From Arthrobacter agilis (lineage in GTDB: Bacteria; Actinomycetota; Actinomycetes; Actinomycetales; Micrococcaceae): a stretch of 64,000 nucleotides of DNA. The stretch lies in assembly GCF_006494655.1 (NCBI RefSeq), contig NZ_VHIM01000009.1, positions 62,001-126,000 of the forward strand. The letters are read 5' to 3'. A program made the position numbers and the translations under genes. The notes beneath the pieces are model-generated. The model worked only from the letters and a program-made list of their open reading frames with translations. It was not told the origin of the DNA and searched no databases. Within the stretch, counting starts at the first letter, position 1; each line of letters opens with the position of its first letter. Positions 1 to 64,000 of this stretch are shown here, in pieces.

Positions 1-863
1 ACCTTGTCGCGCGCCTCGACGCCCTGGTCCATGAGCTTGGACTCGGAGGCCTGCTTGGCGAGGTCGCTGCGCAGTTCCTCGGCCGTGTCGAACTCGGACG
101 CCAGCTGGGCGAACTCGTCGTCGACCTCGGGGAGCTCGCGCTCCTTGACGGCCTTGACCAGCACCTTGACCTGCGCGTCGGAGCCGGCGTGCTCGCCGCC
201 GGCGAGCTTGGTCTCGAAGGTGGCATCCTCATCGGCGGAGAGTCCGGTGACGGCCTCGTCCATGCCCTCGAGCATGGTTCCGGAACCGATCTGGTAGGAG
301 AGGTCCTGCGCCGAATCGACGTCCTCGCCGTCCACGGAGGCCGTGAGGTCGATGGTGAGGAAGTCGCCGTCCTTGGACGGGCGGTCGACGGCGGTGAGGG
401 TGCCGAAGCGCCCGCGCAGCTCGTCCATGGCCTTCTGGACGTCCTCGTCGGAGGCCTCGACGGGCTCGACGGTGACCTCGAGGCCCTTGTAGTCGGGCAG
501 CTCGATCTCGGGCCGGATGTCCAGCTCGACGGTGAAGGTGAGCTGTCCGTCCTTCTTCGACGGATCGGGAACCTCGGTGATCTCCACCTCGGGTCGGCTG
601 AGCGGACGGATCCCGGTCTCCTGCACGGCGCTCTGGTAGAAGCCGTTGAGGCCGTCGTTGATGGCCGTCTCGATGACGTAGCCACGGCCCACGCGCTGGT
701 CGATGAGCTGCTGCGGGACCTTGCCCTTGCGGAACCCCGGAACCTGGACCTGGGTGGCGATGGTCTTGTAGGCCTCGTCGATGCTGGGCTTCAGCTCCTC
801 GAAGGGAACCTCGACGTTCAGCTTCACCCGGGTGGGGGAAAGGGTTTCAACAGCGCTCTTCAC
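1..863 (-). CDS. tig: Trigger factor (ribosome-associated chaperone), 3' part cut by window edge
   Basis: ATP-independent peptidyl-prolyl isomerase and chaperone that docks at the ribosomal exit tunnel and shields nascent chains. The N-terminal ribosome-binding domain carries the family signature around residues 43-49 (GFRKGKVP), followed by the FKBP-like PPIase region ([15 protein letters not shown] and [15 protein letters not shown]) and the beginning of the C-terminal domain. About 287 residues are visible; the rest of the C-terminal arm lies beyond the left edge. The GTG start at 863 is chosen because AGGAG lies just upstream (871-880 on the reverse strand) and the reading [15 protein letters not shown] matches the family N-terminus. 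In actinobacteria tig usually precedes clpP; that part is off the window. Confidence 0.96.
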
Positions 864-932
864 AGCGTAGGACTCCTGAGATGATTGGGATTGGTTCTGC
901 AGCGGAGGCACTTTCCTCATCACACGACAGAG

Positions 933-1006
<74 letters not shown>

Positions 1007-1119
1007 TAAGTGCGAGTGTCAGTCTACGCATCTTTGCGCCAACCACGCACATTTGGCGATAGCCTCCGCGCTGTGGTGTAGTTATATGCGTTCCGCGAGG
1101 CCCTCAGAAGGTCCGCTGC

Positions 1120-1193
1120 GGGGATGTAGCTTAATGGTAAAGCCTCAGTCTTCCAAACTGATTACGCGGGTTCGATTCCCGTCATCCCCTCCA
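1120..1193 (+). tRNA. tRNA-Gly (anticodon TCC)
   Basis: Acceptor GGGGATG pairs with CATCCCC. The anticodon stem TCAGT/ACTGA encloses CTTCCAA with anticodon TCC (reads GGA), and the T-arm has GGTTCGATTCC. The 3' CCA is encoded at 1191-1193, unlike the neighbouring tRNA-Pro. It is divergent from tRNA-Pro with about 110 bp between them; a weak promoter-like pair (TTGGCG near 1053 and TGTAGT about 18 bp on) lies in that gap. Confidence 0.95.
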
Positions 1194-1204
1194 TCTCACC
1201 ACCG

Positions 1205-1229
1205 ACACCCGGACCCTTGGTCCGGGTGT
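1205..1229 (+). terminator. Hairpin terminator after tRNA-Gly
   Basis: Inverted repeat ACACCCGGACC / GGTCCGGGTGT with a 3-nt loop, followed by TCTCGTTTCT. The 11-bp GC-rich stem starts 12 nt after the tRNA CCA end, and a T-rich stretch follows on the plus strand. It also lies beyond the stop of the convergent glycosylase gene, so it may serve both sides. Confidence 0.75.
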
Positions 1230-1283
1230 TCTCGTTTCTGCGGCCGGCTCCTGTCGGAGGTTCCGCCCGCGCCCGCAGGAGCG

Positions 1284-2162
1284 TCAGTCCGCCTGGCAGG
1301 AGGGACACCAGTAGACCGTCCGCGCTGCCATGTCGTCGCTGAGGATGGCTGTCCCGCAGCGGCGGCACGGCTCCCCCGTCCGCTTGTACACGTAGTTCGG
1401 CGCTGACCGCTTCGGCCGTCCGTTGCGGGCCTCGGGCGTCGTCGTGATGATGCGGCCCTCGCGAACGCCGTCCTTCATGAGCCTGACTGTCTCGCTCCAG
1501 ATCGCCCGCGCCTCGTCCTCCCGCAGGAGCTTTCCCGGCCGGCGGGGGTTGATGCCCTGGAGGAAGAGCACCTCGGCCCGGTAGATGTTGCCGATCCCCG
1601 CGATGACCGCCTGGTTCATGAGCTGGATGCCTACCGGCGTGATGCTGGCCATGATCTTCGCGACGAACGCCGAGCCGTCCGATCGGGGCTGCAGCGGGTC
1701 GGGTCCGAGCTTCGCGCGGGCAAGCTTCTCCTCCGCGGTGGTGATCACCTCGCAGGCGGTCGGTCCACGGAGATCGGCCCAGCCGTGGTCGGACACGAGC
1801 CGCACGCGCACGGCGCCGACAGGCGCCGGCGGGCCGGCATAGACCGGCGGACCGCTCTCGGAGGGCGCCTCGCTCTCCCCGACCCTGCGGGGTGCGCCGA
1901 TGCTCGACGCCCCCCGGAACGTCGCATCGCCGCCGAAACTCCACGCCCCGTAGAGCCCGAGGTGCACACGGAGCACGCGGTCGTTGTCGAAGCGCAGGAA
2001 CATCTGCTTGCCGTGTGCCAGGGCGCTGAGCAGCGTGGCACCGTCGAGCTGCTCGGCGCCGGCGGCGAATCGCCCCTGGGGGCTGGAGACGGCGAGGCGC
2101 TGTCCGCTGAAGACCGAGGTGAACTGCTTCGCCAGGCGGTGGACCGAGTGGCCCTCAGGCAA
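1284..2162 (-). CDS. nei2: Formamidopyrimidine/endonuclease VIII family DNA glycosylase (Nei2-like)
   Basis: Bifunctional DNA glycosylase/AP lyase that removes oxidised bases. The start is read as TTG at 2162 because this places the catalytic N-terminal Pro2 and Glu3 directly after the initiator (PEGHSVHRLA), as all members require, with GGAG upstream. A C-terminal zinc finger C-x2-C-x16-C-x2-C (CRRCG ... CPSCQAD) ends the 292-residue protein. The central helix-two-turn-helix region contains the sequence NQAVIAGIGNIYRAEVLF. It overlaps the end of rpiB by 8 nt, so the two are cotranscribed and probably coupled. The sequence resembles the actinobacterial Nei2 subgroup more than Fpg; substrate range is inferred. 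Confidence 0.92.
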   Translation of the reverse strand: MPEGHSVHRLAKQFTSVFSGQRLAVSSPQGRFAAGAEQLDGATLLSALAHGKQMFLRFDNDRVLRVHLGLYGAWSFGGDATFRGASSIGAPRRVGESEAPSESGPPVYAGPPAPVGAVRVRLVSDHGWADLRGPTACEVITTAEEKLARAKLGPDPLQPRSDGSAFVAKIMASITPVGIQLMNQAVIAGIGNIYRAEVLFLQGINPRRPGKLLREDEARAIWSETVRLMKDGVREGRIITTTPEARNGRPKRSAPNYVYKRTGEPCRRCGTAILSDDMAARTVYWCPSCQAD

Positions 2163-2625
2163 CGCTTCCCGTCTCCTCGAACCGTGCCACCTGGGCGATC
2201 CTCCTGCTGTGCCGCTCCGCCCCGCTGAAGGGTTCCGCCAGGAAGGCCTCGATGATGGCTGTTGCCTCGTCCACCGAATGCTGGCGCCCACCCACGGCCA
2301 CGACGTTCGCGTCGTTGTGCTGCCGGGCGAGTCGAGCGGTGTCGAGGCTCCACGCGAGCGCAGCGCGGATACCCCCCACCTTGTTCGCGGCGATCTGCTC
2401 CCCGTTGCCCGAACCTCCGAGGACGATGCCGAGGGCTTCGATGCCTGCCGCGCGGTCCGCGACGACGGCTTGTGCTGCGTCGATGCAGAACGAGGGGTAG
2501 TCGTCCTCCGGATCGTACGAGGTCGGGCCGTGGTCGACGACGTCGTGACCGGCCTGCGTGAGGTGCGAGAGGAGGTGGGCACTGAGCTCCATGCCCGCGT
2601 GGTCGGTGGCGAGGTGGACGCGCAT
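2155..2625 (-). CDS. rpiB: Ribose-5-phosphate isomerase B
   Basis: Interconverts ribose 5-phosphate and ribulose 5-phosphate in the non-oxidative pentose phosphate pathway. The 156-residue protein has the RpiB/LacAB layout: MRVHLATDHAGMELS at the N-terminus, the anion-hole loop GIVLGGSGNGEQIAANK with the actinobacterial Gly-Ser-Gly-Asn-Gly version, and the C-terminal SRRIAQVARFEE. Several actinobacterial RpiB enzymes use a Glu as acid/base where other types have Cys, consistent with the absence of Cys in this loop (family knowledge). ATG start at 2625. It is the first gene of a two-gene unit with the downstream DNA glycosylase. Confidence 0.95.
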   Translation of the reverse strand: MRVHLATDHAGMELSAHLLSHLTQAGHDVVDHGPTSYDPEDDYPSFCIDAAQAVVADRAAGIEALGIVLGGSGNGEQIAANKVGGIRAALAWSLDTARLARQHNDANVVAVGGRQHSVDEATAIIEAFLAEPFSGAERHSRRIAQVARFEETGSVA

Positions 2626-2832
2626 GACGGTGTGTTCCTTCTGGAGGGCGCCGGTCGGCCCGGCAGCGGCTGCGCGGGGTCCCCGGCGGTAGAGGCGGGA
2701 CGATCCCAGCCTAGTGCGCTGCGGGGCGGCGGAACCACGCGCGCAACGACCCCTCCCGGAATGAGAGAATCGGAGCGCCGCGTAACCCGCATCACACGCG
2801 CCGTACCCGTATCCCCACCCTGGAGGCGATCC

Positions 2833-5400
2833 TTGCCCGGTCTGAACCTGACGCGCGACGAAGCACGCACGCGCGCCGATCTGCTCACCGTCCACTCCTA
2901 CGAGGTCACGCTCGACCTGACGCGCGGTGACCGCGTGTTCCGGTCGACGACGGTGGTCTCCTTCGACGCACAGCAGGACGCATCGACGTTCATCGACGCC
3001 GTCACGGACACCGTCCACCGCGTCGAGCTGAACGGCGTCGAGCTCGACCCCGCCGAGGTGGCCGACGGCGTCCGCATCCAGCTCCCGTCCCTCGCCGCGA
3101 GCAACAGGCTCGTCGTCGAGGCCGACATGCTCTACATGAACACCGGCGAGGGCCTCCACCGCTTCACCGATCCGGTGGACGGCGAGGTGTACCTCTACAC
3201 CCAGTTCGAGGTCCCCGACTCCCGCCGCGTATTCACCGTGTTCGAGCAGCCGGACCTGAAGTCGACGTTCCGCTTCTCCGTGACCGCGCCGTCGCACTGG
3301 GACGTCATCTCGAACTCCACCACCCCGGAGCCCGTCCAGGCGGTGTCCGACGCCGACGCCGACGCCGGCGCGGCGTCCACGTGGTTCTTCGAGCCGACGC
3401 CCGTGATGTCCTCGTACGTGACCGCGCTGATCGCCGGCCCGTACCAGTCCGTGCGCAGTGAGCTCACCAGCTCCGACGGCAGGACGATCCCGCTCGGCGT
3501 CTTCGCCCGCAAGTCCCTCATGCAGTACATGGATGCCGAGAACATCTTCGCGCTGACGCGGCAGGGCTTCGCGTTCTACGAGGAGCAGTTCGGTGCGCCG
3601 TACCCCTTCGAGAAGTACGACCAGCTGTTCGTGCCCGAGTTCAACGCCGGTGCGATGGAGAACGCCGGGGCCGTCACCTTCGTCGAGACCTATGTCTTCC
3701 GGTCGCGCGTCCCGGACGCGACGGTGGAGCGCCGCGCCATCACGATCCTCCACGAACTGGCCCACATGTGGTTCGGCGACCTCGTCACCATGCGGTGGTG
3801 GAACGATCTCTGGCTCAACGAGTCCTTCGCCGAGTTCATGTCCACGCTGGCCGCCGCCGAGGCAACCGAGTTCACGCAGTCCTGGACGACGTTCGCCATC
3901 CTCGAGAAGGGCTGGGCGTACCGCCAGGACCAGCTGCCCTCGACGCACCCCATCGTGGCGCAGATCAACGACCTCGAGGACGTCCAGGTCAACTTCGACG
4001 GCATCACCTACGCCAAGGGCGCCTCGGTCCTCAAGCAGCTCGTGGCCTGGGTGGGCCAGGAGGAGTTCATGCAGGGCGTCCGCCAGTACTTCGCGAAGCA
4101 CTCGTGGAAGAACACGGAACTCGTGGATCTCCTCTCCGAGCTCGAAGCGGCCAGCGGACGCGACCTCAAGGCCTGGTCCGCCCTCTGGCTCGAGACCGCG
4201 GGCGTCAACACGCTGCGTCCCGTGTTCGAGACGGACGACGACGGCAGCTTCACCTCCTTCGCCATCCTGCAGACCGCGATCGACGCCTTCCCGACGATCC
4301 GTCCGCACCGGCTCGCGGTCGGCTTCTACGATCTCGACGACAACGGGGCGCTGGTGCGCGTGCACCGCGTGGAGCTCGACGTCGACGGCGAGCGCACGGA
4401 GGTCCCCGAGCTCGTGGGCCTGCAGCAGCCCGCGCTCATCCTGCTCAACGACGACGACCTCGCCTACGCGAAGATCCGCCTCGACCCGGCATCGCTGCGC
4501 ACCTCGGTCCGGCACATCAGGGACTTCCAGGATTCGTTGCCCCGGACGCTCGTCCTCGCGTCGGCCTGGGATGCCGCGCGTGACGGCGAGACACCGGCCC
4601 GCGACTACGTCGACCTCGTGCTGCAGAACATCGGGGCCGAATCGGACTCCTCCGTCGTCCTCGTTCTGCTGCGCCAGCTCGCGTCGACCCTGACGTTCTA
4701 TGTCGCGCCGAATGACCGGCAGGCGATGGGTGACGCCGCTGCGGACAGCCTGCTGGAGCTGGCCCTCGCGGCCGACGCCGGCTCCGATGCCCAGCTGCAG
4801 TTCACCCGGGCCTTCTCCTCGCACGCCCGCACCGACGGCCAGCTCGACACGGTCGAGGCCATGCTGACGGGTGGCAACGTCCCCGAGGGCCTCGCGGTGG
4901 ACCAGGATCTCCGCTGGGAGCTGCTCACCTCCCTGGTGGCCGGCGGACGCTACGGAGCCGCGGAGATCGAGGCCGAACTGGCACGCGACTCGACGGCGAC
5001 GGGCGAACTCGCAGCGGCGGCGGCCACGGCGGCACTCCCGACGGCGGACGCGAAGGACGCCGCGTGGTCGGCCCTCGTCGACGCCGCCGATCTGCCGAAC
5101 GCCACGCAGCGCTCGATGATCTCCGGCTTCACCCGGGTGCACGACCGCTCGCTCCTCGAGCCGTTCGTCGAGCGCTACTTCGCGTCCATCCGCCAGGTGT
5201 GGGCCACCCGCACGCACGAGATCGCGCAGCAGATCGTCGTCGGGCTCTATCCCTCGCTCCTCACCACCCAGGAGACCCTCGACCGGACGGACGCCTTCCT
5301 CGCCGATTTGGGTGACTCGTCGCCGTCGCTGCGGAGGCTCGTCCTCGAGTGCCGTGACGGGATCGTCCGCGCGCTCACGGCACAGGCCGCCGACAGGTAG
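2833..5400 (+). CDS. pepN: Aminopeptidase N, M1 family zinc metallopeptidase
   Basis: Removes N-terminal residues from peptides in the cytoplasm. The M1 substrate motif GAMEN is at residues 273-277. The zinc site is HELAH at 307-311, with the third ligand Glu330 in NESFAE (HExxH-x18-E). The C-terminal part is an ERAP1_C-like helical domain. At 855 residues the length is typical of actinobacterial PepN. The start is taken as TTG at 2833, which has GGAGG about 8 nt upstream and gives the family-like N-terminus PGLNLTRDEARTRADLL; the open frame continues upstream but antisense to rpiB, which is not credible coding. It is divergent from the rpiB gene. Confidence 0.96.
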   Translation: MPGLNLTRDEARTRADLLTVHSYEVTLDLTRGDRVFRSTTVVSFDAQQDASTFIDAVTDTVHRVELNGVELDPAEVADGVRIQLPSLAASNRLVVEADMLYMNTGEGLHRFTDPVDGEVYLYTQFEVPDSRRVFTVFEQPDLKSTFRFSVTAPSHWDVISNSTTPEPVQAVSDADADAGAASTWFFEPTPVMSSYVTALIAGPYQSVRSELTSSDGRTIPLGVFARKSLMQYMDAENIFALTRQGFAFYEEQFGAPYPFEKYDQLFVPEFNAGAMENAGAVTFVETYVFRSRVPDATVERRAITILHELAHMWFGDLVTMRWWNDLWLNESFAEFMSTLAAAEATEFTQSWTTFAILEKGWAYRQDQLPSTHPIVAQINDLEDVQVNFDGITYAKGASVLKQLVAWVGQEEFMQGVRQYFAKHSWKNTELVDLLSELEAASGRDLKAWSALWLETAGVNTLRPVFETDDDGSFTSFAILQTAIDAFPTIRPHRLAVGFYDLDDNGALVRVHRVELDVDGERTEVPELVGLQQPALILLNDDDLAYAKIRLDPASLRTSVRHIRDFQDSLPRTLVLASAWDAARDGETPARDYVDLVLQNIGAESDSSVVLVLLRQLASTLTFYVAPNDRQAMGDAAADSLLELALAADAGSDAQLQFTRAFSSHARTDGQLDTVEAMLTGGNVPEGLAVDQDLRWELLTSLVAGGRYGAAEIEAELARDSTATGELAAAAATAALPTADAKDAAWSALVDAADLPNATQRSMISGFTRVHDRSLLEPFVERYFASIRQVWATRTHEIAQQIVVGLYPSLLTTQETLDRTDAFLADLGDSSPSLRRLVLECRDGIVRALTAQAADR

Positions 5401-5454
5401 CCCGGCTGCTGTCCGCTCTCCGGCGCCCTGCCGCGCGAGCGGATCGGATCACGT

Positions 5455-5480
5455 CGGGGAGGGCCACGCGGTCCTCCCCG
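5455..5480 (+). terminator. Possible terminator hairpin after pepN
   Basis: CGGGGAGG and CCTCCCCG form an 8-bp stem around a 10-nt loop about 55 nt after the pepN stop. There is no U-tract, so this is only a plausible terminator. Confidence 0.4.
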
Positions 5481-5559
5481 GCCTCCTTCCCGCGGCCCCC
5501 GCCCACCAGCTCACGGCGTCCCGCACTCCTGGTCGAGGGCACTCCCCCTCGGCGGCGGC

Positions 5560-5565
5560 TAGGGT
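5560..5565 (+). promoter_or_regulatory. -10 element of a probable leaderless promoter for the OsmC gene
   Basis: TAGGGT stands exactly 6 nt before the ATG at 5572, and no Shine-Dalgarno sequence is present. This geometry puts the transcription start at or next to the initiation codon, as in actinobacterial leaderless mRNAs. No clear -35 is visible. The same TAnnnT-N6/7-start pattern recurs elsewhere in the window. Confidence 0.5.
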
Positions 5566-5571
5566 CGGATC

Positions 5572-6048
5572 ATGAACCTGCAGGAACACCACTACGCCGC
5601 CCGCCTCCGGTGGACGGGGAACCTCGGCTCAGGCACCTCCGGGTACCGCTCCTACAGCCGCGACCACCAGATCGAGGTCGACGGCCCCGGACTGCTGCTC
5701 GGCACCGCGGACCCGACCTTCCACGGCACCCGGGACCGATGGAACCCCGAGCAGCTGCTCCTGACCGCCGTCGCGCAGTGCCACATGCTCTCCTATCTGC
5801 ACGTCGCCGTGAGATCCGGAGTCGTCGTCACCGCGTACGCGGACACGCCCGTCGGAACGATGCGGGTCCATCGCGACGGCAGCGGGGAGTTCACCAGCAT
5901 CCTCCTCCGGCCCCACGTGGAGGTCGAGGACGCCGGCCAGACCGGTCTCGCCGATTCCCTGCACGCCGAAGCCAACAGTTTGTGCTTCATCGCCCGCTCG
6001 GTCTCGTTCCCCGTCCACCACGAACCGACCTCCGCAGGACCCGCCTAG
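5572..6048 (+). CDS. OsmC family peroxiredoxin-like protein
   Basis: OsmC/Ohr-fold proteins reduce organic and fatty-acid hydroperoxides with two reactive cysteines. This 158-residue protein has the family core NPEQLLLTAVAQCHMLSYL with the first Cys, and the second in EANSLCFIARSVSFPV, so both catalytic cysteines are present. The N-terminal beta region (YAARLRWTGNLGSGTSGYRSYSR) also fits the OsmC subgroup rather than Ohr. The start has no Shine-Dalgarno but a TAGGGT element 6 nt upstream. The physiological peroxide and reductant are not known from sequence. Confidence 0.9.
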   Translation: MNLQEHHYAARLRWTGNLGSGTSGYRSYSRDHQIEVDGPGLLLGTADPTFHGTRDRWNPEQLLLTAVAQCHMLSYLHVAVRSGVVVTAYADTPVGTMRVHRDGSGEFTSILLRPHVEVEDAGQTGLADSLHAEANSLCFIARSVSFPVHHEPTSAGPA

Positions 6049-6167
6049 TCCACCCGCAGCGGCGGCCGGCGGGTCCTCGGTCAGCGCCGCCGCTGTAGCC
6101 TGTTAAGGCATCTCCGCGCCCACCCCTCGGGGCGGACCTCCCGGACGCCTGCGTGAAAGCGATTCCC

Positions 6168-6791
6168 ATGACATTCCTTCCCTCCCTCGGCTACGGCGGC
6201 CAGGTCATCGGCGCACTGATCATCCTGATCGGTGCGCTGCTCCTCTGGCTCGTGGTCCGGTTCCTCATCGCGCGCTCGGTCACCCGTGTGCAGAACGGGT
6301 ACAGCGTCTTCAAGAAGCCCCACTTCAAGTGGGCGCAGCCGGCGTTGCGGCCGTTCGACAGCGCCCGCCGGGTGCAGCGGGCCCAGACCATCGGCGGCCT
6401 CCTCTCCAGCGTCAGCGCCGGCACCATCGCGATCATCGCCGTCCTCATGGCCATCGAGACGCTCGGGTTCACCATCGGTCCCATCCTCGCGAGCGTGGGG
6501 ATCGTCGGCATCGCCATCGGCTTCGGCGCGCGTGAGGTGATCCGGGACGCCTTCCTCGGCTTCTTCATCACCATCGAGGACCAGTACGGGATCGGCGACA
6601 CCATCGAGGTCGGCGACACCGTGGGCGTCGTCCAGTCCCTCGGGCTGCGGATCACGCGGATGGTCGATGCGGACGGCGCCATCTGGTACGTGCGGAACGG
6701 TGACATCACGAAGGTGGGCAACCGGTCACAGGGCGAGTACGCACCGCCCACCGATCCCGCGACACCCGCCACCCCGGAGGTCCAGGCATGA
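6168..6791 (+). CDS. Small-conductance mechanosensitive channel family protein (MscS)
   Basis: Membrane protein with the MscS core. It has an N-terminal transmembrane helix ([20 protein letters not shown]), a second one ([17 protein letters not shown]), and a pore-lining TM3 with the Gly/Ala-rich series [19 protein letters not shown]. The beta domain follows ([28 protein letters not shown]). At about 207 residues it lacks most of the C-terminal vestibule domain of E. coli MscS (286 residues). The ATG at 6168 is preferred, but an in-frame GTG at 6153 is possible; neither has a strong Shine-Dalgarno. Its stop overlaps the globin gene start by 4 nt (ATGA). Confidence 0.88.
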
Positions 6792-7345
6792 GCGAGCCGC
6801 TTCCCGATCGATCAGACCGCTCCGAGGATGCGACGCCTTCCGCAACACCGACCGACGGCCCGGCCGACGGCGCGACCGGACGTCCGGACCTGCAGGCGCC
6901 CGGCGGGCGGGCAGCCCTGCCCGTCGAACGCCTGGTCGCCTCGGGCCAGACGTTCAGCCAGCCCGAGTACACGGAGAACTTCTACGAGGCGATCGGCGGG
7001 CACCCGACCTTCGTGAAGCTCGTGGACGCGTTCTACGAAGGCGTGGCCGATGACGAGATCCTGCGTCCCATGTACCCGGAACAGGATCTGCGGCCTGCGA
7101 AGGAGCGCCTGCTCCTGTTCCTCGAGCAGTACTGGGGCGGGCCGAAGACCTACGGCGAGCAGCGTGGGCACCCGCGCCTGCGCATGCGGCACATGCCGTT
7201 CCGCGTGGGCCCGCAGGCGCGTGACGCCTGGCTCCGACACATGCGCCACGCCGTCGACCGCCTGGACCTCGCTCCCCTGCACGAGGCGACCCTCTGGGAC
7301 TACCTTGAGCGCGCCGCGCTTTCGATGGTGAACGCCGCGGACTGA
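6788..7345 (+). CDS. glbO: Truncated hemoglobin, group II (GlbO type)
   Basis: Heme-binding globin of the 2/2 fold. The core runs from about residue 57 ([21 protein letters not shown]), through [15 protein letters not shown], to [10 protein letters not shown] with the proximal His, and on to ARDAWLRHM with the Trp of helix G typical of group II. Proteins of this type bind O2 and NO; a role in oxidative or nitrosative stress protection is inferred. The first 55 or so residues are a low-complexity, acidic and proline-rich extension ([17 protein letters not shown]) not found in the compact 128-residue mycobacterial GlbO. The ATG overlaps the MscS stop, indicating translational coupling. Confidence 0.9.
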
Positions 7346-7365
7346 CCCGCTCGGAACCGCTCCCG

Positions 7366-8064
7366 TCAGAACAGCGCGGCAGCGCGCACGAGGACGTGGC
7401 CGCGGGACGTGCTCACCCGGGACCATCGGCCGTTTGTGTGGACCGTGGCCTCGCCGTCGGGCTCGAGGAATCCCAGTGAGTAGGCACCGAATGCCGCGCC
7501 CGCCGCAACCGGTCCGGGCACACCGTCGAGCGGACGGCCCCAGACGGCCGTGCGCGCACTGCTGATCACAGGCGCTCCGGGTCGTTCCGGAAGGCTGCGG
7601 GCCACCTCGGCGATGCCGTCCTTTGCGGCCTGCTCGAGCACACGGCAGGGCACGGTGCCTGCCGCAGTCCAGCCGCTCCGGGGCGGAAGAACGCCGGCCC
7701 AGTTCACCGTGACCGTCACCGGCGGGACGGTGAGGTGACGTCCGCCCTCGGGAATCCTCGCGAGCCTGTCGAGGACCGATCCGAGTGCAACGGTGGCGTC
7801 GACGGGCACGTCATCGGCGTCGACACCGAGGTCCGCGTCGGCAGCGGCGTCCGGTCGTCCCAGAGCCATGATGCGGAGCCCGAGGACCGTCGGCAGTGCT
7901 TCGCCGAGCACGGACGGGGCGAGGGTGCAGACGTACGCGGCGAGGATCTGCCCGTTCGAGACCAGGCGCATGGCGCCGTCCTCGTTGGCCCGCGCACGCG
8001 CAGTGAACGTCCTGAAATCGGCCAAGGTGTGCGCGTCCGCGAAGTGCAGCACGGGATCCGCCAT
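7366..8064 (-). CDS. Conserved hypothetical protein
   Basis: I do not recognise a family. The 232-residue protein begins MADPVLHFADAHTLADFRTF and has no signal peptide, membrane span or cysteine motif. It shows alternating hydrophobic and charged stretches (TVPPVTVTVNWAGVLPPRSGW; AAGAAFGAYSLGFLEPDG) consistent with a soluble alpha/beta protein. It lies 9 nt downstream of the thioesterase gene on the same strand, so the two form an operon. Codon bias and third-position GC match the neighbours, supporting a real gene. A role linked to acyl-thioester turnover is only suggested by position. Confidence 0.75.
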   Translation of the reverse strand: MADPVLHFADAHTLADFRTFTARARANEDGAMRLVSNGQILAAYVCTLAPSVLGEALPTVLGLRIMALGRPDAAADADLGVDADDVPVDATVALGSVLDRLARIPEGGRHLTVPPVTVTVNWAGVLPPRSGWTAAGTVPCRVLEQAAKDGIAEVARSLPERPGAPVISSARTAVWGRPLDGVPGPVAAGAAFGAYSLGFLEPDGEATVHTNGRWSRVSTSRGHVLVRAAALF

Positions 8065-8073
8065 GGTGCTCCC

Positions 8074-8538
8074 CTACCTCGTGCGTGGACGGCGGAAGGG
8101 GACGGCAGGTCCGTCCCAGGAGTGCAGGATGCCCCGCTGGCCCTCGGACAGGCGGACCGGCCGGCCCGTGCTCCGGCTGACGAGGACCATGGTCACCGCC
8201 GCAACGGCGGCCGTCGTGCTGCCCTCGACCTCCACGCGGTCCCGCACCGCGTACCCCAGCTCGAAACTGGACGCACCGACCGCCGTGGTCCACAGGTCGA
8301 CGGCGGCGGGCCGGGTGCTGAAGTTCAACGGCGCCCGGTACTCGATTTCCTGCCGCCCCACGAGGGTGAAGTGGTCGGGGTCGAGGGAATCCATGAAGGA
8401 ATTCTGCGCGGCCGGCCGGCTCATCAAGTGCACGCGGGCGTCCTCCAGGAACTGGAAGTACCGCACGTTGTTCACGTGGCCGTAGGAATCCTCGTCGCCG
8501 AAGCGCAGGGAGAGGGGAATGGTGTGTACCGGGGACAT
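8074..8538 (-). CDS. Acyl-CoA thioesterase, 4HBT hotdog fold (YbgC/FadM-like)
   Basis: Single hotdog domain of 154 residues. The diagnostic catalytic strand-loop FGDEDSYGHVNNVRYFQFLEDAR has the Asp and His-Val-Asn-Asn arrangement of the 4-hydroxybenzoyl-CoA thioesterase family, with the hotdog helix following. It hydrolyses acyl-CoA thioesters; the chain length cannot be told. ATG start at 8538. A two-gene unit with the hypothetical protein downstream; a second thioesterase (TesB type) is divergent across a 180-bp gap. Confidence 0.88.
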   Translation of the reverse strand: MSPVHTIPLSLRFGDEDSYGHVNNVRYFQFLEDARVHLMSRPAAQNSFMDSLDPDHFTLVGRQEIEYRAPLNFSTRPAAVDLWTTAVGASSFELGYAVRDRVEVEGSTTAAVAAVTMVLVSRSTGRPVRLSEGQRGILHSWDGPAVPFRRPRTR

Positions 8539-8718
8539 GGTGTCATTCTCTCAAAGTCCGCCCGGCCCCGACCATTCGCCGCATCGGGGCGGGGCCGTGT
8601 GAGGAACACCATGCGCCGCACGCCGTGCCCGTGTTGAGTGCCGGCAGAGCGCCGTCTAGTGTCAGGAGACCCGGGAGCGTGGGCTCCCATCGATCGGCAG
8701 ACCGAGGAGATCCCGCAG

Positions 8719-9633
8719 ATGGCGAAGCACGAGCCGATGGTCGAGGCGTCCGGCACCGCGAAGCACGACCCGACGGCGGCCCTGCTGGCGCTGCTCGACC
8801 TCAGCCCGGCCGAGGGCGCGCAGACCGACGAGGAGATCTTCGTCGGCGCCTCCGCGAGGCAGCCGGGCCGCCGGGTGTTCGGCGGACAGGTCCTCGCGCA
8901 GTCCCTGGTGGCCGCGATGCGCACCGTCGAGCCTTCCCGTGACGTCCACTCCATGCACGGCTATTTCCTGCGGGCGGGCGACGCCGAGAAGCCGATCACG
9001 TTCGGCGTCCAGCGACTCCGTGACGGGCGGTCCTTCTCCGCGCGACGGACGCATGCCTATCAGGACGGCGTCCCGATCCTCTCGATGATCGCCTCCTTCC
9101 AGGAGCCGGATGACGGGATCACCCACCAGGACACCATGCCGGCCGACGTCCCGGAGCCGGAAAGCCTGCCGTCGACGGCCGAGCTCCTGGGCAACCTGGA
9201 TCACCCGGTGGCCCGCGCGTGGGCCTTCGAGCGCCCCTTCGACATCCGGCACATCGACGCTCCCCTCTATTTGAGCAACGAGGGATCGACCGAACCGCGC
9301 AACGCCGTCTGGATGCGCAGCCTCGGCCCGATGCCGGATGACCCCGACCTCCACCGCGCAGCACTGGCCTATGCGAGTGACTACACGCTGCTCGAATCCA
9401 TCCTCAGACCCCACGGGCTCAGCTGGACCCGGCCCGGCATGAGCGTGGCCAGCCTCGATCACGCCATGTGGTGGCACCGCCCCGTGCGGGTGGACGACTG
9501 GCTGCTCTACGTCCAGAGCTCTCCGAGTGCGTCGGGAGCCCGCGGCCTTGCGGCCGGCCGTATCTACGACCGCAGCGGTCACCTCGTGGCGAGCGTCGCC
9601 CAGGAGGGCATGATCAGGATCCCCTCGGCCTGA
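8719..9633 (+). CDS. tesB: Acyl-CoA thioesterase II
   Basis: Double-hotdog thioesterase of 304 residues that releases free fatty acids from acyl-CoA. The N-terminal hotdog has RRVFGGQVLAQSLVAA and HSMHGYFLRAGD, and the second has MSVASLDHAMWWHRPVRVDDWLLY, whose Asp is the expected catalytic residue, with a conserved Gln near the end (ASVAQEGMIRI). The ATG at 8719 has GAGGAG about 10 nt upstream; an in-frame start at 8638 would add 27 residues without family support. Terminates at a long hairpin shared with convergent ettA. Confidence 0.95.
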   Translation: MAKHEPMVEASGTAKHDPTAALLALLDLSPAEGAQTDEEIFVGASARQPGRRVFGGQVLAQSLVAAMRTVEPSRDVHSMHGYFLRAGDAEKPITFGVQRLRDGRSFSARRTHAYQDGVPILSMIASFQEPDDGITHQDTMPADVPEPESLPSTAELLGNLDHPVARAWAFERPFDIRHIDAPLYLSNEGSTEPRNAVWMRSLGPMPDDPDLHRAALAYASDYTLLESILRPHGLSWTRPGMSVASLDHAMWWHRPVRVDDWLLYVQSSPSASGARGLAAGRIYDRSGHLVASVAQEGMIRIPSA

Positions 9634-9703
9634 TCCCGCGGCTCGTCCGTCGACGCGCGGGCATCGCTGCATGGAACGAACCGGCGGTCCGCGCCGCTCG
9701 GAA

Positions 9704-9743
9704 CGAACGAGGGGACGTGGCAGAAGCCACGTCCCCTCGTTCG
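9704..9743. terminator. Bidirectional terminator between tesB and ettA
   Basis: A perfect 18-bp inverted repeat (left arm 9704-9721, right arm 9726-9743) around an AGAA loop, between two convergent genes. There is no U-tract on either side, so it may act as a U-less hairpin or need Rho. Confidence 0.8.
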
Positions 9744-9819
9744 GTGCCGGCGGCGTCGTCCGGCGCCCTGGCTGGAGCAGGCCTCCCCCCGCTCTCGTGG
9801 CGGAAGGCCTGCTGCGCTG

Positions 9820-11502
9820 TCAGTCGCGCGTGAGCCGTCGGTGGGTGACACGGTGCGGCTTCGCAGCATCCGGGCCCAACCGTTCCACCTTGTTCTGCTC
9901 GTACGCGTCGAAGTTGCCCTCGAACCAATACCAGTTGTCGGGGTCGTCCTCCGTGCCCTCGTAGGACAGGATGTGCGTCGCCACCCGGTCGAGGAACCAC
10001 CGGTCGTGCGAGACGACGACGGCGCAGCCGGGGAATTCCAGCAGGGCGTTCTCGAGACTGGACAGAGTCTCGACGTCGAGGTCGTTGGTGGGCTCGTCGA
10101 GGAGCAGCAGGTTGCCGCCCTGCTTCAGTGTCATCGCGAGGTTCAGCCGGTTGCGCTCTCCGCCGGAGAGCACGCCGGCCTTCTTCTGCTGATCAGGGCC
10201 CTTGAAACCGAACGCCGAGACATAGGCGCGCGACGGCATCTCGACCTGGCCCACCTGGATGAAGTCGAGGCCGTCGGAGACGACCTCCCAGAGCGACTTG
10301 TTCGGGTCGATGCCCCCGCGGGACTGGTCGACGTAGGAGATCTTCACCGAATCGCCGATCCGGAGCTCTCCGCCGTCGAGCTCCTCGAGACCCACGATCG
10401 TCTTGAAGAGCGTGGTCTTGCCGACGCCGTTGGGGCCGATGACGCCCACGATGCCGTTCCTCGGAAGCGAGAACGACAGTCCGTTGATGAGGACGCGGTC
10501 GTCGTAGCCCTTCTTCAGGTTGTGCGCCTCGATAACCTGACTTCCGAGGCGCGGGCCCATCGGAATCTGGATCTCCTCGAAGTCGAGCTTCCTGGTGCGA
10601 TCGGCCTCGGCAGCCATCTCCTCGTACCGGTTGAGCCTGGCCTTGGACTTGGTCTGGCGTCCCTTGGCGTTCGAGCGGACCCACTCGAGTTCCTCGGACA
10701 GACGCTTCGAGAGCTTCTGGTCCTTCTTGCCCTGGACCTCGAGGCGTGCGCGCTTCTTCTCGAGGTAGGTCGAGTAGTTCCCCTCGTAGGGGTACAGGTG
10801 CCCGCGGTCGACCTCGGCGATCCATTCCGCGACGTGGTCGAGGAAGTACCGGTCGTGGGTGACGGCGAGGACGGCGCCGGCGTAGGAGGAGAGGTGCTGC
10901 TCGAGCCAGAGCACGCTCTCGGCGTCCAGGTGGTTGGTCGGTTCGTCCAGCAGGAGGAGGTCCGGCTTCTGGAGCAGCAGCTTGCAGAGCGCGACACGGC
11001 GGCGCTCGCCACCGGAGAGTACCGTGACGTCGGCATCCGGCGGCGGGCAGCGAAGAGCGTCCATGGCCTGCTCGAGCTGGGAATCGAGGTCCCAGGCGTC
11101 GGCGGCGTCGATGGCCTCCTGCAGCTTGCCCATCTCGTCGAGGAGGGTGTCGTAGTCCGCGTCGGGGTTCGCCATCTCCTCCGAGATCTCGTTGAAGCGC
11201 TGGATCTTTCCGAAGATCTCACCGACGCCCTCCTGCACATTGCCCAGGACGGTCTTCTCCTCGTTCAGAGGCGGCTCCTGCAGCAGGATCCCCACCGTGT
11301 ACCCGGGGCTCAGGCGGGCTTCACCGTTCGAGGGGGTGTCGAGCCCTGCCATGATCTTCAGGATGGTGGACTTACCCGCACCATTCGGACCGACGACGCC
11401 GATCTTCGCACCGGGGAAGAACGACATGCTGACGTCGTCGAGGATAACTTTGTCGCCAACAGCCTTGCGGGCCTTGGTCATTGTGTAGATAAATTCCGCC
11501 AT
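9820..11502 (-). CDS. ettA: Energy-dependent translational throttle protein EttA (ABC-F)
   Basis: ABC-F ATPase that binds the ribosomal E site and gates entry into the elongation cycle in response to ATP/ADP. Two nucleotide-binding domains are intact: Walker A GPNGAGKST and signature LSGGERRR in the first; GPNGVGKTT and LSGGERNR in the second, each with LLLLDEPTNHLD or LLLLDEPTNDLD. The charged linker (KKRARLEVQGKKDQKLSKR) matches the P-site tRNA interaction motif. Length of 560 is typical. The start is ATG at 11502 (MAEFIYTMTKARKA), the family N-terminus; another ATG lies 6 nt upstream. TAGCCT lies 7 nt before the ATG and no Shine-Dalgarno is seen. ssb lies upstream on the same strand. Confidence 0.97.
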   Translation of the reverse strand: MAEFIYTMTKARKAVGDKVILDDVSMSFFPGAKIGVVGPNGAGKSTILKIMAGLDTPSNGEARLSPGYTVGILLQEPPLNEEKTVLGNVQEGVGEIFGKIQRFNEISEEMANPDADYDTLLDEMGKLQEAIDAADAWDLDSQLEQAMDALRCPPPDADVTVLSGGERRRVALCKLLLQKPDLLLLDEPTNHLDAESVLWLEQHLSSYAGAVLAVTHDRYFLDHVAEWIAEVDRGHLYPYEGNYSTYLEKKRARLEVQGKKDQKLSKRLSEELEWVRSNAKGRQTKSKARLNRYEEMAAEADRTRKLDFEEIQIPMGPRLGSQVIEAHNLKKGYDDRVLINGLSFSLPRNGIVGVIGPNGVGKTTLFKTIVGLEELDGGELRIGDSVKISYVDQSRGGIDPNKSLWEVVSDGLDFIQVGQVEMPSRAYVSAFGFKGPDQQKKAGVLSGGERNRLNLAMTLKQGGNLLLLDEPTNDLDVETLSSLENALLEFPGCAVVVSHDRWFLDRVATHILSYEGTEDDPDNWYWFEGNFDAYEQNKVERLGPDAAKPHRVTHRRLTRD

Positions 11503-11509
11503 GACCATA

Positions 11510-11515
11510 AGGCTA
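11510..11515 (-). promoter_or_regulatory. -10 element of a probable leaderless ettA promoter
   Basis: On the reverse strand TAGCCT ends 7 nt before the ettA ATG at 11502, with no ribosome-binding site between. This suggests a leaderless transcript, although the further upstream ATG at 11508 complicates the geometry. Confidence 0.45.
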
Positions 11516-11748
11516 GTGGGTGCCCGCCCTGAACTCACACTCGGCCGGGCGGGCTCCCGCCTGGCTGTCTTGACCACGTAGCCCGGGCGACGCCCCCGAG
11601 ACGAGGTCCTGGCCGGTCGCCGATGGTTCCTGGCGCGCCGCGCCCGGTCCTGCACCCAAGCCGCACACGATCGCCGGTCCTCCTGACCCGAAAGATCGCC
11701 GCATCCCGAGTCCTCACACGGCATCGCGCCGGCCGCGGCAGTGACGCG

Positions 11749-12357
11749 TCAGAACGGCACGCGCTCCTCGTCGAAGACCTCCTCGTCCGAGCTGTCCGCC
11801 TGCTCGCCGTCGTCGTGCCCGTCAGCCTCTGCTCCTTCAGCTCGCTCCGCCTCCGGTGACTGCCCGGTTTCGTACACCTCCCCGGTCGCCAGGTCCACGC
11901 CGTCGGGTACGCCGCCGTCGACCGTGCTTTCCGCTGCGAATCCAGCACCGCCCTGCTGGTCCAGCGCGGGCGCTCCCTGCGACGCCTCGGAACGGCCCAC
12001 CGTGGTCCGCTTGAAGTTGGCGGTTCCCCACATGAGATCGTGGCCCGCGGTCTCGGCGTCGATCTCCACCGACGTCCCGGTCCTGCCGTCGGAGTTGATC
12101 CAGGGCCTCACCTTCAGCCGCCCGGTGACGATGACCCGGTCACCCTTCCTGATGCTCGCTCCCGCGTTGGTGGCCAGTTGGCGGAACATGGAGACGGAGT
12201 ACCAGTTCGTGTGGCCGTCGACCCACGAATTCGACTCACGGTCGAAGCGACGCTCCGTGGAGCACATGCGGAACCCGGTGATGGGCAGGCCGCTCTGCGC
12301 GAGGGTCAGGCGAACCTCGGTGGCAACGTAGCCCCGTACGGTGATGATGTCGGTCAT
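11749..12357 (-). CDS. ssb: Single-stranded DNA-binding protein (second, SsbB-type paralogue)
   Basis: OB-fold protein of 202 residues: residues 1-115 form the SSB domain (MTDIITVRGYVATEVRL, then RKGDRVIVTGRLKVRPW). A long acidic, low-complexity tail follows (EAERAEGAEADGHDDGEQ). It ends in EERVPF, a variant of the protein-interaction tip DDDIPF of housekeeping SSB. Location upstream of ettA rather than between rpsF and rpsR indicates the paralogue comparable to mycobacterial SsbB. The ATG at 12357 has GGAAGGA upstream. A role in recombination or stress is inferred from the paralogues. Confidence 0.9.
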   Translation of the reverse strand: MTDIITVRGYVATEVRLTLAQSGLPITGFRMCSTERRFDRESNSWVDGHTNWYSVSMFRQLATNAGASIRKGDRVIVTGRLKVRPWINSDGRTGTSVEIDAETAGHDLMWGTANFKRTTVGRSEASQGAPALDQQGGAGFAAESTVDGGVPDGVDLATGEVYETGQSPEAERAEGAEADGHDDGEQADSSDEEVFDEERVPF

Positions 12358-12524
12358 GATCAGTCCTTCCGTTGGCCTCGTGGGCGGCGGTGTGTGCCGG
12401 CCCGGAACAAGTCTCGATCGGCCGACGGGCTCCTGTGGCACCGTGGCCGCCTATGTGGACAACCACGTGTGGAGTACCTGAGATCTGACCGGTGGCAAAG
12501 GATTTCATCGCTCGGCGCTGGTGG

Positions 12525-12554
12525 TTGAGCCCGGCGCCTGGTGCTTCCTAGCGT
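12525..12554 (+). promoter_or_regulatory. Promoter (-35 TTGAGC, -10 TAGCGT) of the 12561 gene
   Basis: TTGAGC (12525-12530), an 18-bp spacer and TAGCGT (12549-12554), ending 6 nt before the ATG at 12561. This is the best-formed promoter among the leaderless candidates in the window. Confidence 0.55.
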
Positions 12555-12560
12555 GATGGC

Positions 12561-13004
12561 ATGGACACTGCATCTCAGACCCACCCGATCGGCACCGGGC
12601 GCACGATCATCAGGACCCTTGCCGAGCTGGGCCGGATCCTGCAGCACCACGACTCCGTCTACCTTCGCTACTCCCGCGGGTACGAGGCGGACCGCGATTC
12701 GACGAGCAGGGACGGCGAAAGCGGTCTTGTGCTCCCGGGCCTCTCCGTCAATCCCCTGACCCCCGAGGACTGGTGGACGCGGCCGCTCGAGGACTGGCTC
12801 GCGCGGCAGATCTGCCAGTATCGCCACGTGGCCGAGGAGGAGGACCGGTGCGCCTGGATCCTGACAGGCACCACCGTCGGCAGGGGACCCGACTGCGAAC
12901 CCCTCCTGGTGGACGTCACGCCGCTCGGCACACTTCACGAAGGCCTGCTGCAGGAGGCGGTGCGGATCTATGGCGAGAGGTTCGAGGCGGGCAAGCGGCC
13001 CTGA
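12561..13004 (+). CDS. Conserved actinobacterial hypothetical protein (DUF6098-like)
   Basis: The 147-residue soluble protein contains the stretches VYLRYSRGYEADRDSTSRD, ESGLVLPGLSVNPLTPEDWW and GRGPDCEPLLVDVTPLG. These resemble, as far as I remember it, a small actinobacterial family labelled DUF6098; this could not be checked. No signal peptide, membrane span or catalytic motif is evident. The gene is a single transcription unit with its own promoter 6 nt upstream of the ATG and a strong hairpin terminator 19 nt after the stop. Function unknown. Confidence 0.72.
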   Translation: MDTASQTHPIGTGRTIIRTLAELGRILQHHDSVYLRYSRGYEADRDSTSRDGESGLVLPGLSVNPLTPEDWWTRPLEDWLARQICQYRHVAEEEDRCAWILTGTTVGRGPDCEPLLVDVTPLGTLHEGLLQEAVRIYGERFEAGKRP

Positions 13005-13022
13005 TGATGCTCACCGGCGCGA

Positions 13023-13056
13023 CGAAGGGCCGGGCATCTCGATGCCCGGCCCTTCG
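13023..13056. terminator. Terminator hairpin between the 12561 gene and tRNA-Arg
   Basis: Perfect inverted repeat with 16-bp arms (13023-13038 and 13041-13056) and a tiny TC loop. It lies between a plus-strand gene and a minus-strand tRNA, so it can stop transcription from both. No U-tract. Confidence 0.8.
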
Positions 13057-13062
13057 CGTGCG

Positions 13063-13135
13063 TGCCCCCGGCAGGATTCGAACCTGCGACCAGAGGATTA
13101 GAAGGCCCCTGCTCTATCCCCTGAGCTACGGAGGC
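13063..13135 (-). tRNA. tRNA-Arg (anticodon TCT)
   Basis: Reverse-strand cloverleaf: acceptor GCCTCCG pairs with CGGGGGC (one G-T pair), D-arm GTAGCTCAGGGGATAGAGC, anticodon loop CTTCTAA with anticodon TCT (reads AGA), and T-arm GGTTCGAATCC. Discriminator A, no encoded CCA. Confidence 0.94.
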
Positions 13136-13177
13136 AGTGCCTCGAGTTTACTATGGACGGCGATCGTGCTCAGTGGG

Positions 13178-13597
13178 TCAGGACACGTCGTCCGGGAAAC
13201 TCACCCGCAGCTCGAGTCGGTGCTGGCCGTCCGGATCCTGGGAGTACACCGCCTTGCCCGAGATGCCGCGAAGCCCCTCGGTGCCGGACCCGGGGATGAT
13301 GTGGCCGGAACTCGCCGCGTCCGAGCCCTCGGCGACGCCCCAGTGCTGGACCGTCATGGAGCCGGAGCGCTCACCGATCGTGCCGACGAACTGTTCGGAC
13401 GCCACGTAGCCCGCGCCGACGTCGTTCCCGGCCATCAGGAGCTCCGCCGTGCTGTTCCCACTGATCTCGCCCTCGAAGACCTTGGCCGCCCGAACCCGGG
13501 ACAGCTCTCCGGTGCTGCCGGGTTCGGAATACGGTTCTGCGTCCCACGCAGTGATCTCGAACTCACCGCTGTACGTTGTCATGCCTATGTCACTCAT
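13178..13597 (-). CDS. DUF3224 domain-containing protein
   Basis: The 139-residue protein fits the DUF3224 family of small beta-barrel (allene-oxide-cyclase-like) proteins. It has an N-terminal FEITAWDAEPYSE, the strands VFEGEISGNSTAELLMA and GYVASEQFVGTIGERSGSM, and the conserved GHIIPGSGTEGLRGISG loop. No catalytic function is established for the family. ATG at 13597; an alternative in-frame ATG is five codons downstream. It stands alone between tRNA-Arg and the mptB gene on the same strand. Confidence 0.88.
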   Translation of the reverse strand: MSDIGMTTYSGEFEITAWDAEPYSEPGSTGELSRVRAAKVFEGEISGNSTAELLMAGNDVGAGYVASEQFVGTIGERSGSMTVQHWGVAEGSDAASSGHIIPGSGTEGLRGISGKAVYSQDPDGQHRLELRVSFPDDVS

Positions 13598-13690
13598 TGA
13601 CCCAGTATCGTCGCTCTGCGCCGGTCCCGCATGCCGAATGCCGGCTGAGGACGGCCCGTCAGCGGCTGCAGCGCGGTCCGGCAGCGGGCG

Positions 13691-15259
13691 TCAGTGCAGC
13701 TGTCCGGGGGCCAGGGGGCTGTAGCGACGCCGGAAAAGGACCTTCGTGCTGCGGTCCAGGAAGACGAGGTACAGCGCGAAGGCGAGAGCCGCGACGGCCG
13801 CGAGCTGACGTGCCACCGCAAGGCTCAGATCGAAGTAGGGGAAGATGTCCAGCTGGTCGCTGATCGCGTAGACCATGAAGAACGCCACCGTGACATAGAG
13901 GAACTTGACCTGCCAGTCGTCCCGGATGCCCGTGACGGCGAACAGCGGTATCAGCCAGACCACGTACCAGGACTGGATCATCGGCGCGAGCAGGACGATC
14001 GAGGCGAAGGCGATGGCGAGGCGGCGCACGAGATGGCTGTGATCCCCCCGGAAGACCTGGATCGCGATGATGACGAGCGAGGCCACGCGTGCGAGCGTGT
14101 GGAACGCGTTGGCGAGGCCCCAGCCGTTGAGCTCGAGGGCGTCACCGAGGCTCGCGATGACCATCCCGATGAAGCCGATCGGCGCGTACCAGATCCAGAC
14201 GCTGCCGGGCGTGCTGAGGGCGCCGACCCAGCCGAAGCCGAACGTATTGACGAGACCCATGATCCACAGGATGCCCAGGCTCAACCCTGCCGTCATGAAC
14301 CAGTAGAGGAACTTGCGCGGCCAGGACGCGTTCCGGCCGGCCCACATGAGACCCACGAACGGAAGGAAGATCAGCGTGATCGGCTTGATACCGACCGAGA
14401 GGGTGATGAGCAGGATGCCGAGGACCGGCCGCTTCGTCGCTGTCAGGTAGAGGCCGGCCAGCGCGAGGCCGATCATCAGCGAGTCGTTGTGGATGGCCGC
14501 CACGAAATTGATGAGGAACAGCGGGTTCGCGGCCGTCAGCCAGAGAGCCCGCGTGCCGTTGATCGAGTGCAGCTCCGCCAGTTTGGGAACGAAGTAAACG
14601 CACAGGGCCACGCCGATCAACGCGATGACCCTGAAGAGGATGATCGAGGTGTCGGGGTGGCCGCCCGTGATCCGGACGACCCCCTCCTCGATCCACAGGA
14701 AGACGGGACCGTACGGCGTCGGGCTCTGTGCCCACAGGTCGTCGGCCCCGATTTGGAGGTAATTGGAGATCTGGGAGTAGCCGTCCACGTAGGGATTGAG
14801 CTTAGCCACCATGACCTGGCCCTGCGCGATGTAGGCGAAGACGTCCCTGCTGAACAGCGGGAGTGCCGCCGCGAGCGGGACAGTCCAGGCGATGATGGCC
14901 TTCAGGACGAAGGGCCGGCTCTCGTCGGACCACCCGTTCAGACGCTGGCCGAGGCGCAGCCACGCACGGATGAGCAGCATCCCGCCCAACGCAAGGAGCA
15001 ACACGGACAGGATGGCGCCGACCGGCTCGAAACGGAGCCAGATGATGATGGGGTTGCGTCTCAGGTCGGCCGATGCCAGCGAGAGCCAGCCGACCCCCAG
15101 TGAGCCCATCCACATCATCAGGGACCCGATGAATCCCTGGATGATCGCGACGTTCGGCCGGTGGGGCCCGGGTTGCTTCTCCACCTGTGTGAGCGGGAGC
15201 TGGGCGGGCATCGGGTGGATCCAATCGTCGTCAGGCAGGAGTCGGCGTCGAACGCCCAT
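13691..15259 (-). CDS. mptB: Polyprenol-phosphomannose-dependent alpha-1,6-mannosyltransferase (MptB-like, GT-C fold)
   Basis: Integral membrane glycosyltransferase with around a dozen hydrophobic helices. The first periplasmic loop carries FSRDVFAYIAQGQVMVAKLNPY, with the GT-C acidic catalytic residue, and the sequence PTPYGPVFLWIEEGV is characteristic of the MptA/MptB group. These enzymes extend the mannan core of lipoglycans (lipomannan-like molecules) using decaprenyl-phosphomannose, outside the membrane. About 522 residues with the ATG at 15259; an ATG at 15211 is an alternative and neither has a strong Shine-Dalgarno. Upstream in-frame sequence lacks family character. Substrate assignment is by family. 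Confidence 0.85.
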   Translation of the reverse strand: MGVRRRLLPDDDWIHPMPAQLPLTQVEKQPGPHRPNVAIIQGFIGSLMMWMGSLGVGWLSLASADLRRNPIIIWLRFEPVGAILSVLLLALGGMLLIRAWLRLGQRLNGWSDESRPFVLKAIIAWTVPLAAALPLFSRDVFAYIAQGQVMVAKLNPYVDGYSQISNYLQIGADDLWAQSPTPYGPVFLWIEEGVVRITGGHPDTSIILFRVIALIGVALCVYFVPKLAELHSINGTRALWLTAANPLFLINFVAAIHNDSLMIGLALAGLYLTATKRPVLGILLITLSVGIKPITLIFLPFVGLMWAGRNASWPRKFLYWFMTAGLSLGILWIMGLVNTFGFGWVGALSTPGSVWIWYAPIGFIGMVIASLGDALELNGWGLANAFHTLARVASLVIIAIQVFRGDHSHLVRRLAIAFASIVLLAPMIQSWYVVWLIPLFAVTGIRDDWQVKFLYVTVAFFMVYAISDQLDIFPYFDLSLAVARQLAAVAALAFALYLVFLDRSTKVLFRRRYSPLAPGQLH

Positions 15260-15490
15260 ATCCCCGGGCCGGTTGGCTGATCGGCGGTCGCCCGGCTCGC
15301 CGCGGAACGGTGCCCGCGCCGGAAGCAGCAGGATGACCCAGATCCCCCGCAGCCCTGAGCGAACTGTACGAATATTAGCATCGGGCGGCGCGGGACGGCG
15401 GGAGGACGTCGTTGCCGCCGGTCGAGTGACACTGCGCCGGGTGGGTCGGGCTGACGGCGCACTCCGCACGGAGGCGCACGCGCCGGACGG

Positions 15491-15496
15491 TACATT
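15491..15496 (+). promoter_or_regulatory. -10 element of a probable leaderless orn promoter
   Basis: TACATT ends exactly 6 nt before the orn ATG (15503). No Shine-Dalgarno is present and no convincing -35 was found. Confidence 0.5.
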
Positions 15497-15502
15497 GGTC
15501 GG

Positions 15503-16105
15503 ATGCCGATATCGAATGAACGCATCGTCTGGATCGACTGCGAGATGACGGGGCTGGACCTCACCCATGACGCCCTGATCGAAGTCGCCGTGCTGGTGAC
15601 CGATGCCGAGCTCAACGTGCTCGGTGAAGGCCTCGACGTCGTCATCAAGCCCTCACCCGAGGCGTTGGGCCAGATGGGTGACTTCGTGCGGGACATGCAT
15701 ACGAAGTCCGGGCTGCTCGACGAGCTCGACGGCGGTATGTCCCTGGCGGATGCCGAGCACCAGGTCCTCGAGTACATCCGCGGCCTGGTCCCGGAACCGC
15801 GCAAGGCCCAGCTGGCCGGCAACTCGGTGGGCACCGACCGCACGTTCCTGGTCCGCGACATGCCCAGCGTCGTCGATCACCTGCACTACCGGATCATCGA
15901 CGTCTCGACGATCAAGGAGCTCGCGCGTCGCTGGTACACGCGTGCCTATTTCCAGGCACCGGCGAAGACCGGTGGGCACCGGGCGCTCGGGGACATCGAG
16001 GATTCCATCCGCGAACTGCAGTACTACCGGGCCGCCGTGTTCGTCCCGGCACCCGGACCCGACTCGGCGACGAGCAAGGAGATAGCCCGGACGGTCACCG
16101 GCTGA
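15503..16105 (+). CDS. orn: Oligoribonuclease
   Basis: DEDDh 3'-5' exoribonuclease that degrades 2-5 nt RNA fragments and pGpG. Motif ExoI WIDCEMTGLD provides Asp and Glu, ExoII is in AGNSVGTDRTFLVRDMP, and ExoIII HRALGDIEDSIREL provides His and Asp. The 200-residue length is typical, with a short C-terminal tail (APGPDSATSKEIARTVTG). A TACATT element sits 6 nt before the ATG. It is divergent from mptB and is followed by tRNA-His. Confidence 0.97.
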   Translation: MPISNERIVWIDCEMTGLDLTHDALIEVAVLVTDAELNVLGEGLDVVIKPSPEALGQMGDFVRDMHTKSGLLDELDGGMSLADAEHQVLEYIRGLVPEPRKAQLAGNSVGTDRTFLVRDMPSVVDHLHYRIIDVSTIKELARRWYTRAYFQAPAKTGGHRALGDIEDSIRELQYYRAAVFVPAPGPDSATSKEIARTVTG

Positions 16106-16238
16106 CGTTCCGCGGGCAGCGGGACGGACGCCTGGGCGCCGCTGTCAGGGGCACCACGAAAAGTGTGTAAACTTGTATCCGCTGCCTTTCGTAGACAGCC
16201 CGGACCGGTACAGCCGCCGGGCCGACAGCGAAGCACAT

Positions 16239-16312
16239 GGTGGGTATAGCTCAGTTGGCAGAGCGCCTGGTTGTGGTCCAGGAGGTCGCGGGTTCAACCC
16301 CCGTTACTCACC
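16239..16312 (+). tRNA. tRNA-His (anticodon GTG)
   Basis: Acceptor GTGGGTA pairs with TACTCAC, preceded by the extra G-1 (16239) opposite C73, the hallmark of tRNA-His. The anticodon stem CCTGG/CCAGG encloses TTGTGGT with anticodon GTG. The T-arm has GGTTCAACCCC. CCA is not encoded. Confidence 0.96.
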
Positions 16313-16472
16313 CTCAGTTGTCAGGATCGGTCCTGACCACGGATGCCGTCCCGGAGATCGTCCGGGGCGGCATCCGCATTTCCGGCCCCAGCACGCCCAC
16401 GCCCACGCCTTCCGCGCCGCAGTCCACGACGGCCTGCTCGCGCGAAGGCCGAGAGCACCGAAGGACCCCACC

Positions 16473-17645
16473 ATGGAACGCACAGTGTTCGACGAGGATC
16501 ACGAGCTCTTCCGCGACGTCGCCCGCGAGTTCAACGAGCGCGCCGTCGCCCCCCACTACGCCGCCTGGGACAGGCAGCACATGATGGACCGCTCCGTCTG
16601 GACCGCCGCGGGCGAGCAGGGCCTGCTCGGACTCGCTGTCCCGGAGGAATTCGGCGGAGCCGGCATGCCGGACTACCGCTTCCGCGCCGTCCTCGACGAG
16701 GAGTTCGCTCGCAGCAACCATCTCTCCGTGGGGCTCGCCTTCCACCTGCACGATGATCTCGTGCTGCCCCACGTGCTCGCGCACGGCTCCGACGACCTGA
16801 AGGAACGCTGGCTTCCTGGCATGGTGTCCGGGGAGATCGTGACCTCGTGCGCCTGGACCGAGCCGGGAGCGGGCAGCGACCTGCGAGGCATCCGTACCAA
16901 GGCCGTGCGCGACGGCGACGACTGGCTCATCAGCGGCCAGAAGGTGTTCATCGGCAACGGGATCAGTGGCGACGCGTCCCTCGTCCTCGCCCGCACGGAC
17001 GGCAGCTCCGGACGCGGCGCCAGTGATGCCTTCTCCCTCTTCATGGTGCGCAGGGGTGAGGGCTACACGCCCGGACGCCAGCTGGACAAGATGGGCTTCC
17101 ACGCCTCGGACACCGCCGAACTGTTCTTCGACAACGTGCGCGTGCCGGGCACCGACCTCGTCGGCGAGGTGGGCCAGGGCCTGCGGTACAGCCTCGAGCA
17201 GATCCCCCAGGGGCGGCTCGGCATTGCAGTGGCGGCAGCGGCACTCGCCCGGGCAACCTACGAGCAGACGGTCAGGTACGTGACGGAGCGCAGCGCCTTC
17301 GGCGAGCGGGTCCTCGACTTCCAGGCGACGCGCCACGTCCTCGCGGATCTCCTGACCGAAGTACAGGTCACGGAGGCGTTCGTCGACCAGGCCGTCCTCG
17401 CCTTCAACGCGGGCGCCCTGACGCCGACGGCGGCCGCACAGGCAAAGCTCTGGGCGAGCGAACGCGCGAAGTCCGTCACCGACCGGTGCCTGCAGCTGCA
17501 CGGCGGGTACGGGTACATCCTCGAGTATCCCGTCTCGCAGGCCTTCCTGGCCGCACGGTTGCTGACCATCTTCGGCGGTACGAGCGAGATCATGCGTGAG
17601 TCCATCGGCCGCTCCATCGCGGACCGCGCCGCACAGAAGAGGTAG
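16473..17645 (+). CDS. Acyl-CoA dehydrogenase (long-chain/isovaleryl type)
   Basis: FAD-dependent desaturation of acyl-CoA at the alpha-beta position; 390 residues with the full three-domain ACAD fold. FAD-binding signature [21 protein letters not shown]-terminal [18 protein letters not shown] and [11 protein letters not shown]. Where short- and medium-chain enzymes have the catalytic Glu in YEGT, this protein has FGGT. The base is therefore expected to be the Glu of helix G in [11 protein letters not shown], as in long-chain and isovaleryl-CoA dehydrogenases (inference). The ATG at 16473 has AAGGA 9 nt upstream. The deformylase gene starts 6 nt after its stop. Confidence 0.93.
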
Positions 17646-17650
17646 AGCCC

Positions 17651-18223
17651 ATGACCGTCCATCCCATCACGATCACCGGCGAACCGGTCCTGCACCGGCG
17701 CGCACAGCCCGTCGAGGCGTTCGACGACGAACTCCGCGCGTTGATCGCCGACATGTTCGAGACGATGGACACCGCGAACGGGGTGGGTCTCGCCGCACCG
17801 CAGATCGGGGTGGGACTTCGCATCTTCGTGTACGGCATGGAGAACGACGACGACGTCCCAGCCCGCGGCGTACTCGTCAATCCGACGCTCGTCACCTCGA
17901 AGGTTCCTGGCGCCGATCCCGACCCGGACGAGGAAGCCGAGGGCTGCCTCTCCGTTCCGGGCGAGGCCTTCCCGCTGAAGCGGGCCGAATGGGCCCGCGT
18001 CTCCGGGTTCGACGGCGACGGCGCTCCGGTCGAGTTCGAGGCCACCGGGTGGTTCGCCCGGTGCATGCAGCACGAGTACGACCACCTGGACGGGAAGCTG
18101 TACGTCGACCGCCTGAATGCGAAGCATGCCCGCCGGGCGAAGAAAGCCACGAAGAACAACGGGTGGGGAGTTCCGGGACTGACGTGGATGCCCGGCGTCG
18201 ACCCCGACCCTTTCGGGCACTGA
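17651..18223 (+). CDS. def: Peptide deformylase
   Basis: Removes the N-formyl group from nascent proteins. All three motifs are intact: [10 protein letters not shown] at 44-53, EGCLSVPGE with Cys99 as metal ligand, and QHEYDHLDG with His141, Glu142 and His145. The 190-residue length and C-terminal extension ([19 protein letters not shown]) are typical of actinobacterial deformylases. It follows the acyl-CoA dehydrogenase by 5 nt and is probably cotranscribed, an unusual partner since def often lies near fmt. Confidence 0.96.
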
Positions 18224-18301
18224 GGGGCGCCCCGCCCCCTCTGATAGCGCGGATCGGGCCCCAGGAATCGCGGGGATCGTCGAGGTCCTGCCGGATCTGC
18301 C

Positions 18302-19609
18302 TTAAGCGGCATCCCGCGGCGCGGCGCTCGGCACGCCGTCGTCCAGCTCGGATGTGGGAGCCGAGGCAAGGTCCTCCAGGCGCCTGATGCCCCTCAGCGG
18401 GCCGAGCAGTGCGACCAGGGGTGCCATGCACGCGATGACGACGCCGGTCAGCACGCCCGCGCGGATGCCGATGGTCTCCGCGAGGATCCCTGCGGCGAGG
18501 CTGGCGAGGGCGAGCATTCCCCAGCTCACCGTCCGTGACGCGGCGCCCAGCCTGCCCATCATCCCCGGAGGGCAGACGCGTTGCCGGAAGCTCGACCCGA
18601 CCACGATGTTCCAGGACACGCTGGCCCCCATGACGAACATGCCGGCGACGCCCCAGAGCATGCCCCAGCCCGGCGACAGCAGCAGGAGGCTGGCGTAGCC
18701 GAGCACGCCCGGCACCATGGACCAGCGCCAGAGCGGCCCGGTCCCGAAGCGGTCGCCCATCGACTGGGCGGTGATCCCGCCCACGGCTCCGCCCAGCGAG
18801 GCCGCAGCGAGCAGCATCCCGAGCCACACCTCCGATTCACCGACTGATCTGAGCACCAGCAGTACGAGAAGTGACGCGGCGATGTTGCCGCCCAGGTTCC
18901 ACAGCGCGGCGTTGAACAGCAGGGCGCGCAGCGGCGCCGTACTGAAGGTGTAGCGCAGGCCGTCCGCCATCTCGCGCAGGATCGGTTGCCTGCTCGGCGG
19001 CGCCACGACTTCGCGGACGTCGAGGCGCTGCACGGCCACGAGGGACACGATGAACGCGCCCAGCTGGACCAGCAGCGTGTTCGACGCCCCGGCGATGGTC
19101 GTGAGCCATCCTGCTGCTGCCCGTCCGGCGGCATCCGCCGCAGCGCCCGAACCGGTGATCAACCCGTTGCCCTCGATGAGTTCATCCGGTGTCACGGCCT
19201 GTTGGACCAGTGCGGCGTCCGCCAGCTGGAAGAAGACCGACGCCGTCCCGGCGACGAAGGCCGTGGCGAACAGCAGTGGCGTGCTCAGGAAACCGAGCCA
19301 ATAGCCGAGGGGCAGGAGCCCGAGGACGACGACACGCACGAGCAGCGCGCTCATCATCACGGGTTTCCGGGGCAGACGGTCCACCCACACCCCGATGACG
19401 AGTCCCAGGACCAGCCAGGGCAGGAAGGTCATGCCCGCGAGCGCAGCGACCTCGAAGTTGCTCGCTTGGAGTTCCACGGCCGCGATGATCGGCAGGGCCA
19501 CGGCGGCGACGGCGTTCCCGAGGACTCCTGAGGTGCTCGAGACCAGGAGGGCGCGGAAATTGCTGTTACGCCTCAGCAGGTGCTGTCCCCCACCGCCCCC
19601 GTCGCTCAT
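18302..19609 (-). CDS. MFS transporter (EntS/macrolide-efflux-like)
   Basis: The 435-residue membrane protein has about 12 predicted transmembrane helices. The cytoplasmic loop 2-3 signature IGVWVDRLPRKPVMM is a form of the MFS motif G-x3-D-R-x-G-R-R, and LADAALVQQAVTPDELIEGNGL is typical of the EntS/TIGR00900 exporter group. Substrate unknown. It ends 79 bp from def, convergent. ATG at 19609. The upstream region toward rnpB has no second gene, so it is a single-gene unit. Confidence 0.87.
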   Translation of the reverse strand: MSDGGGGGQHLLRRNSNFRALLVSSTSGVLGNAVAAVALPIIAAVELQASNFEVAALAGMTFLPWLVLGLVIGVWVDRLPRKPVMMSALLVRVVVLGLLPLGYWLGFLSTPLLFATAFVAGTASVFFQLADAALVQQAVTPDELIEGNGLITGSGAAADAAGRAAAGWLTTIAGASNTLLVQLGAFIVSLVAVQRLDVREVVAPPSRQPILREMADGLRYTFSTAPLRALLFNAALWNLGGNIAASLLVLLVLRSVGESEVWLGMLLAAASLGGAVGGITAQSMGDRFGTGPLWRWSMVPGVLGYASLLLLSPGWGMLWGVAGMFVMGASVSWNIVVGSSFRQRVCPPGMMGRLGAASRTVSWGMLALASLAAGILAETIGIRAGVLTGVVIACMAPLVALLGPLRGIRRLEDLASAPTSELDDGVPSAAPRDAA

Positions 19610-20169
19610 CAGATCACCCTAACGGAGCGGGCGATACATGATCGGGCGCTTCGGGTGCGCGCCGCAGAGCAGTTCGCCGGGCCTTGACGATCGGGGAGGC
19701 TCCGCTGATAATCCTCGGTCGCACGGCGGCGGCCCGACAAAGTTCCCGGTTTCACCGTTGGCTGATCCGGCCTGCGCGGATTGCCGCACCTCGCGGGGAG
19801 GCGGATCATTGGATATGGAAGGAAGTCCGGCGGTCGTTCCCCCAGCGGCATCGCCGTGGACTCCTTCCGAGGCGGCTATAGACGCCGGCGGCCCCTGCCT
19901 CTTGAGACCGGGCGGGGGCCGTTCACCCCCTCCGTGGTGACCAGACCGGCGGCATGCGGCCGTCATCGACCGTACGTCCTCTGCGAGCTTCGGGGCAGAC
20001 GAACGGGCCAGCCCCGAAAGCCCCAGCTGTGGGCCGACCCGTTCTCACCGTCGCGCTTGCGTACGAGACCCACGGCGGCTTTCACAGATTAGGCCCATCA
20101 CCGGCGCTGGACAACGTATGACGCGCCGCGCGCGGGTCGCCCTTGACGGCAGCGCCAGCAGGTGGGGTG
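19610..20169. other. 560-bp intergenic stretch without a supported gene
   Basis: Between the MFS gene start and the 3' end of rnpB no reading frame has credible coding character. The best one (19638-19940, plus) is low-complexity with Gly/Pro/Arg bias. Two structured stretches are visible. One is a hairpin at 19817-19868 with an 11-bp outer stem, one bulged base and an inner 6-bp stem around a C-rich loop. The other is a possible pseudoknot at 19987-20044. Promoters for the MFS gene and processing or termination signals of rnpB must also lie here. Confidence 0.5.
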
Positions 20170-20580
20170 GTCGAGGGATGGGTCGACCGATACGCCGGGT
20201 TCTGTCATCGCACGACGTCGCCATCGTGCAAGTGGCGGCCATCCATCTACGAACGCCGTTGCCGACGCCCTCCAGCGGCCTACCCGTGCACTCGGGCGGG
20301 CAGCCCTGATCACGCGCACTGTCTGGCCTTGCTCCGGGTGGGGTTTACCGAGCCGCATCGGTCACCCGATGCGCTGGTGGTCTCTTACACCGCCTTTTCA
20401 CCCTTACTTCCCTCCGGCCTGGACCGGAAAGGGAAGCGGTCTCTTTTCTGTGGCACTGGCCTGCGGGTTACCCCGAGTGGGCGTTACCCACCACCCTGCC
20501 CTGCGGAGCCCGGACGTTCCTCGGTGGAGCAGCCCGTGGGCACCTCCAACGCGGCCGCCTGGTCGACCCATCCACCTCCA
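20170..20580 (-). ncRNA. rnpB: RNase P RNA, bacterial class A
   Basis: Catalytic RNA that matures tRNA 5' ends. On the reverse strand the conserved 5' core GAGGAACGTCCGGGCTCC and the distal core ACAGAACCCGGCGTATCGG are both present, about 340 nt apart. The terminal P1 helix is formed by GATGGGTCGACC near the 5' end (20561-20573) and GGTCGACCCATC near the 3' end (20177-20188). A GGTAAACCCCAC internal element resembles the segment binding the tRNA CCA tail region. Exact ends are estimated from P1. Confidence 0.93.
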
Positions 20581-20684
20581 GTCTAGGCCCGCTCCCCTCG
20601 TCCCCGGTGCAGCATCGGCGTCGGCCGGCCGGCCGGCGTCGCCCGCCCACGGTCCCTACCCTCGACGTCGTATACGGTTGATCG

Positions 20685-21446
20685 GTGCTGATCCTGCTTC
20701 CCCCGTCCGAAGGCAAGTCCGCCGCTCGCCGGGGAGACCCGCTGGCCATCGAGGACCTTCACTTCCCGGAGCTCAACCCTGCCCGCAGAGCGGTGCTGCG
20801 CGCCCTCCGGACCGTGAGCGCCACGGATGACGCCCTCGGGGTCCTCGGTGTGGGAGCCTCGCTCATCGAGGACGTACGACAGAACCTCGTGCTCGAGGAA
20901 GCTCCCTCCGCGCCCGCACACGATATCTATTCCGGAGTGCTCTACGACGCCCTGGGCTTCGCCCGGATGACGCCGGTGCAGAAACGGAAGGCGAGGGACC
21001 ACTGCGTCGTCGTGTCCGGATTGTGGGGAGCCATCGGCTTCGGCGACCCGATACCGGCCTACCGTCTCTCGATGTCCGTGGCCCTCCCGGAGATCGGCCG
21101 GCTCGCAGGGTACTGGAAGAAGCACCTCGCCGGCCCCCTGGCTGACCACGCCGGCCGGGATCTGATCGTCGACTGCCGCTCGAGCACCTACGCCGCCGCG
21201 TGGGCGCCGCCGCCGGAACAGACCGCCGCGGTTCACGTGGTCCAGGTCCGCAACGGAGTCCGGACCGTCGTCTCGCACTTCGCCAAGCACACCCGCGGCG
21301 AGCTGGCGCGGCACCTGCTCGTCCGCCGTGGAACGGCGCCCGAGACGCCTGAGGCGCTGCTCCGCGCCACCCGGGAGAAGTGGACCGCGGAACTCGAGCC
21401 GGCCACCGCGAGGAAACCTGCCCAGCTCACCATCCTGCTGGACTGA
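20685..21446 (+). CDS. yaaA: YaaA family peroxide-stress protein (DUF328)
   Basis: The 253-residue protein begins LILLPPSEGKSAARRGDPL, the diagnostic PPSEGK motif of the YaaA/DUF328 family. The core SGLWGAIGFGDPIPAYRLSM matches the conserved SGLYGLLRPLDxIxPYRLEM region, and the C-terminal KHTRGELARHL matches the conserved helix. In E. coli YaaA lowers free iron and limits oxidative DNA damage. The GTG at 20685 has TACGGT 6 nt upstream (20673-20678), again a leaderless layout. It is divergent from rnpB and shares that 100-bp promoter region. Confidence 0.9.
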   Translation: MLILLPPSEGKSAARRGDPLAIEDLHFPELNPARRAVLRALRTVSATDDALGVLGVGASLIEDVRQNLVLEEAPSAPAHDIYSGVLYDALGFARMTPVQKRKARDHCVVVSGLWGAIGFGDPIPAYRLSMSVALPEIGRLAGYWKKHLAGPLADHAGRDLIVDCRSSTYAAAWAPPPEQTAAVHVVQVRNGVRTVVSHFAKHTRGELARHLLVRRGTAPETPEALLRATREKWTAELEPATARKPAQLTILLD

Positions 21447-21479
21447 CCGCGGCGAGCGGAACGGTCCAGGTGTATCGCG

Positions 21480-22418
21480 CTAGGACGCCACCAGCTCGAT
21501 CTCGAACCCCTCCGCGTTCTCGAGGTAGGCCGCGTAGTGCTCGGGGCCGCCCGCGTAGGGGTGTGCGTCCCTGAACATCAGGCTCCAGCCGTGGCTGACC
21601 GCCCGGCGGGCAAGGAGATCGACGTCGGCGCGGGACCCGGCACGGAAGGCCAGGTGGTTGACGCCCGGCCGCCGCCGCTCATGGACGCTTCCCGTGACAT
21701 CAGGGCCGCTCTCCAGCACGATGTAGAACGTCTCGGAACCGTAGCTGACGCCGTGCTTCCACTCTTCCCGTCGCGGGAAGCCCAGGCGCTCCAGCAGCCA
21801 GCCGAGGCTCGAGACGGCGGACGGCAGATCAGCGGTCCACACCTCCACATGGTGCAGCTGCCCCGCCGGGCGTGGCGTCTCCGCGGGCGCGGCAACCGGG
21901 ACCGCTTCCTTCTCCGCGGCGCGCGGTTTCCACGGGACGCCTGCCATCCCGGCGTCCATGGCCTCGTTCGAGAGCCGGTCGGCGTCCTTGTTGCGTTCGC
22001 GCGGAATCCATTCGTAGGTCACCTGGCGGGGGTTCATCACCGTGCGTGCCTTGCCGGCGAGGACGCGCATGTCCGCATGCTTGATCTGCCACCGGCCGGA
22101 CATCTGCTCCACCACCAGCTTGGAGTCCATCTTCACGTGGACCGATGCCTCCGGGTTGATCTCACGGGCGAGCTCCAGCCCCGACACGAGGCCCGAGTAC
22201 TCGGCCACATTGTTCGACGCCTTGCCGATATAGGCGGCTTTCTCCACCAGTATCCGCCCCGTGTCGGGGTCCCGGACGAGCGCACCGTACCCGGCGTGGC
22301 CGGGATTACCCCGGGAACCGCCGTCGGCCTCGACGATCAGGCGCTGCGGTGCCCCGTCCGCGCCGGGCCCGGCCGTCCGGTCCGAGGCATGCGGGTCGAA
22401 GAGTTGCTGATCAGTCAC
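21480..22418 (-). CDS. RNase HI domain fused to a VOC (glyoxalase-like) domain
   Basis: Residues about 26-158 are an RNase HI of the mycobacterial Rv2228c-type subgroup with the complete DEDD site: Asp32 (IVEADGGSRGNPG), Glu73 (NNVAEYSGL), Asp98 (VKMDSKLVVEQM) and Asp145/147 (RNKDADRLSNEA). After a Pro/Ala linker, residues 188-312 form a VOC fold (LHHVEVWTADLPSAV, NHLAFRAGSRADVDLL, and a C-terminal ENAEGFEIELVAS). In mycobacteria and Streptomyces the RNase H domain is fused instead to a CobC-like phosphatase, so the second domain here differs. The GTG start at 22418 overlaps the upstream stop (GTGA), supporting coupling. RNA:DNA hybrid hydrolysis is firm by motif; the VOC substrate is unknown. 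Confidence 0.9.
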   Translation of the reverse strand: MTDQQLFDPHASDRTAGPGADGAPQRLIVEADGGSRGNPGHAGYGALVRDPDTGRILVEKAAYIGKASNNVAEYSGLVSGLELAREINPEASVHVKMDSKLVVEQMSGRWQIKHADMRVLAGKARTVMNPRQVTYEWIPRERNKDADRLSNEAMDAGMAGVPWKPRAAEKEAVPVAAPAETPRPAGQLHHVEVWTADLPSAVSSLGWLLERLGFPRREEWKHGVSYGSETFYIVLESGPDVTGSVHERRRPGVNHLAFRAGSRADVDLLARRAVSHGWSLMFRDAHPYAGGPEHYAAYLENAEGFEIELVAS

Positions 22419-23164
22419 GACTGCTGGTTCCCCCAGTCCTCGGACCGGACCAGGATGCACCCGGAGTCGGGGCAGAGCACGATGTCGTCTGCCGCGGCCC
22501 CGGCGATGTCGGCCAGGTCACCCGGGCTCAGCTGCATGCCGGAACCCTCGGACTTCCCGTTGAACAGACGGGCCGCACCGACCCCCCGGCGCGCGAGGAT
22601 CCGCTCGTAGATCGCCAGGAGCGGGGCATCGAAGGTGGCTGCGAGGTCGTCCCGCTTCGCCTGCACGCCGATCCGCTGAGCCTCGATATCCGCGAGCTCG
22701 GCGTCGCGCGCCTCCTCGAGGGCCCGGAGTTCGTCGCGGACACCACTGGTGCGGCCCTGGACCTCCGCCCGAACACCCCGCGCGGTCTCGACGCGCTCCA
22801 TGACGTCGAGTTCCACGTCCTCGAGATCGGACCGACGCTTGGTGAGGGACCCGACCTCGTGCTGGAGCGCCGTCAGGTCCTTGGACGTCCCGGTGCCGCT
22901 GTTCAGCCGCTTCTCGTCACGCTCGAGACGCGTGACCACGGACTGCACCTCGTCCTCCGCCTTCGTGAGTTCGCGTTCGAGATCCCCCAGCACCGTCGTC
23001 GCCCGGACCAGCTCCGCGTCGACCTCGGCGACCCGGGACGCCAGCACGGCGAGCTCCGGGTTGCTTCGGGCAGCGGACGCCTGCCGGACGAGCTTGTTCA
23101 GGGACGAGTCGAGGGCCTGCAGATCGAGCAGGCGGAGTTGTTCCTCGGGTGCAGCCTTGGCCAC
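22415..23164 (-). CDS. CdsZ-like coiled-coil protein with degenerate C4 zinc ribbon
   Basis: The 249-residue protein has a long heptad-rich coiled coil (roughly residues 20-170, e.g. TKAEDEVQSVVTRLERDEKRL), then the conserved C-terminal domain. Homologues have two CxxC pairs. Here the first is replaced by NGKSEGSGMQLSPGDL with no Cys, and the second is C-x4-C (LCPDSGCILVR). The family (Rv2229c and others) sits with Nif3-like and RNase H genes. GTG start at 23164 with GGAGG upstream. It overlaps the RNase H-VOC gene by 4 nt. Function not established; a nucleic-acid or ribosome-associated role has been suggested for relatives. Confidence 0.88.
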   Translation of the reverse strand: MAKAAPEEQLRLLDLQALDSSLNKLVRQASAARSNPELAVLASRVAEVDAELVRATTVLGDLERELTKAEDEVQSVVTRLERDEKRLNSGTGTSKDLTALQHEVGSLTKRRSDLEDVELDVMERVETARGVRAEVQGRTSGVRDELRALEEARDAELADIEAQRIGVQAKRDDLAATFDAPLLAIYERILARRGVGAARLFNGKSEGSGMQLSPGDLADIAGAAADDIVLCPDSGCILVRSEDWGNQQS

Positions 23165-23294
23165 GGTAAACCTCCAGGATGGGAACGGGACGGACAGATG
23201 GGGCGGGGACAGCAGTGCGCGGGAGCAGGGTCGTTCAAGCCTAGGCCACCCGGCCGGACAGGACCCGCCCGCCTCGCCATCCCGGGCGCGGTGG

Positions 23295-24242
23295 TCAGCG
23301 CCCCGGTGTGAGGACGAAGTCCCAGGGATCCGTATTGACTCCGCTGACCCTGATGTCAGTGGTGAACCCGTGATCGGCCAGGACGTTCCCGAGGGCGTCC
23401 GCGGCCGGCGTGAGCCACAGCCATTCGCTGCCGAAGTGGGACACGTCGATCAGGAATGGGCCGGCCTGTCCCGCGGCTTCCCGCGCCTCCAGCGCCGGAT
23501 GGTGACGCAGGTCGGCCGTGACGAAGACGTCGGCCCGGCTGGCCCGGACGCGCCCGAGGAGGGAATCGCCCGCGCCCCCGCACACGGCGATCCTCCGCAC
23601 CAGGGCGTCCCTGTCCCCCGCGACCCGCACTCCCCCGGCCACCGCGGGGAGGATCGAGAAGACCGCCTCGGCGAAGGCCCCGAGGGGCACGGCGGTCTCG
23701 AGGTCCCCGACGCGTCCGATACCTTCCTCCGGCAGTCCGTTCGCCGCCTCAGCGAGTGGCCGCACGTCCCGCAGTCCCAGGGCGTCCGCGAGGACATCGG
23801 AGACGCCGCCGACGGCGCTGTCACCGTTCGTATGGACCGTGACGAGGGCGCAGCCGGACTCGATGAGCCGATGCAGCACCTCGCCCTTGAACCCCGAGGC
23901 CGCGACCGACGACACCGGCTTCAGCAGGAGGGGGTGGTGGGAGACGATCATCGCCGCGCCCCACTCGAGGGCCTCGTCGAGGACCGCAGCAGTGGGATCG
24001 ACGGCAAAGAGGATCCTCGGCACCCGCGTGGTGGATCGCCCGGCGACCAGCCCGACGGCGTCCCACCCCTCGGCCAGACTCTCCGGCCACAGTTCCTCGA
24101 CCGCGGCGAGCACGTCCGCCACGGTGGGTTCCTTCTGGTCGTCCGACCCGGCGAACCGACCTACCGCCGGCCTATCGGTGTCCTCGGAGGCGCTGGGGGT
24201 CGTACCGGCGTCGTGCCCGTTGTCATCCATGACACCAGTCAT
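23295..24242 (-). CDS. Nif3-like dinuclear metal centre hexameric protein
   Basis: The 315-residue NIF3/YqfO/YbgI family protein resembles GTP cyclohydrolase I type 2 homologues. Motifs: ESLAEGWDAVGLVAG near the N-terminus, metal ligands in MIVSHHPLLLKPV (His-His) and VTVHTNGDSAVGGVSDVLA (His and Asp), and the C-terminal TADLRHHPALEA plus DVSHFGSEW. ATG at 24242 or 24230; neither has a clear Shine-Dalgarno. It is upstream of the CdsZ-like gene on the same strand with a 130-bp gap. Biochemical role uncertain in the family. Confidence 0.9.
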   Translation of the reverse strand: MTGVMDDNGHDAGTTPSASEDTDRPAVGRFAGSDDQKEPTVADVLAAVEELWPESLAEGWDAVGLVAGRSTTRVPRILFAVDPTAAVLDEALEWGAAMIVSHHPLLLKPVSSVAASGFKGEVLHRLIESGCALVTVHTNGDSAVGGVSDVLADALGLRDVRPLAEAANGLPEEGIGRVGDLETAVPLGAFAEAVFSILPAVAGGVRVAGDRDALVRRIAVCGGAGDSLLGRVRASRADVFVTADLRHHPALEAREAAGQAGPFLIDVSHFGSEWLWLTPAADALGNVLADHGFTTDIRVSGVNTDPWDFVLTPGR

Positions 24243-24336
24243 ACCGCCGTCGGATCGCGGCTCCAAGTCGGAGCGGCTTCGCTGCCGGCTGATCCGGCCC
24301 GGGAATCTTCGACGGGTGCCGCGCATTGACACAGTC

Positions 24337-24861
24337 ATGAAGACATTCGTGCTTGGAGGAGGCTGCTTCTGGTGCCTCGACGCCCTGTACCAGAAGACCC
24401 GCGGCGTGACGGAGGTGGTGTCCGGTTACACCGGCGGTCACACGCGACACCCCGACTACGACTCCGTGTGCTCGGGCATGACGGGTCATGCGGAGGTCGT
24501 CGCGGTGAGCTTCGACGAGACGGTGATCCCGGAGGACGTCATCCTGGACATGTTCTTCGTGTCCCACGATCCGACCACCCTCAACCGGCAGGGCTACGAC
24601 GTCGGCACCCAGTACCGCAGCGTCATGTACTACCAGGATGCAGAGCAGCAGGCGCTCTTCGAGGACGCGATCGCGCGCAACCAGGAGAACTGGAAGAACC
24701 CGATCGTGACCGAGGTCAGCAGGCTGCCCGATTTCCATGTCGCCGAGGACTGGCACCAGAACTACTACGCGAAGCACCCGGAGCAGGGGTACTGCCAGGT
24801 GATCATCAATCCGAAGCTCTCCAAAGCCCGCAAATATTACTCCCAGTGGCTCGCGGCATAG
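24337..24861 (+). CDS. msrA: Peptide-methionine (S)-S-oxide reductase
   Basis: Repairs oxidised Met (S-sulfoxide) using thioredoxin. The catalytic motif GCFWC has the nucleophilic Cys10. The sequence SGYTGGHTRHPDYDSVCSGMTGHAEVV is standard, and a C-terminal resolving Cys is in GYCQVIINPK. Length 174 is typical. ATG at 24337 gives the canonical MKTFVLGGGCFWC; a GTG seven codons upstream is possible. It is divergent from the Nif3-like gene. Confidence 0.96.
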   Translation: MKTFVLGGGCFWCLDALYQKTRGVTEVVSGYTGGHTRHPDYDSVCSGMTGHAEVVAVSFDETVIPEDVILDMFFVSHDPTTLNRQGYDVGTQYRSVMYYQDAEQQALFEDAIARNQENWKNPIVTEVSRLPDFHVAEDWHQNYYAKHPEQGYCQVIINPKLSKARKYYSQWLAA

Positions 24862-24984
24862 GCCTGCGGACGCCCGGCCGTTAAACTGACCGCCGTCCGG
24901 CCGCGGCGGCTTCCGGGCCCCGCGCCGCACGAGCACGCGCCAGACCGCTGATATCCTCCGACTCCCGAACAGGCAGGCCCCCGC

Positions 24985-25920
24985 ATGGCAAAGATCTACG
25001 ACGACGTCACCCAACTGGTCGGTCGCACGCCCCTCGTCCGCCTCAATCGCCTGACCGAGGGTCTCGACGCGCAGGTCGCCGTCAAGCTCGAGTTCTACAA
25101 TCCGGCCAACAGCGTGAAGGACCGGATCGGCGTGGCGATCATCGACGCCGCGGAGAAGGCCGGCGCGCTCCTGCCCGGCGGAACGATCGTCGAGGGCACC
25201 TCCGGCAACACGGGGATCGCGCTCGCGATGGTCGGTGCAGCACGCGGCTACAAGGTCATCCTCACCATGCCGGAGACAATGTCCACCGAGCGCCGCGTCA
25301 TGCTGCGGGCCTACGGCGCGGAGATCGTTCTGACCCCGGGCTCGGAGGGCATGCGGGGAGCCGTCGAACGCGCCAAGGACATCGTCGCCTCGACGGAGAA
25401 CGCCATCTGGGCCCAGCAGTTCGCCAACGCGGCAAACCCGGCCATCCATCGGGCGACGACGGCGGAGGAAGTCTGGGAGGACACGGATGGAGCGGTGGAC
25501 ATTTTCGTGGCGGGCGTGGGCACGGGGGGCACGATCACGGGTGTCGGACAGGTCCTCAAGAACCGCAAGCCCGGCGTGCAGATCGTCGCCGTCGAGCCCG
25601 CCGACTCGCCCATCCTGAACGGCGGGGCTCCGGGACCGCACAAGATCCAGGGCCTCGGCGCCAACTTCATCCCCGAGAATCTCGACCGTGACGCGTACGA
25701 CGAGGTGTTCGACGCCACGGTCGAGGATTCCGTGCGTGTGGCGCGTGCGCTCGGCACCCAGGAGGGAATCCTGGGCGGCATCTCCTCCGGGGCCATCGTG
25801 TGGGCAGCACTCGAGCTCGCGAAGCGACCGGAGAACGCCGGTAAGCTCATCGTGGCCATCGTCTGCGATTTCGGCGAGCGGTACATCTCCACGGTGCTCT
25901 TCGACGACATCCGCGGCTGA
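24985..25920 (+). CDS. cysK: O-acetylserine sulfhydrylase (cysteine synthase A)
   Basis: PLP enzyme converting O-acetylserine and sulfide to cysteine. PLP Lys45 is in [12 protein letters not shown], the phosphate loop in [13 protein letters not shown], and the Gly-rich cofactor loop in [13 protein letters not shown]. The loop [13 protein letters not shown] marks CysK rather than CysM. 311 residues, ATG at 24985. Upstream TATCCT near 24952 is a candidate -10. The serine acetyltransferase gene follows after 62 bp, so the two steps of cysteine synthesis form one operon. Confidence 0.97.
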
Positions 25921-25982
25921 CCGGACCCGGCCGGCCGGATGTCCGGCACGAACAGCGACCACGAATCATGCGAAGGTGACCG

Positions 25983-26570
25983 GTGAGCTTCCTAGAACGA
26001 CTGCGCGAGGACCTCGGGACCGCGCGCACCCATGACCCTGCGGCCCGCGGGTCACTCGAGACCACGGTGGTCTACTCGGGCCTGCACGCCATCTGGGTGC
26101 ATCGCCTGACGCACCGGATGTGGCGCAACGAGAATCTCCGGTTTCCGGCGCGTGCCCTCGCCCAGCTCGCCCGGGCGCTCACGGGGGTGGAGATCCATCC
26201 GGCCGCGACCATCGGCCGCCGGTTCTTCATCGACCACGGCATGGGGATCGTGATCGGGAGCACGGCCGAGATCGGCGACGACGTGATGCTCTACCAGGGC
26301 GTCACCCTCGGCGGTCGATCGCTCGAGAAGGTGAAGCGGCACCCGACCATCGGCGACCGCGTCACCATCGGCGCCGGCGCGAAGGTCCTCGGTCCCATCA
26401 CCATCGGTGCCGGCAGTGCGGTGGGCGCCAACGCCGTCGTCGTCAAGGACACCCCACCGGACTCGATCGTCACGGGCATCCCGGCGACGTTCCGGCACCG
26501 GGACTCGCGGCGCGAGACGCAGCCCGCGGTCGATCCGGCCGAGTACGTGGATCCCGCCATCTACATCTGA
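25983..26570 (+). CDS. cysE: Serine O-acetyltransferase
   Basis: Makes O-acetylserine from serine and acetyl-CoA, the substrate of adjacent CysK. Left-handed beta-helix hexapeptide protein of 195 residues. The N-terminal helical part is short (EpsC-type), then [23 protein letters not shown] with the catalytic His and Asp-His-Gly, then [16 protein letters not shown] at 25983. The C-terminal tail [12 protein letters not shown] ends in Ile, consistent with the CysK-binding tail of cysteine synthase complexes. Ends 13 nt before a large bidirectional terminator. Confidence 0.95.
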
Positions 26571-26583
26571 CCCGGCGGGCACG

Positions 26584-26625
26584 AACGCACGAAGCCCCGG
26601 ACCGCGGTCCGGGGCTTCGTGCGTT
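26584..26625. terminator. Bidirectional terminator between cysE and gnd
   Basis: A continuous 42-nt perfect palindrome (21-bp arms meeting at 26604/26605) centred on ACCGCGGT, placed 13 nt after cysE and 10 nt from the gnd stop. There is no U-tract. Confidence 0.85.
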
Positions 26626-26635
26626 CCAGCGTGCG

Positions 26636-28075
26636 TCAGTGGGTGTCGACGGCTTCGATCTCCGACTTGTCCTCGCCCCAGAGGGTGTGGAACGTGCCCT
26701 CGGTGTCGACACGGTTGTAGGTGTGTGCGCCGAACAGGTCACGCAGGCCCTGGGTGAGCGCGGCCGGCAGGCGCGGACGGCGCAGCCCGTCGTAGTACGC
26801 GAGCGACGCCGAGAACACCGGCACCGGGATGCCGAGCTGGACGGCGGTCGCCACGACACGCCGCCAGGCCGGCACGGCACCGGCGATGGCCTCCGCGAAC
26901 GCCGGTGCGAGCAGCAGGTTCGCCGGACGCTCGTCGGCCACGGCGTAGGCCTTCATGATGTCGTCGAGCAGTTCCGCCCGGATGATGCAGCCCGCCCGCC
27001 ACAGCGAGGCGATCTCGTCGAGCTTGAGCTCCCACCCGTACTCCTTCGCTGCCGCTGTGAGCATGTCGATGCCCTGCGCGTAGCTCACGAGCTTCGAGGC
27101 ATACAGTGCCAACCGGACGTCCTCGACGAACGTGTCCGGGAGTTCGACCGTACCCTCGTGGCCCTGCAGGATCTCCTGCGCCAGGGCCCGCTGATCGGTC
27201 TGCGAGGACAGCGCGCGCGCGAACACGGACTCCGCGATGCCCGACGTCGGACTCCCCAGCTCCAGCGCGGAGACGACCGTCCACCGTCCGGTGCCCTTCT
27301 GCCCGGCTGCGTCGACGACGACGTCCACGAACGGCTTGCCCGTGCGCTCGTCGGTGTGCCCCAGGACCTCGGCGGTGATCTCGATCAGGAACGAGGACAG
27401 CGTCCCGGAGTTCCAGTCGGTGAAGATCTTCGCCTGCTCGGCCGGCTCGATCCCGGCACCTGAGCGCAGGAGGTCGAACGCCTCACCGATGACCTGCATA
27501 TCGGCGTACTCGATCCCGTTGTGGACCATCTTCACGAAGTGCCCGGCGCCGTCGGTACCGATCCACCGGCAGCACGGCTCCCCGTCGTACTTCGCGGAAA
27601 TCTTCTCCAGCATCGGGCCCAGCGAGTCATAGGACTCGCGGGATCCGCCGGGCATGATCGACGGACCCAGCAGCGCGCCCTCCTCGCCGCCCGAGACACC
27701 GACGCCCACGAAGTGCAGATCCTGCTTCGACAGGGCAGCCTCACGACGCCGCGTGTCCTCGTAGTGCGAGTTCCCGCCGTCGATCACGATGTCACCAGGC
27801 TCCAGCAGCGGGGTCAGCTGGTCGATCACCGAGTCCACGGGCTTGCCGGCCTTCACCATGATCAGCACCCGGCGCGGCTTCTCCAGCGCGTCCACGAGCT
27901 CCTGCAGCGACTCCGTCCGAATGAAGTCACCATCATCACCGTGCTTCTCCAGCAACGAGTCCGTCTTCTCGATGGACCTGTTGTGCAGGGCCACCGTGTA
28001 TCCGTTCCGAGCAAGATTACGAGCGAGATTCGCCCCCATCACTGCCAGTCCTGTAACACCGATCTGTGCGCTCAC
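26636..28075 (-). CDS. gnd: 6-phosphogluconate dehydrogenase (decarboxylating)
   Basis: NADP-dependent third step of the oxidative pentose phosphate pathway, giving ribulose 5-phosphate. The N-terminal Rossmann fold has [20 protein letters not shown] and the NADP-selective HNRS after beta-2. The substrate signature [22 protein letters not shown] and catalytic Lys/Asn in [16 protein letters not shown] are intact. 479 residues, homologous to the long dimeric form. The GTG at 28075 ([10 protein letters not shown]) has GGAG 7 nt upstream and is preferred over an ATG at 28103. Confidence 0.96.
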
Positions 28076-28303
28076 TGTTTCTCCGTCGTTAGTCAGCTGC
28101 ATGCGCTCACGCTGCATGGTCCGGCACTCGGCGCGTCTCCGCGCGGGCCGTCCGGTCCCTTTCACACTATTACCGTCCGAACGCCTGCCGCCACACGGAG
28201 GGGCCGCGAAGGGCTTTTGTTGCGATCCGCTTCACCGGCGACGTGTCCGAGCCGACAGCTCGCCCGCTGGGTCGCTGGCGCCATCCGTGAAAGAATGCTA
28301 CGG

Positions 28304-29530
28304 ATGTCCGATCTTACTGTTACCCCCGCTGCCACCGCCCTTCCGCCCGCCCGCCCTCAGGTGCGGCCCGAAGTGGAGGGTGCCCAGCCCATCGTCGCGA
28401 GTGACGGCCGGCCGCTGCTGCAGTTCAAGTCGCCCCGTGTCAGCCAGCCGCCTGTGCACCTCGCGGACCTGACCCTCGCCGAGCGGCAGGACCGCCTCAA
28501 GGAGCTCGGGCACCAGGGATTCCGGGCGAAGCAGCTCTCGACGCACTACTTCTCGCACTACACCACGGACCCGGCCGCGATGAGTGACCTCCCCAAAGCA
28601 GGCCGCGAGGAGCTCGTCGCCGCGATGTTCCCTCCCCTGCTCACCGAGGTGAAGCGGTTGACGACGGACAACGGGGACACCATCAAATTCCTGTGGCGGC
28701 TGTTCGACGGGGCCCTCGTCGAGTCCGTCCTGATGCGGTATCCGGGCCGCGTGACACTCTGCGTGTCCTCGCAGGCCGGGTGCGGCATGAACTGCCCGTT
28801 CTGCGCCACCGGGCAGGCCGGCCTGACCCGCAACATGTCGACGGCCGAGATCGTGGACCAGGTGGTCGCCGCGAACCGCGCCCTCGCGGAAGGTGCACTG
28901 GGCGACCTGCGCACCGACGGCGGGCACGACGCCGATCGCGTCACCAACATCGTCTTCATGGGAATGGGCGAGCCACTCGCGAACTACAAGCGCGTCATGG
29001 GGGCCCTCCACCGGTTCGTCGACGACTCCCCCGAGGGCCTCGGCATGTCCGCGCGGAACATCACGGTCTCGACGGTGGGGCTCGTTCCCGCCATCAACAA
29101 GCTGGCGGCCGAGTCCCTGCCGGTGACCTTCGCCCTGTCCCTCCACGCGCCGGACGACGAGCTCCGCGACGAGCTGATCCCGGTCAACACCCGCTGGAAG
29201 GTCGACGAGGCACTGGATGCGGCCTACAACTACTACCGGACCACCGGACGCCGGGTGAGCATCGAGTACGCGCTCATCAAGGACATGAATGATCACGCCT
29301 GGCGCGCCGACCTGCTGGCCAAGAAGTTGAATCAGCGCGGGCGTGGCTGGGTCCACGTCAACCCGATCCCCCTCAACCCCACCCCGGGCTCCATCTGGAC
29401 GGCGTCGGAGAAGAGCGTCGCGGCGGAGTTCATCAACCGACTCCGTGCGGCGGGCGTCCCGACCACGCTGCGGGATACCCGCGGCAAGGAGATCGACGGT
29501 GCGTGCGGCCAGCTCGCAGCCGGTGAATAG
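28304..29530 (+). CDS. rlmN: 23S rRNA (adenine2503-C2)-methyltransferase RlmN
   Basis: Radical-SAM enzyme methylating A2503 of 23S rRNA and A37 of some tRNAs. The [4Fe-4S] motif is CGMNCPFC. The mechanistic Cys pair includes the C-terminal [18 protein letters not shown] contacts are in [12 protein letters not shown]. The 408-residue protein has a long N-terminal extension rich in Pro/Ala, usual in actinobacteria. ATG at 28304; another in-frame ATG lies 9 nt upstream. It is divergent from gnd with a 228-bp gap and is followed by tRNA-Val. Confidence 0.95.
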
Positions 29531-29629
29531 CGCCGCCCCTGATTGGCGCGATCGGTCGGCCTCCCGGTATAGTCGACCCTCGTGATGCAGCCGGGTCCGC
29601 CCTGATCGGATGGCTGCATCAGGTGCCAA

Positions 29630-29702
29630 GGGTCTTTAGCTCAGCTGGTAGAGCGCCACGTTTACACCGTGGATGTCATCGGTTCGATCCCGGTAGGACC
29701 CA
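29630..29702 (+). tRNA. tRNA-Val (anticodon TAC)
   Basis: Acceptor GGGTCTT pairs with AGGACCC (one G-T pair), D-arm TAGCTCAGCTGGTAGAGC, anticodon stem CCACG/CGTGG around TTTACAC with anticodon TAC (reads GTA), T-arm GGTTCGATCCC. Discriminator A; CCA not encoded. A hairpin terminator follows 8 nt later. Confidence 0.96.
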
Positions 29703-29710
29703 CCGAGCAT

Positions 29711-29748
29711 GAGAAGAGGAACCCCGTGGCCGCGGGGTTCCTCTTCTC
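29711..29748. terminator. Terminator hairpin after tRNA-Val
   Basis: Perfect 16-bp inverted repeat (29711-29726 and 29733-29748) with a 6-nt loop, starting 9 nt after the tRNA. It also lies downstream of the convergent secreted-protein gene, so it can serve both. The right arm is T-rich but there is no separate U-tract. Confidence 0.8.
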
Positions 29749-29789
29749 GTTGCAGGACACACCGGTCGCTGCCGGAACCCCGCAGAGGT

Positions 29790-30680
29790 CTAGCCCTGAT
29801 TCTCCCCGCCGGCACCGACCACGGCGTCGACCAGCTTTAGGCTTTCATCCTCGTCGCCCGCCGAGGCACGCTCCGAGAGCACGGGGTCCTCGAAGATCGG
29901 CTCCAGCAGACTCGGATCGATGCCCGGCGGCGTCGGCTCATGGAAGGGCAGCGAGCCCTTCGGAGCACCCGGCTCCTCGAAAATCGGTTCCAGCAGACCC
30001 GGATCGATCCCCGGTGGCGTCGGCTCGTAGAAGGGCAGCGAGCCCGGGGGAAGGCAGGTGTAGGGATCGGCGGGGTCCGTCCACCAGGGGCCGGCAGCTG
30101 TAATCGGGCACTTGGGGTAGGGCGGGCTGGGCAGGGCCTCGGGCGGCAGGTCGCCGCCCATTCCGCTGCCCGTACGGTCCGGACCGGCGGTGGCCCCGAC
30201 CGTCGCCGTCGGACTCTGCGGGGAAGTGACAACCGACCCTGCGGTGACCGCGCTGTCCTTGGGCTGGGACGCGACGGCGGGAGGCAGGCCGACCGACACG
30301 ACCACCGGCGCCGCTCCGCCTGAGCCCATCCCTGCCGTGTTCTCGACCTCGACATCGACGTCGACCTCGACCGCAGGATCGAGCGGACCGGGTACGGCTG
30401 CTGATGGTGCATCGGGGACGGGGACGGGCGATACACGGACGGTCTCCGGTCTGGCCTGACGAACCGCGGCGGGTACTGTCCGTCCACGCGAGGCGACCTC
30501 GGCCGGAGCTGCATCCGCCGGGGCTGCGTCCGCGTCGTCGACCGACGCGAGCACTGCGCCGTCCTGCGATGCCACTCCGCCAGGCGGCGGCGCGGTCCCG
30601 GCATCGACCACGAGTGGCGCGACGACCACAGCCGCGGCGGCGGTGAGAGCTATGGCAAGAGACCTGATCGACGAACGCAT
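29790..30680 (-). CDS. Secreted proline-rich protein with C-terminal tandem duplication
   Basis: The 296-residue protein has a Sec signal peptide (MRSSIRSLAIALTAAAAVVVAPLVVDAG, Ala-rich hydrophobic core after two Arg). It is otherwise low-complexity: Ala/Pro/Val/Asp-rich, with an acidic alternating stretch (AVEVDVDVEVENTAG). Two cysteines flank a short region near residue 190-210 (PKCPITAAGPWWTDPADPYTCL). The C-terminal part consists of two copies of a 29-residue unit containing GSLPF(Y/H)EPTPPGIDP. No LPXTG or membrane anchor is seen, so it is expected to be released or loosely wall-bound. I recognise no family; the extracellular location is a confident inference, the role unknown. Confidence 0.78.
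   Translation of the reverse strand: MRSSIRSLAIALTAAAAVVVAPLVVDAGTAPPPGGVASQDGAVLASVDDADAAPADAAPAEVASRGRTVPAAVRQARPETVRVSPVPVPDAPSAAVPGPLDPAVEVDVDVEVENTAGMGSGGAAPVVVSVGLPPAVASQPKDSAVTAGSVVTSPQSPTATVGATAGPDRTGSGMGGDLPPEALPSPPYPKCPITAAGPWWTDPADPYTCLPPGSLPFYEPTPPGIDPGLLEPIFEEPGAPKGSLPFHEPTPPGIDPSLLEPIFEDPVLSERASAGDEDESLKLVDAVVGAGGENQG
29883..30044 (-). repeat. 87-bp tandem duplication within the secreted-protein gene
   Basis: Two copies, about 29883-29957 and 29970-30044, offset by exactly 87 bp (29 codons), strongly similar at the DNA level (both contain gaagggcagcgagccc and cagcaga-ctcgga-type stretches). They encode the C-terminal repeated unit. Confidence 0.85.
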
Positions 30681-30800
30681 TTTCCACCCCGGGTGTGAGA
30701 CCTATGGGATCAACATAGGACTGGCCCGCAGGCAGGCGACACAGTATCCGTTACCCGAATCGGAACGTGACTACTTGCTTCGGGCAAACGACAATACGTG

Positions 30801-31760
30801 TCAGTACGTCCGATCCGGCAACCGGTCCGCCAGGTACGTCAGTGCCTCGGACACGCCGGCTTCGATCTTCATCGACGCGAACTCGTCGCCGCGGGTCCAC
30901 CCCCGGTTGATGATCACCACGGGTTTTCCCGCCTTGACGGCATGGCGCACGAAGCGCAGGCCACTCATGACCGTCAGGGATGAACCAGCCACGAGGAGTG
31001 CTCCCGCGGCGTCCACCATCGCATAGGCATCAGCGACGCGGTCCTTCGGCACGTTCTCACCGAAGTAGACGAAGTCGGGTTTGAGCATGCCACCGCAGAT
31101 CGGGCAGGGCGCCATCACGAAGTCACCCGTGTCATCGACGTCGGCGTCCGCATCCGGGGCTACGTCGCCCGCCTCCGACTCGCGTTCCAGATACCCGGGA
31201 TTCAAGTCCTCCAGGATGTCGGCGATACGGGACCGGGCGAAGGTCGACGAGCACTGCAGGCAGACCACGCGGTCGAAGGTCCCGTGGAGATCGATGACGC
31301 GGCAGCTGCCTGCGGAGGAATGGAGTTTGTCGACGTTCTGCGTGATCAATCCCGACAGCAGTCCCCGCTGCTCCAGGTGCGCGACGGCGGCATGCCCGGC
31401 GTTGGGGTCCGCCCTGCGGAGATGGCGCCAGCCCACGTGGTTCCTGGCCCAGTACCTGCGCCGGAGCGCCTCGTCGCCGACGAACTGCTGATACGTCATC
31501 GGGTTGCGCGGCACGGAGTTGGGCCCGCGGTAATCGGGGATACCGGAATCGGTGCTGAGGCCGGCTCCGGTCAGGACTGCCAGTCGATGCCCGGACAGGA
31601 GGGAGACCGCCTCGTCCAGCAGCTTGCGCTCCTCCCCGGTCAGCGGGGCGAGCCCTCCTGCCGGCGTCGCGCTGACGAAGCCCGTGAGGCCCAGCCCGGG
31701 GTTCGACTCCGGGCCGGGGAGATCCTCGCGAAGCCGGGACCGATCACCCGGCGAACTCAT
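30801..31760 (-). CDS. Sir2-family NAD-dependent protein deacetylase
   Basis: Sirtuin that removes acyl groups from Lys using NAD. Motifs in order: GAGLSTDSGIPDYRG (NAD loop), TQNVDKLH, catalytic His in IDLHGTFDRVVCLQC, and structural zinc cysteines CLQC and PCPICGG separated by an acidic insert (DVAPDADADVDDTGDF). The C-terminal AGSSLTVMSGLRFVRHA and INRGWTRGD complete the Rossmann fold. 319 residues with a 40-residue N-terminal extension. Its protein targets are unknown, but nearby aceE and metabolic enzymes are typical sirtuin substrates (inference only). Confidence 0.93.
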   Translation of the reverse strand: MSSPGDRSRLREDLPGPESNPGLGLTGFVSATPAGGLAPLTGEERKLLDEAVSLLSGHRLAVLTGAGLSTDSGIPDYRGPNSVPRNPMTYQQFVGDEALRRRYWARNHVGWRHLRRADPNAGHAAVAHLEQRGLLSGLITQNVDKLHSSAGSCRVIDLHGTFDRVVCLQCSSTFARSRIADILEDLNPGYLERESEAGDVAPDADADVDDTGDFVMAPCPICGGMLKPDFVYFGENVPKDRVADAYAMVDAAGALLVAGSSLTVMSGLRFVRHAVKAGKPVVIINRGWTRGDEFASMKIEAGVSEALTYLADRLPDRTY

Positions 31761-31790
31761 CGCCGTGTCCGGGCCGGGATCATCGCACCG

Positions 31791-32255
31791 TCACAGAGCC
31801 GCTTCGACCGCTGACAGGGCCTGTGAGTAATCGGTGATCGGTCTGCCCTGGCCATGCTCCGAGGACACCACGGCGCGGACCACACCGCTACCGTCGAGGA
31901 CGTAGCTGACGCGATCGGCGTAGCCCTTGGCGTCGTCGAACGCGGAGTACGCCCGCGTCACGGATCCGTGGGGCCAGAAATCGGCCAGCAGATCGAAGGG
32001 GATGTCGTTGGCGTCCGCGAAAGCCCGGAGCGTGTACTTGTGGTCGACCGAGACGGCGACGAGGCTGACGCCCGCTGCATCGAAGAGCTCGAGATTGTCG
32101 CGCAACTGGCCCAGTTCGTCGGTGCACACGCGCGAGAAGGCGAACGGGAAGAACACGACGACGGCGCCGCCGACGAGGGACGTGCTCTCCACTGTCTCGC
32201 CGAACTGGTTGGCCAGAGTGAAGGAGGGTGCGGTGGATCCGATGTCGAGAGGCAA
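31791..32255 (-). CDS. ahpE: Peroxiredoxin, AhpE type
   Basis: Thiol peroxidase of 154 residues. The peroxidatic Cys44 lies in FFPFAFSRVCTDEL, the AhpE version of PxxxTxxC (Ser/Arg-Val-Cys-Thr), and no second Cys is present, fitting a 1-Cys mechanism. The Thr41-equivalent position is Ser. TTG start at 32255, three nt beyond the DUF3052 stop (TAGGCCTTG), with GGAAG upstream. It shares the order aceE | DUF3052-ahpE with M. tuberculosis. Confidence 0.92.
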   Translation of the reverse strand: MPLDIGSTAPSFTLANQFGETVESTSLVGGAVVVFFPFAFSRVCTDELGQLRDNLELFDAAGVSLVAVSVDHKYTLRAFADANDIPFDLLADFWPHGSVTRAYSAFDDAKGYADRVSYVLDGSGVVRAVVSSEHGQGRPITDYSQALSAVEAAL

Positions 32256-32258
32256 GGC

Positions 32259-32678
32259 CTACTGCTTCCTTCTGCTGACGAGCCGCGTCGCAGCCCATTC
32301 CTTCGAGACACCGGCCGAGGAGGTGGAGTGCAGGCCCGCGGTCGGCGCCGCCTCCTGCACATCGGCGGGAGCGACGTATCCGGGGCGACCGGACTTGGGG
32401 GTGAGGAGCCAGACCACGCCGCCGGCATCGAGCGAAGTCAGGGCGTCGACGAGGGCGTCCACCAGATCTCCGTCGCCGCTGCGCCACCACAGCATGACGC
32501 CGTCGACGACATCCTGATCGTCCTCCGTGAGCAGTTCGGACCCGATGCCGTCCTCGAGCTGCTCCCGGAAATCGAAATCGACGTCGTCGTCGTACCCGAG
32601 CTCCTGAACAAGGTCTCCACTCTTGAAACCCATCTTGCCTGCCACATCGACCGCAGTGGCGGCTTCAGCCTCGCTCAC
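32259..32678 (-). CDS. DUF3052 domain-containing protein
   Basis: The 139-residue acidic protein of the actinobacterial DUF3052 family (relative of Rv2239c). It contains KMGFKSGDLVQELGYDDDVD, DGVMLWWRSGDGDLVDAL and GGVVWLLTPKSGRPGYVAPADV, and resembles a small alpha/beta fold with no catalytic motif. Upstream on the reverse strand are GTG at 32678, AGGAGG 7 nt before it, and a promoter at 32721-32748. Cotranscribed with ahpE. Function unknown. Confidence 0.93.
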   Translation of the reverse strand: MSEAEAATAVDVAGKMGFKSGDLVQELGYDDDVDFDFREQLEDGIGSELLTEDDQDVVDGVMLWWRSGDGDLVDALVDALTSLDAGGVVWLLTPKSGRPGYVAPADVQEAAPTAGLHSTSSAGVSKEWAATRLVSRRKQ

Positions 32679-33036
32679 TTAGCTCCTCCTGGAAAGACGG
32701 AACGTCGCGTGACGCGCCTTCGTATAGATGTTCATTGCTACCAGCCAACACCTTTATACGCCACGCATCAAGCCGGACGGCCGTTTTGGCGCGCTGAGCG
32801 CCGGCGGTGCTCCGCACCGCGCGGCCCGACGACGGGCTGCACCCACGCCCTCGGCGTAATGTGCCCGGAGGGCCCGGTCCCGCTACGCACGGAAGGCGCG
32901 GCGGCGATAGAGTGAATCGGTATATGGCCGCGGTGCTGACGCCGACCGGCCGAGCATGCATCTCTGCGCGGGCCCACGAGCCCTGCGCAGGCATAAAGCG
33001 ACACAGACAACATCTGTGGAAGTGGAGAGATATCGC
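32679..33036. other. Divergent promoter region between DUF3052 and aceE
   Basis: 358 bp without a gene. It holds the DUF3052-ahpE promoter near its left end and, by position, the aceE promoter and a long 5' leader. TATATG at about 32921 and AAAGCG(ACAC) near 32996 are visible but do not form a convincing -35/-10 pair. A GGAG at 33024 serves as ribosome-binding site for aceE. No small ORF or tRNA is seen. Confidence 0.55.
32721..32748 (-). promoter_or_regulatory. Promoter of DUF3052-ahpE
   Basis: On the reverse strand TTGGCT (32748-32743) and TATACG (32726-32721) are 16 bp apart, a reasonable sigma-70-type pair about 40 bp upstream of the GTG start. Confidence 0.5.
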
Positions 33037-35790
33037 GTGGCTGTTGAACAAGGTACAGCGGATATTCTGAGCGGTCTGACGGTCGGCAAGGCCGACGGCG
33101 ACCCCGAGGAGACCGCGGAGTGGATCGAGTCCCTCGACCAACTGATCCGCACCCAGGGCACCGAGCGCGCGCAGTACATCATGCGCTCGCTCCTGCAGCG
33201 GGCGGGCGCCCAGTCCGTGGGAGTCCCCATGGTCACGACGACGGACTACGTCAACACGATCCCCGCGGACCAGGAACCGGAGTTCCCCGGTGACGAGGAG
33301 ATCGAACGGAAGTACCGCGCCTGGCTGCGCTGGAACGCCGCGGTCATGGTGCACCGGGCCCAGCGTCCCGAGATCGGCGTGGGCGGACACATCTCGACCT
33401 ACGCGGGAGCGGCCACCCTCTACGAGGTGGGCTTCAACCACTTCTTCAAGGGCAAGGACCACCCGAGCGGCGGGGACCAGATCTTCTTCCAGGGCCACGC
33501 GTCCCCCGGCATGTACGCCCGCGCCTACCTCGAGGGCCGCCTCACCGAGGAGGACCTCGACGGATTCCGACAGGAGAAGTCGAAGGAGGGCCACGCGCTC
33601 TCCTCCTACCCCCACCCGCGGCTCATGCCCGAGTTCTGGGAGTTCCCCACCGTGTCCATGGGCATCGGTCCCATGAACGCCATCTACCAGGCGCAGTCCA
33701 ATCGCTACCTGCACAACCGTGGGATGAAGGACACCTCCGAGCAGCAGGTCTGGGCCTTCCTGGGTGACGGCGAGATGGATGAGCCCGAGTCGCGCGGCCT
33801 GCTCCAGCTGGCAGCCAACGAGAACCTCGACAACCTGAACTTCGTCATCAACTGCAACCTGCAGCGCCTGGACGGACCGGTCCGCGGCAACGGCAAGATC
33901 ATGCAGGAGCTCGAAGCCTTCTTCCGCGGTGCCGGCTGGAACGTCATCAAGGTGGTCTGGGGGCGCGAGTGGGACTCGCTGCTGTCCAAGGACAAGGACG
34001 GCGCCCTCGTCGACATCATGAACCAGACGCCCGACGGCGACTACCAGACCTACAAGGCCGAGTCGGGCGGGTTCGTCCGCGACCACTTCTTCGGCAAGTC
34101 CCCCGAGACGAAGGCCATGGTCGAGGACCTGTCCGACGCCGAGATCTGGAACCTCAAGCGCGGCGGACACGACTACCGCAAGGTCTTCGCGGCGTACAAG
34201 GCCGCCACGGAGTTCAAGGGCAAGCCGACCGTCATCCTTGCGAAGACCGTCAAGGGCTACGGTCTGGGGTCGCACTTCGAGGGGCGCAACGCGACGCACC
34301 AGATGAAGAAGCTGACCAATGCCGACCTCAAGGCGTTCCGCGACCACCTGCGCATCCCGGTCACCGACGAGCAGATCGACGACGACCTCTACAACGCGCC
34401 GTACTACCACCCGGGAGCGGATTCTCCCGAGATCAAGTACATGCTCGAGCGCCGCCGCGATCTCGGCGGATTCGTCCCCGAGCGCCGGACCAAGCACGCC
34501 GACGTCGTCCTTCCGGGTGACAAGGCGTACGAGATGGCCAAGCGCGGGTCGGGCAAGCAGATGGCCGCGACCACCATGGCCTTCGTGCGCATCCTGAAGG
34601 ACCTGATGCGCGACAAGGAGTTCGGCAAGCGGATCGCCCCGATCATCCCCGACGAGGCACGCACCTTCGGGATGGACTCGTTCTTCCCGACCGCGAAGAT
34701 CTACAACCCCAAGGGCCAGAACTATCTGTCCGTGGACCGCGACCTCGTCCTGGCCTACAAGGAGTCCATCGAGGGCCAGATCCTGCACGCTGGCATCAAC
34801 GAGGCCGGCTCGATGGCCGCGTTCACCGCAGCCGGCACGGCCTACGCCACGCAGGGCCAGCCGCTCATCCCGATCTACGTCTTTTACTCGATGTTCGGGT
34901 TCCAGCGGACGGGCGACTCCATCTGGGCGGCAGCCGACCAGATGGCGCGCGGCTTCATTATCGGAGCCACGGCCGGCCGCACCACCCTGACCGGTGAGGG
35001 ACTGCAGCACGCGGACGGCCACTCGCCGATCCTGGCGTCGACCAACCCGGCCGTCATCACGTACGACCCCGCCTTCGGATACGAGATCGGGCACATCGTC
35101 CGCGACGGCCTCAACCGGATGTACGGCGACATCGGTGACAAGCCGGAGTCCTTCCGCAACGTCATGTACTACATCACCGTCTACAACGAGCCCTTCGTGC
35201 AGCCCGCCGAGCCGGAGGACCTGGATGTCGAGGGCCTCCTTAAAGGCATCTACCTGCTCAAGCCGGCCAAGAAGGACGGCCCGCGGACGCAGCTGCTCGC
35301 ATCCGGCGTCGCTGTCCCCTGGGCGCTCGAGGCACAGAAGATCCTCGCGAAGGACTGGGGCGTCTCGGCCGACGTCTGGTCCGTCACCTCCTGGAACGAG
35401 CTCCGCCGCGACGGGCTCGACGCCGAGGAGGAGGCGTTCCTGAACCCCGGCGCCGAGGCCCGCAAGCCGTTCGTCACGCAGCAGCTCGAAGGCGCGACCG
35501 GCCCGATCGTCGCGGTGTCAGACTTCATGAAGGCGGTACCCGACCAGATCCGCCAGTTCCTGCCGAACGAGTTCGCGACGCTCGGGGCCGACGGCTTCGG
35601 CTTCTCGGACACCCGCGCGGCAGCGCGCCGGTTCTTCAAGATCGACAGCCACTCCATGGTCGTCCGGGCGCTGGAGATGCTCGCACGCCGTGGCGAGGTC
35701 GACGCGAACGCTCCGAAGGAGGCCATCGAGAAGTACCGCCTGCTCGATGTCAACGCCGGAACGACCGGGAACGCGGGCGGCGACGCCTAG
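33037..35790 (+). CDS. aceE: Pyruvate dehydrogenase E1 component (homodimeric type)
   Basis: Thiamine-diphosphate enzyme decarboxylating pyruvate and transferring the hydroxyethyl group to lipoyl-E2. At 917 residues it is the large homodimeric AceE form. The ThDP motif starts at [10 protein letters not shown] and ends in [32 protein letters not shown] and HYRKVF-like [12 protein letters not shown] are canonical, as is the C-terminal transketolase region [18 protein letters not shown] at 33037 ([11 protein letters not shown]) with GGAG 9 nt upstream; GTGs 12-18 nt upstream are less likely. In actinobacteria AceE works in a mixed PDH/ODH complex. Confidence 0.97.
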
Positions 35791-35810
35791 GGTCCCGTCC
35801 GCGCGGAGGT

Positions 35811-35854
35811 GACGGTGGGGAGCAGCACAGCGCTGCTCCCCACCGTCTTTTTTT
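35811..35854 (+). terminator. Rho-independent terminator after aceE
   Basis: 16-bp stem (35811-35826 with 35832-35847) and a 5-nt loop, followed by seven T residues. The only terminator in the window with a classic U-tract. Its T-tract runs directly into the possible FasR site of the next gene. Confidence 0.93.
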
Positions 35855-35871
35855 GTAGCCTTCGCACAAAG
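35852..35871 (+). promoter_or_regulatory. Possible FasR operator upstream of fasR
   Basis: TTTGTAGCCTTCGCACAAAG resembles the palindrome in front of fabD (CTTGTAGACTTCCTACAAAG) in 15 of 20 positions, including both outer half-sites. It sits about 24-43 bp before the fasR -10. Autoregulation is an inference. Confidence 0.5.
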
Positions 35872-35894
35872 CGGTCCCGCGGTAGGCGGGGCCG

Positions 35895-35900
35895 TATGCT
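35895..35900 (+). promoter_or_regulatory. -10 element of a probable leaderless fasR promoter
   Basis: TATGCT ends 6 nt before the ATG at 35907. GAGG within the six bases could act as a weak ribosome site, so leaderless initiation is likely but not certain. Confidence 0.5.
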
Positions 35901-35906
35901 CAGAGG

Positions 35907-37199
35907 ATGCCGCAGCCCGACGACAATCCCGGTAGCCCGCCACATGCATCAGGCACCACCAACGCCGGTACGGCCCCACCGGACCCCGCCACCGTGGAGA
36001 AACTCCGCTCCACCATCGGCTCGCTCTCGACGGCGACCCTCCGGCAGCTCGACGCCGACCTGCCGTGGTACCGGGGCCTGCGGCCCGACGAACGATCCGC
36101 CCTCGGCCTCGTCGCTCAGAAGGGCATCGCCTCCTTCGTCAACTGGTACCAGAAGCCCGTCTCCCCCGCCTGGGTGCTGAGCGACGTCTTCGGGACGGCA
36201 CCGACGGAACTCACGCGCTCCATCAGCCTTCAGAAGGCCCTGCAGCTCATCCGCGTGGTCGTTCAGGTGGTCGAGGACCACGTGCCCTTCCTGGCGCCCG
36301 CCGCCGACCAGGGCCCCCTGCGTGAAGCCGTCCTGCGCTACTCGCGGGAGGTCGCCTTCGCCGCGGCCGACGTCTACGCTCGGGCGGCGGAGACCCGCGG
36401 GTCCTGGGACACCAGGCTCGAGGCCCTCGTCGTCGATGCGATCCTGCGCGGTGAGAGCTCGGACGCCCTCCGGTCCCGCATCGCCGCCGTCGGCTGGACC
36501 TCGCAGGCACGCATCACCGTCATGGTGGGGAGTGCGCCGCCGGAAGCGAACGTCGGGTTCCTCAACGAGCTCCGGCGGGTCACCGGTCGGCTCGCCGAGG
36601 ACGTGCTCGTGGGTATCCAGGGCGATCGGCTCATCCTCGTGCTCGGCGGAGTGCGCGACGCACCCAAGGCCTACCCGCGGATCAGCGAGCTGTTCGGGGA
36701 CGGTGCCGTGGTGCTCGGGCCGGAAGCCGAGTCGCTCGTCACGGCGAGCAGTTCCGCGCAGGCGGCCTTCGCCGGACTGACGGCCGCCCGTGCGTGGCCC
36801 GGCGCCCCGCGACCTGTCTCGTCGGAGGACCTGTGGCCCGAACGCGTCATGTCGGGAGACGACACCGCGCGACGTTCCCTGGTGCGAACCATCTACCGCC
36901 CGCTCGTCGCGGCGTCCAACGGCCTGGAACCGACACTCTCCGCGTATCTCACCCTCGGTCATTCGCTCGAAGCCACCGCGCGCGCGCTGTTCGTCCACGC
37001 GAATACCGTGCGGTACCGCCTGCGGAGGGTCTCGGACGTGACCGGGTGGGACCCGCTGATACCCAGGGAGGCCTATGTCCTGCAGACGGCGCTCGTCGTC
37101 GGACGCCTCGCCGCGTCCGCCGCACCGGCCCCGACCGGGACCGGACCCCCTGCACCGACGGGGCGCGGCTCCCGGCCCGGCACCGTCCCGTCCCGATGA
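35907..37199 (+). CDS. fasR: PucR-type transcriptional regulator of fatty-acid synthesis (FasR)
   Basis: The 430-residue regulator has a C-terminal PucR helix-turn-helix: LSAYLTLGHSLEATARALFVHANTVRYRLRRV is the classic signature. The central GGDEF-like region includes VDAILRGESSDALRSRIAAVGW. Located immediately upstream of fabD-fabH-acpP-fabF, it matches FasR, which in Streptomyces coelicolor binds the fabD promoter and activates the operon. N- and C-terminal tails are Pro/Thr/Gly-rich and probably disordered. ATG at 35907. The 98-bp gap to fabD holds a large palindrome. Confidence 0.93.
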   Translation: MPQPDDNPGSPPHASGTTNAGTAPPDPATVEKLRSTIGSLSTATLRQLDADLPWYRGLRPDERSALGLVAQKGIASFVNWYQKPVSPAWVLSDVFGTAPTELTRSISLQKALQLIRVVVQVVEDHVPFLAPAADQGPLREAVLRYSREVAFAAADVYARAAETRGSWDTRLEALVVDAILRGESSDALRSRIAAVGWTSQARITVMVGSAPPEANVGFLNELRRVTGRLAEDVLVGIQGDRLILVLGGVRDAPKAYPRISELFGDGAVVLGPEAESLVTASSSAQAAFAGLTAARAWPGAPRPVSSEDLWPERVMSGDDTARRSLVRTIYRPLVAASNGLEPTLSAYLTLGHSLEATARALFVHANTVRYRLRRVSDVTGWDPLIPREAYVLQTALVVGRLAASAAPAPTGTGPPAPTGRGSRPGTVPSR

Positions 37200-37206
37200 C
37201 ACAGCC

Positions 37207-37237
37207 GTGCTCCTTGTAGACTTCCTACAAAGAGCAC
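37207..37237 (+). promoter_or_regulatory. 31-bp palindrome at the fabD promoter, probable FasR operator
   Basis: The inner part is TTGTAG-ACTTC-CTACAA (37214-37230, perfect 6-bp arms). Outside it lie GTGCTC (37207-37212) and GAGCAC (37232-37237), a second pair of perfect arms, with a single mismatched pair between. It lies between fasR and the operon it is expected to control. Confidence 0.65.
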
Positions 37238-37297
37238 CAAACAGCTTGGTTCAGCCGAACACCCGATAACCGCCCCCCGATTTGGAAAGCTGGAAGC

Positions 37298-38263
37298 GTG
37301 CTTGCAATCGCCTGCCCCGGACAGGGCTCACAGACCCCGGGATTCCTCTCCCCCTGGCTCGACCTCCCGGGAGTGGCCGATCATCTCGGCGGCCTGAGTG
37401 AGCGTGCCGGCATCGACCTCATCCGCCACGGCACCGAGTCCGACGAGGACACCATCAAGGACACCGCCGTCGCGCAGCCGCTCATCGTCGCCGCGGGGCT
37501 CATGACCGCCCGGTTGCTCCTGCAGGACTACCCGCTCACTGCTGCGACCGTGGTGGCCGGCCATTCCGTGGGCGAGCTCACGGCGTCCGGCATCGCGGGG
37601 GCACTCTCCGAGGACGACGCCGTCGCCTTCGTCCGGGTGCGCGCCAACGCCATGGCCGAGGCCGCCGCTGCCACGCCGACCGGTATGGCAGCAGTGCTCG
37701 GGGGTGATCCCGACGACGTCGCCGCCCGGCTGGCGGACCTCGGACTCACCGCGGCCAATGCCAACGGCGGCGGTCAGGTCGTCGCAGCGGGAACCCTGGA
37801 GCAACTCGCAGCACTCGCCGACAACCCGCCGGCCAAGGCGCGCGTCATCGCGCTGAAGGTCGCCGGAGCATTCCACACCGACCATATGTCCCCCGCCGTC
37901 ACGGCCCTGGAGGCACTGCGTCCGCGCCTCACGCCCACGGACCCGGTGGGCACGCTGATCTCCAACCATGACGGCAGGCCGGTCGCCACGGGCGAGGGCA
38001 ACCTGGACAGCCTCATAGCGCAGGTCTCTCGCCCTGTCCGCTGGGATCTCTGCATGGACTCGATGCAGGCCATGGGGGTTTCCGGGCTGATCGAACTCTC
38101 CCCCGCAGGCACCCTGGTGGGTCTCGCGAAACGCGGAATGCGCGGTACGGCGACTCTCGCCGTAAAATCTCCCGAGGACCTGGACGCCGCACGCAGCTTC
38201 ATCGAGGAACACTCGCGCACCACGGACCTCGACCCCGCACCCCTCCCCGAAGGACCCCAGTGA
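37298..38263 (+). CDS. fabD: Malonyl-CoA:ACP transacylase
   Basis: Loads malonate onto ACP for fatty-acid synthesis. Active-site Ser90 is in GHSVGE; the N-terminal CPGQGSQTPGF (oxyanion Gln) and the catalytic His in the VAGAFHTDHMSPA region are present. 321 residues with the GTG start at 37298 (VLAIACPGQGSQ). First gene of a tightly packed operon: its stop overlaps the fabH start (GTGA). Confidence 0.97.
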   Translation: MLAIACPGQGSQTPGFLSPWLDLPGVADHLGGLSERAGIDLIRHGTESDEDTIKDTAVAQPLIVAAGLMTARLLLQDYPLTAATVVAGHSVGELTASGIAGALSEDDAVAFVRVRANAMAEAAAATPTGMAAVLGGDPDDVAARLADLGLTAANANGGGQVVAAGTLEQLAALADNPPAKARVIALKVAGAFHTDHMSPAVTALEALRPRLTPTDPVGTLISNHDGRPVATGEGNLDSLIAQVSRPVRWDLCMDSMQAMGVSGLIELSPAGTLVGLAKRGMRGTATLAVKSPEDLDAARSFIEEHSRTTDLDPAPLPEGPQ

Positions 38264-39321
38264 GCATCACCGCGATCAAGCAAGCCCCACTCCGCGAACA
38301 CACGCGGATACTCGGTGTCGGTGCGTACCGCCCGGAGATCATCGTGACCAACGAGGACGTCTGCCAGTGGATCGACTCCTCCGACGAGTGGATCCGGCAA
38401 CGGACCGGCATCGTGACGCGCCACCGGGCGCCCCGCGACGTGAGCGTCATCGACATGGCGGAGGCTGCCTCCCGTGAGGCCCTGGCCGCAGCCGGGATCG
38501 ACGCGTCCCAGCTGGGCGCCGTGCTGGTCTCGACCGTCACGCACCCCCATGCCACGCCCTCAGCCGCCGCCCAGCTGACCGATCGCCTCGGAGCAACACC
38601 GGCTCCCGCCTACGACATCTCCGCCGCGTGTGCAGGCTACTGCTACGGGATCGCCCAGGCTGATGCCCTGGTCCACGCCGGGACCGCCGAGTACGTCCTC
38701 GTGGTCGGGGTGGAGAAGTTGTCCGACTTCATCGACAACTCCGACCGCACCATCTCGTTCCTCCTCGGCGACGGCGCAGGCGCCGTCGTGATCGGCCCGG
38801 GCGAGGCTGCCGGCATCGGCCCCTCCGTCTGGGGGTCCGACGGCAGCAAGCACGAGGCCATCCGCATGACGCGGTCACTGCTGGACACACGCGACTTCTC
38901 CCTCGGCGCGCCCGCAGCGGACGGCGAGGCCGAGCCCGACTCCGACGCCGCCCGCCAGAGCCTCTGGCCCACCATGCGCCAGGACGGACCGACGGTCTTC
39001 CGCTGGGCCGTCTGGGAGATGGCGAAGGTCGCGCAGCGCGCCCTCGACGCCGCAGGCGTGTCGGCCGAGGACCTCGCAGTCTTCCTGCCCCATCAGGCCA
39101 ACATCCGTATCATCGATGAGATGGTGAAGCAGCTGAAGCTTCCCGACCACGTCTACGTGGCCCGGGACATCGTCGACGCGGGCAACACGTCCGCGGCATC
39201 CATTCCCCTCGCGATGCACCGCACACTGAAGGAGCAGCCGGAACTGAGCGGCACGCTCGCACTTCAGATCGGCTTCGGGGCCGGCCTCGTCTTCGGGGCC
39301 CAGGTCGTGGTGCTTCCCTAG
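38260..39321 (+). CDS. fabH: 3-oxoacyl-ACP synthase III (KAS III)
   Basis: Condenses acyl-CoA with malonyl-ACP to start a chain. Catalytic Cys124 lies in ISAACAGYCYG, the His in FLPHQANIRIID and the Asn in VDAGNTSAAS. 353 residues, GTG at 38260. As a branched-chain starter KAS III it would set the iso/anteiso pattern common in this group (inference). The gene order fabD-fabH-acpP-fabF is the Streptomyces-type cluster. Confidence 0.97.
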   Translation: MSITAIKQAPLREHTRILGVGAYRPEIIVTNEDVCQWIDSSDEWIRQRTGIVTRHRAPRDVSVIDMAEAASREALAAAGIDASQLGAVLVSTVTHPHATPSAAAQLTDRLGATPAPAYDISAACAGYCYGIAQADALVHAGTAEYVLVVGVEKLSDFIDNSDRTISFLLGDGAGAVVIGPGEAAGIGPSVWGSDGSKHEAIRMTRSLLDTRDFSLGAPAADGEAEPDSDAARQSLWPTMRQDGPTVFRWAVWEMAKVAQRALDAAGVSAEDLAVFLPHQANIRIIDEMVKQLKLPDHVYVARDIVDAGNTSAASIPLAMHRTLKEQPELSGTLALQIGFGAGLVFGAQVVVLP

Positions 39322-39331
39322 TTTCCAAGCC

Positions 39332-39353
39332 CAAATCGCGACAGCGCGATTTG
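39332..39353. other. Hairpin in the fabH-acpP intergenic gap
   Basis: CAAATCGCG and CGCGATTTG form a perfect 9-bp stem with an ACAG loop, 11 nt after the fabH stop and 44 nt before acpP. It lacks a U-tract, so it is more likely an mRNA-stability or processing element than a terminator. Confidence 0.45.
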
Positions 39354-39396
39354 ATCATCCCGCCGGTGCACCGGCAGCAACAGAAAAGGAGCCATC

Positions 39397-39642
39397 ATGG
39401 CTAGCAACGAAGAAATCCTGGCCGGTCTGGCAGAGATCGTCAACGAGGAGACGGGCCTGGCCCCCGAGTCGGTCGAGATGGACAAGTCCTTCACCGACGA
39501 TCTCGACATCGACTCCATCTCCATGATGACCATCGTGGTCAACGCCGAAGAGAAGTTCGGCGTGCGCATCCCCGACGAAGAGGTCAAGAACCTGAAGACC
39601 GTCGGCGACGCCGTCACCTTCATCTCGGGCGCGCAGTCCTAG
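39397..39642 (+). CDS. acpP: Acyl carrier protein
   Basis: The 81-residue acidic protein; Ser40 in DDLDIDSISMM receives the 4'-phosphopantetheine arm that carries growing acyl chains. Helical fold with TIVVNAEEKFGVRIPDEEV. ATG at 39397 preceded by AAAAGGAG, the best ribosome-binding site of the operon, consistent with the high level at which ACP is needed. Between fabH and fabF. Confidence 0.97.
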   Translation: MASNEEILAGLAEIVNEETGLAPESVEMDKSFTDDLDIDSISMMTIVVNAEEKFGVRIPDEEVKNLKTVGDAVTFISGAQS

Positions 39643-39757
39643 CTCCTGCCCTTCCCGGCGCTGCGGCCGCTCCAGGCGTCTCCCGCCGGGGGCGGCCGCA
39701 TCCGTCATCCCTCCGCCCGGCTCCGCCGGCACACGTCCCAGCTTCGAAAGAGTGACC

Positions 39758-40993
39758 ATGCCACGCAAAGTCGTCATCACCGGACTCGGTGCAACCACCC
39801 CGATCGGTGGAGATGTCCCCACGATGTGGGCCAACTCCCTGAAGGGCGTCTCGGGTGCGCGGACCATCGAAGCCGACTGGGTGCAGCAGTACGAGCTGCC
39901 CGTGACGTTCGCGGCCCAGATCGCCGTCCCGGCGTCGGAGGTGCTCTCGAGGGTCGAGGCCAAGCGCATGGACCCCTCCACGCAGTTCGCCGTCGTCGCT
40001 TCCCGCGAGGCGTGGCGCGACTCGGGGATCGAGGACGTCGACAAGGACCGTCTCGCCGTCGCGTTCGCGACCGGCATCGGCGGGGTCTGGACCCTGTTGG
40101 ACGCGTGGGACACCCTGCGCGAGAAGGGGCCCCGCCGCGTGCTGCCCATGACCGTCCCGATGCTGATGCCGAACGGCCCCGCAGCCGCGGTGAGCCTCGA
40201 TCTCGGTGCACGCGCCGGAGCCCACACCCCCGTCTCGGCCTGTGCCTCCGGGACCGAGGCCCTGCACCAGGGGCTCGAGCTCATCCGATCGGGCAAGGCT
40301 GACGTCGTCGTCTGCGGTGGCGCCGAGGCTGCCATCCACCCGATGCCCATCGCGGCCTTCGCATCGATGCACGCACTGTCCCGCCGGAACGACGAGCCGG
40401 AGCTGGCATCGCGTCCGTACGACACGAACCGCGACGGCTTCGTCATGGGCGAAGGCGCCGGCGCGATCGTCCTCGAGGCCGAGGAACATGCGCTCGCCCG
40501 TGGCGCCCGCATCTACGCGGAACTCGCAGGGACTTCCGTGACGGCCGACGCCTATCACATCACCGCACCGGACCCCGAGGGCCTCGGTGCCACGAGGGCC
40601 CTCAAGGCGGCGCTGTTCGATGCGCGGGCGCAGGCAGAGGACGTGGTGCACGTGAATGCGCACGCCACGTCCACCCCCGTGGGTGACAAGCCCGAGTACA
40701 CCGCTCTGAGGGCTGCGCTCGGCTCGCACCTCGACCAGGTGGCCGTCTCGGCCACGAAGTCGCAGACGGGTCACCTACTCGGTGCCTCGGGCGCGGTCGA
40801 GGCCGTCATGACCGTCCTCGCGCTGCACGAGCGGAAGACACCGGTCACCATCAACCTGGACGATCAGGACCCGGAGATCCCGCTCGATGTCGTGACGAGC
40901 CCGAGGGATCTGCCGTCGGGCGATATCGTCGCCCTGAGCAATTCCTTCGGATTCGGCGGCCACAATGCCGTGATCGTGCTCCGCAGCGTCTGA
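39758..40993 (+). CDS. fabF: 3-oxoacyl-ACP synthase II (KAS II)
   Basis: Elongating beta-ketoacyl-ACP synthase of 411 residues. Catalytic Cys162 is in VSACASGTEAL; His residues lie in NAHATSTPVGD and TGHLLGASGAVE, and the nucleotide-like end is NSFGFGGHNAVIVL. ATG at 39758 has GAAAGAG 6 nt upstream; a GTG two codons earlier is too close to that site. Last gene of the fab cluster; terminated by a hairpin 14 nt downstream. Confidence 0.97.
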   Translation: MPRKVVITGLGATTPIGGDVPTMWANSLKGVSGARTIEADWVQQYELPVTFAAQIAVPASEVLSRVEAKRMDPSTQFAVVASREAWRDSGIEDVDKDRLAVAFATGIGGVWTLLDAWDTLREKGPRRVLPMTVPMLMPNGPAAAVSLDLGARAGAHTPVSACASGTEALHQGLELIRSGKADVVVCGGAEAAIHPMPIAAFASMHALSRRNDEPELASRPYDTNRDGFVMGEGAGAIVLEAEEHALARGARIYAELAGTSVTADAYHITAPDPEGLGATRALKAALFDARAQAEDVVHVNAHATSTPVGDKPEYTALRAALGSHLDQVAVSATKSQTGHLLGASGAVEAVMTVLALHERKTPVTINLDDQDPEIPLDVVTSPRDLPSGDIVALSNSFGFGGHNAVIVLRSV

Positions 40994-41006
40994 TCCTCCG
41001 GCGCGG

Positions 41007-41040
41007 AGAAGGCCCCACCCGCCGGGGGTGGTGCCTTCTT
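41007..41040 (+). terminator. Terminator after fabF
   Basis: A 14-bp stem with one C-A mismatch (AGAAGGC-CCCACCC against GGGTGG-TGCCTTCT) and a short loop, then TTCGTT. It lies between convergent fabF and the DUF3145 gene. Confidence 0.65.
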
Positions 41041-41160
41041 CGTTCGGCAGCCGATCATCCTCCTGCTCTGAAGGGCGGGTATCGATCGTCGACGCACCCG
41101 CCGACGACGTCAGGGCGCTCGGCTGAACCGTTCAGGAAGAGCGTGACCAGGTGGAGCGGG

Positions 41161-41664
41161 TCATCCGACCTGGTGCAGCCACCGCACGGGAGCACCTTCT
41201 GCTGCATGGCGGAACGGTTCCAGTTCCTCGTCCCAAGATTCACCGAGCGCAAGGGACAGTTCGTGGTAGACCGCTGCCGGATCGCCGGCACCCGCTTCGT
41301 AGGCATAGCGGATGCGGTCCTCGGTCACCATGATGTTGCCGTGCACGTCCGTCGTGGCGTGGAAGATCCCGAGTTCGGGTGTGTGGGACCAACGGCCGCC
41401 ATCAGCTCCGGCGCTCTGCTCCTCGGTCACTTCGTACCGGAGGTGGGCCCAGCCGCGCAGTGCCGACGCGAGTTGCGCGCCGGACCCCTGGGGCCCGACC
41501 CATGACAATTCGGCCCGGAGCATTCCGGGCGCAGCAGGCTGCGCCGTCCACTCCATGTCGATCCGCTTGTCCAGCACCGAGCCGATAGCCCACTCGACAT
41601 GAGGGCACAACGCAGTAGGGGCCGAGTGCACGTACAGGACACCACGCGCCATCACAACAGACAT
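41161..41664 (-). CDS. DUF3145 domain-containing protein
   Basis: The 167-residue actinobacterial family. Features: GVLYVHSAPTALCPHVEWAIGSVL at the N-terminus, SWVGPQGSGAQLASALRGW, FHATTDVHGNIMVTEDRI and the C-terminal EELEPFRHAAEG. No enzymatic motif is known. ATG at 41664 (MSVVMARG) has GGAGGA 5 nt upstream, which rules out the longer open frame. Frequently found beside fabF in this group, as here, but oriented convergently. Confidence 0.93.
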   Translation of the reverse strand: MSVVMARGVLYVHSAPTALCPHVEWAIGSVLDKRIDMEWTAQPAAPGMLRAELSWVGPQGSGAQLASALRGWAHLRYEVTEEQSAGADGGRWSHTPELGIFHATTDVHGNIMVTEDRIRYAYEAGAGDPAAVYHELSLALGESWDEELEPFRHAAEGAPVRWLHQVG

Positions 41665-41755
41665 TCCATCCTCCATAGCTGTAGGTACGTCTTCCCCAAC
41701 GACCTGCACTGGCTGATGAAACTGCGAACGGACGAGGCGCTGCCTTGTGAGACCC

Positions 41756-41775
41756 ACCCGCGCCGTGGCGCGGGT
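41756..41775. terminator. Possible terminator downstream of xerC
   Basis: ACCCGCGCC and GGCGCGGGT pair perfectly (9 bp) around a GT loop, 113 nt past the xerC stop and upstream of the DUF3145 gene on the same strand. No U-tract follows on the reverse strand. Confidence 0.4.
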
Positions 41776-41887
41776 TCTGTGTTAACACTGCTCATTGTGC
41801 ACGACGAGCGCAAGTTTCGCCACTGTAACTACCGCGCTGTGCTTTTAGGGGCACCGCCGCGCCGGAGGTCGGCCACATCACGCCACG

Positions 41888-42826
41888 TCAGGCGCGTGGA
41901 TGTGCCTGCTCGTAACTGCGCCGCAGGCGGTCGACCGAGACATGGGTGTAGAGCTGTGTGGTGGCGAGACTCGAGTGGCCGAGCAACTCCTGGACAGCGC
42001 GGAGGTCCGCCCCGCCGTCGAGCAGATGGGTGGCTGCAGTATGCCTGAGCGCATGCGGGCCGGTGGCAGCCGTGTCCCCCAGATCATCGAGCACATCCTT
42101 CACCTGACGCCGTACCGTTCTCGGATCGATCCGCCCACCGCGGCGGCCCAGGAACAGCGCCGGGCCGCTGTTCTCCGAGACCCACTGCGTCCTGCCGCGT
42201 CTCAGCCAGTCGTCGAGGGCGTGTCCGGCCGGTATGCCGTAGGGAACGGTCCGCTGCTTGTCGCCCTTACCGACGACGACGAGTACGTGCCGCTCGGTGT
42301 CGATGTCATCGAGGTCGAGCCCCACGAGTTCTCCCACGCGGATCCCCGTGCCGTACAGCACCTCCAGGATGGCCCGCTGCTGCAGTTGCCCAGGATCGCC
42401 CTGCTCCCGGCGCGCGTCGCCGTCCGCGAAGAGCGCCTGGGCCTGCCCCTGATTGAGCACGGCCGGCAGGGTGCCGGCGCGCTTCGGCGCCCGCAGCCGG
42501 AGGGCCGGGTTCGAGGGGATGACGTCCTCCCGGACCGCCCAGTCCATGAAGGTGCGGACGGATGCCGCGCGCCGCGCGAGGGTGGACCGCGCCAGGCCGG
42601 CCTCGTCGAGTACGCCCAACCACGTGCGGAAATGACGGAGCTCGAGGTGGCGGAGATCGGAGATCCCGGCGTGCTGGGCGTGCGTGAGGAAGAGCCCGAC
42701 ATCGGCCAGGTAGGCCCGCACGGTATGCGCGGACCGGTTCCGCTCGAGTGTCAGGTAGTCCTCGAACCCGGAGAGCGCTGCGGCGAGCGCGGGCGGACGT
42801 GCCTCAGCGGCCTTCACGTCCGTCAC
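41888..42826 (-). CDS. xerC: Tyrosine recombinase XerC
   Basis: Resolves chromosome dimers at dif with XerD. Core-binding N-domain (FEDYLTLERNRSAHTVRAYLADV), then the catalytic domain with Arg in GTGIRVGELVGL, Lys in VVGKGDKQRTVP, HALRHTAATHLL (His and Arg) and LGHSSLATTQLYTHV with the nucleophilic Tyr. The GTG at 42826 is chosen because a perfect GGAGGTG lies 6-9 nt upstream; it gives 312 residues, close to the usual 300. The ATG at 42901 would add 25 residues without a ribosome site. Housekeeping order with dprA and comM argues against a phage integrase. Confidence 0.93.
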   Translation of the reverse strand: MTDVKAAEARPPALAAALSGFEDYLTLERNRSAHTVRAYLADVGLFLTHAQHAGISDLRHLELRHFRTWLGVLDEAGLARSTLARRAASVRTFMDWAVREDVIPSNPALRLRAPKRAGTLPAVLNQGQAQALFADGDARREQGDPGQLQQRAILEVLYGTGIRVGELVGLDLDDIDTERHVLVVVGKGDKQRTVPYGIPAGHALDDWLRRGRTQWVSENSGPALFLGRRGGRIDPRTVRRQVKDVLDDLGDTAATGPHALRHTAATHLLDGGADLRAVQELLGHSSLATTQLYTHVSVDRLRRSYEQAHPRA

Positions 42827-42979
42827 GGCGTTCACCTCCGTCACCGTCCGTCGCCGTCCGTCTCGATGCGGGTCACCAGGAGCCATGTCACCAGTATCCA
42901 TGCCTTGCGGCGTCCGGTCCGGGTCCCCCGTCGGCAGCCGAACACGCCGAGGCTCTCCCGAAGGCAGACATGGCTGAGC

Positions 42980-43627
42980 TCAGCCGCCCGCCATCCGTGA
43001 CAGCGCCTCTGCCTCACGGTCGAGCAACCGGATCTTCGTCTCGACGCCGGCGGCGTAGCCGATGACGGTCCCGGTACTACTGACGATCCTGTGGCCCGGC
43101 ACGATGATCGACACCGGATTGGCGCGCACAGCGGCACCGATGGCCCGGCCCATACCGGCATTGCCGAGCTGCTCGGCGATGTCACGGTAGCTTCGGCGTT
43201 CGCCGAACGGGATGTCGATCAGTGCGGCCCACACCGCCCGCTGGAAATCGGTGCCGCGCAGTACCACAGGGACGTCGAAACGCTGCCGGTCCCCTGCGAA
43301 GTACTCCTCGAGTTCGACGGCCGCGCGGCCGAGCAGGCCGCATTCGGGGGTCTGCGGACTGTCGATCACCTTCCCCGCCGCGTCGGCGGTCGGCTCCGAG
43401 GATCGGGCCGACGGCGAGGACAACAGTGAGGACGACGGTGAGGACGCCGGCTGTCCGAGGAGGTCCGGCGCGGGACTCGGTGAATGATCGCCATGGTAGA
43501 GCCCGACGATGGCCGCGGCGTCGACCACGATGCGGAGCGGACTCACGGGGCTGTCGACATCGAGGTACGTGCGCTCGCCGCGCGGTGTGCGATCGTCCTG
43601 GTCATCGCGGGGTTGCCTGGTGGACAT
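42980..43627 (-). CDS. O6-alkylguanine-DNA alkyltransferase homologue lacking the active-site Cys
   Basis: The 215-residue Ogt/AdaB-type protein retains the N-terminal lobe (YLDVDSPVSPLRIVVDAAAIVGL) and the whole DNA-binding lobe (GTDFQRAVWAALIDIPFGERRSY, then NPVSIIVPGHRIVSSTG). The motif PCHR, whose Cys accepts the alkyl group, is here PGHR: codon GGC at 43094-43096, residue 178. The arginine finger (MGRAIGAAVRANP) is kept. Between the lobes is an inserted Ser/Pro-rich segment (SSPSSSLLSSPSARSS). The protein cannot work as a classic methyltransferase. It may instead be alkyltransferase-like (lesion-sensing) or decaying. ATG at 43627; downstream of dprA on the same strand. Confidence 0.87.
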   Translation of the reverse strand: MSTRQPRDDQDDRTPRGERTYLDVDSPVSPLRIVVDAAAIVGLYHGDHSPSPAPDLLGQPASSPSSSLLSSPSARSSEPTADAAGKVIDSPQTPECGLLGRAAVELEEYFAGDRQRFDVPVVLRGTDFQRAVWAALIDIPFGERRSYRDIAEQLGNAGMGRAIGAAVRANPVSIIVPGHRIVSSTGTVIGYAAGVETKIRLLDREAEALSRMAGG

Positions 43628-43745
43628 TGCGTTCTCCTTCGGGTGTGTGGCGTGGAAAGCTCGATCGTGGAGTTAGGCGGTACGCAGTAGGCGATTACTG
43701 GCAGGGCGGGGACGGGGGACGAGGGATGAGGAACGGGCGAACGTG

Positions 43746-44945
43746 TCAGCCCTTCTGCCGGAGCCATCCTTCGCTGGTTCTGATGGCAAGCCCGGCGAGT
43801 TCGAGCCGTGCAAGTCCACTCAGCACCTCCCGGGGAGCCAGTCCGGCGACGACGGCGAGCTTGTCCACTGTCGTGGAGGACCGGACGGGGAGGGCGTCCA
43901 GCACCAGCAGGTCGGGGATCGTGAGGCCGTCCTGGTCCCGGACCGGCGCGGTGGCCTCCCGCAGGCGATCGCCTGTCGGCACGCTGCCGATGGGCCCGGC
44001 AAGTTCGGCTACATCTGCCGCATCGGTGACGCAGACGGCCGTTCCGTCCCTCAGCAGCCGGTGGCACCCCGCGGAGTTGGCCGAATGGACCGAGCCGGGC
44101 ACAGCCCCAACGGGCCTGCCGAGCCCGGCAGCATGATGCGCCGTGTTCAGTGCACCCGACCGCCAGCGCGCCTCCACGACGACGGTCACCCCACTCAGGG
44201 CCGCGATCACCCTGTTCCGCTGCAGGAAACGCCATCGTGTCGGCGAACTCCCCGGCGGCACCTCGGAGATCAACAGCCCCCGGGAGGCTATGACCCGCAG
44301 GAGCTCCTCGTTCCCTGCCGGGTAGTAGCGATCGACACCACAGGCCAGAATGGCGACGGTGGGCGGCTGATCGTCGTCACCCGAGGCAAGGGCTGCACGG
44401 TGTGCCTGTGCGTCGATTCCGTAAGCACCACCGGACACCACGGAATACCCACGCAGCACGAGACCTGAGGCCATCTCGGCGGTCACGGACGCCCCGTACG
44501 AGGTGCTGTCCCTCGATCCGACGACTGCCGCCAACCGATCGAGGGGAGGGACGGCGTGGACGCCGCGCACCCACAGGCACAGGGGAGCCGCAGACTGGAG
44601 ATCGTCCAGAGCAGCGGGCCACTCCCCCGACTCCGGGGTGACCAGCCTGCCCGAGAGCCGCCCGAGCGTCGCCAGATCCCGGTCGGGAGCCAGGTCCGGG
44701 ACCCGGGGCGCCCACCGGTCGAGCCCCTCCTGCAGGTGGTCACGGCGACCATCCCCGTCCATGCCCAGGAGCTCGTAGAGTGACGTCCGCACCTCCCGAC
44801 CCGCTGTGAGGTCACCCCGGGCGATCCGCAGGGCGTCCACAGGGCCCACGACGGCGGCGAGTCCGAGGCCGACGGTGTCGGACGGCTCGAAGAGTCTCGA
44901 CAGCGCCGCCCGCGCGCGAGAGGTTTCGGGGACGGAGGCCGTCAT
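43746..44945 (-). CDS. dprA: DNA processing protein DprA
   Basis: The 399-residue protein binds incoming ssDNA and loads RecA in transformation. It has the Rossmann-like core VVGSRDSTSYGASVTAEMASGL and SGGAYGIDAQAHRAAL (LOG/DprA motif). VVVEARWRSGALNTAHHAAGLGRPVGAVPGS and a C-terminal winged helix (TTVDKLAVVAGLAPREVLSGLARLELAGL) follow. ATG at 44945 overlaps the comM stop (ATGA). It has a SAM-like N-terminal region of about 90 residues. Natural competence in this organism is not shown by the window. Confidence 0.95.
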   Translation of the reverse strand: MTASVPETSRARAALSRLFEPSDTVGLGLAAVVGPVDALRIARGDLTAGREVRTSLYELLGMDGDGRRDHLQEGLDRWAPRVPDLAPDRDLATLGRLSGRLVTPESGEWPAALDDLQSAAPLCLWVRGVHAVPPLDRLAAVVGSRDSTSYGASVTAEMASGLVLRGYSVVSGGAYGIDAQAHRAALASGDDDQPPTVAILACGVDRYYPAGNEELLRVIASRGLLISEVPPGSSPTRWRFLQRNRVIAALSGVTVVVEARWRSGALNTAHHAAGLGRPVGAVPGSVHSANSAGCHRLLRDGTAVCVTDAADVAELAGPIGSVPTGDRLREATAPVRDQDGLTIPDLLVLDALPVRSSTTVDKLAVVAGLAPREVLSGLARLELAGLAIRTSEGWLRQKG

Positions 44946-46474
44946 GCCGCTCGCTCCTGCAAACGGAAACCGAGAGCGGTGATGACGTCGTCGGCGTCGG
45001 GCCTCTGCCGGCCGACGAGGTCGGCGATGGTCCATGCGACGCGCAGCACACGATCCCACCCGCGTGCACTGACGAGGCCGCGGTCCAGGGCCTTGTCCAG
45101 GGGAGCCGTCACCGACCGAGGAAGAGCGAGCTCACCGCGCAGGACACGGCCCTCCACTTCCGCATTCGTGGAATGGTTCCAACGGCTCAGACGACTGCGC
45201 TGTGCGGCCCGCGCCTCGGCGACCCGCGCCGCGACGACCTTCGAGGTCTCGGCCGACGGCCCGCATGCGTAGTCGGCGAGACTCACGCGCTGCACGGCCA
45301 GTTGCAGGTCGACGCGGTCCAGCAGCGGTCCCGACAGCCGGTTGAAGTATCTGCGGCGCTGTTGAGCCGTGCATAGGCAATCGATCCCCTTCCCGTTGGC
45401 GAGACCGCAGGGACAGGGATTCAGTGCGAGGACCAGCTGGAACCTGGCAGGATACGACGCAGTGCCCGAGGCCCGGTGGAGGACCAGACGTCCGCTCTCG
45501 AGCGGCTCCCGGAGCGCTTCGAGCACCCGACGTTCGTACTCCGGCGCTTCGTCCAGGAACAGGACGCCGCGATGCGCTCTGGACGCCGCGCCGGGCCGCG
45601 GGATACCGCTTCCACCGCCGATGATCGATGCCGGCGTGGAGGTGTGGTGCGGACTCTCGAAGGGTGGTTTCCGAACGAGCTCTGCGCAGTGCTGCTCACC
45701 ACTCAGACTGTGGATGGCGGTCACCTCCATGGCGTGATCGTCCTCGAGGTCCGGCAGGATGCCGGGAAGCCGCTCGGCCAGCATCGTCTTGCCCGCGCCC
45801 GGCGGACCCATCATCAGGAGATGGTGCGCACCGGCCGCAGCGATCTCGAGAGCGAACCGCGCTTCGTGCTGGCCCGCGATGTCCGCCAGGTCCTTCACGG
45901 CCACCGGCTGCGGGACGGATGTGACCGCTGCCGTCCGCGGCACGGAATCGACAGGACCACCGCCGGTGATGTCGGCGCCGAAGGCCAGGGCCACCGCGGT
46001 GAGCGTGGAGAAGGACCGCACCTCGGCGGCGGGGACGAGGGCCGCTTCCGCTTCGTTCTCCGTCGCCACGACGATGCACCGGTGTCCGGCCTCGACGGCC
46101 GCCATGACCGCCGGCAGGACCCCCCGCACGGGACGGAGCTGTCCATCGAGCCCGAGCTCGGCGATGAAGACTGTGGGACCGCACCCCCGCACGTCGCCCG
46201 CAGCGGCCAGGGCTGCCATGACGATCGCCAGGTCGAATCCGGACCCCCTCTTCGGCAGGGATGCCGGAATGAGGTTCACAGTGATCTTGCGCCTGCTCAG
46301 CGGCGTCCCGGCGTTGCGCGCAGCTGCCCGGATGCGATCCTTGGCCTCGTTCAGCGACGCGTCCGGGAGGCCGAGCAGCACGAACGCCGGGAGCGTCTGT
46401 CCGATGTCGGCCTCGACCTCCACGACGTGGCCGTTCATCCCGACCAGGGACACGGCGTAGGTCCGGCCGAGCAC
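44942..46474 (-). CDS. comM: YifB/ComM family Mg-chelatase-like AAA+ ATPase
   Basis: ComM is a hexameric helicase promoting branch migration during integration of transforming DNA. Lon-protease-like N-domain (AVSLVGMNGHVVEVEADIGQTLPAF, FDLAIVMAALAAAG), AAA+ Walker A GPPGAGKTM, Walker B in GVLFLDEAPEYER, Cys pair NPCPCG and the C-terminal VLRVAWTIADL. 510 residues. The GTG at 46474 lies 2 nt after the yraN stop; the open frame runs further upstream only inside yraN. Part of the yraN-comM-dprA-(ogt-like)-xerC unit. Confidence 0.95.
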   Translation of the reverse strand: MLGRTYAVSLVGMNGHVVEVEADIGQTLPAFVLLGLPDASLNEAKDRIRAAARNAGTPLSRRKITVNLIPASLPKRGSGFDLAIVMAALAAAGDVRGCGPTVFIAELGLDGQLRPVRGVLPAVMAAVEAGHRCIVVATENEAEAALVPAAEVRSFSTLTAVALAFGADITGGGPVDSVPRTAAVTSVPQPVAVKDLADIAGQHEARFALEIAAAGAHHLLMMGPPGAGKTMLAERLPGILPDLEDDHAMEVTAIHSLSGEQHCAELVRKPPFESPHHTSTPASIIGGGSGIPRPGAASRAHRGVLFLDEAPEYERRVLEALREPLESGRLVLHRASGTASYPARFQLVLALNPCPCGLANGKGIDCLCTAQQRRRYFNRLSGPLLDRVDLQLAVQRVSLADYACGPSAETSKVVAARVAEARAAQRSRLSRWNHSTNAEVEGRVLRGELALPRSVTAPLDKALDRGLVSARGWDRVLRVAWTIADLVGRQRPDADDVITALGFRLQERAA

Positions 46475-46476
46475 GA

Positions 46477-46833
46477 TCAGATCACCGACCGCACGTGTTC
46501 GATCCGGGGAGCACCGGAACCGTCGTCGAGGACCCCCACCGCGTCGATGCGGAATCCGCTGAAGCGCAGGTTGTGTGCGCGTGCCCATTTCGACGCGAGC
46601 AGGTACAGCCGCGCGAGCTTGCTCGCCGTGATGGACTCGAGCGGCTGCCCGAAATCGTCCGAGCTACGCGTCTTGACCTCGACGATCACGAGCGTGGACC
46701 CGTCCACGGCCACCAGGTCTATCTCACCGGCCGGGCACCGCCAGTTCCGGTCCACGATCCTCAACCCGCTACGTTCCAGATATTCGGCAGCCGTCGCTTC
46801 CCCGCGGCGGCCCAGTCGGTCCTTCGCCAACAT
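46477..46833 (-). CDS. yraN: YraN family (UPF0102) endonuclease-like protein
   Basis: The 118-residue protein with the restriction-endonuclease-like core: LGRRGEATAAEYLERSGLRI, then WRCPAGEIDLVAVDGSTLVIVEVKTR, in which Glu, Asp and E-V-K form the predicted PD-(D/E)xK site. ATG at 46833 (MLAKDRLG) is preferred since GGAGG is 8 nt upstream; the ATG at 46839 is too close to it. First gene of the comM-dprA unit. Confidence 0.92.
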   Translation of the reverse strand: MLAKDRLGRRGEATAAEYLERSGLRIVDRNWRCPAGEIDLVAVDGSTLVIVEVKTRSSDDFGQPLESITASKLARLYLLASKWARAHNLRFSGFRIDAVGVLDDGSGAPRIEHVRSVI

Positions 46834-47150
46834 GGCCATCACCTCCTCGTCCAGCCTCCGACCAACCACGGGGGCACAGGGGAAGAAGGGCAGCTATGTG
46901 GACAACGGCCGCCGAGCATCTGGTCACGTCACGGCAGGGCAGACCCCGGGGCGGAATCCACCGACACCTGGCGGGGAATCACGACAGAAAGGGTCCCGCC
47001 GCGGACCTGACGACCCCGTGACGGGCGGAGGGGCCAGGAGACAACCGCGGCAGCGCGCCCAGAATTCGGTGGCCCGCCCGCCGCTCCGCCTCGTAGCGTG
47101 GAGGAACAGCGGCGCCGACCGACGCCGGACGAGCAGTGAGGGAGAGAGCC
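46834..47150. other. Divergent intergenic region
   Basis: 317 bp between yraN and the small repeat protein gene. GC-rich with no reading frame, tRNA or strong hairpin that I can support. The promoters of the yraN-comM-dprA operon and of the plus-strand gene should be here, but no clear -35/-10 pair was found; GAGGGAGAGAG just before 47151 is a ribosome-binding site. Confidence 0.5.
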
Positions 47151-47480
47151 GTGTCCGAGCCGAACGATATCCAGACCGGCGGCAGCGAAGCCGACGTCCA
47201 GGAACAGGGTGGGGTCGACCAGCCCGGTGGATCTCCGCCCGCCGCCCGGGGAAACGGGGACGGGACCGGCGGATCGGAGGCCGACCGGCAGGAGCAGCGG
47301 ACCCCGGCACTCGTCGACGACGCCGAAGGCCGTGAGATCGGCGACGTCGGTGAGGCCGGGATAGCAGGCGAGGGAACCGGCGGCTCGGAGGCCGACCGTC
47401 TGGAGCAGGCCTCGGACGTGCGGACCGACGGCGAGGACGCCTTCCCCCGAGGATCAGCCGAGGACGGCCCCACGACCTGA
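47151..47480 (+). CDS. Small acidic protein with three GGSEADxxEQ repeats
   Basis: The 109-residue, very acidic and Gly-rich protein lacks aromatic and membrane segments. It contains three copies of a motif reading TGGSEAD(V/R)(Q/L)EQ, at about residues 9, 43 and 81. The spacers are 20-30 residues of low complexity. GTG at 47151 with GAGGGAGA upstream; a longer version from 47136 is less likely. I do not recognise a characterised family, although similar short repeat proteins occur in Arthrobacter genomes as far as I remember. It is divergent from the comM-dprA unit and convergent with DUF2469. Disorder is likely. Confidence 0.7.
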   Translation: MSEPNDIQTGGSEADVQEQGGVDQPGGSPPAARGNGDGTGGSEADRQEQRTPALVDDAEGREIGDVGEAGIAGEGTGGSEADRLEQASDVRTDGEDAFPRGSAEDGPTT

Positions 47481-47532
47481 CCGGCTGTGGCGGCGGACGC
47501 CACCGCCGGCGTACCCGCCCTACACGCTCAGC

Positions 47533-47616
47533 GCGAGGCGATCAGCGCGACGCTGCCCGCCCGACGCGATCAGCGAGATGTGCTCCGTCCGACGCGATCA
47601 GTGAGATGCGCCCGGA
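47533..47616. repeat. Degenerate 28-bp tandem repeat (three units)
   Basis: The core CGATCAG recurs at 47539, 47567 and 47595, a strict 28-bp period. Units 2 and 3 share the longer string CCGACGCGATCAG(C/T)GAGATG; the first unit is more diverged. It lies between the small repeat protein gene and the DUF2469 stop codon. Confidence 0.7.
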
Positions 47617-47943
47617 TCAGTTGCCGAGCGTGCCGTCCTTTGGCAGGGCGATGTCGTCGGACTTCGCCAGCTCCTCGACGTTCACGTCCTTGAAGGTGAT
47701 GACGCGGACGTTCTTCACGAAGCGGGCGGAACGATAGACGTCCCACACCCAGGCGTCCTGCAGGGTCAGGTCGAAGTAGACCTCTCCGTCCGCGGACCGC
47801 GCCTGGAGGTCGACGTTGTTCGCCAGGTAGAACCGGCGCTCGGTCTCCACCACATAGCTGAAGAGCCCCACGACGTCGCGGTATTCGCGGTAGAGCTGAA
47901 GCTCCATGTCGGTTTCGTAGTTCTCAAGATCCTCGGCACTCAT
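47617..47943 (-). CDS. DUF2469 domain-containing protein
   Basis: The 108-residue highly conserved actinobacterial protein (relative of Rv2901c). It begins MSAEDLENYETDMELQLYREYRDVV, followed by FSYVVETERRFYLAN and FKDVNVEELA. No catalytic motif; function unknown. Downstream of rnhB on the same strand with a 7-nt gap, the usual place in actinobacteria, indicating an operon with lepB and rnhB. Confidence 0.94.
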   Translation of the reverse strand: MSAEDLENYETDMELQLYREYRDVVGLFSYVVETERRFYLANNVDLQARSADGEVYFDLTLQDAWVWDVYRSARFVKNVRVITFKDVNVEELAKSDDIALPKDGTLGN

Positions 47944-47950
47944 TCGACCA

Positions 47951-48691
47951 TCATCCCGTACTTTCCAGGCGTGGCGTGCCCGGCCGCTCCGCGCTCCCGA
48001 GCCGCCAGGTCTTCCGGTGGTGGTCGCTGGGCCCCACGGCGTCGATGGCGCCCCTGTGCATCCCGGTGGCGTATCCCTTGTTGACCTCCCAGCCGAACGC
48101 CGGGTGCTCGGCCGCGAGGGCGACCATCAAGGCGTCACGCTCCACCTTCGCGAGCACGCTCGCCGCAGCGACGCTCAGGCAGGTGAGATCCGCCTTGATC
48201 TTCGTGTGGACGGGCGCGGCGCAGCCGCGTGTCCGGTCCGGCAGGGCATCCCCTCCAGTGGGGAAGAGGACGTCCTGCGACGGAGCGGAGAGCCAGTCGT
48301 GATTGCCGTCGAGCACGACGACGTCGGGCGTGAGATCCTCGAGCACGGAATCCCAGGCGCGACCTCCGGCGGTCCGGAGCGCAGCCATGAGTCCCAGGGC
48401 GTCGATCTCCGCTGCGCTCGCGTGCCCGACGGCGGACGCCACGGACCAGCGACGGATGCGCGGCACGAGCGCCACACGCTCGGCGGGAGTCAGCAGCTTG
48501 CTGTCACGCACGCCGCGGAGCCCCGCCGCGGAGGCGAGATCCACGACGACGATGCCGACCGACACGGGTCCCGCCAGCGCGCCCCTGCCCACCTCGTCGC
48601 AGCCGGCGACGAAGCGGTGGCCCAGGTCGAGGAAGGTCTTCTCGAACCTCAGGGTGGGAGCCTTCGATCTCTTGCCCCGCGGCCGCGTCAT
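47951..48691 (-). CDS. rnhB: Ribonuclease HII
   Basis: Removes ribonucleotides from DNA and RNA primers. Acidic site: Asp and Glu in [15 protein letters not shown], Asp in [13 protein letters not shown], Asp in [10 protein letters not shown] and Asp/Glu later ([10 protein letters not shown]). The KIKAD motif is present as [20 protein letters not shown]. 246 residues; ATG at 48691 overlaps the lepB stop (ATGA). A second RNase H domain is encoded at 21480-22418. Confidence 0.96.
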
Positions 48692-49545
48692 GGGCCCGAC
48701 GGTGTGGGCCGCGCAGCCGCCTCCGGGTCGGGGATGCCGTCGAAGACGTCGGGGTAATTTCCGAGGAAACCGATGCGGTTGAGGGGCCAGGCGATGACGG
48801 CCGCCTTGCCCTCGATGTCCTCGACGCTGACGAAACCCTCCCCCGGCTTGTCCCGATTGGCCCGCGAGTCGGCGGATGCGTTTCGGTGATCGCCCATGAC
48901 CCAGACCTTCCCCTCGGGCACGACGACGTCGAACGGGGTGTCCGACGGGTTCGCGCCGGGGAACAGGTAGGGCTCGTCCAGCGGTTCGCCGTTGACCGTG
49001 ATGCGGCCCTCGGCGTCGCAGCAGATGACCTGGTCCCCGGCGAGCCCGATCACGCGCTTCACGAGATGCTGCTGGGACTCGTCGGGGGCGAGGCCGATGA
49101 AGATCAGGGCTTCCTTGAACCAGCCGACCTGGGATTCGGCCTGCGGGGGCAGCCACCCTTCGGTGTCGCGGAAAACCACGATGTCACCGCGCTGGAGGTC
49201 GAAGGGCTGCGGCACGAGCTGGTTCACGAAGATGCGGTCGTCGATCTCGAGGGTCTCCTCCATCGAACCCGAGGGGATGAAGAACGCTCGGAAGAGGAAG
49301 GTCTTGATGAGGAAGGAGAGGAGCAGCGCGATCACCACGATCGTGGCGATCTCCTTCAGCCAGGCCCCGAATCCGCGGTCCGATTCCTTCCTGTCCTGTG
49401 GGGTGTGCGAGGACCGGGAGGCCCGCCTGGAGGTCCCCTCAGCGCTCTGGGCGTCCGCCGCTCCCCCGGATTCCTGGGAGTGGACGGGATCCGTGGCGGG
49501 TGCCTCGGCCCCCGCCGGCGACTTCCTGCGGAAGCTGCGTGCCAT
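48688..49545 (-). CDS. lepB: Signal peptidase I (first of two)
   Basis: Type I signal peptidase of 285 residues that cleaves Sec and Tat signal peptides. Single N-terminal TM helix at about 66-86 after a cytoplasmic Ser/Ala-rich region of 60 residues. Catalytic Ser94 in FFIPSGSME and Lys163 in [12 protein letters not shown]. Box [12 protein letters not shown] is present. ATG at 49545 with GGAGGA 9 nt upstream. Overlaps rnhB by 4 nt. Confidence 0.95.
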
Positions 49546-49636
49546 GTGCTGATGTCCTCCGGGATCGTGGTGGCCGGCGGTCGTCCCACCGACGGCATTG
49601 CTGCGTGGGCGGGGTTCTGCCGCCCGGCCCGTCGGC

Positions 49637-50320
49637 TCAGCCGTCGTGCCGTTCGAGCGGCCCGAACCGGTCCACAGGCCAGACTAGCTGAAAGGCCCGC
49701 CCGATGATCCGTTCCCCGGGTACGAGTCCTCCTCCGGGAGCGCCCAGCAGGGACCTCGAGTCCATGGACACGGACCGGTGGTCGCCGAGCAGCCAGACCC
49801 GTCCGTCGGGAACGACGACGTCGAAGGCCTGCTCGCTCGGGACGTCGCCGGGGAAGACGTACGGTTCGTCCACGGCGCGTCCATTGACCCTCAACCGACC
49901 GTCCTCGGCGCAGCAGACCACGCGGTCTCCGGCGACGCCGACGACGCGCTTGATGTAGACGGTGTCGCTTCCTGCCAGGCCGAGCCACTGGCCGGCACCC
50001 GCGATGACCCGCTGCGGGAGGCTCCGCTGGTCGGTGATGGGATCGAAGGAACCCCTGCCGTCGAACACCACCACATCCCCCCGCCGCACATCGGCCCCGG
50101 TGTCCTCGAGTTTGTTCACGAGAACGCGGTCCCCTTCCGTCAGGAGTGGTTCCATCGATCCGGAGGGGATGAAGTACACGTCGATCAGGAACGCGCGGAC
50201 CAGGCCGGTGATGACGGCCGCGACGAGGATGGCGGAGAACACGAAACGCCAGCCCGTTCGACGGGACCGGCGTTTCGTGTGCTCTCCGACTGCGCGTCGG
50301 GAAGCGGGGGTTTCATGCAC
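49637..50320 (-). CDS. Signal peptidase I (second of two)
   Basis: Paralogue of the next gene with 227 residues. TM helix at about 26-44, catalytic Ser55 in [12 protein letters not shown], Lys124 in VYIKRVVGVAGD, box E GDHRSVSMDSR. The N-terminal cytoplasmic part is shorter and strongly basic (KRRSRRTGWR). Both catalytic residues are intact, so it should be active. It starts 9 nt after rplS, so it is the first lepB of the operon. The pair differs in the region between boxes C and D, which may give different substrate preference. Confidence 0.93.
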   Translation of the reverse strand: MHETPASRRAVGEHTKRRSRRTGWRFVFSAILVAAVITGLVRAFLIDVYFIPSGSMEPLLTEGDRVLVNKLEDTGADVRRGDVVVFDGRGSFDPITDQRSLPQRVIAGAGQWLGLAGSDTVYIKRVVGVAGDRVVCCAEDGRLRVNGRAVDEPYVFPGDVPSEQAFDVVVPDGRVWLLGDHRSVSMDSRSLLGAPGGGLVPGERIIGRAFQLVWPVDRFGPLERHDG

Positions 50321-50329
50321 CAGGAGAGG

Positions 50330-50689
50330 TTACTTGACCGTCTTGGGGTCGCGCTTCTCCTTGATCTTGGCTGCCTTGCCGCGCAGTTCACGCATGTAGT
50401 ACAGCTTGGCGCGGCGCACGTCGCCCCGGGAGACGAGCTCGATCTTGTCCAGCACCGGGCTGTGGACGGGGAACGTACGCTCCACGCCGACGCCGAAGCT
50501 GACCTTGCGGACCGTGAAGGTCTCGCGGATGCCGTCACCCTGGCGGCCGAGGACGAACCCCTTGAAGATCTGAACACGGGTGTTCTTGCCTTCGATGATG
50601 TTGACGTGGACGTTGACGGTGTCTCCGGCGCGGAAGTCGGGGACGTTGTCGCGGAAGGATCCGGCGTCGACGGAATCGAGAATGTGCAT
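50330..50689 (-). CDS. rplS: 50S ribosomal protein L19
   Basis: The 119-residue protein has the L19 layout: [64 protein letters not shown] and the basic C-terminal [21 protein letters not shown]. Its location at the subunit interface is known. ATG at 50689 with GGAG 9 nt upstream. A 210-bp gap to trmD upstream may hold its own promoter. Confidence 0.97.
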
Positions 50690-50899
50690 TGTCGTACTCC
50701 TGGTGAACGCCACAGGTCATTCACGTGGGTCACGGCGATCAAGGACAGGACGAAGCCCGGGCAATGTCGCCGAAGAGATTGTCCCGGCCGATCCGAAGGC
50801 TCGGTGGCCGGTGTGAGACTGTTGGCAGGACGCCCCCTGTGGCAGGGTCCGGCCCAGTGGACACAATCCATCATTGTTCCACAATCGCGGCCCCAACCG

Positions 50900-51688
50900 C
50901 TAATGGGCGGGGCGCGTGAGCCTGCCGTCGACGACGTCGAATCCGGCTCCGCGGAGCGCCGCGAGATCCGCTTTCGTCAGCGCTGTCGCGTCGACGTCCG
51001 CGAGGAGATCCGGCCGCCGGTCTGCGGTGCGCCGGAACTGCTCCACCCGCCGCCACTGGGCGATCTTCGCGTGGTTTCCGCTGAGCAGGACCTCCGGGAC
51101 GTCGCGGCCGCGCCAGGACGACGGCTTGGTGTAGACGGGGTATTCCAGGAGCCCGTCGGAGTGCGATTCCTCCACGAGGGACTCCGGGTTGCCGACCACG
51201 CCGGGAATGAGCCGGCCCACCGCCTCGACCATGGCCAGCACGGCGACCTCGCCGCCGTTCAGCACATAGTCGCCGAGCGAGACGGGCCGGACGTCGAAAC
51301 CGTCCCGGGCCCACTCGATGGCACGCTCGTCGATGCCCTCGTACCGGCCGCAGGCGAAGACCAGGTGATCGAGGGACGCCATGTCGTGGGCCATGGCCTG
51401 ATCGAACACCGCGCCGGCCGGCGACGGTACGACCAGAGTGGGGCGGTCGGGAGACGGCGCGTCCGCCAGCACGGCATCCAGCGCCTGTGCCCACGGCTCC
51501 GGCTTCATGACCATGCCCGCGCCACCACCGTAGGGTGTGTCATCCACGGTGCGGTGCCGGTCGGTGGTGAACGTGCGCAGATCGTGCACACGTACATCGA
51601 GGACGCCGTCCTGCCGCGCCTTGCCGATCAGTGACAGCTCGAGCGCGGCGAGGTACTCCGGGAAGATGGAGACGACGTCGATGCGCAC
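50900..51688 (-). CDS. trmD: tRNA (guanine37-N1)-methyltransferase
   Basis: SAM-dependent SPOUT methyltransferase preventing +1 frameshifting. 262 residues. Knot-region motifs: [15 protein letters not shown] and [31 protein letters not shown], with [18 protein letters not shown] at the N-domain. GTG at 51688 shares its first base with the rimM stop (TAGTG), a 1-nt overlap indicating coupled translation. Confidence 0.97.
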
Positions 51689-52317
51689 TAGTCGCGCGCC
51701 TGGCCTTCGGCCGTGACGCGCGCGGTGTCGGGGGCGTCCCCGGGAGCGGCCTCGCCCGGGAGGTCCGGAGCGGCGTCGTCGCCGTCGTCCGGGGCCTGGT
51801 TGGAACCGGGCGTGTTGAGGTCGAAGAGTCCCGCCGGCGGGACGATGACGACGAAGCCCTCGTCGGGGTTCACCTCGGGAACGATGGAGCCGACGAAGGG
51901 TACGAACGCCTCGTGTCCGCCCGTGAGTTCGACGACCAGGAGGTCCTGCACCGCCATCGTGCGCAGGGCGGTCACCCTCCCGACGGGCGCACCGTCCACC
52001 CGGGCCTCGAGCCCCACGAGCTCGTGCTCGTACCAGGAGTCGTCGTCATCATCCTCGGTGCCGGTGGTGTCGATGAAGAGCTGGGCGCCGCGCAGCGTCT
52101 CCGCAGCGTTGCGGTCGGCCACCTGCTCGAACGCGACGATCAGGATGTCCTTGTTCCAGCGGGCCTTCGCGACGGTCAGCTCCGGCACCTTCGCGCCTTC
52201 GACCCGGAACGTCTCCCCTGCGTCGAAGCGGTCCTCGGGGGCGTCCGTGAAGAGCTGGACCGTGACCTCACCCTTGATGCCGTGGGGCTTCCCGATCCTG
52301 GCGACGAGTACATCCAT
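51688..52317 (-). CDS. rimM: 16S rRNA processing protein RimM
   Basis: Assembly factor for the 30S head; 209 residues. N-terminal RimM barrel ([27 protein letters not shown]) and C-terminal PRC-barrel ([38 protein letters not shown]). The C-terminal tail is acidic and disordered ([19 protein letters not shown]). ATG at 52317 with weak Shine-Dalgarno. A large hairpin lies 50 bp upstream. Confidence 0.95.
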
Positions 52318-52368
52318 GGTGGTGCTCCTGCTGTTGGGCCGATGCGGCGGTGGAAGAGGGTGGAACAT

Positions 52369-52411
52369 GAGATCGGCCCCACCGCCAGGTCCTGGTGGTG
52401 GGGCCGATCTC
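52369..52411 (-). other. Intra-operon hairpin between khpA and rimM
   Basis: Arms of 20 nt (52369-52388 and 52392-52411) pair with one mismatch around a 3-nt loop. There is no U-tract on the reverse strand, in the direction of transcription, so partial termination, RNA processing or protein-mediated control are possible. Confidence 0.6.
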
Positions 52412-52435
52412 GGCGTTCCTGCACTGCTCGGGGCG

Positions 52436-52681
52436 TCAGCCTCGGCGACGGTCGGTGTCGACGACGTCCACGCGGACCGGTTCGCCGTCCGCGAGGGCGG
52501 CGACCACCGTGCGCAGTGCACGGGCGGTGCGGCCCTGACGTCCGATCACGCGACCCAGGTCCTCCTGGTGCACGCGAACCTCCAGAGTCTCGCCGCGACG
52601 GTTGTTCTTCGCGGAGACCCGGACGTCGTCCGGGTTGTCGACGATACCGCGGACGAGGTGCTCCAGGGCGTCGGCGAGCAA
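52436..52681 (-). CDS. khpA: KH-domain RNA-binding protein (KhpA/YlqC)
   Basis: The 81-residue single KH domain with the GxxG loop in GRVIGRQGRTARALR; LADALEHLVRGIVDNPDDVRV precedes it. It partners with KhpB (Jag) in RNA binding in Gram-positive bacteria. TTG start at 52681, 1 nt after the rpsP stop (TAAGTTG). Located between rpsP and rimM, the usual place. Confidence 0.93.
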   Translation of the reverse strand: MLADALEHLVRGIVDNPDDVRVSAKNNRRGETLEVRVHQEDLGRVIGRQGRTARALRTVVAALADGEPVRVDVVDTDRRRG

Positions 52682-52682
52682 C

Positions 52683-53087
52683 TTACTCTGCCTCGGTGGC
52701 TTCCGTGGCGGTGTCGTCGGCCTTCTTCGCCTTCGGCGTGATGGCCTCGGGGACGATCACGGAACCCTTCTCGGGGGCGACGAAGGATTCCTTGGGCGCC
52801 TTGGTCCTCAGGGTGCCTTCCTGGCCCTTGAGTCCCTTGAACTTCTGCCAGTCACCCGTGATCTTGAGGAGCACGGAGACCTGCTCGGTCGGCTGGGCGC
52901 CGACGCCGAGCCAGTACTGGGCCCGATCGGAGTCGATCTCGATGAACGAGGGCTCCTCGGTGGGGTTGTACTTGCCGATCTCTTCGAGGGCACGGCCATC
53001 ACGCTTGGAGCGTGCATCCATGACGACGACACGGTAGAACGGTGCGCGGATCTTGCCCATGCGCTTGAGGCGAATCTTTACGGCCAC
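52683..53087 (-). CDS. rpsP: 30S ribosomal protein S16
   Basis: S16 core [32 protein letters not shown] and [17 protein letters not shown], with a long C-terminal extension of about 50 residues ([31 protein letters not shown]) common in actinobacteria. Total 134 residues. The GTG at 53087 is chosen: AAGGAG is about 12 nt upstream, while the GTG four codons earlier overlaps that site. First gene of the rpsP-khpA-rimM-trmD operon. Confidence 0.96.
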
Positions 53088-53240
53088 TTGTGTGGTCACT
53101 CCTTGTTAACGAAAAGGGGCGAACCCGTCATCCTGCTCCCGTGGGGCGGGCCATTCATGGGGGTTCAAAGGACACAATGCGCGCAGAGAGAGGGGCTGCA
53201 CGGATCGAGTACGGCTCTATTGTGCCAGATGGCTCCGGCT

Positions 53241-54140
53241 TTAGGCGATTCCGTCGGCGCCCGGCCCCGTCGTGACCCTCAGCTGGTTCTTCCACGGGTC
53301 CTCGAAGCGCAGTTCCTCCCCCGTGTGCCGGCTCTCGATGCCTGCGACGGACAGACGGTCGGCGAGCGCCGCCACCTCGTCGGCGCCCGGCACGCGGATG
53401 AGGACCTCCCCGAGCCCGAGGGTGTCCCGGCGCGGGCCGGCCCCCCTGCTGTTCCAGACGTTCATCGCCATGTGGTGGTGGTACCCGCCCGCGGAGACGA
53501 AGAGTGCCTGGTCGTGCCACCCGGCGGTGCGCTCGAAGCCGAGCGCCTCCACGTAGAACCGGTGCGCGGTCCCGACGTCTCCGACCTGGAGATGGACGTG
53601 CCCGACGGCGGCACCCCTCGACTCGGCCTGCGTCATCGCGTCCTCGGTCAGGTGCTGCTCGAGGTAGTCCCTGGGCGGAAGGGGCAGGCTGTCCATGACC
53701 ACGGTGCGTGCGCCGCCGTCGCCGGGGGTCCATGCCCAGCTCTCCCTCGGCCGGTCGACGTAGAGCTCGATCCCGTTGCCCTCCGGGTCGGTGAAGTAGA
53801 ACGCCTCGCTGACGAGGTGGTCCGCGCTGCCGACGTAGGTACTCAGGGGGTGCTTGCCCGCCGAGGCGACGGCGGCGGCGAGGTCGGCGGGCTCCTCGAA
53901 GAGGAGCGCGGTGTGGAACAGGCCGGCCTGGCCGGGCGGCGGCAGCCGCAGGTGCCCTGCCGATTCGAGGCGGAGGACCGCGCTGCCGCGTCGACCCAGA
54001 ACGACGGCGTCCGTACCGTCCTCGAGCACCGCGAGCCCGAGCGCGGTGCGGTAGTAGGTGGACATGGCGGCGAGATCGCCGACCCTGAGGGTCAGGGTGC
54101 CCATGGTCGTGTCGGTGGGCAGCAGGTCCTGCGTCTGCAT
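53241..54140 (-). CDS. Two-domain VOC protein (CatE/catechol-2,3-dioxygenase-like)
   Basis: The 299-residue protein has two VOC modules: TMGTLTLRVGDLAAMSTYYRTALG (first) and GAAVGHVHLQVGDVGTAHRFYVEALG (second, with metal-binding His), then GGYHHHMAMNVW and the Glu in the C-terminal strands. This matches the CatE/YfiE-like group, which includes quinone-detoxifying extradiol dioxygenases. ATG at 54140 with AAGGAG 8 nt upstream. A 16-bp palindrome lies 37-52 bp upstream of the ATG. The substrate is not predictable. Confidence 0.87.
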   Translation of the reverse strand: MQTQDLLPTDTTMGTLTLRVGDLAAMSTYYRTALGLAVLEDGTDAVVLGRRGSAVLRLESAGHLRLPPPGQAGLFHTALLFEEPADLAAAVASAGKHPLSTYVGSADHLVSEAFYFTDPEGNGIELYVDRPRESWAWTPGDGGARTVVMDSLPLPPRDYLEQHLTEDAMTQAESRGAAVGHVHLQVGDVGTAHRFYVEALGFERTAGWHDQALFVSAGGYHHHMAMNVWNSRGAGPRRDTLGLGEVLIRVPGADEVAALADRLSVAGIESRHTGEELRFEDPWKNQLRVTTGPGADGIA

Positions 54141-54176
54141 GGGGAGCTCCTTGAAGTAGGTGTACTCCGTCCAACT

Positions 54177-54192
54177 ACTTGAAGCTTCAAGT
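54177..54192. promoter_or_regulatory. Perfect 16-bp palindrome upstream of the VOC gene
   Basis: ACTTGAAGCTTCAAGT, directly adjoining the amidohydrolase stop codon and 37 bp from the VOC start. A related half-site TTGAAGTA is at 54151-54158. It has the shape of a MarR-type operator. No regulator gene is in sight. Confidence 0.45.
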
Positions 54193-55301
54193 TATTCCGC
54201 GCAGCGTCCAGCCACGACCCCACCCCGCAGGACGACGGCGTGCGGGGCCGCCAGGGTGCCGACGTCGAGCCGTGGATCCTCTGCACAGACGACGGCGTCC
54301 GCGCTCGCGCCCTCCTCGATACCGGGGAAGCCGAGCCAGGTACGCGCTGACCAGCAGGCTGCGTCGAGTGCTGCCACCGGTCCGAGTCCCGCCGTCGCGA
54401 GAGCGGCGATCTCGTCCGGGAGCCTGCCGTGCGCTATCACGCTGCCGGCATCCGTTCCCGCGAAGACGGGGACGCCGGCGTCGAAGGCCCGGCGGACCAT
54501 CGCGTGGCGCCCGCCCCACAGCGCGCGCATGTGCGCCGCGTAGTCGGGGTACTTCCCGGCAGCGCCGGCCGCGATGGCGGGGAAGGTGTCGATGTTGATC
54601 AGCGTGGGGACGATCGCGACACCCTGCTCGACGAAACGCGGGATGTGCCGCGGCAGCATGCCCGTCGCATGCTCGATGCAGTCGATCCCCGCGTCCAGCA
54701 TGGCGTCCAGTGTGTCCGCCGCGAAGCAGTGGGCCGTGACGCGGGCGCCCTCGGCGTGGGCGGCGGCCACGGCGTCGCTGAGTGCGGCCGGCGGGAATGC
54801 CGGCATCAGGTCGCCGACGGAGCGGTCGATCCAGTCGCCCACGATCTTGACCCAGCCGTCACCGCGGCGGGCCTGCTCCGCCACCGCCGCGGCCAGACCC
54901 TCCGGCTCCACCTCGACGGCGTAGTCCCGGAAGTACCGACCGGTTCTGGCCACATGACGCCCGGCGCGTACGAGCCGCGGCAGGTCGTCCCGCTGCTGGA
55001 TCCACCGGGTGTCGTTGACCACCCCGGCGTCACGGATGAGCAGCGTGCCCGCATCGCGGTCCTGCAGGGCCTGCTCCTCGGCGAGACTGTCCGGCACGAG
55101 GCCGCGCCGGTCCAGCCCCACGTGACAGTGCGCATCGACGAGCCCGGGCAGCACCCAGCCCTCGATCACCCGGCCGGGACTGCCTGCAGGCCTCGCGAAG
55201 GTGAACCGTCCGGCCTGGAGGTACACGTCACGCACGGTCAGCGTCGGCGAGAGCAGGACGGTTCCGGTGAGGTGGGTGTAGCCGCCGTCGTCGACACTCA
55301 T
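54192..55301 (-). CDS. Amidohydrolase family protein
   Basis: TIM-barrel metal-dependent hydrolase of 369 residues. The metal sites are in order: HxH in GLVDAHCHVGLD, a Lys or Glu region in GDGWVKIVGDWID (Lys for a bridging carboxylate), His in ARVTAHCFAAD, His in GIDCIEHATGMLP and Asp in VFAGTDAGSVIAHG. It resembles imidazolonepropionase/prolidase-like enzymes; substrate unknown. ATG at 55301. It starts 22 nt after the alpha/beta hydrolase gene ends, so the two are an operon, with the VOC gene next. Confidence 0.9.
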   Translation of the reverse strand: MSVDDGGYTHLTGTVLLSPTLTVRDVYLQAGRFTFARPAGSPGRVIEGWVLPGLVDAHCHVGLDRRGLVPDSLAEEQALQDRDAGTLLIRDAGVVNDTRWIQQRDDLPRLVRAGRHVARTGRYFRDYAVEVEPEGLAAAVAEQARRGDGWVKIVGDWIDRSVGDLMPAFPPAALSDAVAAAHAEGARVTAHCFAADTLDAMLDAGIDCIEHATGMLPRHIPRFVEQGVAIVPTLINIDTFPAIAAGAAGKYPDYAAHMRALWGGRHAMVRRAFDAGVPVFAGTDAGSVIAHGRLPDEIAALATAGLGPVAALDAACWSARTWLGFPGIEEGASADAVVCAEDPRLDVGTLAAPHAVVLRGGVVAGRCAE

Positions 55302-55323
55302 GCTGTCCCGTCGCCGTCCGGGT

Positions 55324-56031
55324 TCATGCCACGGACTCCGCGGTGCCTGTCCGCAGGAAGGCGCGGATGAGCGCGTCCCCCTCCCGGGAATCGTGCGGGC
55401 GGTGCCCTCCGGGTGCCTGCCGATGGACCGCGCCCGTGCCGGCGAGGTAGTCGGCGACCTCCTCGTACAGCGGCTCCCAGCCGCCCGTCAGGACGAAGGT
55501 CGGGACACCGGGGACGATCGACAGCGGCGCCTCCCACGGTGGACTGTGCAGCCTCAGTCGCGCGGCGCTGCGCCTGGCTTCGGCGGTCGTCGGAGGCTGC
55601 GCGTCCGCCGAGAAGGCACGGCGCACGAATTCCTGGAGGAACTCGTCGTCCGACATCGTGGTCCGGTCGGCGAACAGTGGCGTCATGAGGGCGATGTGCG
55701 CGGCGGTCGCCGGGAGTTCCGCCGTCAGGGAGAAGCACGCGGGTTCCACCAGCGTCAGCGTGCGGACCAGGTCGGGCCGCTCCACCGCGAGCATCATTGC
55801 GGCGACCGCCCCCTGGGAGTGCGCGACGACGTGGCCGCCGCCGCCCAGCGCCTCGGCGACGATTGCCTGGTCGCGGGCGTGGTCCGTCGGCTCCGGTTCC
55901 CCGGTCGTGGAGAAGCCGTGCCGTCGGACGTAGAGGCAGGCCAACTCGAGTGACAGCCCGTGCTGCCGGGGCCACGCCGCCGCTCCGAAGGACCCTGCAC
56001 CGTGGACGAACACCACGCGTTCCGCCGGCAT
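55324..56031 (-). CDS. Alpha/beta hydrolase
   Basis: The 235-residue alpha/beta hydrolase with the oxyanion HG in VVFVHGAGSFG and nucleophile elbow VVAHSQGAVAAMM (Ser in AHSQG), and a likely acid/His pair in the C-terminal part (APGGHRPHDSREG). Family-level only. ATG at 56031. It is 48 bp downstream of ffh on the same strand; the amidohydrolase follows. Confidence 0.86.
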   Translation of the reverse strand: MPAERVVFVHGAGSFGAAAWPRQHGLSLELACLYVRRHGFSTTGEPEPTDHARDQAIVAEALGGGGHVVAHSQGAVAAMMLAVERPDLVRTLTLVEPACFSLTAELPATAAHIALMTPLFADRTTMSDDEFLQEFVRRAFSADAQPPTTAEARRSAARLRLHSPPWEAPLSIVPGVPTFVLTGGWEPLYEEVADYLAGTGAVHRQAPGGHRPHDSREGDALIRAFLRTGTAESVA

Positions 56032-56079
56032 CAGCGTGCGGCGCGCCTGCTAGGCGCGGATGAGGCGGTCATGGCCGTG

Positions 56080-57666
<1,587 letters not shown>

Positions 57667-57809
57667 GTGCCGTGAACTACTTTCATCGGGGAGTAAGAAG
57701 GCTCAGCTCCCAAGGGTATCAACTGGGCATGGCGGACGAGCTACCGCACGACCGGCCGCTCCGGGCAAACGGGCAGGACACGCGCAGGGATACATGGCAA
57801 GGTGAAACC

Positions 57810-59249
57810 GTGGACACTCATTCGCTCGCAGAACACGACAGCATCCCCGCCGAGGCCGACGAGCGCGTACGGACGCTGCTCATCCTCGGGGCGTCCGGCG
57901 ACCTCACCGGCCGCCTGCTGCTCCCAGGCCTCGCGCGGCTCATCCGACTCGGCCGGGCGGACGGGCTGCGCCTCGTCGGCGCGGGGTCGGACGAGTGGAC
58001 CGACGAGCAGTGGCGCGCGCGCCTCGACGACTCCTTCGCCGTCGCGCTGGGCAAGGCGGACGACGCCGGGAAAGCTGCCCTGCAGCAGGTGCGGGATGCC
58101 AGCACCTACCATGTGCTCGACGTGACCAAGGACGGCCTGGCCGACCTGGTCCACACCCTCACGGGCCCGGTCGCCATCTACTTCGCGCTGCCCCCGGCCA
58201 TCAGTCAGCGCGCCTGCAGCGCGCTCGGTCCGGACTCGCTGCCCAAGAACACGCGGCTGGTCATGGAGAAGCCCTTCGGCACCGATCAGGCCAGCGCGCA
58301 CAGCCTCAACGAGAAGCTCGCGAAGCTGGTCCCCGAACAGAACATCCACCGGGTGGACCACTTCCTCGGCAAGGCGACCGTGTTCAACATCCTGGGACTG
58401 CGCTTCGCGAACCGCATCCTCGAGCCGGTGTGGAACAACCTGCACATCGAGAAGGTCGAGGTGATCTTCGACGAGGACCTCGCGCTGGAGAACAGAGCAC
58501 GCTACTACGACGGCGCGGGAGCGCTCCGCGACATGATCCAGAGCCACCTGCTCCACGTCATGGCCCTGCTGGCCCTCAACGCGCCGTCGACCCTGCACGA
58601 GCGCGACCTGCGGGACCACATCGGCTCGGTGCTCCGTGCCAGCTCCGTGGATCTCGACGACCCGTCCAGCAGCCGACGCGCCCGCTACACCGCCGGGACG
58701 ATCGGGGACCGGCAGATCCCCGACTACACGGCCGAGCCGGGCGTCGACACGTCGAAGAACACGGAGACGCTCGCGGAGGTCACCGTGTCCATCAACAACG
58801 AGCGCTGGTCGGGCGTGCCGTTCGTCCTGCGCTCGGGCAAGGCCCTGGGTATCAAGCGCAAGGAGGCGGTCATCACGTTCCGACCGGTGAGCCACCTTCC
58901 CGTGGGATTCAGCGGTCAGGACGCGCCGACGAAGCTCCGCATCGGCTTCGGCCCGGACACCCTCCAGCTCGAGCTCGATGTCAACGGACCCGGTGACATC
59001 TTCTCCCTCGACCGCGCCACCCTCAGCGCCAACCTCAACGAGACGGACCTCCTCCCCTACGGCGAAGTGCTCGACGGCGTCCTCGCGGGAGACCCGACGC
59101 TCTCGGTGCGCGGTGACACGGCGGAGGACTGCTGGCGCATCGTGGAGCCCGTCCTCACGGCGTGGTCAGCGGGCCGGGTGCCGCTGGAGGAGTACGAGGC
59201 CGGGTCCGCCGGGCCCGCCGACTGGCCCTCCTCGCACGGTCGGGCCTGA
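57810..59249 (+). CDS. zwf: Glucose-6-phosphate dehydrogenase
   Basis: First oxidative pentose phosphate step, glucose 6-phosphate to 6-phosphogluconolactone with NADP. NADP loop LLILGASGDLTGRLL, VMEKPFGTD, and the signature HRVDHFLGKATVFN, in which Asp-His is catalytic (usual form RIDHYLGK). 479 residues. The GTG at 57810 has AAGGTGA 8 nt upstream; the open frame extends back to 57672 without family support. It is not linked to tal/opcA here, so it may be a second isozyme. Divergent from ffh, convergent with glnB. Confidence 0.93.
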   Translation: MDTHSLAEHDSIPAEADERVRTLLILGASGDLTGRLLLPGLARLIRLGRADGLRLVGAGSDEWTDEQWRARLDDSFAVALGKADDAGKAALQQVRDASTYHVLDVTKDGLADLVHTLTGPVAIYFALPPAISQRACSALGPDSLPKNTRLVMEKPFGTDQASAHSLNEKLAKLVPEQNIHRVDHFLGKATVFNILGLRFANRILEPVWNNLHIEKVEVIFDEDLALENRARYYDGAGALRDMIQSHLLHVMALLALNAPSTLHERDLRDHIGSVLRASSVDLDDPSSSRRARYTAGTIGDRQIPDYTAEPGVDTSKNTETLAEVTVSINNERWSGVPFVLRSGKALGIKRKEAVITFRPVSHLPVGFSGQDAPTKLRIGFGPDTLQLELDVNGPGDIFSLDRATLSANLNETDLLPYGEVLDGVLAGDPTLSVRGDTAEDCWRIVEPVLTAWSAGRVPLEEYEAGSAGPADWPSSHGRA

Positions 59250-59374
59250 CACCTCCGGCGAGGCGGGTGCCTGCCCGCTCGGATCGCCACGCGGACTACG
59301 CCCCGGCCGAGCGATGATGCGGCGGCGGACGGGATCGGCCGGCGCCAGGAAGGCGCCGGTCAACCCCGGACGGC

Positions 59375-59409
59375 AGGAAGCCCGGCCGGGTGTCCCGGCC
59401 GGGCTTCCT
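59375..59409. terminator. Bidirectional terminator between zwf and glnB
   Basis: Perfect 16-bp inverted repeat (59375-59390 and 59394-59409) with a TGT loop. No U-tract. It lies between convergent genes. Confidence 0.8.
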
Positions 59410-59466
59410 GTGTCCTACAGTGCTGCGTCCTGCGGTGCTGCAGTCCTGCGATGGAAAGAGGCTCCC

Positions 59467-61148
<1,682 letters not shown>

Positions 61149-61249
61149 CAAACACGATCCTTCCAAAGGGGCGGGGACTTCCCGCTCCTCAAGAATGCTG
61201 TTCTCGTGTTTCCTTCCCGGGGGCTTCACATTGCGCGGACGTTACAACA

Positions 61250-61287
61250 GTCTCACCGAGGTAAAAGCTCCGTGACCGTGATGTTTC
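61250..61287 (-). promoter_or_regulatory. Possible GlnR-type site upstream of amtB-glnB
   Basis: Pentamers GTCTC, GTAAA, GTGAC and GTTTC occur at 61250, 61261, 61272 and 61283, strictly 11 bp apart with 6-nt spacers. On the amtB strand this reads GAAAC-N6-GTCAC. That pairing is close to one half of the GlnR consensus, in which GTnAC and GAAAC alternate at 11-bp spacing. The outer elements match poorly. Confidence 0.4.
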
Positions 61288-61335
61288 CGGCAGATTTCGG
61301 CGGGCCGGACGAATGGTTGCGAAATGGGCCGTGCG

Positions 61336-62529
61336 TCAGTTCAGGAGGGCGTCCACGAAGCCCTCGGCGTCGAACGGCGCGAGATCGTCCGCGCCCTCCC
61401 CCAGCCCGATCAGCTTCACGGGCACGCCCAGGCTCCGCTGGATCGCGACCACGATGCCGCCCTTCGCGGTGCCGTCGAGCTTCGTGAGGACGATCCCGGT
61501 GATGTTCACGACCTCCGCGAAGACGCGTGCCTGGGTGAGCCCGTTCTGGCCGGTCGTGGCGTCGAGGACCAGGAGCACCTCGTCGACGGTGCCCTGTTTC
61601 TCCACGACGCGCTTGACCTTGCCCAGCTCGTCCATGAGGCCCACCTTGTTCTGCAGCCGGCCGGCCGTGTCGATCAGGACCACGTCGACCTCCTGGTCGA
61701 TCCCCGCCTTCACGGCCTCGAAGGCCACCGACGCGGGGTCGGCGCCGTCGACGTCGGACTTGACCGTGGGAACGCCCACCCGGGCTCCCCAGGTGGCGAG
61801 CTGCTCGGCGGCGGCGGCGCGGAACGTGTCCGCGGCACCGAGGATCACGTCCTTGTCATCGGCGACGAGCACCCGGGCGAGCTTGCCGACCGTCGTCGTC
61901 TTGCCGACGCCGTTGACGCCGACGACCATGACGATCGCGGGCCGGTCCGCGTGACGCGCGGTTGCCAGCGAGCGGTCCATCGACGCGTCGACGAGCTTGA
62001 CCAGTTCCTCGCGCAGCATGTCCTTGACCTCGGCCGGGTTGCGGCTGCCCGCCACCTTCACCCGCTCGCGCAGCGCGTCGACGAGTTCCATGGTCGGTTC
62101 GGTGCCGAGATCGGCCATGAGGAGGGTCTCCTCGACCTCGTCCCAGACGTCCTCATCGATCCGGTCGCGTGACAGGAGGGCCAGCAGTCCCTTGCCCAGC
62201 GCGTTGTTCGACCGCACGAGCCGGGCACGGAGGCGCGCGAGGCGTCCCTGCACGGGGTCCACCGTGTCGAGGCTCGGGACGGCAGGGGTCTCCTCGAGGC
62301 CACTGAGGTCATCCGGGACCAGGACATCGGTGGTCACTCCGTCCGGGCTGTCCAGGACGTCGATGGACGTGGCGCCGTGGGCGCCACCCGACGGCTGGTC
62401 ATCGGCGTCGCGGGACGAGGGATACAGTCCGGGCGGCGTCCTCCGGCCCCGCACCAGGAGCACGGCGAGGGAGCCGACGACGGCGAGCGCGAGGACGACG
62501 AAGATGACGGGCAGGAGGAGATCATTCAC
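61336..62529 (-). CDS. ftsY: Signal recognition particle receptor FtsY
   Basis: SRP receptor GTPase of 397 residues, partner of Ffh. N-terminal transmembrane helix (LLLPVIFVVLALAVVGSLAVLL, residues 4-25), typical of actinobacterial FtsY, then an acidic linker and the NG domain: GVNGVGKTTTVGKLA, DTAGRLQNKVGLMDEL, TKLDGTAKGG. GTG at 62529. It lies downstream of smc and an intervening MFS gene on the other strand, and upstream of amtB. Confidence 0.97.
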   Translation of the reverse strand: MNDLLLPVIFVVLALAVVGSLAVLLVRGRRTPPGLYPSSRDADDQPSGGAHGATSIDVLDSPDGVTTDVLVPDDLSGLEETPAVPSLDTVDPVQGRLARLRARLVRSNNALGKGLLALLSRDRIDEDVWDEVEETLLMADLGTEPTMELVDALRERVKVAGSRNPAEVKDMLREELVKLVDASMDRSLATARHADRPAIVMVVGVNGVGKTTTVGKLARVLVADDKDVILGAADTFRAAAAEQLATWGARVGVPTVKSDVDGADPASVAFEAVKAGIDQEVDVVLIDTAGRLQNKVGLMDELGKVKRVVEKQGTVDEVLLVLDATTGQNGLTQARVFAEVVNITGIVLTKLDGTAKGGIVVAIQRSLGVPVKLIGLGEGADDLAPFDAEGFVDALLN

Positions 62530-62604
62530 GGATCCACCTTCTCATACGGGCCGGGACCGAAGGATTGAGTGCCGCGGCGGGAGCGGTGGCACAATTCGAG
62601 AACC

Positions 62605-63894
62605 ATGGCCGGCACTCCTCGCGCACGCAGACCCTTCCTTCCCGGCGTCCCACGCCTCCCGCGGCGCACCCCGCCCGGAGCCGATCCGGCGCCCGTCAGG
62701 GAACCCATCCCGCGGGAGATCAGGGTCCTCATCGCCGCGGCCTTCGTGATCGCCATCGGCTTCGGCCTGGTGGCTCCGATCCTGCCGCAGTTCGCGCAGA
62801 GCTTCGACGTCGGAGTGACCGCCTCGGCGGTGATCGTCAGCGCCTTCGCCTTCACCCGGCTGGTGTTCGCGCCCGCCGGCGGGCGGCTGGTCGAGCGGCT
62901 CGGGGAACGTCCGGTGTACATCGTGGGGCTCCTGATCGTCGCGCTGTCCACGGCCGCCTGCGCCTTCGCCGGGGACTACTGGCAGCTCCTCGTCTTCCGG
63001 GCGCTCGGCGGTATCGGCTCCACCATGTTCACGGTCTCGGCGATGGGCCTGATCGTGCGCCTTGCCCCTCCTGCCATCCGCGGCAGGGTGTCGGGGGCCT
63101 ACGCCACCGCGTTCCTCCTCGGGAGCATCGGCGGGCCGATCGTCGGCGGCCTGCTGGCGCGGTTCGGCCTTCGGGTTCCCTTCCTCGTCTACGCCGTCGC
63201 CCTGCTGATCGCCTCGGCGGTGGTCTTCTTCCAGTTGAAGGACACCTCCCTCGCGGATCGCCGGGCCGCCCGCGCCAAGCCACCCCTGACGGTGCGGGAG
63301 GCGGTGAGGGATTCCGGGTACCGAGCGTCCCTCGCGTCGAGCTTCGCGAACGGGTGGTCCTCGTTCGGGGTCCGGATGGCGCTCGTCCCCCTCTTCGCCG
63401 ACGTCGTGCTGGGCGCGGGGACCGAGATCGCGGGGATCTCGCTCGCGTTCTTCGCCGGCGGTACCGCGCTGGCCCTCACGGCGTCGGGCCGGCTCGCGGA
63501 CTCGCTCGGCAGGCGGCCGCTCGTGATCACGGGGCTGATCGTCAACGGGGCTGCCATGGTGGCGCTCGGGTTCTCGGGGAACGTCGTCGTGTTCCTCGCT
63601 CTGTGCGTCGTGGCCGGGGTGGGGACCGGGCTGCTGAACCCGGCGCAGCAGGCAGCGGTGGCCGACGTGATCGGCAACGACCGCAGCGGAGGGAAGGTCC
63701 TCGCGACGTTCCAGATGAGCTCGGACTTCGGTGCCATCCTGGGTCCCGTCCTCGCGGGACTCATCATCGACCAGCTCCCCTTCGGCTCCTTCGCTCTCGC
63801 GTTCGCGGCGACGGGCGTGCTGACGGGCCTCGCGGCCCTCGTTTGGGCGACGTCCCGGGAGACCCTGCCCGCGCCGGCCGGCACCACCCGCTAG
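62605..63894 (+). CDS. MFS transporter
   Basis: The 429-residue membrane protein with about 12 helices after a basic, Pro-rich N-terminus. Loop motif AGGRLVERLGERPVYI (MFS G-x-L-x-D/E-R-x-G form) and the second-half copy ASGRLADSLGRRPLVI; GAYATAFLLGSIGGPIVGG resembles motif C of drug:H+ antiporters, suggesting an exporter. ATG at 62605; an alternative start is 36 bp upstream. It is inserted, in opposite orientation, between ftsY and smc. Confidence 0.88.
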   Translation: MAGTPRARRPFLPGVPRLPRRTPPGADPAPVREPIPREIRVLIAAAFVIAIGFGLVAPILPQFAQSFDVGVTASAVIVSAFAFTRLVFAPAGGRLVERLGERPVYIVGLLIVALSTAACAFAGDYWQLLVFRALGGIGSTMFTVSAMGLIVRLAPPAIRGRVSGAYATAFLLGSIGGPIVGGLLARFGLRVPFLVYAVALLIASAVVFFQLKDTSLADRRAARAKPPLTVREAVRDSGYRASLASSFANGWSSFGVRMALVPLFADVVLGAGTEIAGISLAFFAGGTALALTASGRLADSLGRRPLVITGLIVNGAAMVALGFSGNVVVFLALCVVAGVGTGLLNPAQQAAVADVIGNDRSGGKVLATFQMSSDFGAILGPVLAGLIIDQLPFGSFALAFAATGVLTGLAALVWATSRETLPAPAGTTR

Positions 63895-63912
63895 TCCTAC
63901 ACGCCGCTCGTC

Positions 63913-64000
63913 CTACGGGCCGCTGACGCTCTCCACATCCTCCGCGAGACGCTGGCTGATGACGGTCGAGACGCCGTCGCCCCGCATCGTCACGCCGTAC
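63913..64000 (-). CDS. smc: Chromosome segregation protein SMC, C-terminal end only
   Basis: The last 28 codons plus stop are in the window; the rest lies beyond the right edge. The reading YGVTMRGDGVSTVISQRL is the conserved C-terminus of the SMC ATPase head, ending with AEDVESVSGP. SMC condenses and aligns chromosome arms with ScpA/ScpB. Its place upstream of ftsY is conserved in actinobacteria, supporting the call despite the short length. Confidence 0.85.
   Translation of the reverse strand, partial: YGVTMRGDGVSTVISQRLAEDVESVSGP

Follow-up and report, generated by a model that had tools for sequence, protein, structure and literature searches.

A full-length Ogt/AGT paralogue with glycine in place of the acceptor cysteine, conserved beside dprA in the Arthrobacter agilis group: a candidate flag for O6-alkylguanine

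Introduction

Alkyltransferases of the Ogt/AGT (MGMT) family act as suicide proteins, and a single cysteine defines them. In human AGT this alkyl acceptor is Cys145, and PMC10779285 also provides the numbering of Tyr114, Arg128, His146 and Glu172 and assigns to His146 and Glu172 the task of activating the cysteine through a water.

The known relatives that lack this cysteine are the alkyltransferase-like proteins (ATLs), such as Schizosaccharomyces pombe Atl1 and Escherichia coli ATL, whose sequences are short and also deviate at several further sites. Their acceptor position is mostly Trp, the N-terminal domain is absent, and the Asn hinge is gone, with a capping loop instead. ATLs also carry a C-terminal extension loop, bind O6-alkylguanine tightly and interact with UvrA/UvrC. 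Section 3.5 of PMC10779285 provides the ATL precedent for UvrA-dependent repair and describes that giving E. coli ATL a cysteine did not restore activity.

Cys-less AGTs have also been engineered: human C145A, S. tokodaii C120S and S. solfataricus C119L/F. The structure of a laboratory Cys-to-Ser AGT has reportedly been solved with O6-methyl-deoxyguanosine (7e1p), and the inactive human C145A protein is said to sensitize E. coli to MNNG. Searches of open-access papers yielded no description of a full-length AGT that naturally has Gly or Thr at the acceptor position.

Here, we describe such a protein from the Micrococcaceae, encoded in a 64,000-nucleotide stretch of Arthrobacter agilis DNA (the window) and named OgtX, for the window's acceptor-less Ogt/AGT paralogue. 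Like the engineered proteins it is full-length with the acceptor replaced; unlike those laboratory mutants it is natural, old and maintained. As the acceptor has changed in an otherwise complete AGT (Gly in some genera, Thr in another), yet the gene is retained, OgtX would be a natural test of a binding-only AGT, and of lesion flagging evolving by acceptor loss with little else changed.

Organization of OgtX and its pocket

Profile searches assign OgtX to PF01035, the AGT DNA-binding domain (E 5.9e-26), and to TIGR00589 (ogt); the match of its N-terminal lobe to Pfam Methyltransf_1N falls below the cut-off. In the predicted structure this lobe has strands at residues 19–24, 31–36 and 39–45, and structure comparison also places an N-terminal domain before the DNA-binding domain, as in Ogt. 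The lobes are joined by a linker whose length varies across the genus, with low pLDDT at residues 61–90 (Table 1). A sequence-only reading of the window had described a full-length AGT in which Gly replaces Cys, an intact arginine finger and N-terminal lobe, and a Ser/Pro-rich insert between the lobes, all of which is borne out by the motif, the alignment and the predicted structure. The C-termini vary among the 34 aligned genus proteins; in three close genomes (L024, L030, L033) OgtX carries a long C-terminal extension that closes in a conserved RG-rich stretch. A sigma-70-type consensus scan of positions 42800–43900, which says little, found no promoter or terminator for OgtX.

Table 1. Features of the OgtX locus, in window coordinates
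Feature	Position	Strand	Basis
OgtX (acceptor-less Ogt/AGT paralogue, 215 aa)	42980..43627	minus	ORF, Pfam/TIGR profile matches, predicted structure
Codon GGC, Gly178, site of alkyl-acceptor Cys (human Cys145)	43094..43096	minus	motif and alignment
N-terminal lobe, residues 18–57	43457..43576	minus	predicted structure, pLDDT 94–95 over residues 21–60
Ser/Pro-rich linker, about residues 58–93	43349..43456	minus	genus alignment; predicted structure
C-terminal DNA-binding lobe, residues 122–208	43004..43264	minus	genus alignment
Codon of Arg161, arginine-finger position (human Arg128)	43145..43147	minus	alignment
Codon of Ala193, human position 160	43049..43051	minus	110-row alignment
dprA, upstream syntenic neighbour	43746..45059	minus	PF02481
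Tyrosine recombinase of XerC type, downstream syntenic neighbour	41888..42901	minus	PF00589, PF02899

Gly178 sits in NPVSIIVPGHRIV, within the motif PGHR, where active alkyltransferases have Cys. When the human protein is anchored on this residue, Tyr114, Arg128, Asn137 and His146 fall, gap-free, on the identical OgtX residues Tyr147, Arg161, Asn170 and His179. The same count brings Tyr158, Lys165 and Glu172 onto Tyr191, Lys198 and Glu205; for the hinge and pocket sites we take Asn137, Tyr158 and Lys165 to be the correct human numbers. These seven residues and Arg180 are invariant in the 34 genus proteins.

Set against Ogt as a class, the nucleophilic Cys of the I/V-PCHR-V/I-V/I motif is missing from OgtX, while all 34 genus proteins have the helix-turn-helix with its arginine finger, together with the flipping Tyr, the hinge Asn and the His-Glu pair. 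From an acceptor enzyme such as M. tuberculosis OGT (4wx9, 4bhb), OgtX differs by its Gly acceptor, Ala/Ser at position 160 and the variable interlobe linker. With ATLs it has in common the absence of an acceptor Cys and the retention of the Arg finger and Tyr, and, as judged from sequence, binding without repair is probably shared. In contrast to ATLs, the acceptor position is Gly rather than Trp, the N-terminal lobe is present and Asn170 is invariant in the genus (it is His in the genus designated g47 below). Membership of the ATL class was rejected on the grounds that N-lobe and Asn hinge are both kept. OgtX is consequently neither an ATL nor an acceptor AGT by membership, although by function it may be like an ATL.

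Fixation of glycine and other family members in the genome

Orthologues were searched for in 57 genomes (own and relatives), and a further search covered 38 genomes of the genus of the window (the Arthrobacter agilis group, g1). PGHR is present at 36 of 36 genus loci read: 30/30 in a first set (own genome and 29 relatives), 4/4 in a second, and 2 genomes added by the further search. In the remaining two of the 38 genomes (68% and 83% complete) only an ATL-like match is listed; locus L045 gave no readable motif. In 34 aligned genes, Gly178 is encoded by GGA (12), GGC (10), GGG (8) and GGT (4), and the listed genus matches to the OgtX protein contain no internal stops. The fixation of Gly in close relatives, in four synonymous codons and 36 genomes, rules out a sequencing error, which the sequence-only reading had considered possible, as well as a strain oddity. 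The acceptor cysteine has been lost from OgtX. In addition, no Cys is invariant among the 34 genus proteins, so that a concealed acceptor shared by all of them is absent.

The own genome encodes three PF01035 proteins: OgtX, a PCHR protein (L002), thus supplying the Cys-containing paralogue that was to be looked for, and a short PWWR gene (L003; 154 aa) of ATL type. L002 is of Ada type, adjoins an AlkA-type gene and differs from OgtX, within the same family, by its PCHR motif and by Trp at position 160 (GFRWG). The PCHR paralogue is Ada-like in 9/9 genus genomes read (L002, L069–L073, L202–L204), and L069, the genus orthologue of L002, lies on a tree branch separate from OgtX. All 38 genus genomes have a listed match that is short and ATL-like and stops by profile position 72, its letters having been read in the own genome. 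In the own genome UvrA is encoded at C47:70962-73742, and two further long UvrA-like matches are located at C41:84461-86875 and C47:170995-173262. One 99% complete genome (G033; loci L020 and L226) has the PGHR gene, and apart from a short ATL-like match no second full-length AGT match is listed for it; it perhaps has no acceptor AGT at all.

Homologues in other genera and the genomic place

Across 197 genomes of the family, representing 32 genera, two further genera (g53 and g47) hold a Cys-less homologue at the same dprA-linked place. Beyond what the sequence-only reading could see, g53 carries Thr for Cys (PTHR, 11/11 genomes) at this place. Genus g47 has PGHR in 2/2 genomes, with His at the Asn hinge and Ser/Phe at the Tyr158 position. 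In the genus of the window, dprA adjoins OgtX in 36/36 loci and OgtX lies between dprA and the recombinase gene, which we take to be xerC, in 35/36. The corresponding counts are 11/11 and 10/11 for g53, and 2/2 and 2/2 for g47, making 49/49 loci with dprA and 47/49 with xerC. At the two exceptions (L020, L133), xerC was not found, nor within about 5.5 kb further downstream. Beyond dprA, yifB follows in most loci viewed, and some fetched stretches stop there. For the other 29 genera sampled, tblastn searches with the window, g53, g47 and PCHR proteins as queries (E up to 1e-4) detected no Ogt-like gene in the stretches fetched at 33 dprA loci; at 32 of these xerC stands beside dprA without OgtX (the exception is L196).

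The pocket was compared in a 110-row alignment containing 31 Cys-less and 79 PCHR proteins. In 31/31 Cys-less rows Arg occupies the finger position, and His, Arg, Lys and Glu occupy positions 146, 147, 165 and 172. The Tyr114 position is kept in 30/31, with one Phe in g47, and the Asn137 and Tyr158 positions are kept in all 29 rows of g1 and g53. Position 160, which is Gly in 77/79 PCHR rows, is Ala (16) or Ser (2) in the 18 g1 rows; the g53 rows have Ala (6) or Gly (5) there, and those of g47 have Glu. At the finger position the PCHR rows themselves are divided, with Arg in 50 and Gln in 29; examples of such active-looking proteins with Gln (L105–L109, L113, L116) come from Micrococcaceae and relatives.

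The g53 proteins (L119, L120, L125–L133) share three Cys, invariant in 11/11: two adjacent residues in an RCCF motif between the lobes and a third near the C-terminus. These are possibly a metal site or a disulfide.

Origin and selection

A tree of 117 proteins was built without the substituted column and without position 160. Here, the 47 Cys-less rows (34 g1, 11 g53, 2 g47) are split off by one branch with support 100/97, and a single change from Cys to non-Cys suffices. Outgroups were sought with a Thr-form query in 297 genomes of the order. The best 24 listed matches from beyond the three genera comprise 20 fetched genes, all of them PCHR, three others that are likewise PCHR (L038, L043, L049), and G403, which was left out. 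Neither dprA nor xerC was found within the 2–2.6 kb fetched around the 20 genes. With these 20 genes added, the Cys-less proteins, now 31 of 110 rows, again fall into one clade (support 95/88); this tree was built from 18 of the 34 genus rows, with 11 divergent PCHR rows (11 loci) set aside. The PCHR genes L002, L048, L065, L067, L068 and L070–L073 were not taken up by the row filter.

Judged from these trees, the loss of the cysteine is old and marks one clade across three genera. A tree of xerC plus dprA, which used 14 genus loci, did not resolve the three genera (a single clade, at p-AU 0.25, is not rejected but is seen in only 6% of bootstrap trees), so that one gain, a gain followed by losses, or transfer of the locus all remain candidates.

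Selection was estimated by a counting method and not by a codon model. In seven close pairs, dN/dS of the C-terminal lobe is 0.01–0.36, with six of the seven at or below 0.163, and that of the N-terminal part is 0.20–0.63. For the whole gene (tblastn segment) the same pairs give 0.13–0.37, compared with 0.10–0.22 for dprA and 0.03–0.11 for xerC. In two genome pairs where the PCHR paralogue has values of 0.12 and 0.10, those of OgtX are 0.37 and 0.33. Over 404 genus pairs with dS 0.05–2, and with the linker included, OgtX values have a median of 0.38 and reach 0.72 at most. Purifying selection acts on the DNA-binding lobe, which is the most strongly constrained region. Taken over its whole length, OgtX is less constrained than dprA, xerC and the PCHR paralogue, and its DNA-binding lobe is held about as tightly as they are. 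The suggestion in the sequence-only reading, that this might be an enzyme newly losing function, finds no support in view of the age of the change, the single clade across three genera and the purifying selection.

Proposed function and alternatives

We consider it about an even chance (roughly 0.5) that OgtX is a non-repairing O6-alkylguanine binder, which would flag lesions for another pathway. Here, OgtX would flip O6-alkylguanine (or O4-alkylthymine) into a pocket reshaped by the change from Cys to Gly and, being unable to accept the alkyl group, would stay on the lesion as a flag. That flag would be read by another repair or recombination system, by analogy with ATLs most likely UvrA-dependent nucleotide excision repair. 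A lesion-sensing form that hands damage to nucleotide excision repair, as proposed from the letters of the window, is a plausible candidate.

Solved structures of laboratory AGTs with the Cys replaced, one of them reportedly with O6-methyl-deoxyguanosine bound, are a precedent for holding a lesion without repair. The reported sensitization of E. coli by human C145A implies that an AGT lacking its Cys is able to act on cellular lesions, and harmfully when nothing follows. As OgtX has been kept for long, a follow-up pathway is to be expected. OgtX may serve adducts that are handled badly by the Ada-type PCHR protein of the genome: going by PMC10779285, Trp160 should make an Ada-type protein inefficient on bulky adducts, and such a partner would leave a niche. 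Several points stand against flagging. The short PWWR gene is already there, which suggests that a second sensor is not obviously needed; since that gene would do the job of an ATL, the role of OgtX is not simply that of the ATL of this organism. Whole-gene dN/dS is above that of the neighbours and the PCHR paralogue. Finally, the loss of the Asn hinge and of Tyr158 in g47 hints at drift or another role there.

Those g47 proteins, which retain the Arg position without the hinge and pocket residues, fit as well with OgtX being a structural or regulatory DNA binder that uses the AGT helix-turn-helix and is tied to DprA and incoming single strands, or to XerC and dimer resolution, rather than to lesions. 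The constant presence of dprA and near-constant presence of xerC beside the gene in three genera also favours this idea. We nevertheless regard it as unlikely, because a plain binder needs none of the Tyr114, Arg128, Asn137, Tyr158, His146 and Glu172 positions, all kept in 29/29 g1 and g53 rows, and because dprA and xerC occur together without OgtX at nearly every locus viewed in other genera.

The invariance of the His146 and Glu172 positions in all Cys-less rows, though their Cys-activating task is gone, raises the question of whether chemistry persists. In a multi-turnover dealkylase, the water molecule normally bridging Cys145 and His146 would fill the Gly cavity, where His179-Glu205 would activate it (or do so beside Thr) to hydrolyse the O6-alkyl bond. 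Gly leaves room for this and the Thr of g53 retains a hydroxyl; if true, OgtX would be the first multi-turnover O6-alkylguanine dealkylase, an acceptor-less natural class still doing chemistry. However, water is a far weaker nucleophile than a thiolate toward a methyl carbon, we know of no AGT that turns over, and the reported Cys-to-Ser structure with O6-methyl-deoxyguanosine suggests holding, not turnover. The His and Glu may also be kept for reasons of fold, and we find this reading very improbable.

A shift of catalysis to another Cys in part of the family would draw on C60, C61 and C162 of g53. It is extremely unlikely, as these residues lie outside the pocket motif and the window's genus, having no invariant Cys, would be left unexplained. 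A decaying or misread gene, for which the single-base step from TGC to GGC and the raised whole-gene dN/dS (0.13–0.37 in the close pairs, median 0.38 overall) might be cited, is hardly credible given Gly in every genome read, listed genus matches free of stops, an old single clade and a constrained C-lobe.

PGHR was also looked for beyond the dprA-linked clade. A scan of 84,980 species' contigs with the pattern PGHRVV[S/G/A] (and MGRA.GAA.), which other Cys-less forms would escape, returned 89 stretches and 31 relatives: 27 of Arthrobacter type and four sporadic PGHR forms (L100–L103). The L100 protein is ended early by a stop, on a MAG contig with coverage of about 2, and entered no tree. The isolated forms L101 (Actinorhabdospora filicis), L102 (Eggerthellaceae MAG) and L103 (Coriobacteriaceae MAG) have, on reading, altered active-site loops or finger regions, and their branches are long. 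They were omitted from the 117- and 110-row trees; in an earlier tree that contained them, L102, with a branch length of 2.11, grouped next to the Cys-less proteins and is treated as unplaced. The other family members read in these four genomes are PCHR (L166, L168, L172, L173, L179).

Named records with an OgtX-type protein include Arthrobacter agilis, echini, ruber, bussei, cheniae, subterraneus and crusticola, together with further strains; these mostly overlap the genus genomes already counted and add no extra evidence. An Arthrobacter-type OgtX gene also occurs in WNZI01000002.1, a public record under the title Vibrio cholerae strain 35D, and this label is evidently wrong.
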